Of a stretch of 64,000 nucleotides of DNA, positions 1 through 64,000 are shown in pieces. Below the pieces are notes generated by a model. That model had not been told where the DNA came from. It searched no databases and saw nothing but the letters and a program-made list of their open reading frames with translations. A program made the translations under genes and the position numbers. Source of the stretch: Halorubrum sp. 2020YC2 (GTDB lineage: Archaea > Halobacteriota > Halobacteria > Halobacteriales > Haloferacaceae); the NCBI RefSeq assembly GCF_018623055.1, contig NZ_CP076019.1, forward strand, positions 2,232,001 to 2,296,000, given 5' to 3'. Numbering within the stretch: position 1 is the first letter of the stretch; the number at the start of each line of letters is the position of its first letter.

Positions 1-649
1 CGCGGACCGGGCCGTCTTCGTCGACGAGACCGGCGCGTTCGTCGACGGCGACACCTCCTTCGCGGCGCTGGCGGACGCCTGCCTCGAACCGGGCGACGCG
101 GTCGTCAGCGCGGTCAACGTCTCCCAGCGGCTCGTCGACGTTTGCGCCGACAACGACGCCGACCTCGAACTGACGCCCATCGGCGCCACGAACATCATCA
201 CCCGCACGCGCGACCTCCACGAGGAGGGCGTCAACGTCCCCATCGCCGGGGAGGGCAACGGGGGCGTGTTCTTCCCGCCCTACCGCCTGTCACGAGACGG
301 GGCGTATATCGGCGCGCGCTTCCTCGAACTGCTCGCGGACGCGGACGGCGCGCCCGTTAGCAATATCGTCGCGCCGTACAGCGACTACCACTTCGTCCGG
401 GTGAACGTGGAGTACGCGGACGACGACGAGCGCGACGAGATGCTCTCGGCCGCCCGCGCCTACGTCGAGACGGCCGACGCGGAGCCGAACACGACCGACG
501 GCTACCGGCTCGACTACGGCGACGCGTGGGTGCTCGTCCGCCCCTCCGGCACCGAGCCGAAGATCCGGATCTACGCCGAGTCCGCCGACGCCGACCGCGC
601 CGAGCGGCTGGCGAAAGACATGCGCGTCGCCGTCGAGAGCGGCCGATAG
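1..649 (+). CDS. Phosphoglucosamine/phosphomannomutase-family enzyme, C-terminal part
   Basis: The gene enters from the left edge; the frame starts at base 2 and gives 215 residues. These enzymes move a phosphate between the 1- and 6-positions of hexose phosphates, supplying sugar nucleotides for glycans. The fragment covers the later domains: the sugar-binding loop GEGNGGVFFP near fragment residues 82-91, and the phosphate-binding loop RPSGTEPKIRI near 180-190 in the last domain. The catalytic serine and metal-binding domains lie outside the window. The substrate (glucosamine, mannose or glucose phosphate) cannot be decided from this part. The TATA box of repeat element A begins about 10 bases after the stop. 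Confidence 0.88.
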   Translation, partial: ADRAVFVDETGAFVDGDTSFAALADACLEPGDAVVSAVNVSQRLVDVCADNDADLELTPIGATNIITRTRDLHEEGVNVPIAGEGNGGVFFPPYRLSRDGAYIGARFLELLADADGAPVSNIVAPYSDYHFVRVNVEYADDDERDEMLSAARAYVETADAEPNTTDGYRLDYGDAWVLVRPSGTEPKIRIYAESADADRAERLAKDMRVAVESGR

Positions 650-658
650 CGGCGATCT

Positions 659-1064
659 ATTTATAAATGAAACTGCGGTGGCGTCGCCGGCGGCCTTGCC
701 GCCGGCTGTAAGAGGCGCGTCGCGCCTCCCTGCGTGCCGACGAACGCCCGAAGGGCGTGAGTCGCACGCGCGAGGGAGTCGGTGGTCCGGAGCGAAGCGG
801 AGGACCACCGACGAGGCTGGGGAGGTGTGAGGTGCTGTGCGGGGTGGGACTCAAAGGGGCAGCCGGGAGAAGCCCGGAGGCGATGCAAGCACCGTAGCGA
901 AGGAGCGGAGCGGCTGAGCGAGGAGCGCAGCGAGCGTCCGGGCTTCTCCCGGCTGGGGCTTTGGAGGAGTTCGCCGCCGACCTACTGTTAACTGCTTATA
1001 AACGAGCGGCTGGGGCTTTGGCGGTGTTCACCGGCGATCCGGTGGCAGCAATTTATAAATAAAC
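659..1064 (+). repeat. Dispersed structured intergenic element, copy A
   Basis: Best-preserved member of a seven-copy family. It opens with a TATA-like ATTTATAAAT at 659-668, followed by conserved boxes ACGCGCGAGGGA, GAGGCTGGGGAGG, GGGACTCAAAGGGGCAG (about 846-862) and CTGGGGCTTTGG (953 onward). A long hairpin has 19-nt arms at 860-878 and 937-955 that pair perfectly. CAAAG before and CTTTG after these arms also pair, leaving GGG opposite GGG. The tail is built of 57-bp units starting at 951 and 1008, with TATA-like boxes in phase near 996 and 1053. There is no credible reading frame. It fills the gap between two convergent genes; another TATA-like site lies at 1101-1110. Confidence 0.8.
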
Positions 1065-1115
1065 AACCGGACCTCCGACAGCAGTCACCACCCAGAGTCG
1101 TATTTATAAGTAGTA

Positions 1116-1847
1116 TCAGTCCAGCGCGGCGAGCGCCTCGGCCGCCTCACGGGCCGCTTCGAGGTGGTCGCGGGCGCGGCGCGGGTCGTCCGCCTCCTCG
1201 GCGGCGCGGGCGAACCGCGTCAGCGTCCGCGTCAGCGACGCGCGAGCGGCGCCGATACCCTCGGCGTCGTCGACCGAACCCGAGGGCGCGGGCCGCTGGG
1301 ACTCAGAGCGCTGAGACCCGGAGGGCCGGGACCCGGACTGCTGGGACCCGGCGCGCTGCGGCGGCGACTGCGGGGACTCGGACTGCCGGGACGGCGCGGC
1401 CGACCGCGGAGACGACCGCGACTCGGCGGGTTCGTTCGCGACGGAGTCGACCGGCTCCACGTTCGGGTCGGGCCGAGACGCCCCGGCCGCGTCGGCCGGC
1501 GTCGCCGCGCCGGGGTCGGCCGAGCCGTTCTCGGCGGCGCCGGCGTCAACGCCGCCTTCCGCGGCCGCCCCCGCGTCGCCCGAACCCTCAGCTCCGCCAG
1601 CGGTCGGGGCCTCGCCGGCGTCCTGCGCCCCTGCGCTTCCGGCCTCGTTCCCGCAGGTGGGGCAGAACTCGCGGCCGTCGTGGCGGAAGATGGGGTCGCC
1701 GCACTCCTCGCAGTGGCGGTTCGTCATCGTCGCGCCCTTCAGGAGGAGTTCGGACATTCGCTGGGTGTGTTCGCGCTTCTGTTCGTCCTCCGCGAACTTT
1801 TCGCGGAGCTTCTCGCGTTCCGCTTCCTTGTCGAACTCGTCGCTCAT
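1116..1847 (-). CDS. Sjogren/scleroderma autoantigen 1-type zinc-ribbon protein
   Basis: A 243-residue protein from the ATG at 1847, chosen over an upstream in-frame start because MSDEFDKEAERE is followed directly by the charged helix. An N-terminal charged helix (1-30) leads to LLLKGATM and a zinc ribbon with Cys46, Cys49, Cys62 and Cys65, the layout of the autoantigen p27 family found in most archaea. Residues 70-180 are a long low-complexity acidic, Ala/Ser/Pro-rich linker, followed by a C-terminal helical segment with paired Ala/Arg patches. Its function is not established in archaea; a nucleic-acid or chromatin role is only a guess. Confidence 0.75.
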   Translation of the reverse strand: MSDEFDKEAEREKLREKFAEDEQKREHTQRMSELLLKGATMTNRHCEECGDPIFRHDGREFCPTCGNEAGSAGAQDAGEAPTAGGAEGSGDAGAAAEGGVDAGAAENGSADPGAATPADAAGASRPDPNVEPVDSVANEPAESRSSPRSAAPSRQSESPQSPPQRAGSQQSGSRPSGSQRSESQRPAPSGSVDDAEGIGAARASLTRTLTRFARAAEEADDPRRARDHLEAAREAAEALAALD

Positions 1848-1961
1848 AGGCGGACGAACGTGGTTCGCGGGCAAAAGTTCGGCGGGCTCGGGACGGACGA
1901 CCGTGCGGCGGGAGGCTCCGAGCGCGGCGACGGCGGTCGGCGGCTCTCGGACCGCGAGCGG

Positions 1962-2384
1962 CTACTCCTCGGTCACCGTGCGGTCGTCCGGGTCGAGTTC
2001 GCCGCGGTGGATCTTCGAGCCGTCCTGCGCGACCTGCCGGCCGAGCACCGCGCACTTCACGCGCATCGGGGAGATGTCGACGCCGAGCATCTCGGTGACG
2101 TCGTCGGTGTCGAGCGCGTCGAGTTCGTCGACGCTCATCCCGTGGAGCCGCTCCGAGAGCATGCTCGCGGAGGCCATCGAGATGGCGCAGCCGTCGCCGG
2201 TGAACCGCACCGCCTCGACGGTCTCCTCGGCGTCGTCGAGTTCGACGTCCATCCGGATCGTGTCGCCACAGGAGGGGTTCTCGCCGACGTGCGTGAAGTC
2301 CGGATCCTCAAGTTCCCCGTAGTTGCGCGGGTTCTTGTAGTGGTCGAGGATCTGCTGTCGGTACATGTCCGAGCCCAGTCCCAT
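1962..2384 (-). CDS. sufU: SufU/IscU-type iron-sulfur cluster scaffold
   Basis: A 140-residue protein starting MGLGSDMYRQQ at 2384. It has the opening YRQQILDHYKNPRN typical of the family and the three cluster-binding cysteines Cys39 (with Asp41), Cys66 and Cys111. In SufU/IscU these hold a nascent Fe-S cluster, with sulfur supplied by a SufS-type desulfurase that is not in this window. The motif GDGCAISMASASM around Cys66 is characteristic. An in-frame start at 2438 would add 18 unconserved residues and run into the TATA box, so the shorter start is preferred. Confidence 0.88.
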   Translation of the reverse strand: MGLGSDMYRQQILDHYKNPRNYGELEDPDFTHVGENPSCGDTIRMDVELDDAEETVEAVRFTGDGCAISMASASMLSERLHGMSVDELDALDTDDVTEMLGVDISPMRVKCAVLGRQVAQDGSKIHRGELDPDDRTVTEE

Positions 2385-2436
2385 ACTACCTGCGAGTACG
2401 CCGGTCCGGCTCAAAAGGGTTCCGTCGAGCGCGACC

Positions 2437-2446
2437 ATTTATAAAC
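2437..2446 (-). promoter_or_regulatory. TATA box shared by sufU promoter and element B edge
   Basis: ATTTATAAAC is near-palindromic. On the minus strand it lies about 55 bases before the sufU start, which would give a leader of about 30 nt. On the plus strand it is the leading TATA of repeat element B. The placement is inferred from spacing only. Confidence 0.4.
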
Positions 2447-2818
2447 GAGAACGGCACGTGCGGCGTCGCGTGCCGACGAGCGGCCGCCGAAGGCGGGCGC
2501 GAGGAGCACGCGCGAGGGAGTCAGTCGCCGGAGCGAAGCGACGGCGACTGACGAGGCTGGGGAGGTGTGAGGTGCGGTTGCGGTGCTGGGCGGGACTCAA
2601 AGGGGCAGCCGTGAGGCGGGCGCAGGCGAAGCAAGCACCGCAACGAGGGAGCGAACGAAGTGAGCGACCGAGTGAGGCGCACAGCGAGCGTGCGCCCGCC
2701 TCACGGCTGGGGCTTTGGCGGTGTTCTCCGCAGATCGACTACCACCTATTTATAAGCGAGCGACTGGGCCTTCGGTGGTGCTCGCGTCGAGGCTCCGGGT
2801 TCTTACGGCAAGTGCGGA
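2437..2818 (+). repeat. Dispersed structured intergenic element, copy B
   Basis: Full-length copy filling the gap between sufU and the thioredoxin gene. It has the leading TATA, GCGCGAGGGAGTC, GAGGCTGGGGAGG, GGGACTCAAAGGGGCAG (2592-2608), GCAAGCACCGCAA and CTGGGGCTTTGG. The hairpin arms 2606-2624 and 2691-2709 pair perfectly over 19 bp, although their sequence differs from copy A beyond the first six bases. Tail units start at 2705 and 2762, again 57 bp apart, with TTTATAAGC near 2750. Confidence 0.8.
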
Positions 2819-2836
2819 TCGAGAGATCGCTCCCGA

Positions 2837-3238
2837 TTAAACCGCGTGCTCGTCGACCCACGCCGCGAGGTCCTCTCCCGGGATGAACCCCTCGGCGCGC
2901 CGTGCGACCGGCTCGCCGTCGACGAAGAGGACGAACAGCGGGACGCTCCGCACGTCGAACCGCTCGACCAGGGGCGGGTCGTCGCGGGGGTTGACCAGCC
3001 CGACCGCGAGGTCCGTCTCGACGCCGCGGGCGACGTTGCCCAACACCGGCTCCATGCTCGCGCAGATCCCGCAGCCGTCGGTGTAGAACTCCACGAGCGC
3101 GACGCCCGCGTCGTCGACGAGGGCGTCGAGCGCGTCCGCGTCCGCCAGCGAGACCGGCCGGTCGGCGCCCGAGAGCCCGTCGCCGGACGCGCCGGCGTCC
3201 TCGGCGGTGTTCGACACAGTATTGGATTCCATACGCAT
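2837..3238 (-). CDS. Thioredoxin-family protein
   Basis: A 133-residue protein with an N-terminal acidic extension (1-30) and a thioredoxin fold. The redox motif is Cys56-Gly-Ile-Cys59 after VEFYTDG, and a cis-proline is likely at Pro100 in SVPLFVLF. The classical WCGPC is replaced by GCGIC, so redox potential and partners may differ from a housekeeping thioredoxin. It has no signal peptide and should be cytoplasmic. The second ATG (3232) is an equally plausible start. It sits just downstream of the ba3 oxidase genes on the same strand, about 100 bases after cbaE; a link to oxidase assembly is possible but not shown. Confidence 0.8.
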   Translation of the reverse strand: MRMESNTVSNTAEDAGASGDGLSGADRPVSLADADALDALVDDAGVALVEFYTDGCGICASMEPVLGNVARGVETDLAVGLVNPRDDPPLVERFDVRSVPLFVLFVDGEPVARRAEGFIPGEDLAAWVDEHAV

Positions 3239-3340
3239 TATTGGGTGCGAGCAGGGATAACTGCTTCTGTCGTCGGAGTCGACCGCGGTCGCGAAGAGCG
3301 AACCCGGCGAGAAGGAGTCGGTGCGGCGGAAATTGCGCCG

Positions 3341-3556
3341 CTACGCCGGCTTGTCGCCGTCCGGTTCGGTCCGCCACCCGCCCTTCAGCGTAACGTACCA
3401 GACCGCGGCGCCGGCGAGGACGAAGACGGCGGCCATGTACGGGATGATCGGCAGTTCGACCCCGACGAAGTCGAGCACCGTCCGGAACTCGTAGACGATC
3501 ACGCCGAATATCGCGAGCGTCACGAGCAGGCCGCCGCGGCTCACGTCGACGCTCAT
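3341..3556 (-). CDS. cbaE: Small membrane subunit of ba3 oxidase (CbaE-like)
   Basis: A 71-residue protein starting MSVDVSRGG at 3556. It has two hydrophobic segments (about 9-26 and 37-56) and a polar C-terminus, so it should be a two-helix membrane protein. It overlaps the end of cbaA by four bases (ATGA), so it is translated with it. The order small subunit, subunit II, subunit I, small subunit matches the cbaDBAE operon described for Natronomonas pharaonis, which is the basis for the name. The sequence has no catalytic residues. Confidence 0.7.
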   Translation of the reverse strand: MSVDVSRGGLLVTLAIFGVIVYEFRTVLDFVGVELPIIPYMAAVFVLAGAAVWYVTLKGGWRTEPDGDKPA

Positions 3557-5343
3557 CGGACCACCTCGGCCAGCGAGGCCGACGCGTCGACGACCGCGCC
3601 GAGCGGCGTCGCCGCCGCGTCCGCGAGCGCGTCCACCAGGGGCGCGACCCACACCGGATACGTGCCGACGCCGGGGCCGAGCAGCCCGCCGCGGTTGATG
3701 ATCGCCGCGATCGGGAGCGCGTACGCGAGGACGACCAGCACGACCGCGATGCTCACCCACAGGCGGAGGTTATCGAGTACCAGCGGGGCGTCCTCCGCGC
3801 CGGAGACCGGGTTCGGAAGCGGTTCCGCGAGCCCAGACACGCGGGTGTTCCCCATCGTCAGCGCGAGGTTCCCGAGGAAGAGGATCGTCGAGACGAAAAG
3901 CAGGGTGCCCCCGATGGCGATCTGGATGTTGAGCTCCTCGAACCCGCCGAACATCGTCGGGTAGTCGAATCCCGAGTACTCCGGTTCGGCAGTCCGGCGC
4001 GGAACGCCGAGCAGCCCCTGCGCGTGCATCGCGTTCGACATCAGCGCCATGCCGATGAACCAGAGCACGACCTGGAACAGCCCGATTTGGCTGCTGTAGA
4101 TCGGCTTGTTGCTGATCTGCGGCCAGATCCAGTAGGTTCCGGCCATCATCGTCAGCGCGACCGCGGTCCCGACGGTGAGGTGGAAGTGACCGGGCACCCA
4201 CAGCGTGTTGTGGATGAGGTAGTTGATGTTCATCCCCGCGTTGACCATCCCCGAGAAGCCGCCCGCGGCGAACATCAGGCCGGCGAGCATCATCCCGGTG
4301 AACTCCGGCTTCCGCCACGGGAGGTTCGTGAGCCAGCCGAGCAGCCCGGTGCCGCCGTTCTTACGGGCGCCGTACTCGACGCTCGCGACGACCGTGAACG
4401 CCGTGAGCAGGCTCGGCAGCAGGAGGAACATCGTGTTCGTCATCGAGATGAACTTGAACCCCTCCGCGATCCCGGGGTCGAGGTACTGGTGGTGGATCCC
4501 GACCGGGGTCGAGAGGAGGAGGAACAGCACGAACACGACCCGAGCCAGCGGGTCGCTGAACAGCCGCCCGCCGGCGATCTTCGGTAGCACCGTGTACCAG
4601 AGCATGTACGCCGGCATCAGCCAGAAGTAGACGACCGGGTGACCGAAGAACCAGAACAGCGTCCGGGTGAGCGTCGGGTTCACCTGGTCTATCAGGCCGA
4701 GCGACCACGGGAGCAGGAACAGGAGAACGGAGGCAGCCACGGCGGACGTGGCGATGTACCACATCGTCATGGTCGTCAACACCATGAACGTCTGGAGGGG
4801 GATCCGCTCGTCGGGATGGTCGCTCCGCCACGCGAGGAACGTGCGGAACCAGTCGGCGCCGGCGATCCACGTGCCGACGATGAACACCACGAGCCCAGTG
4901 TAAAACAGCGGGTGCGCCTGAAGCGGCGCGTAGAAAGTGAAGAGTACGTCCGCGCTCATGTCGATCGAGTCGACGAACCCGGCGAGGATCGATATCCCCG
5001 TGAGCGTCATGCCGGCCGCCATCAGCCCGTACCACGTCCACGTGATCTTGATGTTTATGAGCGGCCGGTCCAGACTGCGCGTCAGCGCCCAGGTGAACAG
5101 CCCCACGAGGAAGAAGATCGTGAAGCTGATCACCATGAAGACGCCGTGCGCGGTGAGAACGGTGTAGTAGTCCGTCGAGGGAATGATCCGCGCGACGTCG
5201 GTCCGGTGGAGCGTCTGGATGATCCCGAAAATCGCGCCGAGGAACAGCGCGAAGAAGGCGCTCAAGAAGGCCGCACGGACGATCCGGGCCTCGTCCGGGA
5301 ACTTGTCGACGAACGTCCGTTCGGCCTCGATGGCCTCGCTCAT
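3553..5343 (-). CDS. cbaA: ba3-type terminal oxidase subunit I
   Basis: A 596-residue, multi-helix heme-copper oxidase subunit. It reduces O2 to water and pumps protons in the cell membrane. Ligands are visible: His66 (low-spin heme) in TVLTAHGVF; His235 and Tyr239 in FFGHPVVYFW (CuB His and cross-linked Tyr); His284-His285 in GIHHQYLDP (CuB); and His386/His388 in VPGHFHLTVG (hemes). The pattern and lack of A-family channel signatures fit the B-type (ba3) class. The start overlaps the cbaB stop, and the end overlaps cbaE, so the operon is tightly coupled. Confidence 0.95.
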   Translation of the reverse strand: MSEAIEAERTFVDKFPDEARIVRAAFLSAFFALFLGAIFGIIQTLHRTDVARIIPSTDYYTVLTAHGVFMVISFTIFFLVGLFTWALTRSLDRPLINIKITWTWYGLMAAGMTLTGISILAGFVDSIDMSADVLFTFYAPLQAHPLFYTGLVVFIVGTWIAGADWFRTFLAWRSDHPDERIPLQTFMVLTTMTMWYIATSAVAASVLLFLLPWSLGLIDQVNPTLTRTLFWFFGHPVVYFWLMPAYMLWYTVLPKIAGGRLFSDPLARVVFVLFLLLSTPVGIHHQYLDPGIAEGFKFISMTNTMFLLLPSLLTAFTVVASVEYGARKNGGTGLLGWLTNLPWRKPEFTGMMLAGLMFAAGGFSGMVNAGMNINYLIHNTLWVPGHFHLTVGTAVALTMMAGTYWIWPQISNKPIYSSQIGLFQVVLWFIGMALMSNAMHAQGLLGVPRRTAEPEYSGFDYPTMFGGFEELNIQIAIGGTLLFVSTILFLGNLALTMGNTRVSGLAEPLPNPVSGAEDAPLVLDNLRLWVSIAVVLVVLAYALPIAAIINRGGLLGPGVGTYPVWVAPLVDALADAAATPLGAVVDASASLAEVVR

Positions 5344-5849
5344 TCGCCGTCACCCCCGCTGCTCTCGAACTCCGACTGGCTCACGACGTTGAGCTTCCCC
5401 TCCATCGCGTGGTGGCCGGCACCGCAGTACTCGTTACAGACGATCCCGTACTCGGCCGGACCGTCGGTCTCGACCGTGATCTCCGAGACCTCACCGGGAA
5501 CCACCATCGTGTTCGCGTTCGTGCCCGCGACCTCGAACCCGTGGATCACGTCCGCGGAGGTGACGTAGAACGTCACCGTGCTGTTCGCGGGCACGACGAT
5601 CGGATCCGGTTGGAACCCGAACTGCCGGGCGACGACGTACGCCTCGTACTCGTTTTCGCCCACCTGCTCGACCCGCGGCTCTGAGAACCGCTCGTCCTCA
5701 TCGAGCGCCCCGGAATCGATCGTCGACTGCGAGTCGGCGACCATCGCCACGCCCGGGCCGACGGCGCCGTACGTCACGGTGCCGATGAGAGCGAGGATCA
5801 ACACGACCGACAGCGCGAGCCAGAGCTTCTCGTACGCGTGAATGTGCAC
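5340..5849 (-). CDS. cbaB: ba3-type terminal oxidase subunit II
   Basis: A 169-residue protein starting with GTG. One N-terminal membrane helix (about 8-28) anchors an external cupredoxin domain carrying the CuA site: His103, Cys138, Glu140, Cys142, His146 and Met149, in CNEYCGAGHHAM. CuA accepts electrons, probably from a halocyanin in haloarchaea, and passes them to subunit I. It overlaps cbaA by four bases and begins six bases after the cbaD stop. Confidence 0.95.
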   Translation of the reverse strand: MHIHAYEKLWLALSVVLILALIGTVTYGAVGPGVAMVADSQSTIDSGALDEDERFSEPRVEQVGENEYEAYVVARQFGFQPDPIVVPANSTVTFYVTSADVIHGFEVAGTNANTMVVPGEVSEITVETDGPAEYGIVCNEYCGAGHHAMEGKLNVVSQSEFESSGGDGE

Positions 5850-5855
5850 GTCAGA

Positions 5856-6032
5856 TCACCCCACTACGACGAGGTCTCGTCCGAGGAACTCGATGTAGTA
5901 GATGTACACCCATGCGAGCACTAGAATCGCGAAGTAGATCCCGATGAGCGTGAGCGTGCCGATCGGGTCGAACTCCTCGCCGTCGCCGCCCACGTCGTCC
6001 GCGCCGGCGTGTACGGTCTCGCTTCGAGCCAT
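5856..6032 (-). CDS. cbaD: Small membrane subunit of ba3 oxidase (CbaD-like)
   Basis: A 58-residue protein, ATG at 6032, with a polar N-terminus (MARSETVHAGADD) and one strong membrane helix at about 26-48 ending in YIYYIEFLGRDL. It is the first gene of the oxidase operon and matches the position and one-helix form of CbaD in other haloarchaea. The proline/aspartate turn before the helix (FDPIGTLTLIGIYF) resembles the start of helix I of classical subunit II, which may explain why subunit II here has only one helix. Confidence 0.72.
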   Translation of the reverse strand: MARSETVHAGADDVGGDGEEFDPIGTLTLIGIYFAILVLAWVYIYYIEFLGRDLVVVG

Positions 6033-6051
6033 ATCCCGGTTTATGACCCTC

Positions 6052-6062
6052 GTAATATATAC
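6052..6062 (-). promoter_or_regulatory. Probable promoter of the cbaDBAE operon
   Basis: TATATATTA on the minus strand is centred about 25 bases before the cbaD ATG. This is the haloarchaeal spacing for a TATA box with a leaderless transcript. Confidence 0.5.
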
Positions 6063-6129
6063 GATCGACTCGTTCCCAACTCATGAGAACTTTGCCGTTA
6101 TCTATGACTACCAGAAGCGTACTGAGTCC

Positions 6130-6330
6130 ATGCGATTCTCGTTACAACAGGCCGTGCTCTTGGTCCTCGGCGGGCTCGTTCCCGCGGCGGTGTTCATCGC
6201 CGACCGCGCGGAGTTCGTCGTCGCGGTCACGCTTGTGAACGTGCTGCTCATCTGGGCGAGCCTCCGGATCGCGACCGGCGGGAGCTTCCCGGGATTCGCC
6301 GGCGACGCGGACGAGACGGAACACGCGTAG
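6130..6330 (+). CDS. Small two-helix membrane protein
   Basis: A 66-residue protein divergent from the oxidase operon, starting MRFSLQQAVLL. It has two predicted membrane helices (about 5-24 and 28-46) and an acidic tail. I do not recognise a named family. It lies between the oxidase genes and a copper ATPase and runs in the same direction as the ATPase, so a role in oxidase assembly is a context-based guess. Confidence 0.6.
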   Translation: MRFSLQQAVLLVLGGLVPAAVFIADRAEFVVAVTLVNVLLIWASLRIATGGSFPGFAGDADETEHA

Positions 6331-6403
6331 TCGACCCGAACAGGCCGCGGGACCACCGCCCCCGGTCCGCGGACCGCCAGAATAGAGCCCGAACGGACCA
6401 CGC

Positions 6404-8884
6404 ATGACAGGCTGTACACTCTGTGACCTCCCGACCGGGGACGACCCGCACACGGCCCCCGACGTCGACGGCGAGTTCTGCTGCCGCGGCTGCCTGACGG
6501 TCGCGCGCTCGCTCGACGACGTCGAGGACCTCGAGGACCTCGACGAGCGGCGGCCGGACGCGACGCCGGACGACGGGTTCGACGGCGAGACGACGTTCCT
6601 CCACGTCGACGGGATGCACTGCGCGACCTGCGAGTCGTTCCTCGAGATGACGGCGGGCGAGCAGGACGGGGTCGCGGCGGCCGAGGCGAGCTACGCCACC
6701 GACACGATCCGGGTCGACTACGACCCCGACGCCGTGAGCGCCGAGGAACTCCCCGACCGGCTCTCGGTCGCGGGGTACACCGCGAGCGACCGCGCCGACC
6801 CGGACGCGGAGGACGACGACGCGGTCGTCCGGTTCCTCATCGGCGGCGGCTTCTTCGGGATGATGGCGATGCTGTGGTACGTCCTCTTCTTATACCCGAC
6901 CTACTTCGGGTACGAGCCGATCGTCGATCTGGGCGGCGTCTCCGGCACCTACCTCTTCGCGCAGATCTGGCTGTTCGCCTCCATCGTGCTGTTTTACACC
7001 GGCTACCCGATCCTGCGGGGCGCGTACGTGAGCCTGCGGGCGCGGCAGCCGAACATGGACCTGCTCGTGTCGCTCGCGGCGACGAGCTCGTACGCGTACA
7101 GCACGCTCGCGCTGCTCGTCGGCCGGACCGACCTCTACTTCGACGTGACAATCGCCGTAATCTTAGTCGTCACCGCCGGCAACCACTACGAGTCGATCAT
7201 CAAGCGGCGGGCGACCGGCATGCTCGCGGACCTGACGACGACCGAGGACCGCACCGTGCGGACCGAGGCGGGCGAGACCGTCGCCGCCGACGCGGTCGAC
7301 CCCGGCGACCGCCTCCTCGTCCGCCCCGGCGAGCGCGTGCCGTTCGACGGGACCGTCGCAGAGGGGACCGCCGCGGTCGACGAGGCCCTAGTGACCGGCG
7401 AGTCGCTGCCGGCGACGAAACGCGAGGGCGACCCGGTCCGCGGGGGCACCGTCGTCACCGACTCGCCGGTCGTCGTCGAGGTGGGCGAGGACGCGGCGAA
7501 CACCCTCGACACCCTCGTGCGGTTGCTCTGGGAGATCCAGAGCTCCCGGTCCGGGATCCAGCGCCTCGTCGACCGGCTGGCGACCGTGTTCGTCCCCCTC
7601 GTCGTCGCGGTCGCGGCCGTCGGCGCCACCGCCACGCTGGCGCTCGGGTCGGCGCCGGTCGACGCCGCGCTCGTGGGGCTGACGGTGCTCATCGTCTCGT
7701 GTCCCTGCGCGCTCGGGCTGGCGACGCCGCTCGCGGTCGCCGCGGGCATCCGCGACGCCGCCGAGCGCGGCATCGTCGTCGTCTCCGACGCCGTCTTCGA
7801 GGCGGCCGCCGAGGTCGACACCGTCGTCCTCGACAAGACCGGGACGCTCACCGACGGCGAGATGCGGCTGCTCGACGCGACCGCCGCGGACGGGACCCCG
7901 GTCGACCGCGTCCGCGAACGGGCGGCCGCCGTTGAGGGCGCCTCGGTCCACCCCGTTGCCGAGGCGATCGTCTCGGAGGTGGCCGGCGGCGACCGGGACG
8001 CCGCCGAGGGGCGGGCGGCCGACGGGGGCCGCGCAGCGGACGACGCGGCCACCGACGGAGGCGCCGCGACCGCCGGCGACTCGACCGCCGCAGAGGCCGC
8101 CGAAGCCGACGCGGGCGAGGGGATCGACCGCCTCGACGGGCCGTCCGCGACGGCCGTCGACGTCTTCGACCGCGGGGTGGCCGGGCGCGTCGACGGCGAC
8201 GAGGTCGTCGTCGGCCACCCCGACCTCTTCGACGAGCGGGGCTGGCCGGTCTCGGACCGGCTCCGCGAGGCGGGGCGGACCGCGCGCGACCGCGGGAACG
8301 TCCCCGTCTACGTCGGCTGGGACGGCCGCGTGCGCGGGGTCCTCGCGGTCGGGGACGAGGTGCGCGACGGGTGGGAGGCGGTCGTGACCGACCTCGACGC
8401 GGACGGCCGGCGCGTGGTCGTACTCACGGGCGACGCGCCCGAGGCCGCGGCGCGGTTCGCGGACCACCCCGCGATCGACGAGGTGTTCGCCGAGGTGCCG
8501 CCGGAGGCGAAGGCCGAGACGGTCCGCCGGCTCGGCGCGGACGGCTCAGTCGCGATGGTCGGGGACGGGAGCAACGACGCCCCCGCACTCGCCGCGGCCG
8601 ACCTCGGCGTCTCGGTCGCCTCCGGCACCGACCTCGCGGCCGACGCCGCAGACGCGGTCCTGCTTGACGACCGGCTCTCAGCGGTCCCGGAGCTGTTCGC
8701 GGTCACGCGCGGGACGAACCGGCGGCTGAAACAGAACCTCGGCTGGGCGTTCTGCTACAACGCGGTCGCGATCCCGTTGGCGCTCACGGGCGTCCTCAAC
8801 CCCCTGCTGGCCGCGCTCGCGATGGCGTCGAGCAGCCTCCTCGTGGTGACGAACTCGGCGCGGGCGGTGTTCGACCCCGACTGA
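6404..8884 (+). CDS. Copper-type P1B ATPase, CcoI/FixI-like
   Basis: An 826-residue heavy-metal P-type ATPase. The N-terminus has Cys4/Cys7 and a Cys-Cys-Arg-Gly-Cys motif (26-30), like the cysteine-rich head of CcoI/FixI pumps. A heavy-metal-binding domain follows with GMHCATC (Cys73, Cys76). The membrane metal site is Cys433-Pro-Cys435, the phosphorylated Asp is 477 in DKTGT, and GDGSNDAP is near 720. The N-domain HP motif (SVHPVAEA) is followed by an Ala/Asp-rich insertion. CcoI-type pumps supply copper for heme-copper oxidases, and the gene is next to cbaDBAE, so oxidase metallation is the likely role; general copper export is the alternative. Confidence 0.88.
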   Translation: MTGCTLCDLPTGDDPHTAPDVDGEFCCRGCLTVARSLDDVEDLEDLDERRPDATPDDGFDGETTFLHVDGMHCATCESFLEMTAGEQDGVAAAEASYATDTIRVDYDPDAVSAEELPDRLSVAGYTASDRADPDAEDDDAVVRFLIGGGFFGMMAMLWYVLFLYPTYFGYEPIVDLGGVSGTYLFAQIWLFASIVLFYTGYPILRGAYVSLRARQPNMDLLVSLAATSSYAYSTLALLVGRTDLYFDVTIAVILVVTAGNHYESIIKRRATGMLADLTTTEDRTVRTEAGETVAADAVDPGDRLLVRPGERVPFDGTVAEGTAAVDEALVTGESLPATKREGDPVRGGTVVTDSPVVVEVGEDAANTLDTLVRLLWEIQSSRSGIQRLVDRLATVFVPLVVAVAAVGATATLALGSAPVDAALVGLTVLIVSCPCALGLATPLAVAAGIRDAAERGIVVVSDAVFEAAAEVDTVVLDKTGTLTDGEMRLLDATAADGTPVDRVRERAAAVEGASVHPVAEAIVSEVAGGDRDAAEGRAADGGRAADDAATDGGAATAGDSTAAEAAEADAGEGIDRLDGPSATAVDVFDRGVAGRVDGDEVVVGHPDLFDERGWPVSDRLREAGRTARDRGNVPVYVGWDGRVRGVLAVGDEVRDGWEAVVTDLDADGRRVVVLTGDAPEAAARFADHPAIDEVFAEVPPEAKAETVRRLGADGSVAMVGDGSNDAPALAAADLGVSVASGTDLAADAADAVLLDDRLSAVPELFAVTRGTNRRLKQNLGWAFCYNAVAIPLALTGVLNPLLAALAMASSSLLVVTNSARAVFDPD

Positions 8885-8903
8885 CGCCGGGCGCGCCGAG
8901 GCG

Positions 8904-9464
8904 TCAGTTCCCGCCGCGCTCCGCGTCCCCCTCGCCGCGACCGCTCGGGAGGAGCCGCCGCCCCAGCGCTCCGAGGCGCTTGTACGCGAGGTTGACGTAC
9001 AGCCCCGAGAGGAAGACGACCCCGACGACGAGCGGTACGTCGTCGACCCCCTGACCGAGGACGACGTCCGACAGCAGGTAGATCCCGACCCCGAGCGGCA
9101 GCGCGGCCGGCAGCCGGAAGTTGTACCGAACGAGCGTGCCCACGGAGGCGTCGAACCGCTCGATGAGCGCCGTGAACACGAACCCCAGCGCGCCGAGCAG
9201 GCTGAACAGCGGGACGGAGGGCGGTACGATGCCGGAGGCGAGACCGTCGACGGCGACGAACGGCGCGCCGACCGCCACCGACGCCGCGGCGACGAGCGCG
9301 ACGGTGAGGAGGACGTCGAGGACGATGACGGCGACCCCGAGCCGCGAGCGGTACCAGATTCGGTCGAGTCCCGTCCGCTCGCCAGCGGCGGCGCTCGAAC
9401 GGTCCCCGTCGACCGAGGGGGCGGCGCCGGTACCGCTCCGGTTCCGTTCCGATGAGTCCGACAT
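8904..9464 (-). CDS. Integral membrane protein of unknown function
   Basis: A 186-residue protein. A disordered, charged N-terminus (1-35) precedes four hydrophobic segments, at about 42-62, 82-97, 115-133 and 138-152, with a basic patch (YKRLGALGRRLL) at the end and an acidic tail. There is no catalytic motif and I do not recognise the family. It is convergent with the copper ATPase. Confidence 0.55.
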   Translation of the reverse strand: MSDSSERNRSGTGAAPSVDGDRSSAAAGERTGLDRIWYRSRLGVAVIVLDVLLTVALVAAASVAVGAPFVAVDGLASGIVPPSVPLFSLLGALGFVFTALIERFDASVGTLVRYNFRLPAALPLGVGIYLLSDVVLGQGVDDVPLVVGVVFLSGLYVNLAYKRLGALGRRLLPSGRGEGDAERGGN

Positions 9465-9582
9465 CGGGGATTGGTTCGTCGGCCGACAGTAACTATTTTC
9501 TCCTGCGGCGGGACGGGTCGGCGCCGCTCGCGCGGACGAACGACCGGTTGCGAGACGGGCGCGGAGCGCCGTCGACCGGAGA

Positions 9583-9825
9583 CTACGCGGCCGCGCCGAC
9601 GTGCGGCTTGACCGCCCTGACGATGGCGTCGACGTCGTACTCGTCTTCGGTCTTGTCGAAGACGACCTCGCCGTCCGCGCGGACGACGAACACGCCCGCG
9701 TCGCCGGTCACCAAGGCGACCTCGTCGATCTGTTCGCCGAACTGTTTGAGGATCGCCTCGGAGACGTCTTGCGCGCGGTTCAACATGCCACATGGGACGC
9801 AGTACTCGACTTCGACGCGGGTCAT
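9583..9825 (-). CDS. SelW/SelT/SelH-type redox protein (Rdx family)
   Basis: An 80-residue protein with the family's opening VEVEYCVPCGMLNRA, in which Cys9 and Cys12 form the CxxC that in some eukaryotic members is Cys-x-x-Sec. The following EAILKQFGEQIDEVALVTGD and VFDKTEDEYDVDAI are typical of the thioredoxin-like Rdx fold. Probably cytoplasmic and thiol-redox active; the physiological partner is unknown. Confidence 0.75.
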   Translation of the reverse strand: MTRVEVEYCVPCGMLNRAQDVSEAILKQFGEQIDEVALVTGDAGVFVVRADGEVVFDKTEDEYDVDAIVRAVKPHVGAAA

Positions 9826-9914
9826 ACGGGACGGCGTTCGAGTCGGACGTACTTAAGATCGCACCGCGCGACGGTCGCGGCCGCGTCGGTTCGCGTCGGC
9901 CCGGCCCTCCCGGC

Positions 9915-10997
9915 TCACGACGGTCGGTCGACGCCGGCGATCTCGAAGCGCGCGCCGCCGTCGTCGCCCGCGCCGATCCGGAGCGTCCAGCCGTGCGCGT
10001 CGACGATCTGGTCGACGATCGCCAGCCCGAACCCGGTCCCGTCCTGCGTCGTGGTAAAGCCGGTCTCGCGCACCCGTTCGGCCCGGTCGTCCGGGATCCC
10101 GGGGCCATCGTCCTCGAAGAAGAACCCGACTTCCCCGTCGAGCGCGCCCACCCGAACGGTCACCCCCGGACCGCCGTGTTCGACCGCGTTCCGAAAGAGG
10201 TTCTCGAAGACGTGCGACAGCCGGTCGGCGTCGGCTCGCACCGCCGGCGGTTCCGCCACGCGAAGCGTCGCGTCGGCCGTGTCCACGCGCGACCAACACC
10301 GACGCGCGCACTCGTCGACCGCGACGTCGTCGACCTCGTCGACGCGTTTCCCCTCGCGGGCGAGCGCGAGCGTCTCCCCGATTATGTCCTCCATCCGGTC
10401 GAGCGCGGGTTCGACGGCGTCCAAGTGGTCGTCGTCGGGGTGTTCTCGCCTCGCGAGGTCGAGGTGCCCGCGAGCGACGGTGAGGGGGTTCCGGAGGTCG
10501 TGACTCACGACGCTCGCGAACTCCTCGAGTCGGTCCCGCTCGCGGCGGAGCTCGGTCCGCCGGATCCGATCGCGTTCGGCCCTGACCTCGCGTTCGATAG
10601 CCCTCGCCTCGAACAGCCCGATGAGCAGCCCGATACCGCCGCCGAAGCCGATCGCCCAGCGGATCCAGCCGAACACCTGAAACGCGGACTCGGTCGGGAG
10701 CGTCGGCATGAACCCGACGTTGACGAGGAGAAACACCGCCGCACCCGCGAGCCACCACCGGTTGAGACGCCGGTACCGCGCGACCGAGATATCGGACCGC
10801 GGGAGCCGTCGGACGAGGTAGCCCACCCCGAGCAGGACCGCGGCCGAGGAGACGTACCCCACCCAGTAGCCGCTCGGCTCGGGGACGGATCCGACCGAGA
10901 GCAACGCGAGTTCTCCGGCGAGCGAGAGGACGAACGCGAGGCCGAGGCCCCAGATCGGCCACAGCGGTTTGACGACCGTTTTCGGCGGAGCAGCCAT
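9915..10997 (-). CDS. Membrane sensor histidine kinase
   Basis: A 360-residue protein. Residues 12-130 contain about four membrane helices, then a charged linker, then the dimerisation/phosphoacceptor helix with His166 in VVSHDLRNPL. A Bergerat ATPase domain follows, with an N box around ENLFRNAVEHGG, FFFEDDGPGIP and GTGFGLAIVDQI. It probably senses a membrane or redox signal and phosphorylates a response regulator, but no regulator gene is adjacent, so it is an orphan kinase here. Confidence 0.88.
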   Translation of the reverse strand: MAAPPKTVVKPLWPIWGLGLAFVLSLAGELALLSVGSVPEPSGYWVGYVSSAAVLLGVGYLVRRLPRSDISVARYRRLNRWWLAGAAVFLLVNVGFMPTLPTESAFQVFGWIRWAIGFGGGIGLLIGLFEARAIEREVRAERDRIRRTELRRERDRLEEFASVVSHDLRNPLTVARGHLDLARREHPDDDHLDAVEPALDRMEDIIGETLALAREGKRVDEVDDVAVDECARRCWSRVDTADATLRVAEPPAVRADADRLSHVFENLFRNAVEHGGPGVTVRVGALDGEVGFFFEDDGPGIPDDRAERVRETGFTTTQDGTGFGLAIVDQIVDAHGWTLRIGAGDDGGARFEIAGVDRPS

Positions 10998-11084
10998 CGA
11001 TTGCGGGCGCTCGGCTCGGGATCGGATAACCGGTACCGTTCCGGCTATCAGTTTCGAGAGGGCCGGCCGCTTCGAGCGACCGGC

Positions 11085-12488
11085 TCAGACCACGAGCGAG
11101 TCGAAGACGACGGCGAACAGCAGGAGCCCGAGGTAGGCGTTCGACGCGTGGAACGCGCGGAACGCCGCCCCCTCCGTCTGCTCGTAGTGGAGCCGGACGA
11201 CCGCCCAGAGGAAGACGGCCCCGACGCCGACGCCGACGACGGCGTACAGCGCGCCGAGCGGCTCGGCGGCCGCGGCGAGCGCGACCGCGGCGACCAGCGT
11301 CGCCCCGAGGTACCAGAGGATGTGGCGGCGCGTCGCGGTCTCGCCGCGGACGACGGGCATCATCGGGAAGCCGCCGCGCTCGTAGTCGTCCTTGTACGCT
11401 AACGCGAGGTTGTAGAAGTGCGCGGGCGTCCACAGGAAGATGACGAGGGCGAGCAGCAGGCCGCCGCCGCCGACCTCGCCCGTGACCGCGGCCCAGCCGA
11501 TGAGCGCCGGGAGCGCGCCGGCCGCGCCGCCGAGGACGGTGTTCTGGACCGTGTTCGGCTTGAGGACGAGCGTGTACACGACGCTGTAAAACAAGATCGC
11601 GACCAGCCCGAGCGCGGCCGTCAGCGGGTTCACCGTCCAGAACAGCGCGAGCGAGGCGAGCGCGAGGGCGGTGCCGAACGCGAGCGCGTGCGAGACCGGC
11701 ACGAGGTCGGTCGCGAGCGGGCGGTCGCTGGTGCGTTGCATCCGCTTGTCCACGTCGCGCTCGAACACGTGGTTGAACGTGCCGGAGGCACCGATGGAGA
11801 GCGCGCCGCCGGCGAGCGTCGCGCCGACCGCGTACGGGGTGAACCCAGGACCGCCCCGGAGCGCCATCGCCGCGGCGGCGACGAGGCAGAGCAGCCACAT
11901 CAGGCGCGGCTTCATCAGCCGGAAGTACGCCGCCGCGGTCGCCTTCAGCCGCGGGAGCGTCGCGGACGGGATGTCCGGCTCCGGCGCCTCCTCTATCGGC
12001 GGGAGGTCGTCGGTGCCGGGCTCGAAGTCGTCGGGGGCGTCGTCCGGCGTTCCGGTCTCGGCCTCCAGCCACCAGGCGAGCGCCGCGAGGACGGCGCCGA
12101 AGATGCCGACGCCGAGGAGGAGGTGCGCCGAGCCGAGCGCGGCCGGGAGGTCTCCGAGGGCGACGAGCGCGCCGACGCCGGCCTGGGCGGGGTAGACGAC
12201 GAGCGCGACCGCGAGCGCGGCGCGGACCCGACGGTCGACGCCGTCCCGCCACGCGAGCGCGGCGGAGAGCGCGACCAGAAGACCGACCACGACCGCGAGG
12301 ACGCGGTGGCCGAGGGCGATCCACCCCGCCGTCTCCGTCGGGAGGGCGACGCCGCCACCGCAGGCGGGCCAGCCGCCGCAGGCGGTCGCCGCCTCCGTGA
12401 GGGAGGTGGTCGCGCCGACGACGACGAGCAGGTACACGCCCATCGCGGCCGCGGCCAACACCGCGGGGAACTTGTCGGGGATGTTCAC
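11085..12488 (-). CDS. ctaB: Heme A synthase-like / heme O synthase fusion (CtaB)
   Basis: A 467-residue fusion. Residues 1-150 hold a four-helix CtaA/COX15-like half with the CGGWPACGG motif and a conserved ALGHRVLAV histidine. After an acidic linker (about 150-175) comes a UbiA-type prenyltransferase: KPRLMWLL, then NHVFERDVDKRM with the Asp residues that bind Mg-farnesyl diphosphate. CtaB adds a farnesyl group to heme B to make heme O for terminal oxidases. It lies close to the oxidase and copper-pump genes. The N-terminal half may be a heme-handling or heme A synthase half-unit. Confidence 0.88.
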   Translation of the reverse strand: MNIPDKFPAVLAAAAMGVYLLVVVGATTSLTEAATACGGWPACGGGVALPTETAGWIALGHRVLAVVVGLLVALSAALAWRDGVDRRVRAALAVALVVYPAQAGVGALVALGDLPAALGSAHLLLGVGIFGAVLAALAWWLEAETGTPDDAPDDFEPGTDDLPPIEEAPEPDIPSATLPRLKATAAAYFRLMKPRLMWLLCLVAAAAMALRGGPGFTPYAVGATLAGGALSIGASGTFNHVFERDVDKRMQRTSDRPLATDLVPVSHALAFGTALALASLALFWTVNPLTAALGLVAILFYSVVYTLVLKPNTVQNTVLGGAAGALPALIGWAAVTGEVGGGGLLLALVIFLWTPAHFYNLALAYKDDYERGGFPMMPVVRGETATRRHILWYLGATLVAAVALAAAAEPLGALYAVVGVGVGAVFLWAVVRLHYEQTEGAAFRAFHASNAYLGLLLFAVVFDSLVV

Positions 12489-12600
12489 TCACCTCGGTTT
12501 GGGAGCCAGTCCATTTAGATGCCGCGCTTCCGCTCCCCCCGAGTTCGCTCAACGGAGCGTCCCGGGTTCGGGCGGCGGCGCGTCCGGGTCGCGCGGCGGG

Positions 12601-13053
12601 TTACGAGCGGGTCGCGTCCGACTCGCCGCCGCGCTCGCGCAGGATGCGGTCGACGATGTCGCCGCTGGAGAGCAGTTCGTCCTCGTAGTTCGGCTCCCGG
12701 CCCGACGCGCGCTCGACCCGGCAGTCGACGCCGCGGGCGTCGAGGGCGGCCGCGATGTCCGCCTCGTCGTGGTGCTGGTCGAACCCGAGCACGATCACGT
12801 CGGGGTCGAGCCGCTCGATGGGGACGAACACGTCTTCCGGGTCCCCGAGGTGGGCCTCGTCGACCGCGTCGAGCGCCGCGACCATGTCGCGCCGCTGGCG
12901 GGCGCAAAGCACCGGGGCGGGCTTGTGCGTGACGTTCGGGCGGCGGGCGACGATGGCGTGGAGTTCGTCGCCGTGCGTCGCCGCGTCTTCGAGGTAGTGG
13001 ACGTGGCCGGGGTGGAGCAGGTCGAACGTTCCCTGCGCGACGACCCGGGTCAT
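12601..13053 (-). CDS. ribL: Archaeal FAD synthetase
   Basis: A 150-residue nucleotidyltransferase with [17 protein letters not shown]; His14 and His17 form the HxGH ATP-binding motif. The later [15 protein letters not shown] resembles the ISSxxI motif. RibL transfers AMP from ATP to FMN to make FAD. The closest relatives are glycerol-3-phosphate cytidylyltransferases, but archaeal proteins of this length and pattern are FAD synthetases. The ATG overlaps the stop of the JAMM gene by four bases, so the two are coupled. Confidence 0.85.
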
Positions 13054-13565
13054 CGTAGCCACGAGAGGAAGCCGCCCGAGTCGCTGTCGTCCAGTTCGCG
13101 GTCGATGTCCTCCTGAGTGAAATCGAAGAAGTGCTCGTCGGGCACCTCCACGTCGAGCACGTCGAGGGTGGTCTGTCGCCCCTCGTTGTCGAACGCCTTC
13201 CAGTCGCCCCACCCGTAGGGCGCGCCGGCGATGATGTGGACTTTTCCCTGCCCGAACGTCGCGAGGTCGGCGTCGCTCGGCCGCAGCGCGCCGTTGGGAT
13301 GGGAGTGGACCGAGCCGACCGCGCGCATGTCGTTCGGCTTCATGTGCGATCGGACGCTGGCGCTCGTCGGACTCGACTCCGTTCCCGGGATGACCAGCAC
13401 GTCGGTTATCACCTGGCCGTCTCGGTCGAGGTCCAGCTTCCGGGCGTCGTCCGCGCGGAGGAACCCCATGTACTCGTTGGGGTGGGTCTCCTCGCTCGCC
13501 TCGAGGACGAAATCCAGGGTCTCTCGGGCGATCCCGAGGAGCTCGTCCGAGCGGAACAGTCGCAT
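13050..13565 (-). CDS. JAMM/MPN+ metalloprotease (desampylase-like)
   Basis: A 171-residue protein starting [11 protein letters not shown] (13565); an upstream in-frame ATG would add nine basic residues not needed by the fold. The zinc motif is complete: Glu31 in NEYMGF, His87-Ser-His89-Pro, then Ser97 and Asp100. In Haloferax, JAMM proteins remove ubiquitin-like SAMP modifiers from target proteins; this one is somewhat larger than HvJAMM1. Its overlap with ribL is odd, since no functional link between FAD synthesis and desampylation is known to me. Confidence 0.82.
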
Positions 13566-13705
13566 GTCCGAGATAAGTCGCCGTCGCCTCATAGGGGTTC
13601 CGGACCGCGGGACGCGGCGGGGCGTATCGGCCCCGTGCGGGCGAGCTTCGGCCCCGCGAGCCCCGAGAGAACAGGCTTAACACCGGCCGTTCCCGAGGAG
13701 TGTCC

Positions 13706-15676
13706 ATGAGCGAAAACACCGCCGGGGATTCCGGCACGCGGGGCGATTCGAGCCCCGAACCCGACGCCGACGCGGCGGAGGGGACGGTCGAGGATCGGTC
13801 GGAGCGCGCGGCCGACGACCGCCCGACCGTCTACGATCTGGCACCGGACTGTACCCTCGAAGACGCCGAGGTCGACGCCTTGTACCACGCCGAGGTCAAC
13901 GGCGTCGTCGACTACGGCGTGTTCGTCGACCTCTCCGACGCCCTCTCCGGTCTCGTCCACGAGTCGAACCTCGACGGCGACTACGCGGTGGGCGACCGGT
14001 TGGTCGTCCGGCTCACCGAGGTGAAGGAGAACGGCGACGTCGCGTTCGACGACGTCGACCCCGACGACTACCGGACCGAGACCGTCGCCCACGAGCCGAC
14101 CGTCTCGCGGGTCCGGGGGCTCGCCCCGGGCGACGAGGTGACCGTCGAGGGCGAGGTCGTCCAGGCGAAACAGACGGGCGGCCCCACGATATTCGCCGTC
14201 GCGGACGCCTCCGGCGTCCTCTCCTGTGCCGCGTTCGAGTCCGCCGGCGTCCGGGCGTACCCGGAGGTCGAGGTGGGCGACATGGTCCACGTCTCGGGGA
14301 CGATCGAGAGCCGCGAGGACGCGCTCCAGCTCGAAGTGGACTCGCTGAAGCGGCTCCCCGACGAGCGCGCCGCGGAGGCCCGCGAGCGCTACGAGGCGGC
14401 CCTCGACGAGCGCGCCGAGCCCGCCGACGTCGACCCGCTCGTCGAGTGGGAGGCGTTCGAGCCGATCCACGAGGACCTCCGCGAACTCGCCCGGCTGCTC
14501 CGCCGGACCGTCCTCACCGGCCGCCCGATCCGCGTCCGCCACCACGCCGACGGTGACGGGATGTGCGCCGCAATTCCGGTTCAGCTCGCCTTGGAGAACC
14601 TCGTCGAGGAGGTCCACGGCGACCCCGACGCGGCGCGGCACCTGTTCAAGCGGCTCCCGAGCAAGGCGCCGTACTACGAGATGGAAGACGTCACCCGCGA
14701 CCTCAACTTCGCCTTGGAGGGCCGCGCCCGCCACGGCCAGAAGCTCCCCTTCCTCCTCATGTTGGACAACGGGTCGACCGAGGAGGACGTGCCGGCCTAC
14801 GAGAACCTCGCGCACTACGACATCCCCATCGCGGCGGTCGACCACCACCACCCCGACCCCGAGGCGGTCGAGCCGCTGCTCGACGCCCACGTCAACCCGT
14901 ACCTCCACGGCGAGGACTACCGGGTCACCACCGGGATGATGTGCGTCGAGCTCGCCCGGCTCGTCGACCCGTCGCTCACCGAAGAGCTCGAACACGTGCC
15001 GGCGGTCGCCGGCCTCTCCGACCGCTCGAAGGCGGAGGCGATGGACGACTACGTCGCGCTCGCGGAGGGCGCGGGCTACGACGAGTCCGACCTCCTCGAC
15101 ATCGGGGAGGCGCTCGACTACGCCGCCCACTGGCTCCGCTACTCCGAGGGGAAGACGCTCGTCAACGACGCCCTCAACGTGGGCTGTGACGACGAAGGGC
15201 GCCACGAGGAGCTGGTCGAGTTCCTCTCCGACCGCGCCGAGCGCGACGTGGAGCGCCAGCTCGACGCCGTCGACGACCACGTCGAACACGAGCGGCTCGC
15301 ATCGGGCGCGCACCTCTACCGGATCGACTTAGACGAGTACGCGCACCGGTTCACCTACCCCGCGCCAGGGAAGACGACCGGCGAGCTCCACGATGCGAAG
15401 GTGAAAGCGACCGGCGACCCGGTGATCACCATCGGCTACGGACCCGACTTCTCCGTGCTCCGCTCGGACGGCGTCCGGCTCGACATCCCGAACATGGTGA
15501 CCGAGCTGAACGAGGAGCTGCCCGAGGCCGGCGTCTCGGGCGGCGGCCACCTCGTCGTCGGCTCGATCAAGTTCGTGAAGGGCCGGCGGAGCGAGGTGAT
15601 CGAGGCGCTCGTCGCGAAGATGGCGGACGCCGAGATCGACGAGGCGCTCTCGTCGACCATCGCGCTCGACGACTGA
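13706..15676 (+). CDS. DHH-family phosphoesterase/nuclease with S1 and OB domains
   Basis: A 656-residue RecJ-like protein; ATG at 13706 preferred over GTG at 13700. A disordered acidic head (1-45) is followed by an S1-like RNA-binding domain ([23 protein letters not shown]), an OB fold ([21 protein letters not shown]), and then the DHH core with HHADGDGM near residue 278, LDNGSTEED, and VDHHHPD near 378. A DHHA1-like end carries [12 protein letters not shown]. This domain order is common in haloarchaea and suggests a single-strand DNA or RNA exonuclease. Confidence 0.83.
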
Positions 15677-15703
15677 CCCCGGCCGGGCCCGCGTTCCCAC
15701 TTC

Positions 15704-17419
15704 TTACCCGAACGCGACCGCCCGCCGAGCGACGGCGCCGGCCCCCGCGAGCGCGACGCCGAACCCGGCGGCGAAGGAGACCGGAAGCTGGATCCCGCCG
15801 CCGCGCCAGTCGGCCGCGTACGCGCGGGCGTAGAAGTCCGCCACCGACTCGTTCTCCACCGCGAGCAGCACCTCCCGGTTGTTCGTCTCCGCGCTCGGGT
15901 TCCAGTTGAGGCTGCCGACGACCGCCGCGTTGTCGACGACTAACCCCTTCGCGTGGACCTTCCCGTATCGACCGCGCGGCGCGGCGAGGTCGACGGCGAT
16001 CGGCTCGTCCGCGAGCCGCTCCGAGAGATTCCGGTTCGCCTCCCGGTCGTACCACGCGTCGGAGAGCAGCAGGTGGACGTCGACGCCGCGCTCGGCCGCG
16101 CGCCGGAGCGCCCGCACGATCCGGTCGTCGGGACCGCCGACGCGCGGCACGACCGCGAGCACCCGCTCGTCGGCGGCGTCGATCCGCGCGACGATCCGGT
16201 CGGCGGCGTTGCCGGGCGCGGTCAGGACGGCGACGTCCGCCGTCGCCGGGGCCGCCGGCGCCTCGAACCGGGTCGGGTACGAGCCGTTCGCGCGCCCCCC
16301 GCCGTGGAACTCGGTCTCGGCGCGGAACTCGCGCCACGGTCGCGCGTCGTGCGCCCGGAAATCGGCGGCGAACAGCGCGGCCAGGTCGTCCGCCGGGGTC
16401 TGGTTCCGGTCGACCCCGGCCCCCTCCGCGGTCCCGTTCTCGACGACCACGCCCCAGCCGCGGTTGCTCCGTCCGCCCGTGCCGGAGGGCTTCCAGTTCT
16501 CCGTGAGGACGACGGCGCGGTCGTCCGCGACCGCGTACTTCGGGTGGTGGAACCGGAACCGCTCGACCTCGCCGTCGAGGATCCGGACCTCGACGCCGGC
16601 GGCCGTCAGCCGGTCGAGCAGCCGCGCGCTCCGCGCGGGGAACCCGCCGACCGGCGACCCCTCCAGCAGCACCCGGACGCGCGCCCCGCGGTCGGCGGCG
16701 GCGACGAGCGCGTCCGCGACCCGCTCCGAGGTCAGCGTGTAGCCGGCGAGGAACAGGCGGTCCTCCGCGCTCCGGAGCTGCTCGACCGGGACGCCCGGAC
16801 TGTCGGGGAGGACGAACGGCGTCACGGCGGCGTCCGCGGTCCGACGCGGCGACCGCGGCTCGTACCCGCGCGGCCGCCACTCGCCCCACGCGGCGCGCCA
16901 GCGGTACCCCTCGCGGGCGCGGTCGTAGGCGACGACGTCGACCGCCGTCCCGTTCCGGCGGAGTTCGATCCGGTCACCCGAGGCGGAGAGCGGGAAGTAG
17001 TCGCTCAGGCGGCGAACGGCGGTCGAGTCGGTCGGGCCGGCGTCGGTTCCGGGGCCGACCGCGGTCTCGGGGCTGGCGGCGAGGATCGACGCGGTCCGGT
17101 TCGGCGCCGTCGATAACGCAACCGTGCCGCTCGCGTTCGCCGGGATCCGGGCGTCGTAGTAGCCGTCGGAGAGCGACCAGTTCCCGCGCTCCGGCAGGGA
17201 GACGACGAGGTACTCGCCGCGGTTCTCCTCGGTGGGGGGGTTCGGGTACAGCTCGACGATCCGGGGCTCGCCGGCGACGGCGGAGGCGTTGGCCGGCGCC
17301 GGCTCGACCTCGTCTGAAGGCGCTGCCGCCGCCGGCGGACAGAGGACCGCGCTCGCGGCGACGACGAGCAGGAGGAGCGTCGCGACGCGAGACCGGTCGT
17401 TCGGAGGACGGGTCGGCAC
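15704..17419 (-). CDS. Secreted phospholipase D-like protein with lamin-tail-type domain
   Basis: A 571-residue protein with a Sec-type signal (residues 10-33, ending PPAAAA), then an LTD-like beta domain (EPRIVELYPNPPTEENRGEY) and two phospholipase D modules. The HKD motifs are HHPKYAVADDRAVVLTENW near 285-305 and KVHAKGLVVDNAAVVGSLNW near 485-505. A C-terminal helix (about 545-565) could anchor it outside the cell. HKD enzymes cut phosphodiester bonds in lipids or nucleic acids. The LTD/PLD combination suggests an extracellular nuclease or phospholipase; the substrate is unknown. Confidence 0.8.
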   Translation of the reverse strand: MPTRPPNDRSRVATLLLLVVAASAVLCPPAAAAPSDEVEPAPANASAVAGEPRIVELYPNPPTEENRGEYLVVSLPERGNWSLSDGYYDARIPANASGTVALSTAPNRTASILAASPETAVGPGTDAGPTDSTAVRRLSDYFPLSASGDRIELRRNGTAVDVVAYDRAREGYRWRAAWGEWRPRGYEPRSPRRTADAAVTPFVLPDSPGVPVEQLRSAEDRLFLAGYTLTSERVADALVAAADRGARVRVLLEGSPVGGFPARSARLLDRLTAAGVEVRILDGEVERFRFHHPKYAVADDRAVVLTENWKPSGTGGRSNRGWGVVVENGTAEGAGVDRNQTPADDLAALFAADFRAHDARPWREFRAETEFHGGGRANGSYPTRFEAPAAPATADVAVLTAPGNAADRIVARIDAADERVLAVVPRVGGPDDRIVRALRRAAERGVDVHLLLSDAWYDREANRNLSERLADEPIAVDLAAPRGRYGKVHAKGLVVDNAAVVGSLNWNPSAETNNREVLLAVENESVADFYARAYAADWRGGGIQLPVSFAAGFGVALAGAGAVARRAVAFG

Positions 17420-17482
17420 GGAGCGCGTGGCTCCGGTATCTGATAAAAGCGTTCGCGGCGGAGGAGTTCGGCGGAACCCGAG

Positions 17483-18916
17483 TCAGGCCGTCGGCGCCGG
17501 CTCGGGCTCGTCGTCGAGCGCGTCGCGCGCCTTCTCCCCCTCGGTCGAGACGACGAAGGAGTGCTCGTCGGCGTACTCGGCGACCGCTTCGAGCGCCTCG
17601 CGGGTCCCGATCTGGCGGAGTGCCCAGCCGGCGGCCGCGCGGACGTCGTCGGACGGGTGCGCTTCGAGCGCGTCGGCGAGCGGCTTGACGGCGCGGGCGT
17701 CACCGATCAGCCCGAGCGCGCGGGCGGCGTGGGGGCGGACGAGCTCGTCGGTGTCGCCGTCGGGGTCGAGCTGGTTCGCGAGCGGCTGGACGGCCTCGGA
17801 CGCGCCGATCTCTCCGAGCGCCTTGAAGACGGCCTTCTGGAGCTGCGGGTTCGAGTCCTCCGGGACGTACTCGACGAGCGTGTCGGTGGCCTCCTCGGCC
17901 GCCATCTTCCCGAGGATCCGGATCGCGGGCCGGTCGCGCTTCTCGGCGCGGCCGAGGACCTCCTCGACGGACGCCTCGGTCTTGCCGCGCTTGCCCATCC
18001 GCTCGAACGCCTCCAAGCAGTGGCGCTCCATGAAGTCGGACTGCAGCGAGTCGAGCGCGAGGAGGATCATGTCGACGTTGCCCCGCGCCTCGTGTTCCTT
18101 CAGCGCGGCCCACTCGACCGGGAAGTCCTTGTAGTGGCCCAGCACGTCGTAGTATCCCTGCGCGCGGAGCTGCTCGTGGGTCTCTAAGTCGTCCCACTCC
18201 TCGGCGTCGTCGAGTCCGCCCTCCAGCTCGTCGGTGGCCGCGAGCAGCGCGGCGATGTCGTCGGCGTCGTCGTCCGCGTCGAGGCCGGCGTCAGCGACCG
18301 CCCCGGCGACGGCGTCGAGCGCCGCGACGAGCTGGTCGAGGGGCGTCGGATCCCCGGAGTCGGCGTCCGCCTCGCCCTCTGGCTCTTCCAAGAGCGTCTC
18401 GGGGTCCTCGTCGGCGGCGGCGAGCGCGTCGTCGATCGCGTCCGCGGCCGCGTCGACGAACGACGCGACGGCGGCGGCGACGTCCTCGCGCCCGTCCGCG
18501 GTCCACTCGGTGTCCTCGACCGTCCCGGCGGCGGTCTCGATCGCGTCGACGACGTCCTCGCCGTAGGGACCGCGCGCCTCCTCGACGCCGTCGCGGAGCT
18601 CCGCGACGCGGTCCTCGAGGTCGCCGCGGGGGTCCTCGGCGTCCTCGTCGTCCTCGTCCGGCTCGGGGAGGTCCGCCGCCCCGATGCCGGTCTCGGCGTC
18701 GTCCAAGAGCGCCTCGACGTCGTCGAGGTCGGCCTCCGTCTCGGCGGCGTCGAGGCGGTCGGCTATCTCGTCGAGGTACTCGTTGAGGGACTCCTCCGTC
18801 GGGTCTTCGGGGAGCGTCGGGGCGGCCGTCTCGGTCGACTCGCCGGCGTCCCCGCCGTCGTCCGCGGCGTCGGCCTCCTCGGAGGCGTCGGCCGGGTCGT
18901 CGTCGCCGTTGCTCAT
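17483..18916 (-). CDS. HEAT-repeat protein with long acidic N-terminus
   Basis: A 477-residue protein, ATG at 18916 (MSNGDDD). The first 250 residues are strongly acidic and helical with coiled-coil-like stretches rich in Asp, Glu and Ala. The second half carries about five HEAT (PBS-lyase-type) repeats, for example NPQLQKAVFKALGEIGASEA, VRPHAARALGLIGDARAVKP and DDVRAAAGWALRQIGTREAL. Such proteins are scaffolds for protein binding; no enzyme motif is visible. Confidence 0.78.
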   Translation of the reverse strand: MSNGDDDPADASEEADAADDGGDAGESTETAAPTLPEDPTEESLNEYLDEIADRLDAAETEADLDDVEALLDDAETGIGAADLPEPDEDDEDAEDPRGDLEDRVAELRDGVEEARGPYGEDVVDAIETAAGTVEDTEWTADGREDVAAAVASFVDAAADAIDDALAAADEDPETLLEEPEGEADADSGDPTPLDQLVAALDAVAGAVADAGLDADDDADDIAALLAATDELEGGLDDAEEWDDLETHEQLRAQGYYDVLGHYKDFPVEWAALKEHEARGNVDMILLALDSLQSDFMERHCLEAFERMGKRGKTEASVEEVLGRAEKRDRPAIRILGKMAAEEATDTLVEYVPEDSNPQLQKAVFKALGEIGASEAVQPLANQLDPDGDTDELVRPHAARALGLIGDARAVKPLADALEAHPSDDVRAAAGWALRQIGTREALEAVAEYADEHSFVVSTEGEKARDALDDEPEPAPTA

Positions 18917-19086
18917 ATACCACGAAGTCCGCGCGTAGTCCATTAAGAGGTTTCCCTTCGCGGGCGCCGTCGATCCCGCCGAGGGAACGAAAGCGGCCGC
19001 GCTCGGCGCGGTGCGTCGGGTTGCGTCCGCTCGACGGCGGCGGCCGCCGCCGGGAGCGGTCGAGTGTCGTGTTCACCACCAGCACA

Positions 19087-19097
19087 CTTTTATTATC
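19087..19097 (+). promoter_or_regulatory. Probable TATA box of the MATE gene
   Basis: TTTTATTATCA is centred about 30 bases before the ATG at 19122, the spacing expected for a short-leader or leaderless haloarchaeal transcript. Confidence 0.45.
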
Positions 19098-19121
19098 AAC
19101 GAAGAATATCGGAACGATTCG

Positions 19122-20675
19122 ATGTTAGACGTCGACCGCGAAGGAATCACCGGCGGACCGGTGGGACGGGTGCTGCTCGTCCTCGCCGCGCCCCTCGTCG
19201 CGCAGAACGTCGTATACGTCGCCAACGCGCTGATAGACACGTTCTGGCTCGGGCGGGTGGGCGAGGACGCGGTCGCCGCCGTCGGTCTCAGCCTCCCGAT
19301 CCAGTCGCTGCTCGGCGCGACGGTGGTGATCGGGGCGGTCGGCACCCAGATCCTCGTCGCGCAGCGCGCCGGAGACGACGACGACGCGGGCGCGCGTCGC
19401 GTCGCAGTCAACGGCGCGCTCGTCGCGCTCGCGGTCACGGCAGCGGTCGCGCTCCCGGTCGTCGTCTACGCCGAGGAGGTGGTGTCGCTGCTGGGGGCCG
19501 ACCCGGCGCTCGCCGGCACGACGGCGACGTACCTCGCGATCGTGATCGCCGTGCTTCCCGTGGGCGCGGCGGGCGACACCGTCGAGAACTGCTTCACGGC
19601 GTACGGCGACACCCGCGCGGTGTTCCACGTGAGCCTCGTGGGCGTCCTCGTCAACCTCGTCGCCGCGCCGGTGCTCATCTTCGGGGTCGGTCCCGCGCCG
19701 GAACTCGGCGTCGCGGGCGCCGCGCTCGGCACCGCGCTCGCGGGCGTCGCCGGCCTCCTGTGGATCCTCGGGTACGCCGCCGGGATCGGCCGCGACACCT
19801 TCCGACTCACCCGCGAGGGGTTCGCGATCGACCCGGCGACCGTCCGCGAGGTCGTGGCTGTCGGCCTCCCGCTCGGCGGCCAGCGCGGCGTGAGCGAACT
19901 CGTCCGGGTCCTCGTCGTCGGTCTCGTCGCGATCGCCGGGGGAGCGGCGGGCGTCGCGGCGTACACGGTCGGCGCGCGGGTCGCGACGCTCGCGATCGTC
20001 CCGGCGCTCGGGATACAGCAGGCCGCCCAGTCGATGATCGGACAGAACCTCGGCGCGGACGCCCCCGAGCGCGCCCGCCGGACGACCACGGTCGGCACCG
20101 GGATGGTCGTCGCCGGGTTCCTCGCGCTCGGCGCGGTCCAGTTCCGCTTCGCGGGCGGGATAGCCGACCTGCTCGCGCCCGACCTCACCGCGGCGGGGCG
20201 CGACCTCGCGGTCACCTACCTCCGGATCCTCGGCGCCTCCTACTGGGCGCTCGGCGGCACCTACACCCTCTTAGCCGGGTTCAACGGCGCCTCGCGGACC
20301 CGGACCTCCTTCGCCGCGGACCTGATCAAGTACTGGGCGATCCGGTTCCCCATCGCGCTCGCGGCCGTCCCGGCCGCGACGACGTTCGGCGCGTTCGGCG
20401 TCGCCGTGACGCCCGGTCTGGGTTGGGGGGTCGAGGCCGTCTTCTGGGCGGTCGCGGCCTCGAACGTCGTCGGCTTCGTCGGACTCGGCGGCTACTTCCT
20501 GTACACGACCCGGCGCGGGATGTTCGCGAACGCCGCCGAGCGCGCGAGCGGCGGAGAGAAGGGCGGAAGCGAGAGCAGAGGCGAGGGCGGGAGCGGAAGC
20601 AAGGGCGGGGGCGGAAGCGAAGGCGGGGACAGAAGCGAGGGCGAGGCGGTCGCGGAGGCGGCCGACGACGACTGA
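19122..20675 (+). CDS. MATE-family multidrug/solute efflux transporter
   Basis: A 517-residue membrane protein with about twelve helices. The ATG at 19122 (MLDVDREGITGGP) is preferred because the TATA-like site lies about 30 bases before it and upstream codons are unconserved. The family look is clear in LLVLAAPLVAQNVVYVANAL, VGEDAVAAVGLSLPIQ and, in the second half, IQQAAQSMIGQNLGA. MATE proteins exchange cations (Na+ or H+) for organic compounds. The tail (480-517) is a Gly/Ser/Glu/Lys low-complexity run coded by near-tandem GGCGGAAGC units. Confidence 0.87.
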   Translation: MLDVDREGITGGPVGRVLLVLAAPLVAQNVVYVANALIDTFWLGRVGEDAVAAVGLSLPIQSLLGATVVIGAVGTQILVAQRAGDDDDAGARRVAVNGALVALAVTAAVALPVVVYAEEVVSLLGADPALAGTTATYLAIVIAVLPVGAAGDTVENCFTAYGDTRAVFHVSLVGVLVNLVAAPVLIFGVGPAPELGVAGAALGTALAGVAGLLWILGYAAGIGRDTFRLTREGFAIDPATVREVVAVGLPLGGQRGVSELVRVLVVGLVAIAGGAAGVAAYTVGARVATLAIVPALGIQQAAQSMIGQNLGADAPERARRTTTVGTGMVVAGFLALGAVQFRFAGGIADLLAPDLTAAGRDLAVTYLRILGASYWALGGTYTLLAGFNGASRTRTSFAADLIKYWAIRFPIALAAVPAATTFGAFGVAVTPGLGWGVEAVFWAVAASNVVGFVGLGGYFLYTTRRGMFANAAERASGGEKGGSESRGEGGSGSKGGGGSEGGDRSEGEAVAEAADDD

Positions 20676-20711
20676 GCGGGGGGCCGGCGCCGCGAGACGG
20701 GTCGGCTTCCG

Positions 20712-21302
20712 TCACTCCGCGAGGAGGTCCGCGCTCTCGACGACGGTCGCGAACTCCCCGTTGAGGTGCGCAAGCGCGACGCGGTGGGAGGTCTCCGGGT
20801 CGATCCGCTCGCCGTCGGGCGCCTCGCGGGCGTGCGTCGCGGTCGCGTCCGCGACCACCCGGACGTCGTAGCCGCGGTTCTCGGCCTCGCGCGCCGTCGT
20901 CGAGACGCAGTGGTCGGTGGTGAGTCCGCAGACGACGAGCGACTCGTACCGCGACTCGCGGAGCCACGCGTCGACCCCGGAGTCGAGGAACGCGCCGTTG
21001 ACCGACTTCTCGAAGGTCGGCTCCCCGTCGACGGGCGCCGTCTCCGGCTTCCACGCGAAGCCGGGGGCGTCGGGGCGCAGCGGTGAGTCCGGCTCCGTCG
21101 AGGCGTGTCGCACGTGCGCGACGGGCCGGTCGGCCGCGCGCCAGCGGTCGAGGAGCGCGGCCGCGGCCGCCTCAGCGCCCGGGTTGTTGCGCTCGCCCCA
21201 CCCCGGCTCGTCGAAGCCGGTCTGGAAGTCGACGAGGAGGAGGACGGCGTCGGCGGGCACGGCGTCGCCGCGCTCGCCGGCGGCCTCGGCGCCGTCAGTC
21301 AT
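20712..21302 (-). CDS. Isochorismatase-family cysteine hydrolase
   Basis: A 196-residue protein. The catalytic triad of the family is visible: Asp in [10 protein letters not shown] near residue 22, Lys in FEKSVNGAF, and Cys in [19 protein letters not shown]. Members hydrolyse isochorismate, nicotinamide or other small amides; the substrate cannot be read from the sequence. The start overlaps the end of the next gene by eight bases, so it is co-transcribed with the YqcI/YcgG gene. Confidence 0.83.
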
Positions 21303-22170
21303 CGCCCAGCCCCGAGGCGGGCGCCGCGTCGGGGTCAGACCCGCCGTCCGCCTCGCCCGCGAACCGCCGCCACGCGCCGCGTTCGAGCAGGGACTCGGGC
21401 GCCTTCGGGTGGTCGCGCGTCGGGTCGAGCGGACACTCGTCCGGGGCGGCGTCGGCGTCCTCGCGGAACAGGTACTGCGTCCACTCGCGGTCGCCCTCGG
21501 CGCCCCAGTCCCCGAGGTCGGCGTGGGGACAGACGCCGTCGTAGTCGCCCATCCGGTCGCGGATCGTCTCTCGGGCACGCTCGCCCGCCTCGGTGTCGGC
21601 CGTGAGTCCCTCGAAGACGGCCCGCGGCTGGAAGGTGATCTCTAAGCCGACCGGCGAGTACCGGCTCTTCCGGTCGTCGTAGAAGGGCGCCCGCGAGGTC
21701 GGGAACAGCGGCTCGCCGCCGAAGCAGAACTCCCATCGCGGGGTGTCCGGGTCGGTCGGGATGTCTTCGGGCCACGGTTCGGGGTCATGGACGTGGAGGA
21801 ACTCCAGCACGTTCCAGAGCCGCTCGTGGTAGTGCGCCTCGCCGCGCTCGTCGTCGGGCGGCCTGAAGAACACCGCAAGCGGCGCGCGGTCCGCGTGGTC
21901 GTCGTACGTGTCGAGGTATTCGAGGAGGACGTCGCGCAGCCGCAACAGCGCGGCCGGGTCCGTGGTCGACTCGCAGGCGGCGTACAGCAGGTCCCCCTCG
22001 CGCTCAACCTCGATGCCGAAGTAACAGGGGAACGGCGACCCGTCGCGCTCGCCCAGCATCGACTCGCGGAACGTCCGGTAGTGCTCTTGAAGCCACGGCG
22101 GCGCGTCGTCGAGCCGACCGCGGAGCGTCTCCTGATCCAACAGCACGCCCTCGGTCCCGGGCTCGTTCAT
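21295..22170 (-). CDS. YqcI/YcgG-family protein
   Basis: A 291-residue protein from [13 protein letters not shown] at 22170. Residues 15-240 match the YqcI/YcgG family in overall pattern: [18 protein letters not shown], then [31 protein letters not shown] and a [18 protein letters not shown] section. The biochemical function is not known; some relatives are tied to heme-like or oxidative reactions. The Asp/Cys/His cluster near the C-terminus ([12 protein letters not shown]) could bind a metal. Confidence 0.72.
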
Positions 22171-22239
22171 ACGCTCTATCGGAGACAGGCCGGCTTTTGG
22201 CTTTCGCCGGGTTCGACGCGACGGGAACTGTTCGGCGGC

Positions 22240-22764
22240 GCTATTTGTTCCCGACCGGTGCGGTGGCGCGTGCCGACGAGCGCCCGGAGGGCGCGATGTC
22301 GCACGCGCGAGGGAGTCGCGAGCGAAGCGAGCGACGAGGCTGGGGAGGCGTGAGGTGCTGTGCGGTGCCGTGCGGGTGGGACTCAAAGGGGCAGTCACGA
22401 GGGCGGCGCAGGCGTTCACGAGAGCAAAGCTCTCGTGAGCCAATCAGAACGCGAAGCGTTCTGATGACGACGTAAGCACCGCAAGGAGCGAGTGAAACGA
22501 GCGACTGAGGCGCGTGGTTCGAGAGAGCGAAGCTCTCTCGTCATCCCAAAAATCTCCGATTTTCGGGCGACAGCGAGCGTGCGCCGCCCTCGTGACTGGG
22601 GCTTTGGAGGTGTTTGCCGCCGATCTCCAGTCACTCATTTATAAACGAGCGACTGGGGCTTTGGAGGCCTTCGTCGTCGATCCGTGATCAACCGCTTATA
22701 TCCGAGCGACTGGGGCTATGACGGCGGTCGCAATCGATCCGTCACCGACGAGATCCGGAACACC
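22240..22764 (+). repeat. Dispersed structured intergenic element, copy C
   Basis: Longest copy. Conserved boxes are GCGTGCCGAC, CACGCGCGAGGGAGTC, GAGGCTGGGGAGG, GGGACTCAAAGGGGCAG (22378-22394) and CTGGGGCTTTGG. Hairpin arms 22392-22410 and 22580-22598 pair perfectly over 19 bp with their own sequence. The internal region holds three extra hairpins, two of them (ACGAGAGC/GCTCTCGT and CAGAACGC/GCGTTCTG) shared with copy D. Tail units start at 22594, 22651 and 22708, exactly 57 bp apart, with TATA-like TTTATAAAC and TTATATCC. The leading TATA is degraded (CTATTTGTTCCC). It fills the 622-base gap between two genes. Confidence 0.8.
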
Positions 22765-22792
22765 GGACGACAACGAACCGTCGTAGCCCTGA

Positions 22793-24277
22793 TCAGTCAC
22801 TTACCACCGCGAATCGGGAGGCGTCGCTCTCCTCGGTCGGCGCGGTGAAGAGCGAGACGCCGACCGTCAGCGCGCCGGACAGGACCATCAGCCCGAGCGC
22901 CACGTCCCAGCCGCCGAGGACCGTCCGCGGCAGCGTCGGAACGACCGGCAGCACCGACGACAGCACCACGAGCAGGTACGTCGCCTGCGGCACCGCGACG
23001 CCGGCGACCATCCCCGTCCGCGTCGTCCGGGGCCAGTAGAGCGCGCAGATCACGGGGAACGCGAGCAGCGCGAACCCGGAGAACGCGGTGTCACCCACCT
23101 CGATCAGCGTCCCCGGGCGGAAGAGGCTCGCGACGAACGCGAGCGTCGCGAACGCCGCGACGCCGACCCGCGCGATCCACGCCTCGCGCCGCTCGGAGGC
23201 GTTCGCGTCGACGAGCGGCCGGTACAGGTCGCGGGTGAAGTACGACGACCCGGACAAAAGCATCGAGTCGGACGAGGACATCATCGCGGCCATCGCGCCG
23301 GCGATGACGAGCGCGGCGAACCACGCCGGCGCGTACTCGTTCAACACGACCGGCAGCACGTTCGCGCCGTCGGGCACCTCGATCGGCATCCCGGCCGCCC
23401 ACGCGCCGAGCATGAACGCGGGGAGGAAGAGCAGGAGTACCAGCACGGGCCACAGCGCGAACGACCGCTTCAGCACCGTTCCCGACTTCGCGACGAAGAA
23501 CCGCTGGTTGATCTGCGGGAACATCGTCACCCCGAACGCGATGGTGATCGCCGTCGAGACGATGAACCCGGGGGTGTACGTCCCGCCGCCGAAGCTCCCG
23601 AACTCGGGGCGGGCGGCCAACATTCCCTCGGTCGCGGCGCCGACGCCGCCGACCGCCGAGAGGACCCACGCGGCGGCGACCCAGACGATAGAGAGCATTA
23701 ACAGTCCCTGAAGCGTGTCGGTCCACGCCACGCCGCGGAGGCCGGCGACGCCGATGTAGAGGATCATGAACGCCGTGATCAGCGCCGCGCCGCCCCAGTA
23801 GGGGACGACGCCGTCGGTGAGGCCGACGAGCGCCTCGCCCGCGCCCATCTGCTGCAGCATCACGTACGGGAACAGCCACAGGAGGCTCACGCCCGCGACC
23901 AGCGCGCGCAGCCCGGTCGAGCCGAACCGGTCGCCCAGCATCTCCCCGAGCGTCACGTAGCCGTTGCGGGCGCCGATGAGCCACTGCTTGTAGCCGATCA
24001 CGTACCACAGCACGGCGAACAGCACGCCGTCCAGCGTCCCCATCACGACCAGCCACTCGGGGCCCGCGGCGTACGCGAGGTTCGGCCCGCCGAAGAAGGT
24101 GAACGCCGAGAGCAGGGTGGCGAACGTCGTGAAAAGCAGGACGAGCGTTCCGATAGACCGGCTCGCGAGGTAGTAGTCCTCGGCCGTCGTCTCCGAGACG
24201 CGGTAGGCGACGAGGCCGAGCGCGAGCGCGACGACGAGGTAGCCGACGACGACGCCGAGCGAGACGCCGAGCGTCAC
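22793..24277 (-). CDS. Sodium:solute symporter (SSS family)
   Basis: A 494-residue membrane protein with about thirteen helices. Family features include the opening VVGYLVVALALGLVAYRVSE, ASRSIGTLVLLFTTFATLLS in the first repeat, and ALVIAGAMAAMMSSSDSMLLSGSS, the signature stretch that helps form the Na+ site. It imports a substrate, likely an organic acid or similar, using the sodium gradient. The DUF3311 gene just upstream overlaps it by four bases, a pairing typical of this transporter subgroup. Confidence 0.87.
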   Translation of the reverse strand: MTLGVSLGVVVGYLVVALALGLVAYRVSETTAEDYYLASRSIGTLVLLFTTFATLLSAFTFFGGPNLAYAAGPEWLVVMGTLDGVLFAVLWYVIGYKQWLIGARNGYVTLGEMLGDRFGSTGLRALVAGVSLLWLFPYVMLQQMGAGEALVGLTDGVVPYWGGAALITAFMILYIGVAGLRGVAWTDTLQGLLMLSIVWVAAAWVLSAVGGVGAATEGMLAARPEFGSFGGGTYTPGFIVSTAITIAFGVTMFPQINQRFFVAKSGTVLKRSFALWPVLVLLLFLPAFMLGAWAAGMPIEVPDGANVLPVVLNEYAPAWFAALVIAGAMAAMMSSSDSMLLSGSSYFTRDLYRPLVDANASERREAWIARVGVAAFATLAFVASLFRPGTLIEVGDTAFSGFALLAFPVICALYWPRTTRTGMVAGVAVPQATYLLVVLSSVLPVVPTLPRTVLGGWDVALGLMVLSGALTVGVSLFTAPTEESDASRFAVVSD

Positions 24278-24549
24278 GGGCGGTCACCCCCGCGGTCGAC
24301 GGCTCCGCTTCCGGTCCCGTCGACGGGGTCGGCGCCCGGCCGCTGCCCCATCCCGCGGTCCCACGCGCCGCTCCGGACGAACAGCGCGAACAGGACGGTA
24401 CACAGCCCGAGCCACCCGACGTGCCACCAGATCCACACCGGAAGCCCGGCGACGACGCGGTCGACCCCCCACAGCGGCCACGGCACCGCGAACGCCACGA
24501 GTATCGCGAACGTCGGTATCCACACGAGATCGCTCCGTAAGCGCGTCAT
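24274..24549 (-). CDS. DUF3311 small membrane protein, symporter partner
   Basis: A 91-residue protein with two membrane helices (about 9-28 and 37-60), including WIPTFAILVAFAVPWPLWGV and WWHVGWLGLCTVLFALFV, followed by a polar tail. DUF3311 proteins are usually coded directly before SSS-family symporters, as here, and the ATGA overlap suggests fixed stoichiometry. The role is not established; it may be an accessory subunit. Confidence 0.8.
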   Translation of the reverse strand: MTRLRSDLVWIPTFAILVAFAVPWPLWGVDRVVAGLPVWIWWHVGWLGLCTVLFALFVRSGAWDRGMGQRPGADPVDGTGSGAVDRGGDRP

Positions 24550-24724
24550 GTGAATACAGTCATCTCTATTCGTACTAAGGACTATCGGATAGGTTCGAAA
24601 AGACGTGTTGGAGAGAAATATTCTTCAATAATCGACGCCGGACACGCGTGGCGATAGCTATTTTCCGCGAGGGACGAAACGTAACACGGGCGGCTCTCCC
24701 GCCCGATATCACCATTCACCCATC

Positions 24725-26263
24725 ATGAAAGACACAGAAAAATACCTGATCCACGCCACCATCGCGGCCGACGGCGTCGTCGAGCGGAGCGACGTCGTCG
24801 GGGCGGTGTTCGGCCAGACGGAGGGGTTACTCGGCGACGAACTGGACCTCCGCGACCTCCAGGAGTCCTCGCGCGTCGGCCGGATCGACGTCGCGGTGGA
24901 GTCCGAGAACGGTCAGTCGTTCGGCGAGGTCACCGTCGCGTCGAGCTTAGACAAAGTCGAGACCGCCATCCTGGCGGCCGCGTTGGAGACCATCGACCGC
25001 ATCGGCCCCTGCCACGCCTCCGTGGAGGTGACGAGCATCGAGGACGTGCGGGCGGCCAAGCGGCGCGAGGTCGTCGAGCGCGCCAAGGAGCTGATCGCCG
25101 GCGGCTTCGAGGAGACGAGCCTCGCGAGCAGCGACGTGTTAGACGAGGTCCGCGACGCCGCCCGCGTCGAGGGCATCGTCGACTACCGGGGACTCCCCGC
25201 CGGCCCGCGGGTCGGTGACTCCGACGCCGTCATCGTCGTCGAGGGGCGCGCGGACGTGCTCACCCTGCTCGACTGCGGAATCAAGAACGCGGTCGCCGTC
25301 GAGGGGACGAACGTCCCCGAGGCGGTGGCCGACCTGACCGCCGACCGGACCGTCACCGCCTTCCTCGACGGCGACCGCGGCGGCGAGCTGATCCTCCGCG
25401 AGCTGGCGCAGGTGGGCGAGGTCGACTACGTCGCGTTCGCGCCCCCCGGCGAGTCCGTGGAGGACCTCGACCGCGACGCCGTCTTCGAGGCGCTCCGCGG
25501 GAAGGTCCCGTACGCGAGCCTCGCTGACGCCGCCGACCTCCGGGCGGCCGCGAGCGACGAGGAGGCCGCCGACGACCCGGAGTCGGTCGCGCGCGTCGGG
25601 GACGGCGGCGCGGTGCCGGACGCGCCTTCGGACGGGGACTCGGTCGGTCCCTCGACCGAGTCGCCCGAGGCGGAATCTGTCGAGGCGGAGTCGCCCGAGG
25701 CGGAATCTGTCGAGGCGGAGTCGCCTGCCGTCGACCCGGAGAAGGGGTCGCCCGAGTCGCGAGGTGGGGACGACGCATCGGGGGGCGACGACGGCGAGGC
25801 GGAGGCGAGCGTCGACCCCGACGACGGTTCGACGACCGGCGACGGTCCGGCGACCGGCGCCGAACCCGAGTCGACCGCGGGCGACGGTCCCGACGCGGAG
25901 GCGACCGACGAGGCGGACGGCGAGTCGGCCGACGGTTCGGAGACCGACGAGAGCGACGAGCCGGGGTCGATCGCGGCGCACGTCAGCGAGGTCGTCGACG
26001 GGGAGACGGAACGCGCGCGGCTCCTCGGCGACGAGTTCGGCGTCCTCGACGAGGTCGACGCCGCGGACGCGTTCGACGCGGTCGAGAGCGCCGAGACCGT
26101 CCCGGAAGCCGTCGTCGTCGACGGCACCGTCGACCAGCGGCTGCTCGACGTGGCGGCCCAGCGCGGCGTCGGAGACCTGATCGGCCGGGACCTCGGGGAG
26201 TTCGTGAAGCGGCCGGTCGGGACGCGCGTCCTCGCCGCTGATGACGTCTGGGCCGAGAACTGA
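24725..26263 (+). CDS. dnaG: Archaeal DnaG primase-like protein
   Basis: A 512-residue protein with the archaeal DnaG N-terminal domain (KYLIHATIAADGVVERSDVV), then a TOPRIM domain: VVEGRADVLTL with the key Glu near 172, and LDGDRGGELI with the Asp pair near 217. A very acidic linker (about 280-430) contains a 30-bp direct repeat near 25670-25730. The C-terminal domain (EVVDGETERARLLGDEF) is also typical of the family. Archaeal DnaG binds the exosome and has TOPRIM-type primase activity in vitro. The ATG follows CACCCATC without a clear Shine-Dalgarno sequence. Confidence 0.92.
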   Translation: MKDTEKYLIHATIAADGVVERSDVVGAVFGQTEGLLGDELDLRDLQESSRVGRIDVAVESENGQSFGEVTVASSLDKVETAILAAALETIDRIGPCHASVEVTSIEDVRAAKRREVVERAKELIAGGFEETSLASSDVLDEVRDAARVEGIVDYRGLPAGPRVGDSDAVIVVEGRADVLTLLDCGIKNAVAVEGTNVPEAVADLTADRTVTAFLDGDRGGELILRELAQVGEVDYVAFAPPGESVEDLDRDAVFEALRGKVPYASLADAADLRAAASDEEAADDPESVARVGDGGAVPDAPSDGDSVGPSTESPEAESVEAESPEAESVEAESPAVDPEKGSPESRGGDDASGGDDGEAEASVDPDDGSTTGDGPATGAEPESTAGDGPDAEATDEADGESADGSETDESDEPGSIAAHVSEVVDGETERARLLGDEFGVLDEVDAADAFDAVESAETVPEAVVVDGTVDQRLLDVAAQRGVGDLIGRDLGEFVKRPVGTRVLAADDVWAEN

Positions 26264-26287
26264 CGAGACGACGCGGTCGCCGTCGAT

Positions 26288-26685
26288 TATTTATAAACAG
26301 GTGACCGCGGATCGGCGGCGAACACCGCCAAATTACCAGTCACCCGGCTGCACGTGCTTGCTAACCCTGCGGTGAACGCCTCCAAAGCCCCAGTCGCGAG
26401 GCCGGCGCACGCTTGCTGTCGTTCGAAAGGCGCGCAGCGCCTCTCGTGATGTCGTCAGAACGCGAAGCGTTCTGACTGGCTCACGAGAGCTTTGCTCTCG
26501 TGAACGCCTGCGCCGGCCTCGCGACTGCCCCTTTGAGTCCCGCCCCGCACAGCAACCGCACCTCACTCCCCCCCAGCCTCGCCGCTCGCTCCCTTCGGTC
26601 GCTCGCGGCGTCCCTCGCGCGTGCTGCTCGGCCGCGGAGCGGCCTCGCAGGCACGCGCCACCGCACCACCTCGCTCATTTATAAG
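26288..26685 (-). repeat. Dispersed structured intergenic element, copy D
   Basis: Minus-strand copy between convergent dnaG and pibD. The leading TATA is at 26676-26685 and the trailing one at 26288-26298. The GGGACTCAAAGGGGCAG box is at 26525-26541. Hairpin arms 26509-26527 and 26391-26409 pair perfectly over 19 bp with a third distinct sequence. The two internal hairpins built on GCTCTCGT and CAGAACGC are shared with copy C. The tail unit is irregular (54 bp and altered middle), so this copy is somewhat eroded at its end. Confidence 0.8.
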
Positions 26686-26701
26686 TAGCGTCGTCGCCGG
26701 C

Positions 26702-27712
26702 TCACACCAGCCCGACCGCGCCGAGCACGGCGAACAGCGCGTCGCCGTACGTCAGCGAGACGAGGAGGCCGACCGCCATCGGGACGACGAACGGCATCCC
26801 CGGCGAGACCAGCACGCGGTCCTCGCGGGCGACGACGTCGAGACCGTCGCGGAGCGTCGCGGCGTCCGTGCCGTAGGCCCCGCGGTCGATGTCGTCGAGG
26901 AAGCGCTCGGCCGCCCAGGGGTCGTCGAACTCGCGGCGGGAGTCATCGCCTCCCCCGGCGTCGCCGTCGATTTCCGCGTCGACCGCGCTACCCCCGTCGG
27001 TCCGCGGGCCGACGCGGGTTCCCCCGTCCGTCGGGTCGAACGTCTCGTCGACGGAGGCGGGGTCGCGGAGGCCCGCCGAGCCGGCCCGCAGGTCCGCGAG
27101 CGTGAGGCCCCGCCAGCGGAGGTACATCCGGAGCGCGTCGAGGTCGAGTCCGGCCCGCGTCGGGCCTTCCGGGTCCTCGAACAGCCGGCCATGGCGGTCG
27201 GGCAGCGAGTCGGTCGCGACCGGCCGCGCGAGGAACATGCTGGAGGAGACCTCGCCCCGAAGGAGGTTGCGGACGGCGAGACCGAGCGGGTACGCGAGCC
27301 CGAGCAGGACGGTGTTCGTGAGGATCGTCAGCGAGAACACGCCGATGTCGGTGTCGACGAGCGGGACGGCGAGACCGGCGACCTCGTAGGCCGGGAACGT
27401 CGGGAAGATCACCGCGAGCGCGATCATCGCCTTGGCGTCGGCGCCGCCGAACGCGCCGAGGTACCAGAAGGCGTAGCCGAGCGGCGCGACGAACAGCAGG
27501 CTGATCGCGGCCCGCACGAGGAATATCCGCCCGTCGAACCCCGCGAACGGCCACAGCGAGACGGCCTCCCAGAGTAAGAGTAGCGCGCCGGACAGGTACA
27601 GCGGCGGCCAGATCCGGTTCGGGAGGCGCCGAGTCCGGACGTCCCGGATCGCCGCCCACGCGAAGACGGGGACGACGAGCAGTCGGAGGAGGTCCGGCAG
27701 CGTCGCGAACAT
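26702..27712 (-). CDS. pibD: Prepilin/archaellin signal peptidase (A24 family, PibD-like)
   Basis: A 336-residue membrane protein from ATG 27712; the upstream in-frame extension is unconserved. The two catalytic aspartates are Asp24 in AIRDVRTRRLPN and Asp92 in AFGGADAKAM, the latter the GxGD-type motif. There are six or so helices in residues 1-165 and a soluble C-terminal half (165-320) with an acidic low-complexity stretch, ending in a last helix. It cleaves class III signals of pilins and archaellins; a candidate substrate is coded at 53944-55629. Confidence 0.83.
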   Translation of the reverse strand: MFATLPDLLRLLVVPVFAWAAIRDVRTRRLPNRIWPPLYLSGALLLLWEAVSLWPFAGFDGRIFLVRAAISLLFVAPLGYAFWYLGAFGGADAKAMIALAVIFPTFPAYEVAGLAVPLVDTDIGVFSLTILTNTVLLGLAYPLGLAVRNLLRGEVSSSMFLARPVATDSLPDRHGRLFEDPEGPTRAGLDLDALRMYLRWRGLTLADLRAGSAGLRDPASVDETFDPTDGGTRVGPRTDGGSAVDAEIDGDAGGGDDSRREFDDPWAAERFLDDIDRGAYGTDAATLRDGLDVVAREDRVLVSPGMPFVVPMAVGLLVSLTYGDALFAVLGAVGLV

Positions 27713-27852
27713 GTCTCCACGGGCGAGACGGGACCAATTAGGCGTTCGGGTTCGGCTATCGCGAGCGATACCGCCGACCCCCTCGCCCGGTCCGCGGTGT
27801 CCCGCTCCGCGATTCGCCGGGGCTTTGTGAGTCGCCCGCCGACCGGGTCGCA

Positions 27853-28395
27853 ATGCGCCGCCGCCTCGGGACGAGCCTCTACGCCGGCCTGCTCTTTACC
27901 GTCCTCGGGACCGTCGCGTGGGCGACCGGCCAGCCGTTCGTCTTCCCGAGCCTCGGCCCGTCCGCGTTCGTCCTCGCGTTCGACCGGCGGAGCGAGCGGG
28001 AGCGCGCCGTCCGCGTGGTCGGGAGCCACCTGATCGGCGGCGTCGCCGGGCTGGCGGCGTGGACGGTCGTCGCGGACGGCGCCGCGCTCACGGCGACGCC
28101 GCCAGCGTTCTCCCCCGAGGGGGTCCGGCTGACCGCGAGCGCAGTCGCCTCGCTCGTCGCGACCAGCTGGGCGATGATCGCGACCGGGACGGTCCACCCG
28201 CCGGCGTGCGCGACGACGCTCATCGTCTCGCTCGGCCTGCTCTCGACGCCCGCCGAGGTGGCGATCATCGTCGCGAGCGTGACCGTCCTCGTCGCCTTCC
28301 ACGCGGTCGTAATCATCGCGTTCAAGCGCCTCGTCGGTGACGCGCACCCGCTGTACGGGCGAGACGAGGAAGGGGACAGAGGGAGTTCGAGCTAA
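27853..28395 (+). CDS. HPP-family membrane protein
   Basis: A 180-residue protein with four or five membrane helices. The family motifs are FPSLGPSAFVLAFD near residue 32 and GTVHPPACATTLIVSLG near 116, the latter containing the His-Pro-Pro signature. HPP proteins have been linked to nitrite or other anion transport in some organisms; the substrate here is unknown. It is divergent from pibD and its stop overlaps the end of the next minus-strand gene by four bases. Confidence 0.82.
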   Translation: MRRRLGTSLYAGLLFTVLGTVAWATGQPFVFPSLGPSAFVLAFDRRSERERAVRVVGSHLIGGVAGLAAWTVVADGAALTATPPAFSPEGVRLTASAVASLVATSWAMIATGTVHPPACATTLIVSLGLLSTPAEVAIIVASVTVLVAFHAVVIIAFKRLVGDAHPLYGRDEEGDRGSSS

Positions 28396-29669
28396 CCGTC
28401 CGGCCGGTCGGCTCGCCTGTCGAAGACGTCGAGGATCGGCTCGGCGTCCGCGAGTCCCGGAATCCGGTACTCGTCGTCGCGGAGTTCGATCACGACGGTC
28501 TCGGTGCCGAGCCGGCGGTCGAGCCGGCCCCGCTCCACCCGGAGGTCGGTCTCGTCCCACGGCTCGACGCGCCACAGCGCGGTGTCGAACAGCCGGTCGT
28601 AGGCGACGAGCGCGTCGTCGCCGGCGCGGTACTCGACGAGCCCGTACCGGAGTTCGTGGTCGAGCGCGGCGAGCGCCAGCGGGACCATGAGGGCGGCCGC
28701 GAGGAGGGCGGCGACGGTCGACCACTCGCCACCGATCGCGAAGATCGCGGCGACGAGCGCCGGGAGAGCGCTGAGATACCACAGTCCGGGGTGGCCGAGC
28801 GGCGTCGTCAACGCTCCCGCGAGGCGAGCCCGGCGCGGCTGGCGGACACTCCGGACCGGATCCGCGACCGAGCCGTCGATCGGCTCCGTCGAGGGCGGGT
28901 CGTACGAGAGCCCCAAGTCGAGCGACGACGACTCGTCGAACGCGGTCAGTCGGTCTCGGTACAGCCCGGCGAGATCGAAGGCGGCCTTGACACCGACGAT
29001 TCCCAAGAGCAGTGGGAGGCCGGCAATACCGGGGTCGACCGCGGACAGCTCGGCGTCGGGCCCCACCGTCGCCGCGCCGATCAGCGTGACGGCGAAGATT
29101 CCGCCGAGCGCTATCGTTCCCGCCCTGAAGAAGACGCCTCGCATCGCGGTCTGGGCGCTGTGTTCGCGGTACTCACCCTTGTGAATGTAGTCGACGAGGG
29201 TCGTCCCGCCCTCGGTCGCGAAGATGACGAGCACCGCGAGCGTCACCGAATCGAGCGCGTCGGGAGCGAGCCCGCCGTCGACGGCGACGCCGACGGTGGG
29301 AATGCCGGCGATGAACCACATGCCCGCGAGTACCGGAGCGATGATCGGAAGCACCAGCAGCGTCGAGACTCGGATCCCGAGATCGGTTCCCGGGACGGGA
29401 ATCGCGACGCGTCTCGCCGCCAGCGGACCAACGATCAGCCCGCCACGATCGACCTCGGAGAGGCGTCCGGCGAACAGCGCCCGGACGACGGCCCAGAACG
29501 CGGTGATTCCGAGCTCGAACCAGTAGAGGAACACCAGCGCCCCCGCGTTCCAACCGAGCGCGACGACGCCGACGAGCGGGAGCAGGTTCGCGATCGCTAT
29601 CGAGAGCGCTCGGGGACGACGGCCGCGGGTGAGCGCACGCAGCCAGTAGGGCAAGCGGGGGGAGGGCAT
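28392..29669 (-). CDS. DUF6498-type membrane protein
   Basis: A 425-residue protein from ATG 29669. Eight or nine membrane helices occupy residues 20-350, with the opening ALSIAIANLLPLVGVVALGW and FLYWFELGITAFWAVVRALF typical of the DUF6498 family. The C-terminal 85 residues are soluble and acidic and contain a PH-like beta pattern (DALVAYDRLFDTALWRVEPW). The function is unknown. Confidence 0.65.
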   Translation of the reverse strand: MPSPRLPYWLRALTRGRRPRALSIAIANLLPLVGVVALGWNAGALVFLYWFELGITAFWAVVRALFAGRLSEVDRGGLIVGPLAARRVAIPVPGTDLGIRVSTLLVLPIIAPVLAGMWFIAGIPTVGVAVDGGLAPDALDSVTLAVLVIFATEGGTTLVDYIHKGEYREHSAQTAMRGVFFRAGTIALGGIFAVTLIGAATVGPDAELSAVDPGIAGLPLLLGIVGVKAAFDLAGLYRDRLTAFDESSSLDLGLSYDPPSTEPIDGSVADPVRSVRQPRRARLAGALTTPLGHPGLWYLSALPALVAAIFAIGGEWSTVAALLAAALMVPLALAALDHELRYGLVEYRAGDDALVAYDRLFDTALWRVEPWDETDLRVERGRLDRRLGTETVVIELRDDEYRIPGLADAEPILDVFDRRADRPDG

Positions 29670-29748
29670 CCGTCGGTCGTTATCGGGTCGTCGCACATAA
29701 GCGGTCTGGAGCGGTCCGTCGTGAGACCGGGCGACGGGAGCCGATCCC

Positions 29749-29961
29749 CTACCGCGCCGGCCCGGCCTCGCGGTGGAGGTACAGGTAAAGGAGCACCGGA
29801 ACGATGGTGAAGAGGAGCGTCGAGAGAGCCCAGAGGACCGCGTAGCGGCTCCCGCGCGCCTTCGCGTCGCGATAGATCCACACCGCGGCGGCGACGACGA
29901 CGCCGTAGACCACGAGCGTGAGCGGGAGCGACCACGGGAGGGCGACGCCGAAGAGCGTCAT
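29749..29961 (-). CDS. Small two-helix membrane protein
   Basis: A 70-residue protein with two membrane helices (about 10-28 and 43-62) and a short basic loop (YRDAKARGSRYA) between them. It overlaps the following GNAT gene by four bases on the upstream side, so it is co-transcribed with that gene and gatD. Not recognised beyond small haloarchaeal membrane proteins. Confidence 0.6.
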   Translation of the reverse strand: MTLFGVALPWSLPLTLVVYGVVVAAAVWIYRDAKARGSRYAVLWALSTLLFTIVPVLLYLYLHREAGPAR

Positions 29962-31052
29962 CGGTCACCGGTGAGGTCCGCGCACATTACGAAGTCCGGT
30001 TCGCCCGCGACCGGGACGCGGTTCGCCCCGGTATCGCTCACGTGCTCGACCGTCTCGGGGATCAGCACGCGCGCCTCGTCGGCGTCGACCGCGGCGGCGT
30101 CGGCCGCGACCGCGTCGTACAGCGCTCCCGCCGCGTCGACGTCGCGCCACGCCGCGGCGCCGTACGTCGCGATGCGGGTCGTCTCGTCGTCGACCTCGCG
30201 CTCCGTTACGCGGGTCCGGACCGCGAAGCCGGTGAGGGCCTCGGGGCCGGCGACCGCGATCAGCCGGTCCTCGGCGGCCGCGGTCGCGAGTCGCTCGCGG
30301 GTGAGCGCGGAGCAGGCCCACGACTCGTCAGGGTCGAGCGCGAGGCCGCGCAGGTGGTCGCGGGCGTCGCTGTCGCTCCAGAACGCCCACGCCGCGTTCG
30401 GGTCGGCGTCGTCGAGCGCGTCGAAATCAGTCGGGCCGGAGTCGACCGCGTCGGAGTCGACTTCCCCGTCGCCGAGCGCCTCCGAGTCCGGCTCCGGCTC
30501 CGCGAACCGGAACTCGGTCTCCGGTTCGAAGCCGACCGCGCGCGACTGACCGAGCCCCATGACGTTCCACGAGAACACCATGTTGCGGCAGACGGTCGCG
30601 CCGCGCTCGCGGCTCCAGTCGAGCGCGGCCGTCGAGAGCGCGGTGCCGACGCCGTGCCCGCGGGCGGCGGGGTCGACGCGGATTCCCTGTCCCCACGCCT
30701 CCCACTCCGACAGCGAGACGGCCTGGATACAGCCGACGACCGCCTCGGGGTCGCCCGCGTCCGCGACGCCGTCGCCGTCGCCCGCGACGAGGGTGTCTCC
30801 CGGTTCGCGGTCGTCGAGACCGGTGGGTTCGACCGCTTCCGGCGGGAGCGTCGCGACGAAGGTGCCGCGCTTCGGGTCGTCGGACGCGGCCCAGTCGGGG
30901 AACACCCGCGGGATGTAGTCGTCGTGGCGCTCGCCCCACGTGTCCCGCGTGAACGCCGCGACCGCGTCGGCGTCGGCGGGACGGGCCTCGCGGACGACTG
31001 GGGCGGGCGCCGAGTCGGAGTCGGGCGCCGGCTTCCCCTCCGATCCCGTCAT
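29958..31052 (-). CDS. GNAT-family N-acetyltransferase
   Basis: A 364-residue protein starting MTGSEGKPAPDS at 31052. The N-terminal GNAT domain has VREARPADADAVAAFTRDTW, and the acetyl-CoA loop GIRVDPAARGHGVGTALSTAAL. A linker rich in Asp (about 205-235) precedes a second, degenerate GNAT-like half (LRGLALDPDESWACSALTRERL). The substrate is unknown. Its start overlaps the gatD stop by four bases, so gatD, this gene and the small membrane gene form one transcription unit. Confidence 0.78.
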   Translation of the reverse strand: MTGSEGKPAPDSDSAPAPVVREARPADADAVAAFTRDTWGERHDDYIPRVFPDWAASDDPKRGTFVATLPPEAVEPTGLDDREPGDTLVAGDGDGVADAGDPEAVVGCIQAVSLSEWEAWGQGIRVDPAARGHGVGTALSTAALDWSRERGATVCRNMVFSWNVMGLGQSRAVGFEPETEFRFAEPEPDSEALGDGEVDSDAVDSGPTDFDALDDADPNAAWAFWSDSDARDHLRGLALDPDESWACSALTRERLATAAAEDRLIAVAGPEALTGFAVRTRVTEREVDDETTRIATYGAAAWRDVDAAGALYDAVAADAAAVDADEARVLIPETVEHVSDTGANRVPVAGEPDFVMCADLTGDR

Positions 31053-32356
31053 CGCCAGGGCTGCGACTCCTCGGTCAGTTCGCCGGCGAGGTCTCGGCCC
31101 ATCGCCTCCGCGGGGTCGGAGCGGTTCGCGAGCGCCCACATCAGCTTCACCTTCGCGGTGCCGGGGAGGGTGTCGCCCGCCTCGACGACGCCCGCGTCCA
31201 GCAGGTCGCGGCCGGTGTCGTACACGCGGTCGCAGACCCGCCCGTCGAGACACTGGCTCGTCATCGCGACGACGGTCCCGGCCTCGACGAGCTCCTCGAT
31301 CCGCGGGATGAGGTCGGTGTGAACGTGGCCGAGCCCGGTCCCCTCGATCACGACGCCGTCCTTGTCGTCTAAGTACTCCCACGCGGCCGGGTCCATCCCG
31401 GGCGTGAACTTGACGAGTTCGACGTCGCCGTCGAGGTCGGGCGCGACGGAGACGGCGTCACCGTCACCTTCGGTATCGCCCCGCGGGAGCGGCTCGCGGT
31501 TCCACTCGATCGCCGCGTCGGCCGCGTCGCCCTCGGCGCCCGCCTCGGCCGCGGCCGCGTAGTCGATCACGCCGAGCGGGGCGGCGCCGACCGTCTCGAA
31601 GGCGTCCCGACGGGAGGTGTGGTTCTTGCGGACGCGCGTGCCGCGGTGTAGCGCGCAGGCGTCGTCGGACTGGCCCGCGTGCATACAGACGAGCGTCTCG
31701 GCGTGGTCGGCCTTCGCGGCCTCGACGGCGCAGACCGCGTTCATCACGTTGTCGGAGGAGGGGCGGTCCGCGGAGCGCTGGCTCCCGGTGAACGCGACCG
31801 GGACCGGCGCGTCGAGCATGAAGGAGAGCGCGGAGGCGGAGTACTGCATCGTGTCGGTGCCGTGCATCACGACGACGCCGTCGGCGCCGGCCTCGATCTC
31901 CTCGCGGACGGCCGCGGCGAGGTCGCGCCAGATGGACGGCTCCATGTTCTCCGAGAGGATGTTCGCGACGACCCGCCCGCGGTAGTTCGCGCGGCCGGCG
32001 AGTTCGGGGACGGCCCGGAGGACGTCCTCGGCGTCGAACTGGGCGGTGACCGCGCCGGTCCGGTAGTCGACGGTGGAGGCGATGGTGCCGCCGGTCGAGA
32101 TGAGCGAGACCGTCGGCAGGTCCTCGTCGAAGGTTATCTCGGAGGTGGCGTCGTCCGCGTCGTCGGTCTCCGCCGCGGGGTCGACCTCGCGGACGCCGGA
32201 CTCGAGCACCTCGACGTCGGCCTCCTCGCGGTCGACGCCGACGTTGTACCCGCCGTCGAGCTTGACGACGAGGTGGTCGCGCGTCGTGGAGGGGAGCAGT
32301 ACGCCCTCGTTGGTGACGCCCCCGCGATCGACGCGGACGCGATCTCCCGGTTGCAT
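31049..32356 (-). CDS. gatD: Glutamyl-tRNA(Gln) amidotransferase subunit D
   Basis: A 435-residue protein with an N-terminal SH3-like beta domain (GDRVRVDRGGVTNEGVLLP) and an asparaginase-type domain: SLISTGGTIASTVDY, VVMHGTDTMQYSASALSFML, and the Lys in VRKNHTSRRDAF. GatD releases ammonia from glutamine; GatE, not in this window, uses it to convert Glu-tRNA(Gln) to Gln-tRNA(Gln). This fits the nondiscriminating GltX coded at 61.9 kb. Confidence 0.95.
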   Translation of the reverse strand: MQPGDRVRVDRGGVTNEGVLLPSTTRDHLVVKLDGGYNVGVDREEADVEVLESGVREVDPAAETDDADDATSEITFDEDLPTVSLISTGGTIASTVDYRTGAVTAQFDAEDVLRAVPELAGRANYRGRVVANILSENMEPSIWRDLAAAVREEIEAGADGVVVMHGTDTMQYSASALSFMLDAPVPVAFTGSQRSADRPSSDNVMNAVCAVEAAKADHAETLVCMHAGQSDDACALHRGTRVRKNHTSRRDAFETVGAAPLGVIDYAAAAEAGAEGDAADAAIEWNREPLPRGDTEGDGDAVSVAPDLDGDVELVKFTPGMDPAAWEYLDDKDGVVIEGTGLGHVHTDLIPRIEELVEAGTVVAMTSQCLDGRVCDRVYDTGRDLLDAGVVEAGDTLPGTAKVKLMWALANRSDPAEAMGRDLAGELTEESQPWR

Positions 32357-32522
32357 ACGACCGAGTTCCGCCGGGGCGGACTTGAATCCAACCGTTCGGC
32401 GCCGCGAGGGCGCCGCGACAAGGCGAAGCGAGACGAGATCGGAGAAGAGAGAACGGAACCGACGGCGACCGGCGGCGACGCGCTTTGGCCCGCCGCGGCT
32501 GGCGATCGGGCGGGACGCGGGG

Positions 32523-32798
32523 TCAGTGCTCGATGTACTCCGCTTCCCAGTCGGTCCGGGCCTCGATCTCGCGGCGACCGCGGCGAGTCAGCGTGTAGTA
32601 GTTGGTGCGGCGGTCGCGCTGGCCCTTCTCGACGAGCCCCTTCTCGACGAGCGTGTCGAGGTTCGGATAGAGACGGCCGTGGTGGATCTCCTTCTCGTAG
32701 TACCCTTCGAGCTCCTCTTTGATAGCCAGCCCGTGCGGCTCGTCGAGCCCCGCGATCACGTAGAGCAGGTCACGCTGAAAACCTGTGAGGTCGTACAT
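32523..32798 (-). CDS. PadR-family transcriptional regulator
   Basis: A 91-residue winged-helix protein: LTGFQRDLLYVIAGLDEPHG, then GRLYPNLDTLVEKGLVEKGQ as the recognition helix and turn, and a beta wing RRTNYYTLTRRGRREI. This is a short PadR-like form common in haloarchaea. The AT-rich region just upstream carries a TATA box and two CATAC direct repeats, so autoregulation is plausible. No PadR-type effector gene is adjacent. Confidence 0.83.
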   Translation of the reverse strand: MYDLTGFQRDLLYVIAGLDEPHGLAIKEELEGYYEKEIHHGRLYPNLDTLVEKGLVEKGQRDRRTNYYTLTRRGRREIEARTDWEAEYIEH

Positions 32799-32840
32799 AC
32801 AACTGCTCCTACATACCTGTCGAAAATAAATAAATATACC
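32797..32840 (-). promoter_or_regulatory. Promoter/operator region of the PadR-type gene
   Basis: On the minus strand TATATTTATTTATTT (32824-32840) lies about 35 bases before the ATG. Between them two CATAC units (plus-strand reading) are 17 bases apart, near 32794-32816. Both features suggest TBP binding with a repressor site, but spacing and sequence are the only evidence. Confidence 0.4.
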
Positions 32841-33093
32841 GTTATTTTACCCCTCACGCGACCAGTCGTCGCGCCTTAGGCCCCACATAACAGCCGGCTC
32901 AGTTCTATCAGTACGATAATTGTCACACGACACCGAACCGAGCGTTCTCGGCCGCAACTCGTTTACGTGTCTGATACGTGCCCGGATCCGGAGACGGGGT
33001 CTCGTCGCTCGACGGAGTGGTACGAGCGTCTGCCCGCTCTGACACGAGAGAATCGGCGCCAGAGCTACGCGGTCGAGTATCGGAAGAAGGCAC

Positions 33094-33169
33094 GCCCGAC
33101 GCGGAAAAAAGCCGCGTCGGGCCTGCCGATTGGTCCCCGCTGACGCTTCGGCCCTCCAGACGAAGCGTC
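33094..33169 (-). terminator. Two strong hairpins in a 415-base gene-free stretch
   Basis: The gap 32799-33214 has no convincing gene. It holds an 11-bp perfect stem (33094-33104 with 33112-33122, loop AAAAAAG) and a 9-bp perfect stem (33142-33150 with 33161-33169). Read on the minus strand they follow the stop of the 48-residue gene by about 45 bases, and the first loop reads CTTTTTT, so they may terminate that transcript. A small RNA is the alternative. Confidence 0.45.
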
Positions 33170-33214
33170 ATCTGAACATAGCGGGTAGAACGTAATAAAC
33201 GTGTCGTACGTCGC

Positions 33215-33361
33215 TCACATATGTTCTTCTTCTAACACCCACCCGAGCGCGCGCTTGTAGTGGGTGAAAAGCTCCTCGACGCCGCGGTGATTCATCTCCT
33301 CGTCGTCGAGCTGTTCGCGGAGGAACTCGTACTGCTCTCTGATCTCCTCTTCGGAGCGCAT
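33215..33361 (-). CDS. Small acidic protein (48 residues)
   Basis: The frame from ATG 33361 to TGA at 33215 gives 48 residues starting MRSEEEIREQYEFL. It is charged and helical (REQLDDEEMNHRGVEELF, then THYKRALGWVLEEEHM), without low-complexity artefacts, and its codon use matches neighbours. The opening resembles many small haloarchaeal proteins beginning with MRSEEEI. The role is unknown. Confidence 0.6.
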   Translation of the reverse strand: MRSEEEIREQYEFLREQLDDEEMNHRGVEELFTHYKRALGWVLEEEHM

Positions 33362-33422
33362 ACCGGGCGAAGGGCCGCCGGGCGGATAGTGTTGTGGCCG
33401 AGGGGATCCGGGCGGTCGAAAT

Positions 33423-33647
33423 TCATCGGTACCACGCGACGAAAGCGCCTGTTATCAGCAGCGCGCCGACGGCGGTCAGTACGCCGCCGAGACGCGTCGA
33501 CCCGGTGAGCGTCGTCGTCCCGAGTAGCATCGTCACGCCGACCGTCGTCGTCAGGGCGCCGGTTACCAGGAATACGGCGCCCCACACCACGTCGGGGACC
33601 AGTTTGACTACTTCACCGATGAGCACGTCGACGATGTCGTCGAGCAT
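33423..33647 (-). CDS. Small membrane protein with two helices
   Basis: A 74-residue protein from ATG 33647 (MLDDIVDVLIGEV); a TTG start 39 bases upstream is less likely. Two hydrophobic helices (about 18-43 and 50-71) separated by a short polar loop (GTTTLTGSTRLGG). No family recognised. Confidence 0.5.
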   Translation of the reverse strand: MLDDIVDVLIGEVVKLVPDVVWGAVFLVTGALTTTVGVTMLLGTTTLTGSTRLGGVLTAVGALLITGAFVAWYR

Positions 33648-33754
33648 GGGGACCAGCCGTGTGCCGTCGACGATTCTGCCGATCAAAATACTGTCGACGG
33701 TCGGCGTCGATAGGTGATTCCAGTAGCGAACAGTATCAAATTCCTATCTGTCCG

Positions 33755-34229
33755 CTTATAAATAAGAGACAGCGGATCGACGTTGACCACTTCCAAAGCC
33801 CCAGCCGCTCACTTATAAATAACTGACTGCGGATCAGCGGAGAACACCTCCAAAGCCCCAGCCGCGAGGGCTCGCGCGACTCGCTGCGCTCCTCAGTCAG
33901 TCGCTACCGCTCCTTCTTTGCGGTGCTTGCGTCGTCGTGCTTCGCCCTCGCGGCTGCCCCTTTGACTCCCACCCCGCCCCGCACAGCACCGCACCTCACA
34001 CCTCCCCAGCCTCGCGGCTCACGGCTCGCGGCTTCGCCGCTCGCGTTCGCCGCGTCCCTCGCGCGTGCTGTCGCCGGCGCTACGCGCCGGCTGCCAGAGG
34101 GACCGAAGGTCCCTCGCGACTCGCGGTCGCCTTCGGCGGCCGCTCGCAGGCACGCAGGGAGGCGCGACGCGCCTCTTACAGCCGGCGGCAGAGCCGCCGG
34201 CGACGCCACCGCCTCGTTCATTTATAAAC
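33755..34229 (-). repeat. Dispersed structured intergenic element, copy E
   Basis: Minus-strand copy in a 646-base gap before priS. Leading TATA at 34219-34229; GGGAGTCAAAGGGGCAG near 33954-33970. The central hairpin arms (33859-33871 and 33944-33956) pair over 13 bp. The tail has units ending at 33863 and 33806, 57 bp apart, and TATA-like CTTATAAAT at 33812-33820 and 33755-33763, also 57 apart. Its leader shares an extra hairpin block (CGCCGGCGG/CCGCCGGC and AGGCGCG/CGCGCCT) with copy A. The leading TATA could also serve priS, 66 bases downstream. Confidence 0.78.
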
Positions 34230-34294
34230 AATTGCTGTCGCGGTCGCCGGCGAACGGTAACGTTGATACGTCGACCGCGGGTACGAGAGGAGAC

Positions 34295-35455
34295 ATGGAC
34301 GACCGGACCCGCGAGTACCTCCGGGTCGCTTCAGCGACTACTACCGGTCGGTCTCGCTGTCGCTCCCGCCCGACGCGAACCTCCGCGAGTGGGGCCACAT
34401 CCCGTGGACCCCCGGGTCGGGGACGACGATGGTCCGCCACCAGTCGCTGTACGACCTCGGTGACGTCGACACGTTCTTCGCGGACAACGCGCCCCGACAC
34501 GCCTACTTCTCGGCCGCGCGCTACGACGACCCGGGCGCGGCGACGATGGGACAGAAGGGGTGGCGGAACGCCGACCTCGTCTTCGATTTAGACGCCGACC
34601 ACCTCCCCGGCGTCGACCCGGAGACCACCTCGTACCCGGAGATGCTCGCGACGTGTAAGGACGCGCTCCTGCGCCTGCTGGACTTCATCGACGACGACTT
34701 CGCGTTCGAGGACGTGACCGTCGTCTTCTCCGGCGGGCGGGGCTACCACGTCACGTCCGCGACGAGAGCGTCCGGGAGTTAGACAGCGACGCGCGCCGCG
34801 AGGTCGTCGACTACGTGCGCGCGATCGACCTCAACACCGACGGGCTGATCCGGACCGTCTCGGACCGCGGGACGACGAAGCGCGTCCTCCGTACGGAGGG
34901 CGGGTGGGGCGCGCGCGTCCACGACGCCCTGGTCGAGTACGCCGACGACCTGCGCGAGATGGACGACGAGGCCGCCCGCGAGCGACTGACGGAACTCGAC
35001 GGCATCGGCGAGGGGCGCGCGGAGACGATCCTCGGCGCGTTCGACCGGAACCCGACCGCGGTGCCGAGGGCAACGTCGAGGCCGGCGGCCCGGGAGTCAG
35101 GCGGCTCGTCTCCGCGCTCGCCTCGCGCGTCGCCGCGGAGGACGCCGCGCCGATCGACGAGCCGGTGACGACCGACACCCGCCGGCTCATCCGGCTGCCG
35201 GGGACGCTCCACGGCGGCTCCGCCCTGGTCGTCACGCCGCTCGACCGCGACGAGATAGACGAGTTCGACCCGCTCCGGGACGCGGTCCCGGACCGGTTCG
35301 TCGGGCGCGAGATCCGGATCGAGACCGACGCGGATCGGACGGTAGAATTAAACGGCGAGCGCGTCAGAGTTGAATCCGGTAGAAACACCGTGCCCGAGTA
35401 CGCGGGAGCGTTCCTGATGGCCCGCGGCGAGGCGCGGAAAGCCCCCGAACGATGA
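34295..35455 (+). CDS. priS: DNA primase small subunit, frame broken three times
   Basis: Read across three breaks, this gives a complete archaeal/eukaryotic-type primase catalytic subunit of about 386 residues. Start [18 protein letters not shown]; then [26 protein letters not shown] with the catalytic Asp pair; [29 protein letters not shown]; and [16 protein letters not shown]. Frame changes lie near 34324, 34750 and 35064, each consistent with one lost base (for example CACGTCACGTCC for CACGTCCACGTCC). Priming of replication is essential, so these are probably sequence errors. It is followed after 10 bases by the gins gene, a conserved pair in haloarchaea. Confidence 0.85.
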
Positions 35456-35465
35456 CCGACAACAA

Positions 35466-36583
35466 ATGAACCTCGACGAACTTCGATCCGCGCAGGCGAA
35501 GGAGCGCCGGAAGGACAGCCTCCAGCACCTGCGGGACTCGTTTTACGACGACGTGGGCGCGTACGTCGCGGACTTACGCGCCGCGCGCGACCGCCGCGCC
35601 GAGCAGGTCGAGAACCCGTTCGAGGACGACGACATCCGCCGGCTCTCCGACGAGGTGGAGACCGCCGAGGAGGTCGCGGAGGCGCTGTACGAGCGCCGGG
35701 TCGGCAAGGTCGTCAAGCTCGCCTCCTTCGCCGCGGCCGACATGTCCGTCGACGAGGAGGGGATGACGACCGAGGAGCGCCGGCTGTTCGACGACCTCGT
35801 CGAGCGCATCACCGCGAACAAGTCGGAGGTCCTCGACGTGCTCGCGGGCGAGTCCCCGGTAGCGAACGGCTCCGCGACGGGCGACGGGGCCCCAGACGAC
35901 ACGCCGGCCTCGGACGCCGCCCCGGCGCCGGACCCCCCGACGGACCGAGCGCCCGAGACACAGGCGACCCGATCGGCCGACGAGGCGAAGGCGACCGGCG
36001 CGGAGCCGACCGGCGCGGAGCCGACCGAGTCGCCGCCCGCCGACGGGGCGCGCTCGCCGGTGCGATGGGCGGCGACGACGGCGAGTCGAACCCCGACGCG
36101 TCGGCGGGGTCGCCCGAGGGCGGAGCGGTCCCGTCGGCCGGGCCCGGTGACGAGGCCGACGCCGAGACGACGCCGGTGCCGCCCGACCCGGCGCCCCCGG
36201 GAGCCGTCGGCGTCGGGGACGAAGGGAGCGAGGCCGACGGAACCGGTGACGCCGGCGCGGCCGACGCCGACCTCGGCGGCGACGCGGACGCGGAGCCGGA
36301 CCCCGGGGCGACGGCGGACGGCGGAGCGGTGCCCGAGACGGGAACGGGGGGCGGGCCGGCGCCCGAAACGAGCACGGACGACGGGTCGGACGACGTGCCG
36401 GACGCCGACTCCGGCGCGGCGGCGGCGGCCGAGCGGGCGACCGTCCGGATCACTCGCGACGTCGGGGCCATCTTCGGCGTCGACGAGCGGGAGTACGAAC
36501 TCGCCAGCGAGGACGTCGTCTCGCTCCCGGTCGAGAACGCCGACCCGCTGGTTCAGCGCGACGCCGCCGAGCGCATCGACTGA
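35466..36583 (+). CDS. gins: GINS complex protein, frame broken once
   Basis: An archaeal GINS (Gins15/51-type) protein of about 372 residues. The N-terminal helical A domain (NLDELRSAQAKERRKDSLQH) ends near residue 135 and a very long acidic, Ala/Pro/Thr-rich linker follows. The C-terminal B domain is the short beta domain VRITRDVGAIFGVDEREYEL to PLVQRDAAERID. The frame changes near 36056-36065, consistent with one lost G in the linker. GINS joins MCM and the RecJ/GAN protein at the replication fork. The linker is longer than usual for the family. Confidence 0.78.
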
Positions 36584-36685
36584 CGCCGGGGGTCTCTTTT
36601 CCCGCGGGGACGCGGCCGCGAGGGGTCGGGAGTCTGGAAAGCGTGACCGACGGACACTAACGCCGCGGGCGGCTACGGGCGCTCG

Positions 36686-37929
36686 ATGGAGTTGGAGTTC
36701 CTCGGCGGCGCCCGCGAGGTCGGCCGGAGCGCCCTCCTCGTCGACGACGCCCTCCTTCTGGACTACGGGCTCATGACGGCCGACCCGCCGCGGTACCCGG
36801 TCCGGGACCCCGAGCCGGAGGCGGTCGTCGCCTCGCACGGACACCTCGACCACGTCGGGGCGGTGCCCGCGCTGCTGAAGGGCGACCGCCGACCGCCGTC
36901 CACTGGACGCCGCCGACCGGCGAACTCGCGCGGACGCTGGCCGAGGACACGCTGAAGCTCCACGGCAACAGCCCGCTGTGTCCGTTCGGCGCCGAACACG
37001 TCGCGCGGCTGGGCGAGGTGAACGCCGGCACGGCTACGGCGACCCCTTCCGGTCGCGGGCGGAATCGACGGCGGCGGCTACGAGGTGACGCTGTTCTCGG
37101 CGGGACACATCCCCGGCTCCGCGCACGTCCTCGTCGACGACGGGGACACGCGGCTGCTGTACTCCGGGGACTTCCACACCGACGACCAGCGGCTGGTCGC
37201 GGGGACGACGGCGCGCCCCGACGCCGACGTCGTCGTCTGCGAGTCCACCTACGCCGACGTGACCCACGAGGAGCGCGCGGCGGTGGAGTCGGCGTGGGCC
37301 GAGCGCGTCGAGCGGACGATATGGGAGGGCGGCACCGTCGTCGCGCCCGCGTTCGCCATCGGCCGGACGCAGGAGCTGCTCCTCGTCGCGGCCGCGGACG
37401 GCCTCACGCCGTACGTCGACGGGATGGGCGTCGAGGTGACCGAGATGCTCCGAGGGTACCCGTCGTTCCTGCGCGACTCGGACGCGTTCGACGCGGCGGT
37501 CGGAAGGGCTCGCGCCGTCACGGGGCGCGACGGACAGCGCGAGCGGATCGCGGCCGAGAACGCCCTGATCGTCACCACCTCGGGGATGCTCGCGGGCGGC
37601 CCCGTCCACACGTACCTCCCGGAAATCCGGACGAACCCGACGAACCTCGTGACGCTGACGGTACCAAGTGGAGGGGACGCCGGGACGCGAGCTACAGGAG
37701 CGGGCAGTTGGAGCTGAACGGACGGGTTCAGCCCGTGAGCGCGCGGGTGGAGTCGTACGACTTCTCCGCGCACGCCGACCGCGAGGGGCTGGAGTCCTTT
37801 TTGGACGCCTACCGGGACGCGCGGGTGCTGGTGAACCACGGCGACCGCTGCGAGGCGTTCGCGGAGGACCTCCGAGCGGACGGGTTCGCGGCGAGCGCGC
37901 CCGAAATCGGGGAGCGGATCGGGTTGTGA
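36686..37929 (+). CDS. Metallo-beta-lactamase/beta-CASP ribonuclease, multiply frame-broken
   Basis: Across five breaks the gene encodes a beta-CASP nuclease of about 413 residues resembling archaeal CPSF2-type proteins without KH domains. Metal motif 2 is SHGHLDHVG, motif 3 is SAGHIPGSAHVL, motif 4 is YSGDFHTDDQR; then CESTYADVTHE and the beta-CASP block PAFAIGRTQELLLV and TTSGMLAGGPVHTY; GYQVEGTPGREL and SYDFSAHADREGL complete it. Breaks are near 36894, 37028, 37050, 37663 and 37707. Such enzymes cut or trim RNA 3' ends. Breaks in a conserved enzyme point to sequence errors. Confidence 0.75.
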
Positions 37930-37963
37930 GCCGCGTCGACCGCCGCGCGGCCGGCCGCTCCGT

Positions 37964-38521
37964 TCACTCCCGCTTCCGGAGTTCGGGCGGTTTCTCCAAG
38001 TTGCCGAGGCGAGTGCGCTCGCCGTAGTAGTAGTGGAGCGCGGCGGAGACCGCGAAGGCGGTGACCGCGAAGGCGGCGACGGCGGTGCCGTCGAGCGCGG
38101 CGAACAGGGGGCCTTGACCGCGACCGCGAGCGTGACGGCGCCAACAGCGCGGCGAGCCCGAGGTAGTAGAGGCTCCACGGGATCTCCCGCCCGCGGAGCA
38201 CCTCGATGTACACGTCGAGGTCGTCGAGGACCGGCGTGGGTTCGACCACCTTCGCCTCGTCGTCGTACTCGACCACGCCGCGCTCGTCGAGCTTCGGCAG
38301 GTGGGTGCGCGTGAGGACCGTGTGGACGTTGCGCCGGTCGTCGTAGCCGATCGTCTCGGGGTCGACGCCCAGCTCCCAGGCGGTGACGCGCGTCGAGAGG
38401 TCGGCCACGTCCATCGGCCGTCGGCGCGCTTCAGGGCGTGGATCGCGAAGCGGCGGCGGCGGTTCGCGAGCAGTTCGAATATCTCTCCTTCCGGCAGCGA
38501 TACGTCGCCCGTCGTTCCCAT
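37964..38521 (-). CDS. DUF7344-type winged-helix membrane protein, frame-broken
   Basis: From ATG 38521 (MGTTGDVSLPEGEIFELLAN) the translation reads RRRRFAIHALKRADG, changes frame near 38412, and continues DVADLSTRVTAWELGV and NVHTVLTRTHLPKLDERGVV, the winged-helix pattern of haloarchaeal DUF7344-like regulators. Further breaks near 38143 and 38108 precede two C-terminal membrane helices ending YYYGERTRLGNLEKPPEL. It is probably a membrane-tethered DNA-binding protein of about 187 residues. All three breaks fit lost bases. Confidence 0.62.
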   Translation of the reverse strand: MGTTGDVSLPEGEIFELLANRRRRFAIHALKRADGRWTWPTSRRASPPGSWASTPRRSATTTGATSTRSSRAPTCRSSTSAAWSSTTTRRRWSNPRRSSTTSTCTSRCSAGGRSRGASTTSGSPRCWRRHARGRGQGPLFAALDGTAVAAFAVTAFAVSAALHYYYGERTRLGNLEKPPELRKRE

Positions 38522-38946
38522 CGGGGTCGTCGAGAGCATCGTGTGGCGCGCGCCGACCGAGACCGCTGGCGGGTCTCCTGTTCGGCGGTTAACACTAACC
38601 CGTGTCCCAGACTACATAAATCGAGCCGACGTTTTAGCGGAGTGGAGGGGATATTCGGCGGGTATATCACCCCCTTCGGCCGGGTCAAGCGGTGCTTGAT
38701 GTGGCGAATTACGGGCTGAAACCGCGGTTTCGGCGTCGTTTCCGAAATCAGAAATGAACCGGGTTCGAGCGCGGGTCGAGGTCGGATCAAGCGGTGCCTG
38801 TGGCGGTTCGAGGCCGGGTCGTGATTTCTTCCGGGAGTTCCTGTGGCGCTTCGAGCGTGTCATAACGATAGGGGATAGGCTACATGGGGGAAGTGAAGCG
38901 GCCGACGCGGGACGGTCCCCGCGAGCCCGGTCGCGGACACACAACC
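38522..38946. other. Gene-free region before the SipW-type cluster, with direct repeats
   Basis: No credible gene. TCAAGCGGTGC occurs at 38685-38695 and 38787-38797. CTGTGGCGnTTCGAG occurs at 38798-38812 and 38841-38855 (14 of 15 identical). An AT-richer stretch (CATAACGATAGGGGATAGG, 38860-38880) before the first secreted-protein gene could hold its promoter. The repeats may be regulator sites. Confidence 0.35.
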
Positions 38947-39492
38947 ATGGAACGACGTAAGTTCGTAGTTGGCCTGGGTGCATTGGCTTCCGGAAGCGCG
39001 GCCGCGATGGGTACGGGCGCGTTCACGAGTGTGACGGCTAATCGGCAGGTCGACGTTAAGGTCGCCGAAGACGCCAACGCATACCTCGGGCTTCAGAATT
39101 CCGGGGACGCAAACGATCCGTACTTTGATGCGTCCGGTGACGAGTACTCGGTCGACTTCAATAGTATTCCTGACGATACCACTAATGGGACCGCCGGCGG
39201 CTCCGGTGTGAACCCGAACGCTGACACGATTGCGGAATCGGTTTTCCAGATTGTCAATCAGGGAACGCAGGAAGTTACCGTTTCCCTGTCCGGAGATGGC
39301 GATGTCTCGACTCAAGGCCGGTCGACTTCTGTTTCCGCTCCGAGCAATGATGGGATTAATGCGTCTCTCTCGGATGACGAGGCTGGAGACGCGACGCTCT
39401 CGCCGGGAGACTCCATCGACGTCGACTTCGCCATTAATTCCGGAACGTCAGATCTCAGTGGAACGCTCACGATCAGCGCAAACGACACCTAA
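38947..39492 (+). CDS. SipW/DUF1102-type secreted protein 1
   Basis: A 181-residue protein starting MERRKFVVGLGALASG. The N-terminus is a SipW-type signal: basic ERRK, a hydrophobic stretch, and GTGAFTSVTANRQV, the boundary motif shared by all four proteins in this cluster. The mature part is acidic and beta-rich, with VFQIVNQGTQEVTVSLSG as a family landmark. Such proteins are thought to be exported and form extracellular fibres or surface layers, like bacterial TasA/camelysin. No SipW-like peptidase lies in this window. Confidence 0.75.
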   Translation: MERRKFVVGLGALASGSAAAMGTGAFTSVTANRQVDVKVAEDANAYLGLQNSGDANDPYFDASGDEYSVDFNSIPDDTTNGTAGGSGVNPNADTIAESVFQIVNQGTQEVTVSLSGDGDVSTQGRSTSVSAPSNDGINASLSDDEAGDATLSPGDSIDVDFAINSGTSDLSGTLTISANDT

Positions 39493-39507
39493 AACAGGTG
39501 ACTGAAA

Positions 39508-40092
39508 ATGAACCGTAGACAGCTGTTGGCTGGCCTGGGTGCGGCCGCTGCGGGTGGCGGCGCAGCGCTTGGAACGGGCGCGTTCACGAGTGTAGAGGCA
39601 GATAGATCGGTTAACGTTAGTGTTGCCGATGAGGACCAAGCGTACCTCGCAATTTCTCCTGCGAGTAGCGCCAACTCGAATTTCGCGTTCCAGGACACGA
39701 GTAGTGGTGGGAAAAACCAACTGTCGCTGGATTTCAATGCCGTGAACGGCGTCACCGGTCAAGGTGTCGGCAATTCCTCGGACTACTCGTTCGACGGTGT
39801 GTTTGTAGTTGAAAATCAGGGAACCCAAGATCTAGATATTTATATTGAACAACTGAGCGCAGGTGACTTCGAGGACGGCCCTGGTACCGGGAACTCTCCA
39901 AATGGTACGCTAGATGTGGAGTTTTATCCGGGGAGCAGTTCCGACAGTCCACTCACCGCGTCTGATGCGGCTAGTTCCAACTCTGTGAGCGTTAGCCTAG
40001 GGAGTTCACAGCTCATCGGAGTCAATATCGATATCGGCAATGTCGATGTTAAAAGCTGGGAAGCGGACGTTACTATAGAGGCGGAAGGCTAG
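39508..40092 (+). CDS. SipW/DUF1102-type secreted protein 2
   Basis: A 194-residue paralog of the preceding protein, 15 bases downstream and so probably co-transcribed. It starts MNRRQLLAGLGAAAAGG with GTGAFTSVEADRSVNVSVAD at the signal boundary, then VFVVENQGTQDLDIYIEQ in the mature part. It lacks an added domain. Its base composition is lower in GC than the flanking housekeeping genes, suggesting acquired DNA. Confidence 0.75.
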   Translation: MNRRQLLAGLGAAAAGGGAALGTGAFTSVEADRSVNVSVADEDQAYLAISPASSANSNFAFQDTSSGGKNQLSLDFNAVNGVTGQGVGNSSDYSFDGVFVVENQGTQDLDIYIEQLSAGDFEDGPGTGNSPNGTLDVEFYPGSSSDSPLTASDAASSNSVSVSLGSSQLIGVNIDIGNVDVKSWEADVTIEAEG

Positions 40093-40111
40093 CTGAACCA
40101 ATTTTATTTCA

Positions 40112-40151
40112 CCCACGTTGGCGTACGGTGGTTCGATTCCGCCGGTGGGCA
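40112..40151 (+). other. tRNA acceptor/T-arm-like minihelix in the cluster
   Basis: Between two secreted-protein genes, GGTGG-TTCGATT-CCGCC (40127-40143) forms a perfect T arm with a standard loop. It is followed by GGTGGGC plus A (40144-40151), an acceptor-like 3' strand and discriminator base. CCCAC at 40112-40116 can pair with GTGGG at 40145-40149. There are no D or anticodon arms, so this is not a full tRNA. It could be a tRNA 3'-end remnant left at an integration site, or chance. Confidence 0.35.
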
Positions 40152-40179
40152 TCGCCCTTTGCAGGGCCACTTCCCGAAC

Positions 40180-41966
40180 ATGAAACGACGTACGCTGCTC
40201 ATCTCGATTGGCGGTGCGGCAGGCACAGCTGGCGTGATCGGAACTGGAGCGTTCACGAGCGTGGAGGCCGACCGCGACGTCTCGGTGACGGTCGCAAACG
40301 AGGAAAACGCCTATCTCGGAATCGAACCGTCACCGTCGTCGTCCGCGAACAGCGAGTTCGCGACACAGGATTCCAGTAATGGCGATCAGATCGCACTGAA
40401 CTTCGACGACTCGGGGAACAGCGGGAGCGGTGTCGGCCTGAGTTCGGTCTACGACTTCGACGACGTTTTCAGGATTACCAATCAGGGGACACAGACGATC
40501 TACGTCTGGGCGAATTTCAGTGGCGGCGACCTGAGCGACGACGATATCTGGTTCTATCCGGACGGCGAGTCCAGTCGAAAGCTGAACGACGGAGATAACA
40601 GCGTCGTGACGGTCCCGGTCGGTGAAACCGTCAAGATGGGCGTCCACATCGACACGAACGTCCTCGAATCGGAGGACGGGGATCAGACGCTCACAGCAAC
40701 ACTTACTGCTGATGTCGATGTTCCCACCGATTCGAACCCCTCCGATGGAGTCGGGGAAGACGCTGCCGTCGTCAGCAAAAATCCGGATGACGGCGAGTAC
40801 AGTTCGATCCAGTCCGCAATTGATGCCGTTGACGGGACGACGGTCTTGGTCGAGTCCGGTACGTACGAAGAAAGTGTGACAATTGATGTTGAGGGTCTGA
40901 CGCTCAAAGCCGCCGGGGACGCCTCACCGACGATTGACGCGTCAGGTATCAACGGCGGTTCGATTCCCGTGCTGGTGATGATGCAGACGGTGTGACCGTG
41001 GACGACGAGAACATCGAGTTCCTGTCTGGGATTGACGTGGGTGTAGACTTCAGTGACTACGAGCCTGGCATCACCGAGACCGACGCTGACGCGATCGTCA
41101 CCGGTGACGCTGCCGAAACTGACGAATTCAACAGCATCGGCGCTGCACTGGATCAAAAAGGCGCAGACACCACGGTGCTCGTGAAGTCCGACTACGACGC
41201 TAGCAACGAGAATTCGAATAATGATGGCAGTAATAGTGCCCTAATAAGTATCGTTCATAAGAACGTTGAAGTCATCTCCCAAGAGGGCCCAACGAAAACA
41301 GTGATTGATGAGAGGCCAGATGCGACCGGTGGCGGCCGAGCCGTTGACATCAACGCGGCGAATGTTGTGTTCAAAGGATTTGACGTGTCCAATGCAGCTC
41401 AGGAAGGCATCGTTGTCACCGGTGTTGAGAATGCAAAGGGCATCGAAATCACGGACAACAAGGTCACCTCAGACACCGATGGTATTCTGGTCTCAGAGTA
41501 TGGCCCGGAAGGCTTCGACTCTGCTAGCACGGACGGTATTGTGATTGAAAACAATGAGATTAATCATAAGAGATTTGGGGTTTCTCTCAGTAACGGTGCT
41601 ACGGAACCAGTCGTTAAGCACAATACGATAATCGGCAATGGAAATGAAAGAGGAATCGCTCTGAATCGTGATGGGGAGGGAGTTACTAATGCGACTGTTG
41701 AGGCAAACCTCGTTGAGACCAGCTACGTCGGATTCCAGCGTAACGACGACGGCAGCACGGTTGAGAGTCTGAGCAACAACCACTTCATCAACAATGACCT
41801 GCTGGCCATTGCAAATAGCGCGTCTGGTCAGCTTGACGCTACTGAGAATTTCTTTGGCACTGAAGATCGACAGACCATCCAAGATGAAAAAATCAGTGGC
41901 AGTGGAGGAGATACCGTCTTTGATCCGTTCGCTGCTGTCGAGATTGACCCGGACGCCGGTAAGTAA
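40180..41966 (+). CDS. SipW/DUF1102-type protein 3 fused to a beta-helix domain, one frame break
   Basis: From ATG 40180 (MKRRTLLISIGG) with the same GTGAFTSVEADRDVSVTVA signal boundary and VFRITNQGTQTIYV landmark. After about residue 200 comes SIQSAIDAVDGTTVLVESGTYEE, the entry of a pectate-lyase-like parallel beta-helix. It continues past a break near 40975 (a lost G) with repeats such as IEITDNKVTSDTDGILVSE and GIVIENNEINHKRFGVSLSN. Total about 595 residues. The beta-helix may bind or cut polysaccharide. The lower-GC sequence suggests a transferred module. Confidence 0.75.
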
Positions 41967-42066
41967 GCAGGCTACCTACCTACTCCTTCGATGTGACCGC
42001 TCGCTAACTGACTGCGATTTTTCCTCCATTCTTTCAATACCCGGAAAGCGACAGCCACAGGACTAT

Positions 42067-42245
42067 TCAAGTACTGATACCCGTCTCGTCGTAAATCTCC
42101 CTGAGTTGCTCCGGGCTATAGTCCAAGTAATGCTTCTGCAACGCTTGACGGCGTTCGCCCGGCGAAGGCATCGATGTACTTCGCGTCGACACCACACCGA
42201 CTCATGTCTGTCGCGAACCATCGGCGGCTTTTCTGAATCGTTATC
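42067..42245 (-). pseudogene. C-terminal remnant of a tyrosine recombinase (integrase)
   Basis: In the 470-base gap 41967-42437, minus-strand translation gives RRWFATDMSRCGVDAKYIDA, then FAGRTPSSV and, after one frame change near 42140, HYLDYSPEQLREIYDETGIS followed by a stop. This is the usual C-terminal end of haloarchaeal phage-type integrases, with the last conserved Tyr region. No N-terminal part is found, so it is a remnant. It marks past integration beside the cluster. The rest of the gap (to 42437) shows no gene. Confidence 0.55.
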
Positions 42246-42437
42246 TTCACACAGGTCTACTCAGACAGGTACCGGAATTTGTCGTTCACGGAATCACAAC
42301 CACACCCTTCAGAGCCATCAGGATGCTCCTGAACCGGTTCGACCGACTCATAACAAGGTGGGTAGAGTCGGATCGTCGTGGTAAGAGAGCCATGCGTGAT
42401 TCGGGATCGACCCCGGTCACGCTGGACGCAACCACCA

Positions 42438-43675
42438 ATGGAACGACGCAAGTTCATCCTCGCAATCGGCGGTATCGTAAGCACCGGCGCCGCGGTCGGG
42501 TCCGGCGCGTTCACCAGCGTCGAAGCGACCCGCGACGTCTCCGTCTCGGTCGCGGACGACGCCAGCGCCTACCTCGCGATGGAACCGTTGTCCTCCCCCA
42601 ACGGAGCCAGTTCGCCGCCACCGACGCGACGTCCTCGCGCTGGACTTTCCGAGAGCGGCAACGACGGCGCGGGCCTCGGCACGGACTCGGTCTACGACTT
42701 CGATAAGGTGTTCCAGATAGCCAACCAGGGCACCCAAGGGGTGTACGTCTGGGCGACGTTCGGCGGTTCGACGGGCGATCTCACCGTGGGCGACGAGGAC
42801 ACCGACGTCTGGCTCTACCCGAACGGCGACCCCGACAACAAACTTCGCGACAGCGAAGACGACGTGCTCTACCTGCCGACCGGCTCGTCGGCCGACATCG
42901 GCGTCCACGTCGACACGCACGACCTCGGCGTCGACGACGATCAGGAGCTGACGATGACCGTTCGAGCCGACGTGAACAACCCCGCACAGGGCGACGTGGT
43001 CGGCGGCGGCGGGACGGTCGTCGAGGGACCGGCCGACGGACTCGTGAGCTACTGGCCGCTCGACGACGTCGAGAGCGGAACCGCCGTCGACGCGGTCGGA
43101 ACGAACGACGGGAATGTCGAGGGGTCAGTTCCGTTGACGGGAAAGTAGGAAACGCGGGAGCGTTCGACGGGAGCGACGATTACGTGGGAATCCCTGACGA
43201 TCCGAGCCTCGATCTCACGGAGTCGCTAAGTCTCGCCGCGTGGGTGAAACCCGCCAGCGGTCAAGAAGGGTACGAGCGGATCATCTCCCGTGAAAAGGCT
43301 GGGGGCGGGAACCGACAATACAATATCGGGCTGGATCAGAGCGCAACAGAGCCGCGGACGGTCGTCGATACAACCGCTGAAGACGGAGTCGAAGTTTTCC
43401 GGAGCGATTTCAGTTACGGACGGAGAGTGGCATCACGTCGCGATGACGTTCGAGAGCGGTGACGCGGTTCGTCTCTACTTAGACGGGAGTGAGGTAGACG
43501 AAACGTCAGTCGGCACCGGTGACACGCTCGTGAGTCGTTTCCTCGCAAGTGGTTTTAGGCGCGCCGGCACAGCTGGATCGGCTCTTTCGAGGGTCGTATC
43601 GACGACGCTCGTATTTACGATCGTGCGCTCTCGAAGAACGAAGTGTCGGATCTGGTTACCGAAACGGACGTGTAA
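42438..43675 (+). CDS. SipW/DUF1102-type protein 4 fused to a LamG domain, frame-broken
   Basis: From ATG 42438 (MERRKFILAIGGIVSTG), signal boundary GSGAFTSVEATRDVSVSVAD and landmark VFQIANQGTQGVYVWATF. Breaks near 42604 and 42640 cancel each other. After about residue 195 (DGLVSYWPLDDVESGTAVDA) comes a laminin-G/concanavalin-like domain: AGAFDGSDDYVGIPDDPSLD, LTESLSLAAWVKPASGQ, VTDGEWHHVAMTFESGDA, VRLYLDGSEVDE, RIYDRALSKNEVSDL. More breaks are near 43130, 43410 and 43535-43580. The stop is TAA at 43673. LamG domains bind sugars, which suits an outer surface fibre. Confidence 0.68.
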
Positions 43676-43697
43676 CTACCGGAAAGGTACTTTCCAG

Positions 43698-43953
43698 TTA
43701 CTCCCCGCCGTCGGTGTACGCCCAGTCATCGAGTACGCGATCCGCGACCGCGTTCGCCTCCGCCGGCGAGGGGCAGGAGCCGTCGACGACGTCTTCGCAG
43801 AGTTCGCCCGCGAGGTCGTACACCGCGGACCCGTCCGCGCGCTCGGCCACGCGCTCGAAGGTGGGCCGGTAGCCGGCGGCGGCGCGCTGACCGATCTCGT
43901 CGAGCGAGGCGTCGATGGTGTACTCGAGCTGACGGACCGCTTCTTCGGGTCAT
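43698..43953 (-). CDS. Small conserved-looking protein, frame broken near its start
   Basis: From the TAA at 43698 an open frame runs back through DDWAYTDGGE, SPAEANAVADRVLD, SAVYDLAGELCEDVVDGSC, RPTFERVAERADG and LEYTIDASLDEIGQRAAA. The plausible ATG at 43953 is in another frame, with a change near 43945, as in the neighbouring genes. About 85 residues, with two cysteines near the middle. No family recognised. Confidence 0.5.
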
Positions 43954-44036
43954 ACCCGATCCACCGACTCGAACCCACTTAAACTACTCGGATTCGAAAC
44001 TGAGTTAATTCCGTCTCGTCGCCCGCGCCGAACCGA

Positions 44037-44044
44037 CGTTTATA
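44037..44044 (+). promoter_or_regulatory. TATA box of the inositol-monophosphatase gene
   Basis: GTTTATAC is centred about 29 bases before the ATG at 44070, matching a leaderless haloarchaeal transcript. Confidence 0.5.
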
Positions 44045-44069
44045 CGCGTCGGGGGCGCGGACTGGGGGT

Positions 44070-44946
44070 ATGACCGACGAAGCCGAGCGCGGCGCCCCCC
44101 CGGGCGACCGCGCCGACGACGCCGCCGTTCCCCCCGTCGCGGACCGCGCGGACGACGTTGCCGAGCGCGCGGCCGTGGCGGTTCGCGCCGCGGAGGCGGG
44201 CGCCGAAGTCGCGAACGAGAGCTTCCGCAGCGACATCGCGGTGGAGACGAAAGGCGAGGACGACGTGGTGACCGAGGCCGACCGCGCCGCCCAGCGCACC
44301 GTCATCGAGGCGATCCGGGAGTCGTACCCGGCGACGCGATAGTGGGCGAGGAGGAAGACGAGCGCAAGACCGTGCCCATTCGGGCGCCGCGTGGGTGATC
44401 GACCCCATCGATGGGACGAACAACTACGTCCGCGACGTCCGCGTGTGGGCCACCGCGGTCGCGGCCGTCGTCGACGGCGAACCGGTGGCGGCCGCGATCG
44501 TCGCGCCCGCGCTCGGTGACACCTACACCGCCGACGCCACGGGTGCGTACCGCAACGGCGAGCCGATATCGGTGAGCGACGCCGCCGAGCCCCGCGACGC
44601 CGTCGTCGACCCGACGATCTGGTGGGAGTACGACGCGCGCGACGAGTACGCCCGCGCCTGCGAGGCGATCGTCTCCCGCTTCGGGGACATGCGCCGGCTC
44701 GGCGCCGCGCAGGTGGTACTCCCGACCGTCGCGGCCGGGGGACTTGAGGGGACGATCACGAACGTCGCGGCGAACCCCTGGGACACGGTTGCCGGCGTGC
44801 TCGTCATCCGGCAGGCCGGCGGGCGCGTGACTGACTTGGAAGGGGAGCGGTGGCGGCACGACTCGAAGGGGCTCGTCGCCTCGAACGGCACCCTCCACGA
44901 CGAGGTGCTCGCGGCCGCGAAGAGATCGAATCGGACTGATAGGTAG
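44070..44946 (+). CDS. Inositol monophosphatase-family enzyme, frame broken twice
   Basis: About 293 residues. A 40-residue Ala/Asp-rich head is followed by FRSDIAVETKGEDDVVTEAD, the first metal motif after a break near 44336 (VGEEEDER), and after another near 44384 the diagnostic WVIDPIDGTNNYVRD. Next come GAAQVVLPTVAAGGLEGTIT and NPWDTVAGVLVIRQAGGRVT. The family removes phosphate from inositol phosphates or fructose-1,6-bisphosphate with Mg2+; archaeal members often do both. Both breaks fit one lost base. Confidence 0.82.
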
Positions 44947-45001
44947 GGTACGTGGTCGTTTCTGGTCGGTTCCGAGTCGTTGATCGGTGAGACGGAACTG
45001 G

Positions 45002-45282
45002 TGAACACTCGGCGGCGAACACCTCCAAAGCCCCAGCCGCGACGGCTCGCGCGACTCGCTGCGGTCCTCGTCGCTCGCTTCGCTCGCTCCTGCGGTCCTT
45101 GCGTCGTCGTGCTTCGCCCTCGCGGCTGCCCCTTTGAGTCCCGCCCCGCCCAGCACCGCCCCGCGCCTCACGCCTCCCCAGCCTCGTCGGTCGGCCTCCG
45201 CTTCGCTCCGGCCGGCCGACTCCCTCGCGCGTACTCCTCGCGGCCGCCTTCGGCGGCCACTCGGAGGCACGCGCCACGGCAT
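45002..45282 (-). repeat. Dispersed structured intergenic element, copy F
   Basis: Minus-strand copy in the 408-base gap after the inositol phosphatase gene. Conserved boxes are ACACCTCCAAAGCCCCAGCC (45019-45038, reverse), CTGCCCCTTTGAGTCCC (45126-45142), CCTCCCCAGCCTCG and TCCCTCGCGCG. The central stem (CAGCCGCGA with TCGCGGCTG) pairs over 9 bp and then has a mismatch, so it is more eroded. There is no second tail unit and no TATA box at either edge. Confidence 0.72.
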
Positions 45283-45355
45283 GGCGTGGGGTGTTGGAGT
45301 GTGCGTCGCATCCCGGAGCCGAGGGTTCAAATTCGGGGCCGGCGAATCGGGGCGT

Positions 45356-45886
45356 ATGTACGCGGTCGTCGGCTGCAACGAGTGCGCCAACATGTGGCTG
45401 GTCACGGACCCGGAGACGAGCGAGACGGCGAAGTGCTCGCGGTGCGGCAAGACCCATAAGACGGCCAAGCTCAAGCGCTTCTTCGAGTCCGAGGACCGCG
45501 AGGCGGCCAGGGAGGCGCGGTCCGCGCTGCTCGCGAAGAAGCGCGGCGACAGCGCGGCGTTCGCGGAGGTCGACCACGTCTCCGAGCTGGAGGCCGCCGT
45601 CGAGGACGCCGGCATCGACGACCGGGAGTACCTCGAGGCGTCGGGGCTCGACGCCGACGCGGTCGACGAGGCCGGTTCGCGCGCCGAGGGCGGCGGGGGC
45701 GGCTCGCGGAGCCGCACCGAGGTCGTCCGCGACGCGGTCGAGACCGTCGACGACCCCACCGAGTCGGCGGTCGCGGAGCGCGCCGCGGCCGGCGGCGTCC
45801 CCGCCGACGCGGCCCGCGAGATCCTGACTCGCCTCGCGCGCCGCGGCGAGGTGACCGAGTCGAACGGGCGGTATCGCGTCCTCTGA
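45356..45886 (+). CDS. Zinc-ribbon/helical protein, DUF5817-like
   Basis: A 176-residue protein from ATG 45356. It begins with a zinc ribbon: MYAVVGCNECANMWLV, Cys7 and Cys10, and CSRCGKTHKTAKLKR, Cys27 and Cys30. An acidic central region follows, and the C-terminus is a winged-helix-like block (DAAREILTRLARRGEVTESN). Proteins of this layout occur throughout haloarchaea and are annotated as DUF5817. A nucleic-acid-binding role is likely from the folds but unproven. Confidence 0.72.
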   Translation: MYAVVGCNECANMWLVTDPETSETAKCSRCGKTHKTAKLKRFFESEDREAAREARSALLAKKRGDSAAFAEVDHVSELEAAVEDAGIDDREYLEASGLDADAVDEAGSRAEGGGGGSRSRTEVVRDAVETVDDPTESAVAERAAAGGVPADAAREILTRLARRGEVTESNGRYRVL

Positions 45887-45926
45887 GGCCGGTTTCGGAC
45901 GCCTCGGTACGAGTTCCGGACAAAGC

Positions 45927-45936
45927 ACTTATATCG
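45927..45936 (+). promoter_or_regulatory. TATA box of the PGF-CTERM gene
   Basis: CACTTATATC is centred about 27 bases before the ATG at 45957, so the transcript is probably leaderless. Confidence 0.5.
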
Positions 45937-45956
45937 GGGCTGAGTGGGAGCCGCAC

Positions 45957-46976
45957 ATGGACACCCGCACGGCCCTCCTGGCGGCGGCGGCCGCGCTCCT
46001 CGTCGCGAGCGCGGTCGGCGCCGTCGCCGCGCCCGACGCCCTCACCGACCCCCGAGAGACGAACGAGCCGCCCGGGGATATCGACATCGCCGGCGCGACC
46101 GTCGCGCCCGGCGAGGTGCGCGGCGAGACCGCCGAACTCCGGCTCGGCACCGACCTCCGCCACCGCGGTTCGACGGTCGAGAACGTCACCGTCCGCCACC
46201 GCGCGATCGGCGCCGAGTCCGGCCTCCTCGTCGACGAGACGACCGTCGACGCCGGCGACGTCGACTTCGACGGCGAGCGCACCGTCAACGGCACCGTGAC
46301 GGTCGACCGCGAGGGCGGCTACCGCATCGAGACGGTCGTCTTCGTCGACGGCCAGCACCGCGAGCGACAGACGACCCGGGTCGCCGGCGTCGCGGCGCTG
46401 ACGCCCGACTACGCGGACACGCGGGTCGGGTTCACCGACGGCGACGTCTGGCCGACCGTCGCGGTGAGCGTCGTCGAGGCCGACAACGAGACCGCGACGC
46501 TGTCGGCCTCCGTGTCGGTGACGAACCGCGGCGACGAGCCGAGCGAGGACGTCGACCTCCGCCTGTACCTCCGGCAGGCGGAGTCGAACGTGATCGCGGC
46601 GGACGCGACGGAGACGGTCGGCACCGTCCGCCCCGGCCGCACCGACACCGTGACCGCCACCGTCGAGGTCCCCGACGGCTACAACTACTACGTCGACGCC
46701 GCCCTGTTCGACGACGACGTGCTCGTCGACGAGACGCAGGGCGTCGCGAACCTGAACCCCCGGGAGACGATCAGCGCGAACGAGACGGTCCGCGACGTGG
46801 CGTTCTCCGTCGAGGACTTCCAGCGCGGCGAGGACGGCGCCGCGGGGGGCGACGCCGGAGACGGCGCCAGCGCGCCGGACCGAGACGCCAGCGACGACGC
46901 GACGCCCGGCTTCGGTCCCCTCGTCGCGCTCGTCGCGCTCGTCGTCGCGGCGCTGACCGCGCGGAGGCGACGATGA
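45957..46976 (+). CDS. Secreted PGF-CTERM surface protein (DUF7490-like)
   Basis: A 339-residue protein. Sec-type signal (MDTRTALLAAAAALLVAS), then two beta-rich domains with N-glycosylation sequons (ENVTV, NGTVTV, ETATLSASVSVTNRG), the second CARDB-like. An acidic linker leads to the C-terminal sorting tail TPGFGPLVALVALVVAAL followed by basic residues, the PGF-CTERM signal recognised by an archaeosortase for lipid anchoring. It is probably a surface-attached protein of unknown ligand. Confidence 0.82.
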   Translation: MDTRTALLAAAAALLVASAVGAVAAPDALTDPRETNEPPGDIDIAGATVAPGEVRGETAELRLGTDLRHRGSTVENVTVRHRAIGAESGLLVDETTVDAGDVDFDGERTVNGTVTVDREGGYRIETVVFVDGQHRERQTTRVAGVAALTPDYADTRVGFTDGDVWPTVAVSVVEADNETATLSASVSVTNRGDEPSEDVDLRLYLRQAESNVIAADATETVGTVRPGRTDTVTATVEVPDGYNYYVDAALFDDDVLVDETQGVANLNPRETISANETVRDVAFSVEDFQRGEDGAAGGDAGDGASAPDRDASDDATPGFGPLVALVALVVAALTARRRR

Positions 46977-47419
46977 CCGACGAACCGCCCGCGGACGGTC
47001 CCGACAGCGACCCGGCCGACGACCGCATGCCCGCCGAACCTGCGACCGACCGCGATCCGACCCGCGACCCACCACAGCCCATGACCGACGACACCGACCG
47101 CACGACGACCGATTCCGATCGCACCGAGACGAGTGATGACTGGGAACCAGCCGACTCCTCGGGGTTCGACCGCCCCTCGACCGACGACCTCCGCGGGCTG
47201 CTCGACCGCGTGGGATTGGCCGCGCTGTCGCTGCTCGCGGTCGTCGCCGGCTGGGGCTTTTACACCCAGTCCGGGAGCGCGATCCGCACGTGGTTCGACC
47301 CGGCCTACCAGTCGGTCGCGCTCGCCGTCTTCAACCTCGCGGTCCTGCTCGTCGCGCTCGCCGGCGTGACCCACCAGCTCCGCCGGATCCGCGCGACGGA
47401 GTCGGGCGGTTCCGAGTAG
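46973..47419 (+). CDS. Membrane protein with acidic N-terminus, partner of the surface protein
   Basis: A 148-residue protein overlapping the preceding gene by four bases. Residues 1-75 are acidic and low in hydrophobicity (TDRDPTRDPPQPMTDDTDRT); two membrane helices follow at about 82-102 and 113-133 (GLAALSLLAVVAGWGFYTQ, then SVALAVFNLAVLLVALAGVT). It resembles small haloarchaeal proteins often coded next to PGF-CTERM surface proteins (DUF8060-like). The start could be further downstream at MTDDTDRTT. Confidence 0.65.
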   Translation: MTDEPPADGPDSDPADDRMPAEPATDRDPTRDPPQPMTDDTDRTTTDSDRTETSDDWEPADSSGFDRPSTDDLRGLLDRVGLAALSLLAVVAGWGFYTQSGSAIRTWFDPAYQSVALAVFNLAVLLVALAGVTHQLRRIRATESGGSE

Positions 47420-47455
47420 CCACGGGGGCGAGGAGACCGAACGGCGGTCGCCTCG

Positions 47456-47791
47456 CTACTCGTCCGGGATCTGGTCGGTGTCGGCCGGGATCTGTTCGAC
47501 CTGTCCCGCGAGCGTCGCGGCGTCGCCGGCGACGGTGGAGGGCTCGACGCCCGCCTCGCCCGCGACCAACCTGACGTGCGCGGCGAGCAGCGCGAGCGCG
47601 CGGAGGCCGGCGCCGTCGGGGTCCTCGTCGGTGCGCTGGGCGAACGTGGTGTCGACCTCGCCGTCGCGGACGACGCCGACGTGGACCGCGTCGACGTCGT
47701 CGCCGTCGAGGAGGTCGCGGGCGCGGGCGAGTTCCGCCTCGAAGTCGTCGCTCGCGGACGCGTCGGCGTCTGCGGGGGTGTCGTCGCTCAT
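47456..47791 (-). CDS. Hypothetical haloarchaeal protein (111 residues)
   Basis: A 111-residue acidic protein. Ser/Asp-rich head (1-17), then a compact alpha/beta pattern: FEAELARARDLLDGDDVDAV, HVGVVRDGEVDTTFAQRT, LRALALLAAHVRLVAGEAGV. No metal or nucleotide motif. It follows the haloarchaeal pattern of small cytoplasmic proteins with an N-terminal acidic tail. Function unknown. Confidence 0.6.
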   Translation of the reverse strand: MSDDTPADADASASDDFEAELARARDLLDGDDVDAVHVGVVRDGEVDTTFAQRTDEDPDGAGLRALALLAAHVRLVAGEAGVEPSTVAGDAATLAGQVEQIPADTDQIPDE

Positions 47792-47872
47792 ACTGTCACT
47801 CGGGCGAGCGGCGGGAAAAGCGCGGCGGCGGTTCGGGGCGGGGAGGTGAAAACGGGGACGCGACGGTGCGGA

Positions 47873-48712
47873 CTACTCGTCGGGCCGGGGGCGGGCGATG
47901 AACAGCGCTTCCTCGATGGTGAACGGGTCGTACACCGACTGGTGGCAGACGCAGTACGTCCCGTCGGCCGCGTCGTAGCGGGCGGACTCGTCTAACACCT
48001 TGTAACCGGGAATACAGCAGAAGTGGGTACAGACGTTGAGGTACGCCATGAACCCCTGGTCGGTCGACGCCTGGAGCCACTCGTCGTTCTGGGCCGCCTC
48101 CTCGATCTCCGGGGAGCGGATGACGACCGCGTTCAGGTTGGTGTCGGCGTCCTCGGACCGCCACGTGACCGCCGCCGGCTTGCCGACGCCGTCGCTGCCG
48201 ATCCCGTTACCCCACTCGGTGTAGTCGTCGAAGTCGTCGACGTGGATCCGGTCGCCGCCCGAGTACGTGTCCGCCTGCCAGTCGTACGGCGGGCCGCTCG
48301 CGGCGCGGAACAGGTTGTCCGACTCGAAGTTCGGCTGGACGTTCTCCTGCGACTCGACGCCGCAGTACTGGTACCACGCGCCGGAGTAGGTCACCCCGCC
48401 GAGGTCCTCCTGCGCGACCTCGATCTCCCGTCCCTCCTGGGTGACGGTCGTCGTCTCGGGCCAGATACCCTCGATGTACCCCTCGTCGGTGACCCGGACC
48501 GGGATCTGCGGGAGTCCGCGGGGCGCCGGACCGCCCGTGTGTGCGATGGTCTTCGCGATCGTCGACCCGCCGCCGACGCCGCCGGCGGTCGTCAGGGTGT
48601 TCACGGTGGCCGACCCCATCGCGCCGACCCCCGCGAGGGCCGCGCCGCCGACGACGCCCTTCACGAAGCGTCGCCGCCCGGACTCAGACGGATACTTATC
48701 AGACGCACTCAT
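47873..48712 (-). CDS. Rieske iron-sulfur protein
   Basis: A 279-residue protein with a twin-arginine-type N-terminus (GRRRFVKGVVGGAALAGV) that serves as export signal or anchor. The Rieske cluster motifs are CTHFCCIPGYK and CVCHQSVYDP: Cys228/His230 and Cys254/His257 hold the 2Fe-2S cluster, and Cys233/Cys256 could form the stabilising disulfide. It transfers electrons from quinol toward cytochrome or halocyanin carriers. The usual cytochrome b partner is not next to it, so it stands alone here. Confidence 0.85.
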   Translation of the reverse strand: MSASDKYPSESGRRRFVKGVVGGAALAGVGAMGSATVNTLTTAGGVGGGSTIAKTIAHTGGPAPRGLPQIPVRVTDEGYIEGIWPETTTVTQEGREIEVAQEDLGGVTYSGAWYQYCGVESQENVQPNFESDNLFRAASGPPYDWQADTYSGGDRIHVDDFDDYTEWGNGIGSDGVGKPAAVTWRSEDADTNLNAVVIRSPEIEEAAQNDEWLQASTDQGFMAYLNVCTHFCCIPGYKVLDESARYDAADGTYCVCHQSVYDPFTIEEALFIARPRPDE

Positions 48713-48889
48713 ACGCGGTTCTGAGGCTGGACCGGTAAAAAGGCTGACGAACCCTCCACCGCGGGCGGGTCGCGGCCCAAATCGGCCCGGAGCGAGGGGT
48801 TCGAGCGGCCCCGCCGCCCCGTGGGGAGTCGCACAGCAACGATCGTGATAGAGTTTACTCGGAGCCGAGGCAAGCCTTCGTTCGGACCG

Positions 48890-48901
48890 CGGTATTTAAC
48901 C
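48890..48901 (+). promoter_or_regulatory. TATA box of the ppc gene
   Basis: GGTATTTAACCG lies about 30 bases before the ATG at 48926, the spacing for a very short leader. Confidence 0.5.
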
Positions 48902-48925
48902 GACCCCGAACGCAGTATCCGTGGT

Positions 48926-51628
48926 ATGGAGCTGCACAATCGGGACGTGCGGACGGACGTCCGGGAGCTCGGGGCGCTGGTGGGGGACGTGCTCGCCGCG
49001 CAGGCCTCGACTGAGGCGTACGAGACGGTCGAGACGCTTCGAAACGCGGCGATCGCCTACCGGCGGGGGGACGCCTCGGACCGCGACGCCCTCCACGACG
49101 CGGTCGACGACCTCTCGACGACCCGCGAGGAGGTCGTCGCCCGCGCGTTCACGACCTACTTCGAACTGATCAACCTCGCGGAGGAGCGCGAGCGCGTCCG
49201 CGCGGTCCGGAACGCCGACGACGGGAGCGCACTCCACGACTCCTTCGACGCGACGATAGCCGAGTTCGCGGAGGCGGGCGTCGACGCCGAGGAGCTAGAG
49301 GAGCTGCTCACGGACGTGCTCATCGAGCCGACGTTCACCGCCCACCCCACGGAGGCCCGGCGGTCGACCGTGAAGTCCAAGCTCCGCTCCATCGCGAACC
49401 ACCTCGAAGAGCTCGACGAGCACAACCTCACCGAGCGGGAGCGGCGCGCCGTCTGGCGCGACGTCACCGCCGAGGTGACCAGCCTGTGGGGCACCCGGCA
49501 GGTCCGCGAGCGTGCGCCCGAGCCGGAAGACGAGGCGCGCAACGTCCAGTGGTACCTCGAGAACACGCTGTTCGACGTGGTCGGAGACGCCTACGAGGAG
49601 TTCGAGGAGACCATCTCGAAGGAGTACGACGACGTCGACTGCCCGAAGCTCTTCGAGTTCCGCTCGTGGGCCGGCTCGGACCGCGACGGCAACCCGTTCG
49701 TCACCCCCGAGGTGACCGACGAGACGCTTGAACGCCAGCGCGAGGTCGCCGTCGAGAAGTACCGCGACCGGTGCAAGCGGCTCTCGGCCGTGCTAAGCCA
49801 GGACGGCGACCGGTACGCCGCCGGCGACGCGTTAGCGCGGTCGCTCGCGGCCGACGCCGAGCGGTTCCCGACCGTCGTCGAGGAGGCCCGCGAGCGCTAC
49901 CCCGACGAGCCGTACCGTCAGAAGCTCCGGCTGATGCGCGAGCGGCTCGACCGCGTCAACGACGTGCGCCCGGGGGAGTACCCCGACGGCGACGCCTTCC
50001 TCGACGACCTCGACGTCATCGCGGAGTCGCTCCGCGAGGACGGTCACGAGTCGGTCCTCGAGTCGTTCGTCGAGCCGTTCCGCCGACAGGTGGACACGTT
50101 CGGGCTCACGCTGGCGTCGCTCGACCTGCGCGACCACCGCGAGAACCACACCGAGGCCGTCGCCGAGGCGGTCGCGGTCGAGGGCGTCGACTACGCCGGG
50201 ATGGACGAGTCCGAGCGCGTCGACTTCCTCACGGAGGCCATCCTCCAAGACGACCCGGTGATCGACCTCGACGAGCCCGGCGACGTCTCGGAGACGACCG
50301 AGCGCGTCCTCCGGCGGTTCGAGTCGTTCGCGGAGTGGCAAGAGGAGTACGGCCAGCAGGCGATAGACACCTACTGTATCTCGATGACCGAGGAGCCGAG
50401 CCACGTCCTGGAGGTGCTCTTCCTGTCGGATCAGGTCGGCGTCGTCTCCCTCCCCGACCACTGCGCGGTCGACGTGGTTCCGCTCTTGGAGACCGAGTCG
50501 GCGCTCAACGGCGCCGAACGCATCCTCGGCACGCTCTTCGAGAACGAGGCGTACGCGACCGCGCTGGAGGCCCGCGGCGAGGTCCAAGAGGTCATGCTCG
50601 GCTACTCCGACTCAAACAAGGAGAACGGGTTCCTCGCGGCCAACTGGGACCTCTACGAGAACCAGCGCCGGATCGCCCGCTTCTGCCGCGAGGAGGAGGT
50701 CACCCTCCGGCTGTTCCACGGCCGCGGCGGCTCCATCTCGCGGGGCGGCGGCCCGATGAACGAGGCGCTGCTCGCGCTGCCGAACGAGACCGTCACCGGG
50801 CAGGTGAAGTTCACCGAGCAGGGCGAGGCGATAGCGGAGAAGTACGCCAACCCGCGGATCGCGGAGCGCGAGTTGGAGCAGATGCTCGACGCCCAGATCC
50901 GCGCCCGGAAGGAGGCGAACGAGGAGCCGGTCGAGGACGTGCCCGACCGGTGGGTCGAGGCGATGGAGGTCATGGCGCCCGCCGCCCGGGAGACGTACCG
51001 CGACCTGCTGAACACCGACGGGTTCGTCTCCTACTTCGAGCAGGCGACGCCGATCAGCGTCGTCGAGAACCTCAACCTCGGCTCGCGACCCGCCTCTCGC
51101 TCCGGCGAACGCAGCGTCGAGGACCTGCGGGCGATCCCGTGGGTGTTCTCGTGGACCCAGACCCGGCTGATCCTCCCCGGCTGGTACGCGATCGCCTCCG
51201 GCATCGACGCCTACCTTGACGAGGTCGGCGAGGAGGAGGGGTTAGAGACGCTCCGCGAGATGTTCGAAGAGTGGCCGTTCTTCCGGACCACGCTCGACAA
51301 CGCCTCGCTGGCGCTCGCGCGTACCGAGCCGGAGATAGCCGCCGAGTACGCCGACCTGGCCGACGACGACCTCCGCGAGCGCTTCTTCCCCGAACTGGTC
51401 GGTGAGTACGAGCGCGGGCGCGAACTCGTCTTGGAGATCAGCGGCCGCGACCAGCTGCTCCGCCGCGAGTGGCTCGAAGAGAGCCTCGGTCGCCGGAACC
51501 CCTACGTCGACCCACTGAACCTGCTTCAGGCGAACCTGCTCGGCCGGACCCACCGCACCGACGAGGAGGAGCGCACCCTGCGGCTCACCGTCAACGGCAT
51601 CGCCGCCGGGATGAAAAACACCGGCTAA
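48926..51628 (+). CDS. ppc: Phosphoenolpyruvate carboxylase
   Basis: A 900-residue enzyme, the full bacterial-type length, that fixes bicarbonate onto PEP to make oxaloacetate. Catalytic motifs are FTAHPTEARRST with His140, GYSDSNKENGFLAANW near 555-570, and FHGRGGSISRGGGP near 595-610. The start at 48926 is set by the TATA spacing and by the conserved MELHNRDVRTDVRELG opening. The protein ends at NTG. Confidence 0.95.
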   Translation: MELHNRDVRTDVRELGALVGDVLAAQASTEAYETVETLRNAAIAYRRGDASDRDALHDAVDDLSTTREEVVARAFTTYFELINLAEERERVRAVRNADDGSALHDSFDATIAEFAEAGVDAEELEELLTDVLIEPTFTAHPTEARRSTVKSKLRSIANHLEELDEHNLTERERRAVWRDVTAEVTSLWGTRQVRERAPEPEDEARNVQWYLENTLFDVVGDAYEEFEETISKEYDDVDCPKLFEFRSWAGSDRDGNPFVTPEVTDETLERQREVAVEKYRDRCKRLSAVLSQDGDRYAAGDALARSLAADAERFPTVVEEARERYPDEPYRQKLRLMRERLDRVNDVRPGEYPDGDAFLDDLDVIAESLREDGHESVLESFVEPFRRQVDTFGLTLASLDLRDHRENHTEAVAEAVAVEGVDYAGMDESERVDFLTEAILQDDPVIDLDEPGDVSETTERVLRRFESFAEWQEEYGQQAIDTYCISMTEEPSHVLEVLFLSDQVGVVSLPDHCAVDVVPLLETESALNGAERILGTLFENEAYATALEARGEVQEVMLGYSDSNKENGFLAANWDLYENQRRIARFCREEEVTLRLFHGRGGSISRGGGPMNEALLALPNETVTGQVKFTEQGEAIAEKYANPRIAERELEQMLDAQIRARKEANEEPVEDVPDRWVEAMEVMAPAARETYRDLLNTDGFVSYFEQATPISVVENLNLGSRPASRSGERSVEDLRAIPWVFSWTQTRLILPGWYAIASGIDAYLDEVGEEEGLETLREMFEEWPFFRTTLDNASLALARTEPEIAAEYADLADDDLRERFFPELVGEYERGRELVLEISGRDQLLRREWLEESLGRRNPYVDPLNLLQANLLGRTHRTDEEERTLRLTVNGIAAGMKNTG

Positions 51629-51933
51629 CGCGACGACGCCCTCGCCAGCGAGTCGCCGGCGGCGGCCACCCCGCCGGCGCGACCGACTCCGCGGACCCGA
51701 TTTCTCTTCGCCCGTCCGACCGCGCGAGCCGACGGCACGGCGATCGCACGGGAGTCAAGGACACCCCGACGCCGATCGGATTTGATATAGCAAAATACGA
51801 TATAAAGCGAAGGTTTGGCGGAGACTACTGAGCGACGGGTACGAGCGACGAAACGCCGCGCGTCAGGCGTCTCGGCGGTGCTGAGCGTGAGCGCAGCTAA
51901 CGGACGTCGACGAAAGCGGACAGAAGAGCCGAG
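51629..51933. other. Gene-free gap with an AT-rich, promoter-like patch
   Basis: No gene is supported. In otherwise GC-rich DNA, 51779-51808 reads GATTTGATATAGCAAAATAC followed by GATATAAAGC, which contains a TATA-like ATATAAAG on the plus strand. No start codon follows in a conserved context, so an unannotated small RNA is possible. Confidence 0.35.
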
Positions 51934-52389
51934 TTACGCGTAGCGTTCGAGTTCCGGGCGGTCGAGGTCCTCGAAGACCTCGGTCGCGACCTCCGAGAGG
52001 AACGCCTCGCCCTCGTCGGAGACGCGGCGGCCCTCGCCGCTTGCGGTGGTGACGAGTCCGTCCTCTTCGAGCGCCTGAAGCGCCGTGCGGATGAGCTTGC
52101 GGGAGCCGCCCTCGTGCTCGCCGGGGCGGACGGAGTAGCGGTTCGAGCCGCGCTTCTTCGAGCCGTACTCGGTGGCGAGCCGCTCGATGCCGACCGGCTC
52201 GTTCTGCGCGACCTTCCGCAGGAGGCTCGCGGAGCGGACGTACCAGAAGTCGTCCTGCTCCGGGGGTAGCTCCTTGCCGGCGCCGCTCTTGGTGAACTCG
52301 ACCCAGTCGGGCTCGTCGATCCGGTCTTCGAGTCGCGCCGCGACGGCCTCGATAAGGTCGTCGGCCGGCACGTCGTAGATGGTTACCAT
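51934..52389 (-). CDS. rps19e: 30S ribosomal protein S19e
   Basis: A 151-residue protein from MVTIYDVPADDLIEAVA at 52389. S19e landmarks: EFTKSGAGKELPPEQDDFWY, VRSASLLRKVAQ and GVERLA-like PVGIERLATEYG, and SRKLIRTALQALEEDGLV. It binds the small-subunit RNA head in archaea and eukaryotes. The TATA box 29 bases upstream and the short leader fit a ribosomal gene. Confidence 0.93.
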   Translation of the reverse strand: MVTIYDVPADDLIEAVAARLEDRIDEPDWVEFTKSGAGKELPPEQDDFWYVRSASLLRKVAQNEPVGIERLATEYGSKKRGSNRYSVRPGEHEGGSRKLIRTALQALEEDGLVTTASGEGRRVSDEGEAFLSEVATEVFEDLDRPELERYA

Positions 52390-52413
52390 TGGGTGTCGAT
52401 TCACGCCAGCGTC

Positions 52414-52422
52414 GTTTAAAAC
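52414..52422 (-). promoter_or_regulatory. TATA box of the rps19e gene
   Basis: TTTTAAAC on the minus strand is centred about 29 bases before the ATG at 52389, the usual leaderless spacing. Confidence 0.5.
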
Positions 52423-52521
52423 CATCGTATCGCGTACGGCCCGTGTGAGCCGTTTTCACGGGGTTGCGGGCCGCTGCGGGCGACTCGCGGATCGGAGAAA
52501 GCGAGCGGCGGCGGGCGCGGC

Positions 52522-53865
52522 TTACTCGACGTACTCGTACTTCCGCTCGTTCATCCGGCCCCAGCCGGTGAAGACGAACTCACCGTCGGGCTGGGTGAAC
52601 TCCTCGATTTCGCGTTCGACGTCCATGTCGTACTCGTGGACGTCGTGGACGTCCTCGTACTCGTCCCACGTGAGGTCGTAGCGGGCGTCGAGCTGGTCGT
52701 CGATGTCGAGGCCCGCTATCTCCGCGCGCCACCCCTCGCGGATCGTCTCGGCGTGGATCTCGGCCTGCGCGCCGGAGCCGTAGGAAGCGACGAGCAGGGT
52801 GTCCCCGACGAACTCGCGGTCGCGGGTCAGGGCGTCACGCAGGGCGCTCACGCGGGCGATGTGGACGGAGCTTGTGTACCAGTTTCCGACCTCGCGCGAC
52901 AGTTCGAGCGTCGGCTCAACGGCGGTGTCGTACCACGTCCGGTACTGCTCGGTCGTCTTCAGCTCGTCCATGTACCCGCGGATCGCCTCCTCGTAGGCCT
53001 CGCGGTCGTCGTACTCGCCCTCCCGCGGCTGGCGGCCGATCTCGTCGGCCAGCGCGTCCTCGTGGTCGGTGTCGCGGATGACGTGCCGATACGCCAACAG
53101 CGCCGCCTTCCGGACCATCCCGGGGAACGGGGTGTGGAAGGGGGCGTAGGTGAAGTCCTCCAGTTCGATGTCGTCCGTGACGGACTCGTAGTCCTCCAAG
53201 GCCTCGCGCATCCGGGAGAGATACACCTGGACCGAGCGCTTCCCGTCGACGCTGGGGAACTGCTGGTTCGGCTTGAGGAAGTCCGTCTCGTCTTTCGACC
53301 CGTACCCCTGTTCGGTCGACAGTTCGACGACGGCGGGGTCCTCGTCGATCAGCATCGCGACGGCGCCGGCGCCCTGCGTCGCCTCGCCGGGGTCGCCCCG
53401 GGCGTACAGCGCCGTGTCCGTGGTGATGACGATGGCGGGGCGGTCGCGGTTCCGCCCGGCGCGGATCCAGTTGTACGCGTCGTCGATCGCCTGCGTGCCG
53501 GCGAGGCAGGCGAACTTGCGCTCGCCCTTGTTGGCGTGGGTGAAGTCGCCGTCGTACACCTGTTCGAGACAGCCCGCGATGTACGTCGACACCGGCTTCG
53601 AGTGGTCGAACGCCGACTCCGTGGCGACGTCGATCCGGCCGACGTCCTCGGGAACGAGTCCCTTCCGGTCCATCAGCCCCTTCGCGGCGTTCGCGCCCAT
53701 CGTGACGATGTCCTCGTACACGTCGGGGAACGAGGAGTTGGTGAGCCCGAGCCCCTTCGTGTACTTCTCGGGGTCGTCGCCCTTCTCCGGCGCGAACGTG
53801 CCCGGCAGGTCGAGCTTGAGCTTTCCGGTCCAGATCTCGACAGCGTCGATCCCGACTGCGGTCAT
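52522..53865 (-). CDS. hmgB: Hydroxymethylglutaryl-CoA synthase
   Basis: A 447-residue thiolase-fold enzyme that joins acetyl-CoA and acetoacetyl-CoA, feeding the mevalonate route to archaeal lipids. The catalytic Cys120 is in KFACLAGTQA, Glu83 in VATESAFDHS, and STYIAGCLEQVYDG matches the archaeal family. Length is normal. It stands alone between rps19e and a pilin-like gene. Confidence 0.93.
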   Translation of the reverse strand: MTAVGIDAVEIWTGKLKLDLPGTFAPEKGDDPEKYTKGLGLTNSSFPDVYEDIVTMGANAAKGLMDRKGLVPEDVGRIDVATESAFDHSKPVSTYIAGCLEQVYDGDFTHANKGERKFACLAGTQAIDDAYNWIRAGRNRDRPAIVITTDTALYARGDPGEATQGAGAVAMLIDEDPAVVELSTEQGYGSKDETDFLKPNQQFPSVDGKRSVQVYLSRMREALEDYESVTDDIELEDFTYAPFHTPFPGMVRKAALLAYRHVIRDTDHEDALADEIGRQPREGEYDDREAYEEAIRGYMDELKTTEQYRTWYDTAVEPTLELSREVGNWYTSSVHIARVSALRDALTRDREFVGDTLLVASYGSGAQAEIHAETIREGWRAEIAGLDIDDQLDARYDLTWDEYEDVHDVHEYDMDVEREIEEFTQPDGEFVFTGWGRMNERKYEYVE

Positions 53866-53943
53866 ACACGGTCGTTCACGGGACTGGCATATGTCTTTGT
53901 CGATGGTTTTTACGTCGATTGTCGATATCAGAAGCCTCGGCGG

Positions 53944-55629
53944 TCAGGGCCGTCTGAGGTAGAGGTTCTCCTCGGTCCCGTCGCTCAACACGAAGGTGAC
54001 GATCACGTCGGCGTCCCCGGGGTCGTTCGTGAACTCGAGCGTGGTGCCGTCGTCGAGGCGCTGCTCGAAGTTCCTGATGTCCACGGTGACCGTGTCGCCG
54101 GCCGCGATCTCCGCGTTCTGTCCCTGACCGCCCGGGCCAGTGGCTTCGAGCGAGTACCGCGTCCCGTCGGCGTTGAACACCTGTTGTCCTTGTGTTCGTG
54201 CCAGCCCGTCGGTGGTACTCCCGGTGATCTCGAGTTCGTCATCGCTAGAGCTGCTCTCGATGAAGTTGCCTGACTGTATTCTGGTCGTGTCTACGGCGAA
54301 CTCTTCGATTGTCACCGTCTCTTCCCCGTCGTTCCGCATCTGGAAGTTCAACACACTGTTCGACGTGTCGACGGCTACCGGCTCGAGGGCCTGCGTCGAT
54401 TCGGGCGGACCGATGTTGACCGACAGTACGTCGGCGTCGTCGCCGGCAGTCGCGTACCCGAGGTAAGAATCGTTTTCGACGGCATCGGTCGCGTCGAGGC
54501 TCACCTCGGCCGCTCCGTCTCGGGTCCGATCCGTGGTTGGACGGAACCGAACGCGGCCCGATCCGGCCGTTCGCGCGTTCGAATAGTTGATCGTCGCGTT
54601 CGATATCGGATCTCCCGTGGCCCGGTCGGTGACCGTCACGTTCAGCGACGTCGAGCCGCCTTCCGGGATCGTGATCGAGTCAGTTTCCCACTCAGTCAGG
54701 AAAGCAGAAGACTCGTTGCCAGCCTGGGATCGCTCATCAACGCGGGAAACGTTCGAAAACGGGGTTCGATCGACGGTCCCACCGTCGTAACCGACTCGGG
54801 ACATCTGAAGGCGCCACTCTCCTTCTAGGTCAACGACCACCGCCCTGTCACTAGAAAGGCTCTCGTTGACCGCTGCGTTCGGTTCTCCGACGCCGGTTTC
54901 GGTGCCGATTATTTCGGTCCAGACGGCCGGCGAGTGGGTTGGAATCCGGAGCTGGAACGACTCTACATCGGACTCCGGTTCGATCGGAACCGTCGGTGTC
55001 GGGCCATCGAGCGATGTCGGGTCCAGCGTCGTAGTGAATCCCCGCCTGTCGACGTCACCGGAGAAGGTGGTCAGCGACAACCGACGCTCGGCTCCATCGA
55101 CGGTTCGCTGCCCGGTGACCGTCTGGTTCGCTCTCTCGAACCGATTGTACAGAAGCGTGTGTTCGAACGTCGTTCGTGGCGAACTTCGATACTCGTTGTA
55201 TCCAGAAACGAACGTGAGCAGTCGCGTTTCGTGAGGGTCGAACAGCAGGCTGGTGTTCTCGAACCGACTCGCGTCGTCCGGGCTAACCCGTGCGTTCGTG
55301 AGGTCGATCGGACCGCGGTCTTCCGTCCGAAGATTCCCGGTCGGCGGCGGGGGACTCACCGCGAACAGGCGAGGCTCGTATCTGAATCCTATGTCGACGC
55401 TGACCGGACGCTGGTACGGATCGTCTTCCGCGTCACCGACGTCAAGGAGCGATGCGCGCAGCTCCTGCATGTCCGACTGGAGGTCTTGATTATGATCGAA
55501 TTCCGCCTCGCTGTTCTGTGCCGGTACTGCGAACGCTTGGTAGCTGGCGAGCGCTAAGATCAGGAAGCCGAACAGGATCACCGTCCCGACCACGACCGAC
55601 TGGCCCCGACGGTCGCGACTGAATCGCAT
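53944..55629 (-). CDS. Large pilin-like surface protein with class III signal
   Basis: A 561-residue protein from ATG 55629. The N-terminus RRGQSVVVGTVILFGFLIL is a class III signal: charged head, likely cleavage between Gly and Gln, then a long hydrophobic segment. The rest is a beta-rich extracellular part with an Ig-like block (LNVTVTDRATGDPISNATIN) and a late beta domain (GQNAEIAAGDTVTVDIRNF). At this size it is more like a minor pilin or large adhesin than a major pilin. The PibD-like peptidase at 26.7 kb is the likely processing enzyme. Confidence 0.72.
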   Translation of the reverse strand: MRFSRDRRGQSVVVGTVILFGFLILALASYQAFAVPAQNSEAEFDHNQDLQSDMQELRASLLDVGDAEDDPYQRPVSVDIGFRYEPRLFAVSPPPPTGNLRTEDRGPIDLTNARVSPDDASRFENTSLLFDPHETRLLTFVSGYNEYRSSPRTTFEHTLLYNRFERANQTVTGQRTVDGAERRLSLTTFSGDVDRRGFTTTLDPTSLDGPTPTVPIEPESDVESFQLRIPTHSPAVWTEIIGTETGVGEPNAAVNESLSSDRAVVVDLEGEWRLQMSRVGYDGGTVDRTPFSNVSRVDERSQAGNESSAFLTEWETDSITIPEGGSTSLNVTVTDRATGDPISNATINYSNARTAGSGRVRFRPTTDRTRDGAAEVSLDATDAVENDSYLGYATAGDDADVLSVNIGPPESTQALEPVAVDTSNSVLNFQMRNDGEETVTIEEFAVDTTRIQSGNFIESSSSDDELEITGSTTDGLARTQGQQVFNADGTRYSLEATGPGGQGQNAEIAAGDTVTVDIRNFEQRLDDGTTLEFTNDPGDADVIVTFVLSDGTEENLYLRRP

Positions 55630-55724
55630 TGTGGGAGTTCGACGCCGAGCGGGTATAAAATCCTCCGTCCGACCTCTCAATCGCGATACTCGGGCGAGTG
55701 CTGTCGAGAGCCGGGGGAACTGAC

Positions 55725-55910
55725 TCAGTCGCCGCCTGCGCGTCGGTACGTCAGCCACGCCGACGCGACGGCCGCGACGCCGGCGAATCCGCCGAGCAGC
55801 ACCGCCTGTGTCCAATTAAAGCCGATGAGCGTCCCGGCGACCAGCGTGACGAGGAGGAATGCGACCGCGAGGGCGCCGAGCGTCGAGGGGGTACCGTCAG
55901 GACCGGTCAT
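55725..55910 (-). CDS. Small two-helix membrane protein
   Basis: A 61-residue protein, ATG at 55910, with two helices (about 10-30 and 34-54) separated by FNWTQ, and a basic end YRRAGGD. It resembles small haloarchaeal membrane proteins of unknown role. It lies upstream of the pilin-like gene on the same strand, 95 bases away. Confidence 0.55.
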   Translation of the reverse strand: MTGPDGTPSTLGALAVAFLLVTLVAGTLIGFNWTQAVLLGGFAGVAAVASAWLTYRRAGGD

Positions 55911-56097
55911 ACGCTGACCTGGCGCCTTCGGTCGATAAAACGGCCGATCCGGCCGAAGCCGTCGGTCTCGTCGAGGGGCGGCGAACGCCGATTCGAACCG
56001 GCGATAAATTGTATAACGCGATATCAAATGCCGTTCGGGGCGCGACACCCGCCTGCCGACCGGTCCGTTTTTGCGCGCGGCGGCTGTTGCCGCGCGT

Positions 56098-56823
56098 ATG
56101 GCGAAACAGCCGCACCTGCTGGTCGAGGAGGGCGACGTACACGACATCGCGGTCATCCCGGGCGACCCCGGCCGCGTCGACCGGATCGCGGACCGCTGTG
56201 ACGACAGCGAGGTCGTCGCGCAGAACCGCGAGTACAAGGTCGTCAACGCGAGCTACGAGGGGACCGACCTCACGATCTGCTCGACCGGGATCGGCTGCCC
56301 GTCGGCCGCCATCGCCGTCGAGGAGCTCTCGCGGGTCGGCGTCGAGACGTTCGTCCGGTGTGGCACCTGCGGGGCGCTCCAGCCCGACATGGAGGTGGGC
56401 GATATGGTCGTCGCGACGGGCGCGGCCAAGGAGGAGGGGACGAGCAAGCGCTACGAGGATGAAGTGTACCCGGCCGTCCCGGACTACGACGTGCTCACGG
56501 GGCTGGTCGAGGCGGCCGAGGACAACGGCGAGGAGATCCACGTCGGGCCGATCGTCTCGGACGACGCGTTCTACAACGAGAGCGACGAGTACGTCGACGA
56601 CTGGAACGACGCCAACCTGCTCGCGATCGAGATGGAGGCCGCGACCGTCTTCTCGCTCGCGCGCCGCAAGGGGCTCGCGGCGGGCGCCATCTGTACCGTC
56701 GACGGCAACCTCGTCGCGGGGTCACAGAAGGGCGCGGACTCCGACGACGAACTGCCGGAGAAGGCGAAGGACAACGTCGAGCGCGCGATCCGGATCACGC
56801 TGAACGCGGTCGCGTCGCTGTAG
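56098..56823 (+). CDS. udp: Uridine phosphorylase-family nucleoside phosphorylase
   Basis: A 241-residue protein from MAKQPHLLVEEGDV. Phosphate-binding VIPGDPGRVDRIAD and CSTGIGCPSAAIAVEEL, then VRCGTCGALQPDMEVGDMVV; the ribose-binding LLAIEMEAATVFSLARRKGL with Glu-Met-Glu completes the active site. It cleaves uridine (or a similar nucleoside) with phosphate to release the base and ribose 1-phosphate in nucleoside salvage. Confidence 0.85.
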   Translation: MAKQPHLLVEEGDVHDIAVIPGDPGRVDRIADRCDDSEVVAQNREYKVVNASYEGTDLTICSTGIGCPSAAIAVEELSRVGVETFVRCGTCGALQPDMEVGDMVVATGAAKEEGTSKRYEDEVYPAVPDYDVLTGLVEAAEDNGEEIHVGPIVSDDAFYNESDEYVDDWNDANLLAIEMEAATVFSLARRKGLAAGAICTVDGNLVAGSQKGADSDDELPEKAKDNVERAIRITLNAVASL

Positions 56824-56853
56824 CGGCCGACCGCTTCTCTCCGCTCCGACTCT

Positions 56854-57300
56854 CTACTCCTCCGCGCGGAACTCCACGAGCGTCAGCTCGCGGTCGAGCG
56901 CGCAGGTCTCGTGCGGCGGCTCGCCGAGCACCTGATCGATGACGCGCTCCTCGTCGAAGTCGGCGCCGTCGGGGACGCAGTAGCCGTGGCTCGGACACTC
57001 GGTGTGCGGGCAGGGGCCAGCGAGCGACGCCTTGCTGCCGGCGTACGCGCGCTTCGAGGGGACGTTCGCGGGGACCGACGCCGGCTCGACCTCGACCGCG
57101 CGGACGCCCGCGTCGTGGACGGCGCAGTCGAGCGTCTGCGCGTTCTCGCGGATGCCGGTCACCCGGTAGCGGGTGCCCTCGGAGAGGTTGAGGCACTGGC
57201 CGCGGTAGGGACACCCCTCGCAGTCGGCCGATTCCCCCTCGTAGACGAACTCGCGGCCCACGTCCGCGAGCCGCGTCCCGATAAGCGTGACCGTGGTCAT
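56854..57300 (-). CDS. UPF0179-family cysteine-rich protein
   Basis: A 148-residue protein from MTTVTLIGTRLADVG. It is cysteine-rich: CEGCPYRGQC near 27-36, CAVHDAG, and CPHTECPSHGYC near 97-108, which suggests metal or Fe-S binding. The pattern is that of archaeal UPF0179, of unknown function. It is divergent from tmcA, with 130 bases of shared upstream region. Confidence 0.82.
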   Translation of the reverse strand: MTTVTLIGTRLADVGREFVYEGESADCEGCPYRGQCLNLSEGTRYRVTGIRENAQTLDCAVHDAGVRAVEVEPASVPANVPSKRAYAGSKASLAGPCPHTECPSHGYCVPDGADFDEERVIDQVLGEPPHETCALDRELTLVEFRAEE

Positions 57301-57430
57301 GCCCGGAGCGACGCGCCGAGCGTCCGTAAGCCTCCCGCCTTCGCGGGCGTCGACGGTTCGACCGGCTCGGGGCGTCCCACCGACGCGGAGGGCAAGACAC
57401 ATCCCCCCGCCTCGGCAACGACGAGCGAAG

Positions 57431-59716
57431 ATGATCGCGGGAGTTGCGTGCGACCTGCGCGCCGAGGCCGAGCGGATGAACGAGCGGCGCGTCCTCGTGC
57501 TCGCCGGCGACCGCGACCGGGCGATCGACGCCGCCTACGACGCGGTCGAGTCGCTTGGGGTCGACGATAGGGAGGTCACGATGGTCTCGACGCGGGAGGG
57601 GTTCCGGTTCGAGGAGCACCGCCCGCGGAGCGCCGACGAGCTGCTCGGCCGCACCCGCGAGGCGGTCGTCCTCGACTGCCACGAGCGGTTCGTCCCGAAC
57701 GCGCTCGGCCGCGCGGTCGGCGCCGTCGACGGCGGCGGCCTGCTGGTCCTCCTGACGCCCGCGCTCGACGAGTGGCCGACGATCCGCGACCGCTTCGACG
57801 ACTCGCTCGCGGTACCGCCCTACGATATCGACGACGTGACGGGGCGGTTCCGCGGGCGCCTCGTCGCGACCCTCCGGACGCATCCCGGAGTCGCGGTCGT
57901 CGCGCTCGGAGACGAGGCCGGCGACGAGAGCCTGGAGCGCGACGGACTGACGGGGACGGAAGGTGCGGACGGTGACGGCGGCGCGGCCGGCGCCGCGGAT
58001 CCGCAGAGCGCGCCGCCGGGGGCGACGTTCCCCGCGGCCGCGTACGGCGCCTGTCGCACGGCCGATCAGGCGCGGGCGCTGCGGGCGTTCGAGGCGCTCA
58101 CCGGGTCCGACTCGGCCGTCGTGGTCGAGTCCGACCGGGGGCGCGGGAAGTCGAGCGCGGCCGGGCTGGCGGCGGGCGCGCTCGCGCTCGGAGGCGCGGA
58201 CGTCCTCGTCACCGCGCCCGCGTTCCGGAACGCCGCGGAGGTGTTCGCCCGGGCGCGGGAGCTGATCGGGGGGGAGACCGGCGCCGAGAACACCGAGAGC
58301 GACAGCGACCTCCGAACCCCGGGGGGTGGTCGGGTCCGGTTCCTGTCGCCCGCGGCCGCCGCGGAGGCCGCCGACGAGGCGGACGCGGTCGTCGTCGACG
58401 AGGCGGCGGCGCTCCCGGTGCGGCTGCTGGAGGGGTTCCTCGACGCGCCCGCGGTCGCGTTCTGCACGACGGTCCACGGCTACGAGGGGGCGGGCCGCGG
58501 GTTCGCGGTCCGGTTCCGCGAGCGGCTGCTCGACTCCCGGTTCGCGGTCCGCGACGTGCGCCTCGACGAGCCGATCCGGTACGCGCGGAACGACCCCGTC
58601 GAGGCGTGGGCGTCGCGCGCGCTCCTCTTGGACGCCCGGCCCGCGGTCGACGCGGCGGTCGCGGACGCGTCGGTCGACGACGCGACCTATCGCGCGCTCG
58701 ACCCGGACGACCTGCTCGCGGACGAGACGCTGCTCGGGGAGGCGTTCGGGCTGCTCGTCGCCGCGCACTACCGGACCGAGCCGAACGACCTCGCGCGGCT
58801 GCTCGACGCGCCGAACCTCGTCGCGCGGGCGCTCGTCGCGGACGGCCGGGTCGTCGCGGTCGCGCTCCTCGCGCGCGAGGGCGGACTCGATAGCGAGACG
58901 CGGCGCGGGATGTACGAGGGCGAGCGCGTCCGCGGCAACATGGTGCCGGACGTGCTCACGAGCCAACTGCGCGACGAGGCGGCCGCCGCGCCGCGAGGGC
59001 TGCGGACGGTCCGGATCGCGACCCACCACGCGCTCCGGGACGCGGGGTTCGGCTCGCGGCTGCTCGACGAGGTCCACGCGGAGTTCGGCGGCGACCGCGA
59101 GGAGGACGGCGAGGGCCTCGACTACTTCTCGGTCGGCTACGGCGCGGCGCCGCGGCTGCTCCGCTTCTGGCGGCGGGCGGGCTACCGGACCGTCCACCTC
59201 TCGACGAGCCGGAACGACGCCTCGGGCGAGCACTCCGCGATCATGCTCCGCCCCGAGACCGACGCCGGCCGCGACCTGCTCGACCGCCACGCGGTCGCCT
59301 TCCGCGACCGCGAGCGCGACGGGCTCTCGGACGCGCACCGCGACGTCGACCCGGACGTGGTCCGCGGCGCGCTGCGGGCGTGTTCCGCGCCGACCCCGAT
59401 CGACCTCACCGACACCGAGTGGCGGTCGGTCGTCGGCGCGTCGGTGGGGCCGGGGATGTACGACACCGCGCCCGGCGCGTTCCGGGACCTCGCGCTCGCG
59501 GCCCTGATCGAGGGACCCGAACTCGACGAGCGACGCGAACGACTGCTCGTCCGGAAGGTGCTTCAGGGCCGGCCGTGGGAGGAGGTCGCAGCGGATCTCG
59601 ATTTCGTCTCGACGAGCGCGTGTATGCGCGCGCTCGGTGACGCGTACGTCCCCGTCGTGGAACGGTACGGGACTGAGTTCGCGCGCGAGGAACGGGAGCG
59701 GTTTATGGGCGATTGA
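57431..59716 (+). CDS. tmcA: tRNA(Met) cytidine acetyltransferase
   Basis: A 761-residue enzyme from MIAGVACDLRAEAERMNERR. Domains in order: N-terminal DUF1726 part, ATPase/helicase part with Walker A ESDRGRGKSSAAGLA near 234-248 and Walker B DEAAALPV, GNAT acetyltransferase (GLRTVRIATHHALRDAGFGS and GAAPRLLRFWRRAGYRTV), and a tRNA-binding tail. It makes N4-acetylcytidine in tRNA using acetyl-CoA and ATP. The length is within the family range. Confidence 0.93.
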   Translation: MIAGVACDLRAEAERMNERRVLVLAGDRDRAIDAAYDAVESLGVDDREVTMVSTREGFRFEEHRPRSADELLGRTREAVVLDCHERFVPNALGRAVGAVDGGGLLVLLTPALDEWPTIRDRFDDSLAVPPYDIDDVTGRFRGRLVATLRTHPGVAVVALGDEAGDESLERDGLTGTEGADGDGGAAGAADPQSAPPGATFPAAAYGACRTADQARALRAFEALTGSDSAVVVESDRGRGKSSAAGLAAGALALGGADVLVTAPAFRNAAEVFARARELIGGETGAENTESDSDLRTPGGGRVRFLSPAAAAEAADEADAVVVDEAAALPVRLLEGFLDAPAVAFCTTVHGYEGAGRGFAVRFRERLLDSRFAVRDVRLDEPIRYARNDPVEAWASRALLLDARPAVDAAVADASVDDATYRALDPDDLLADETLLGEAFGLLVAAHYRTEPNDLARLLDAPNLVARALVADGRVVAVALLAREGGLDSETRRGMYEGERVRGNMVPDVLTSQLRDEAAAAPRGLRTVRIATHHALRDAGFGSRLLDEVHAEFGGDREEDGEGLDYFSVGYGAAPRLLRFWRRAGYRTVHLSTSRNDASGEHSAIMLRPETDAGRDLLDRHAVAFRDRERDGLSDAHRDVDPDVVRGALRACSAPTPIDLTDTEWRSVVGASVGPGMYDTAPGAFRDLALAALIEGPELDERRERLLVRKVLQGRPWEEVAADLDFVSTSACMRALGDAYVPVVERYGTEFAREERERFMGD

Positions 59717-59781
59717 GCAAGTCGGCGGCGTATGGATAAATGGCTCTGGTGAACCTCTTGAGTGGTGATATGTTTTGGAGT

Positions 59782-59801
59782 GCGCGCTGTATTCAGCGCG
59801 C
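59782..59801. terminator. Perfect 8-bp hairpin between convergent genes
   Basis: GCGCGCTG (59782-59789), loop TATT, CAGCGCGC (59794-59801). It is placed between tmcA and the convergent regulator gene, where a transcription terminator would be expected. No strong U-tract follows on either strand, so the assignment is tentative. Confidence 0.35.
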
Positions 59802-59897
59802 TCGCGGGAACCCGTCGACGAATTACCGCTTCAGAGGAACCTGTCCGGGAAGCGATAGAGAGTCAGGTCAGACGCCGAACGAACTACGCGAGATTGC

Positions 59898-60718
59898 TCA
59901 TAACATCTCACTGTTTTCTATCATATATTTAAAACCACGAAGCGTATTCTCGCCGTTCGAGGTGATGTGAGCGACCTTTCGCCTTCCTTGCTGGTCAAGG
60001 CTGACGGAGCCGTCCTCCACGAGTGGGTTGAGAATCACCGAATCGAGTTTCCGATACTTTCCTTTAATATCACCACCTTGGTAACCAGCGATGAACGGTA
60101 GGTCTTGGCTTTCTGCGTATCCGATGAGCCGCTTCTTTGATACCGGCCCCTCCTCAGCAATGTACGCGAGCATCTGTACTTGCTCAGGGGTGGGCGCATC
60201 GATAGGATAAGTCGGTAGGTTTGAGATATTAGTGACGTTCCGAGCGACCGGCTCCTGTCGGTGGTCACCGTAGGTATCCGCGCTCACGTAGTACGGGGTA
60301 GCCGCCTCCGTGACCATACAGGCGATCATCCCGGCGATGGCAGTGACTTTCCCACCTGTGGCCAGATTAACGTATACATCGTCGTGATCGTACTTTTGAA
60401 TCAGCCCGGCGATCGTGCCGAGCGCATCGTAGAGGTCGAATATATCGGCATTTACCTCCGCCACTTGGACGGCGGATTCGTCGAAGGCCTCGAAGATATC
60501 ATCGTAGTATTCGGGATAGTTCTCGGGATCGTCTCTGCTGTGTTTTACAAGCACTACTGTGTCCGCTCCCATCCGGACGGGGGAACAACGACGCGATCGC
60601 GTTCGTAGCCCAACGGGATGATGTGGACACGGTCGCGCACATCCATGTCCATCTCAACACTAGATGACGCCATCGAGTCAGCGGGTCCGGGAGATTCTCC
60701 GGTGCTATCGTTGGTCAT
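59898..60718 (-). CDS. CARF-like/winged-helix regulator (DUF6293, HFX_2341-type), one frame break
   Basis: The clean frame gives 224 residues from GADTVVLVKHSRDDPENYPE to NSEML. Upstream, after a break near 60585 in a run of five C, a second frame reads MDVRDRVHIIPLGYERDRVV back to an ATG at 60718, so the intact protein has about 273 residues. The N-terminal Rossmann-like part carries VYVNLATGGKVTAIAG, resembling the N-x-TGG-K loop of CARF nucleotide sensors. The C-terminal part is a winged helix (PEQVQMLAYIAEEGPVSKKR). The domain pair suggests a ligand-controlled transcription factor. The break could be a polymerase or sequence slip. Confidence 0.7.
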
Positions 60719-61268
60719 ACCGACGTCTAAGCGCTATTTATTGAAGATAGTTGTCTTATTGACGTACTACTGGTGACGATGAGAACATTGTCACGTTGTC
60801 AGCATAGTATACAAAACCATGAGCCACTTCGGTAATACTGGGCACCGCCGGACCGCCTCCAATAGGCGGCACGGTCCCCGTGCTCGGCCCTCCATCGAGA
60901 GATCGTATCGGTTCTCGGTTTGATTCTCCCCTCATTTTGGGGTGAATAGCCGCCACAGTCCGTGGATGATCCCGATGGGGATTCTTGGGATGGGGAACCC
61001 ACTCCAATTCGACCGATTAGTCTAATACCGCCGGTATACCGGCGGAATATCAGATGGGTTTTGCGAAAGGCGATACTCCCAGCTTTTCTTATTGTAATAA
61101 TCACGAGACCTGTCGGTTCCGGTTGTGATTTGGATTCAGGACTTCCCCTCTCAGTCGGCTCGCAACTGCCGGCAGTGGTTTCTCTCAGCTAGCGCGTGTC
61201 TGGCACTATTTCATCGTCAACCGGCCATATCAAGACAAATCACCGGCAGACGCGGTGGGATTCGCGTT
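60719..61268. other. Gene-free, AT-richer region with palindromes
   Basis: No credible gene. CAATAAATAGCG (minus strand, near 60735-60746) is a likely promoter of the regulator gene. CCGCCTCCAATAGGCGG (60853-60869) is a small hairpin. A perfect 18-bp palindrome, CCGCCGGTATACCGGCGG, lies at 61028-61045. Lower GC than the flanks suggests transferred or decaying DNA. Confidence 0.4.
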
Positions 61269-61412
61269 CACCTCCGTCATTGTCGAGCAACGCGGAGGTG
61301 GCTGACGAGGCCGGGGAGGTGTGAGATGTCGTGCGGCCGCGGCCGGGTGGACTCAAATGGGCTTTGACGGCCTTCGTTATCGGTCCGCTGTCCACCACGT
61401 ATAAAAGAGCAA
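61269..61412 (+). repeat. Dispersed structured intergenic element, copy G (deleted)
   Basis: A short, degenerate copy. It keeps a hairpin (CACCTCCG 61269-61276 with CGGAGGTG 61293-61300), GACGAGGCCGGGGAGG and GGACTCAAATGG. It then passes straight into GGGCTTTGACGG and one tail unit with a TATA-like GTATAAAAG near 61399-61407. The long variable hairpin is missing, so the deletion may have joined the two G runs that normally flank it. Confidence 0.6.
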
Positions 61413-61452
61413 CTCGAACGAGAGAAATCGTCACCGCGCCGACGGCGACTAC

Positions 61453-63661
<2,209 letters not shown>

Positions 63662-63844
63662 GGATGTCGCTTGTCGGGGTCGGGTCAAAAGCGCCGCGAA
63701 ACGGCGGGGAGGGGCGGGTCCCGGAACGACGCGGACGACGGGGGCGGCACGGGCGGCGGCCGCCGAGCCGACGACCCGCGGCGAGGTCCGGGACGGCGGG
63801 TAGGGGCACTCGACACGAACCGTCGAACGGGCTTAAACGACCCA

Positions 63845-63887
63845 GACCGTTCACGCCCGTAACGAGTCGCTACCGGCGTGAACGGTC
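63845..63887. promoter_or_regulatory. 13-bp perfect inverted repeat near the right edge
   Basis: GACCGTTCACGCC (63845-63857) and GGCGTGAACGGTC (63875-63887) are exact reverse complements with a 17-base spacer; CCCTTTT follows at 63892. The gltX start lies about 185 bases to the left. It could be an operator or an intrinsic terminator of plus-strand transcription. The rest of 63662-64000 shows no gene. Confidence 0.45.
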
Positions 63888-64000
63888 GAGACCCTTTTGA
63901 GCGAGCGGGACCCAGCAGGGCGATCGGTCGTCGCGCCGGGCCGTCGTCGGGCCGGACCGTCGACGCGGAGCGAACCGGTTCGGTTCGTCGCCTTGATGGT

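Follow-up and report, generated by a model that had tools for sequence, protein, structure and literature searches.

The chromosome of Halorubrum sp. 2020YC2 (3.06 Mb, a single contig) contains a second, satellite tafi cluster, which lies within the 64-kb stretch of DNA analysed here (the window) and is devoid of a SipW-type peptidase gene. The domain common to its four genes is almost certainly that of Tafi (Tat-fimbria) pilins. Taken as a whole, the cluster is likely to provide pilins, two of them with C-terminal passengers, that are processed by a SipW-type peptidase acting in trans and are encoded on a transcript that is itself processed at a tRNA-like element (t-element). An unnamed set of secreted proteins thereby becomes a testable pilus system with functional ends that appear to be exchangeable, in a group of archaea for which such fibres (Tat-fimbriae) were described only recently, in 2025.

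Organization of the cluster

The four paralogs are encoded on the same strand (Table 1). Sequence comparison confirmed in all four proteins the motifs noticed in the sequence-only reading, the boundary motif G[TS]GAFTSV and the landmark NQGTQ; each protein also begins with a putative twin-arginine signal. Across the shared domain the other paralogs are 36-51% identical to gene 3, and the best named match for the domain of gene 3 is in Halorubrum halophilum B8 (95% identity). The G+C content of the segment is 0.51-0.63, compared with about 0.70 in most of the window. A low-G+C patch is also present at 60001-61000 (0.55), with a 224-aa frame at 59898-60572 (minus strand).

Genes 1 and 2 are intact frames. 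The domains expected behind the shared module of the other two, a beta-helix (PF13229) and a LamG domain (PF13385), are both present, the latter at 3e-8 and 1e-10 in two reading frames; but neither fusion forms a single open frame in this assembly (see section on frameshifts).

Table 1. Features of the satellite tafi cluster and its surroundings (positions in the window)
Feature	Position	Strand	Evidence
Divergent DUF7344 protein, broken frame; usual neighbour of tafi clusters	37809-38539	-	PF24035 1.1e-15
Gene 1, single-domain Tafi-type pilin with putative twin-arginine signal and GTGAFTSV	38947-39492	+	NCBIfam TafE 3.5e-15, below cut-off
Gene 2, single-domain Tafi-type pilin	39508-40092	+	DUF1102 2.1e-5; TafE 5.9e-20; TAT_signal_seq 0.031; model matches PDB 9p0a
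Gene 3 cassette: t-element, leader, Tafi domain and first beta-helix coil	40107-40904	+	About 90% DNA identity to H. halophilum
t-element between genes 2 and 3, 40 nt	40111-40150	+	Covariance model R1, 56.5 bits, E 1.9e-10
Small leader hairpin GCCCT-TTGC-AGGGC, between t-element and start codon	40154-40167	+	Fold
Gene 3, Tafi domain (40180-40731) and right-handed beta-helix, one frameshift	40180-41966	+	PF13229 2.6e-8
Gene 4 cassette: upstream region and Tafi domain	42296-43111	+	88% DNA identity to H. halophilum
Gene 4, Tafi domain and LamG (concanavalin-like) domain, several frameshifts	42438-43675	+	PF13385; intact H. halophilum counterpart

Identity of the shared domain

A sequence profile (A2) recovers all four paralogs with E-values of 8e-65 or better, all four being among its own rows. 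The NCBIfam models (June 2026) for TafE and TafA also match all four; no match to TafA, TafC or TafE exceeds the curated cut-off, the best being to TafE at 71.7 bits versus 155, and the paralogs are thus superfamily members rather than TafA or TafE equivalogs. The set had originally been assigned to DUF1102, which is correct for genes 2 and 3 by the Pfam cut-off, whereas gene 4 matches weakly and gene 1 has no Pfam DUF1102 match. No mention of DUF1102 was found in the literature searched. A pair of arginines followed by a hydrophobic stretch is present in all four proteins, and the TAT_signal_seq model (TIGR01409) matches gene 2 only, just under the cut-off.

An AlphaFold2 model of the gene 2 product (97 sequences, pLDDT 81) has as its best match in the PDB the Tafi pilus of Natrinema sp. 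J7-2 (9p0a; Foldseek E 1.6e-6, TM 0.59), followed by bundling pili (7ueg, 9e-5) and a thread (7pnb, 9e-4), all three of which are donor-strand filaments. The chain of 9p0a is likewise matched by sequence, at 4.5e-29 with profile A3 and 2.1e-14 with phmmer. Residues 28-46, immediately past the signal, are without a strand in the modelled monomer, consistent with a donor strand that would become ordered only in the polymer. The model of the LamG fusion (pLDDT 68) yielded a lectin-like C-terminal domain in the fold search, and nothing further. Of the fibre or surface-layer system that had been proposed, the fibre is favoured and predicted to be of the Tafi type; an S-layer or unknown surface layer is ruled out by the fold and sequence match to 9p0a, which also places a set once considered unfamiliar among the Tat-fimbriae.

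Tat-exported fimbriae with TafA as the core component are attributed to Galeva et al. (iScience 2025, 28:111793), as cited in PMC12687288. The window cluster shares with haloarchaeal tafi the pilin domain (by fold and sequence), a putative Tat-type signal and, in relatives, the linkage to a SipW-type peptidase and other tafi genes. It differs in being a satellite without SipW or anchor gene, in having two pilins with a beta-helix or LamG domain, and in scoring below the NCBIfam equivalog cut-offs. AbpA bundling pili of Pyrobaculum (7ueg) and Sulfolobus threads (7pnb) are also donor-strand filaments of single-domain subunits, but belong to another archaeal phylum and give a lower structural match. 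Donor-strand assembly has been described for TasA and related archaeal fibres (PMC9674648). The TasA/TapA/SipW fibres of Bacillus subtilis (PMC9674648) resemble the present system in secreted subunits, SipW-type processing and donor-strand exchange, which here are predicted from the genes; they differ in being bacterial, and the SipW-cognate signal (TIGR04088) has no match anywhere in the host genome.

SipW-type peptidase and related loci

The absence of a SipW-type peptidase from the 64-kb window, stated in the sequence-only reading, was borne out. The same chromosome encodes one at 216260-216646 (above cut-off), within the canonical tafi locus of the host at 210-219 kb, whose own pilins are degenerate. 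Degenerate and partly duplicated copies of the tafi pilin and of DUF7344 adjoin the intact SipW gene (about 211-213 kb; L007:6880-9203). A third tafi gene of the host, at about 1.61 Mb (L008:6825-8968), lacks its C-terminal part, the break lying immediately ahead of a transposase-like gene on the other strand. The window cluster also has no TafF-like anchor gene.

Clusters with an adjacent signal peptidase do occur in other haloarchaea: within the stretches fetched, SipW is found in 41 of the 73 tafi loci of named relatives and DUF7344 in 51. Typically, a divergent DUF1102 gene and a DUF7344 gene come first and are followed by at least one tafi pilin, an anchored TafF-like protein, a rhomboid-like protein, a SipW-type peptidase and, last, DUF5305. 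The DUF7344 protein is likely to be a regulator. H. coriense and H. aquaticum likewise have such clusters with no SipW in the stretch fetched (L057, L059 and L074). The H. halophilum counterpart of gene 4 is at a contig end, directly upstream of an anchor gene and SipW, and those of genes 1-3 end another contig; the four are therefore likely to form a single cluster that was split by the assembly.

Based on the signals and on this linkage, it is probable that Tat exports the folded precursors and that the SipW-type peptidase of the 216-kb locus cuts them in trans at the GTGAF boundary.

Exchange of C-terminal domains

Comparison with H. halophilum reveals cassettes at the 5' ends of genes 3 and 4 (Table 1). 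DNA on both sides of the gene 3 cassette is unalignable, and beyond the gene 4 cassette the sequences diverge within LamG. Two genes of H. coriense encode Tafi domains that are 97% identical and C-termini that are largely different, two paralogs of another genome share 80% of the domain and have nothing in common after it, and one conserved Halorubrum gene occurs with two C-terminal types (about 38% identical) on domains that are 90-96% identical. C-terminal swapping behind a conserved Tafi module is supported by these comparisons of sequence.

At least 120 residues follow the domain in 66 of the 204 Tafi-domain proteins encoded in the fetched loci. Passengers tested against Pfam comprise beta-helix, LamG, GLUG repeats, GH97 with a glucodextranase C-module, VWA, and DUF4350/SNase/LTD. 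In H. coriense, a protein of 1300 aa (L064:9998-13897) combines a tafi pilin domain with a complete GH97 and a glucodextranase C-module, i.e. an enzyme on a pilin. The proposal of interchangeable C-terminal modules, several of a sugar-binding or sugar-cutting type, thus holds, with LamG in the window and GH97 in this paralog. An assembly error had been considered as a source of the fusions; for LamG this does not apply, since the fusion is intact in H. halophilum B8 (419 aa, L058:813-2072) and the architecture is genuine. The pilus type itself is already known and the passenger-bearing, recombining subunits are a variant of it; no description of such subunits was found in the literature searched, which did not cover Galeva et al. 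(2025).

In the arrangement that we propose, genes 1 and 2 would encode single-domain pilins or adapters and genes 3 and 4 pilins bearing a C-terminal passenger (beta-helix or LamG), all joined by donor-strand exchange. The passenger would be displayed on the fibre, where it might bind or process polysaccharide or surface ligands, and would turn over by recombination downstream of the conserved 5' cassette. A position at the end of the fibre rather than at its side is moderately favoured. It is less likely that the fused subunits decorate the fibre here and there along its length, or are surface proteins for which the Tafi domain serves only in export and docking. Genes 3 and 4 retain the full N-terminal putative donor-strand segment and could therefore sit inside the chain, and some paralogs carry whole enzymes (GH97, nuclease/LTD); both points speak for this reading. 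The minority status of fused genes (66/204), on the other hand, fits a minor, special subunit, although it does not separate tip from decoration.

Frameshifts

Gene 3 requires one frameshift, near 40966-40995, and gene 4 several, at about 42600-42650, 43140, 43400 and 43550; the strain may therefore not make the fused subunits. Neither these frameshifts nor the tRNA-like element had been noticed in the sequence-only reading, whose observation and interpretation were otherwise each confirmed in part. The frameshifts might be due to sequencing error or to decay. If the cluster is decaying, genes 3 and 4 would be pseudogenes and only genes 1 and 2 would act, a scenario that we regard as a real but lesser possibility. 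It would account for the number of frameshifts, for the in-frame TAG in the 715-aa frame of the H. halophilum gene 3 counterpart, and for the related host tafi gene that is followed by a transposase-like gene. Against it, the assembly may contain indel errors, given that ordinary neighbouring genes also appear frame-broken, namely inositol monophosphatase and metallo-hydrolase-like frames (44070-44946 and 35466-37929). In addition, a crude count gives 34 apparent frame switches in 98 kb here versus 36 in about 266 kb of relatives' loci, pointing to sequencing error as part of the cause.

A tRNA-like element between genes 2 and 3

In haloarchaea, t-elements are already known. The element between genes 2 and 3 consists of a 12-bp stack that resembles the acceptor and T-stem of tRNA, a T-loop (TTCGATT) and a conserved GG past the 5' strand, with the consensus ACCCAC-GCTGG-variable-CGGCGG-TTCGATT-CCGCCG-GTGGGT. 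The GG could contact the T-loop, as in the elbow of tRNA. A covariance model was built from 24 copies; it finds matches in 44 of 60 genomes of the family and in 9 of 80 genomes drawn from the phylum, all nine belonging to the same order. The copy in the window is the only significant one in the host genome, and by eye a copy with the same architecture precedes the host's own 5S rRNA gene.

The seed copies had been chosen by their pairing; owing to this selection bias, pairing was recounted on copies retrieved with a sequence-only model, itself trained on the same seed. Among copies found by sequence alone, 98% of cells pair, and over 97 distinct copies 34 cells show changes in both partners of a pair, versus 7.1 in shuffles (none of 500 shuffles reached this value). 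The element is very probably a functional structured RNA. ARAGORN calls several copies tRNAs and finds no tRNA in the window. A true tRNA gene was rejected based on the negative ARAGORN result for the window, on the single copy in the genome and on a middle part that is too short. Rfam yielded no family match, only a chance-level match to the T-arm at 40127-40143 (E 2.3).

Fifteen of the 118 matches examined sit 1-2 nt upstream of 5S rRNA, and 90 of the 103 that are not associated with rRNA precede a twin-arginine gene at a median distance of 24 nt (6.5% for random positions). A same-strand frame ends within 300 nt upstream in 73 of 79 copies, with a median gap of 34 nt and a random control of 55%, indicating that the copies are intercistronic. 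Between t-element and start codon, a hairpin is present in 60 of 67 trailers family-wide, where 32.5 would be expected. The preceded genes include about 19 tafi pilins and, by signal pattern, at least 58 TasA-like proteins; a widespread structured RNA of haloarchaea thus marks pilin genes, a link that may be new.

Possible processing of the transcript

The association suggests that enzymes of tRNA maturation process pilus mRNAs. The tRNase Z of Haloferax volcanii reportedly cleaves the t-element upstream of 5S rRNA (Hoelzle et al. 2008). This 5S element is found by the same covariance model (15 cases, 1-2 nt before 5S), but it is part of an rRNA operon, whereas the window copy is situated between protein genes of a pilin operon. 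The likeness to a reported tRNase Z substrate favours cleavage, and by analogy the t-element is somewhat more likely than not to be a cutting site for tRNase Z or RNase P in the mRNA. Cleavage, most likely by tRNase Z and perhaps by RNase P, would leave the downstream cistron with a 5' end of its own, protected by the hairpin, and might set the ratios of the subunits. The odds seem about even for a broader proposal, in which a dedicated t-element of 5S-leader design divides the transcripts of haloarchaeal Tat/SipW-type pilus and surface-protein operons, a tRNase Z cut before the hairpin, about 24 nt upstream of the starts, fixes the proportions of the subunits, and during passenger exchange the element moves together with the 5' pilin cassette.

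Two other roles deserve consideration. An uncut cis-regulatory structure, bound by a protein or a tRNA-binding factor and controlling translation, would fit a location near the start codon, from which the element is separated by a small hairpin; this we consider unlikely, as the resemblance to the 5S leader element argues for a cut. More doubtful still is a remnant of, or a target for, recombination or integration that marks sites of cassette exchange, comparable to the tRNA ends used by archaeal integrases. The gene 3 cassette does begin right at the element, yet the covariation kept across the 97 distinct copies, the constant location (medians of 24 nt to the next start codon and 34 nt from the preceding stop) and the same architecture 1-2 nt before 5S rRNA argue against such an origin, and cleavage is preferred here over both.

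Outside the window, four further genes of relatives that have a t-element in front were tested with TIGR04088, and three of them, which are TasA-like by signal pattern, scored above the cut-off. Several loci (L181, L190, L196, L203, L216, L224 and others) encode arrays of TasA-like proteins of the twin-arginine/SipW type (400-700 aa) with a t-element before each gene, and some of these proteins seem to hold VWA-like inserts.
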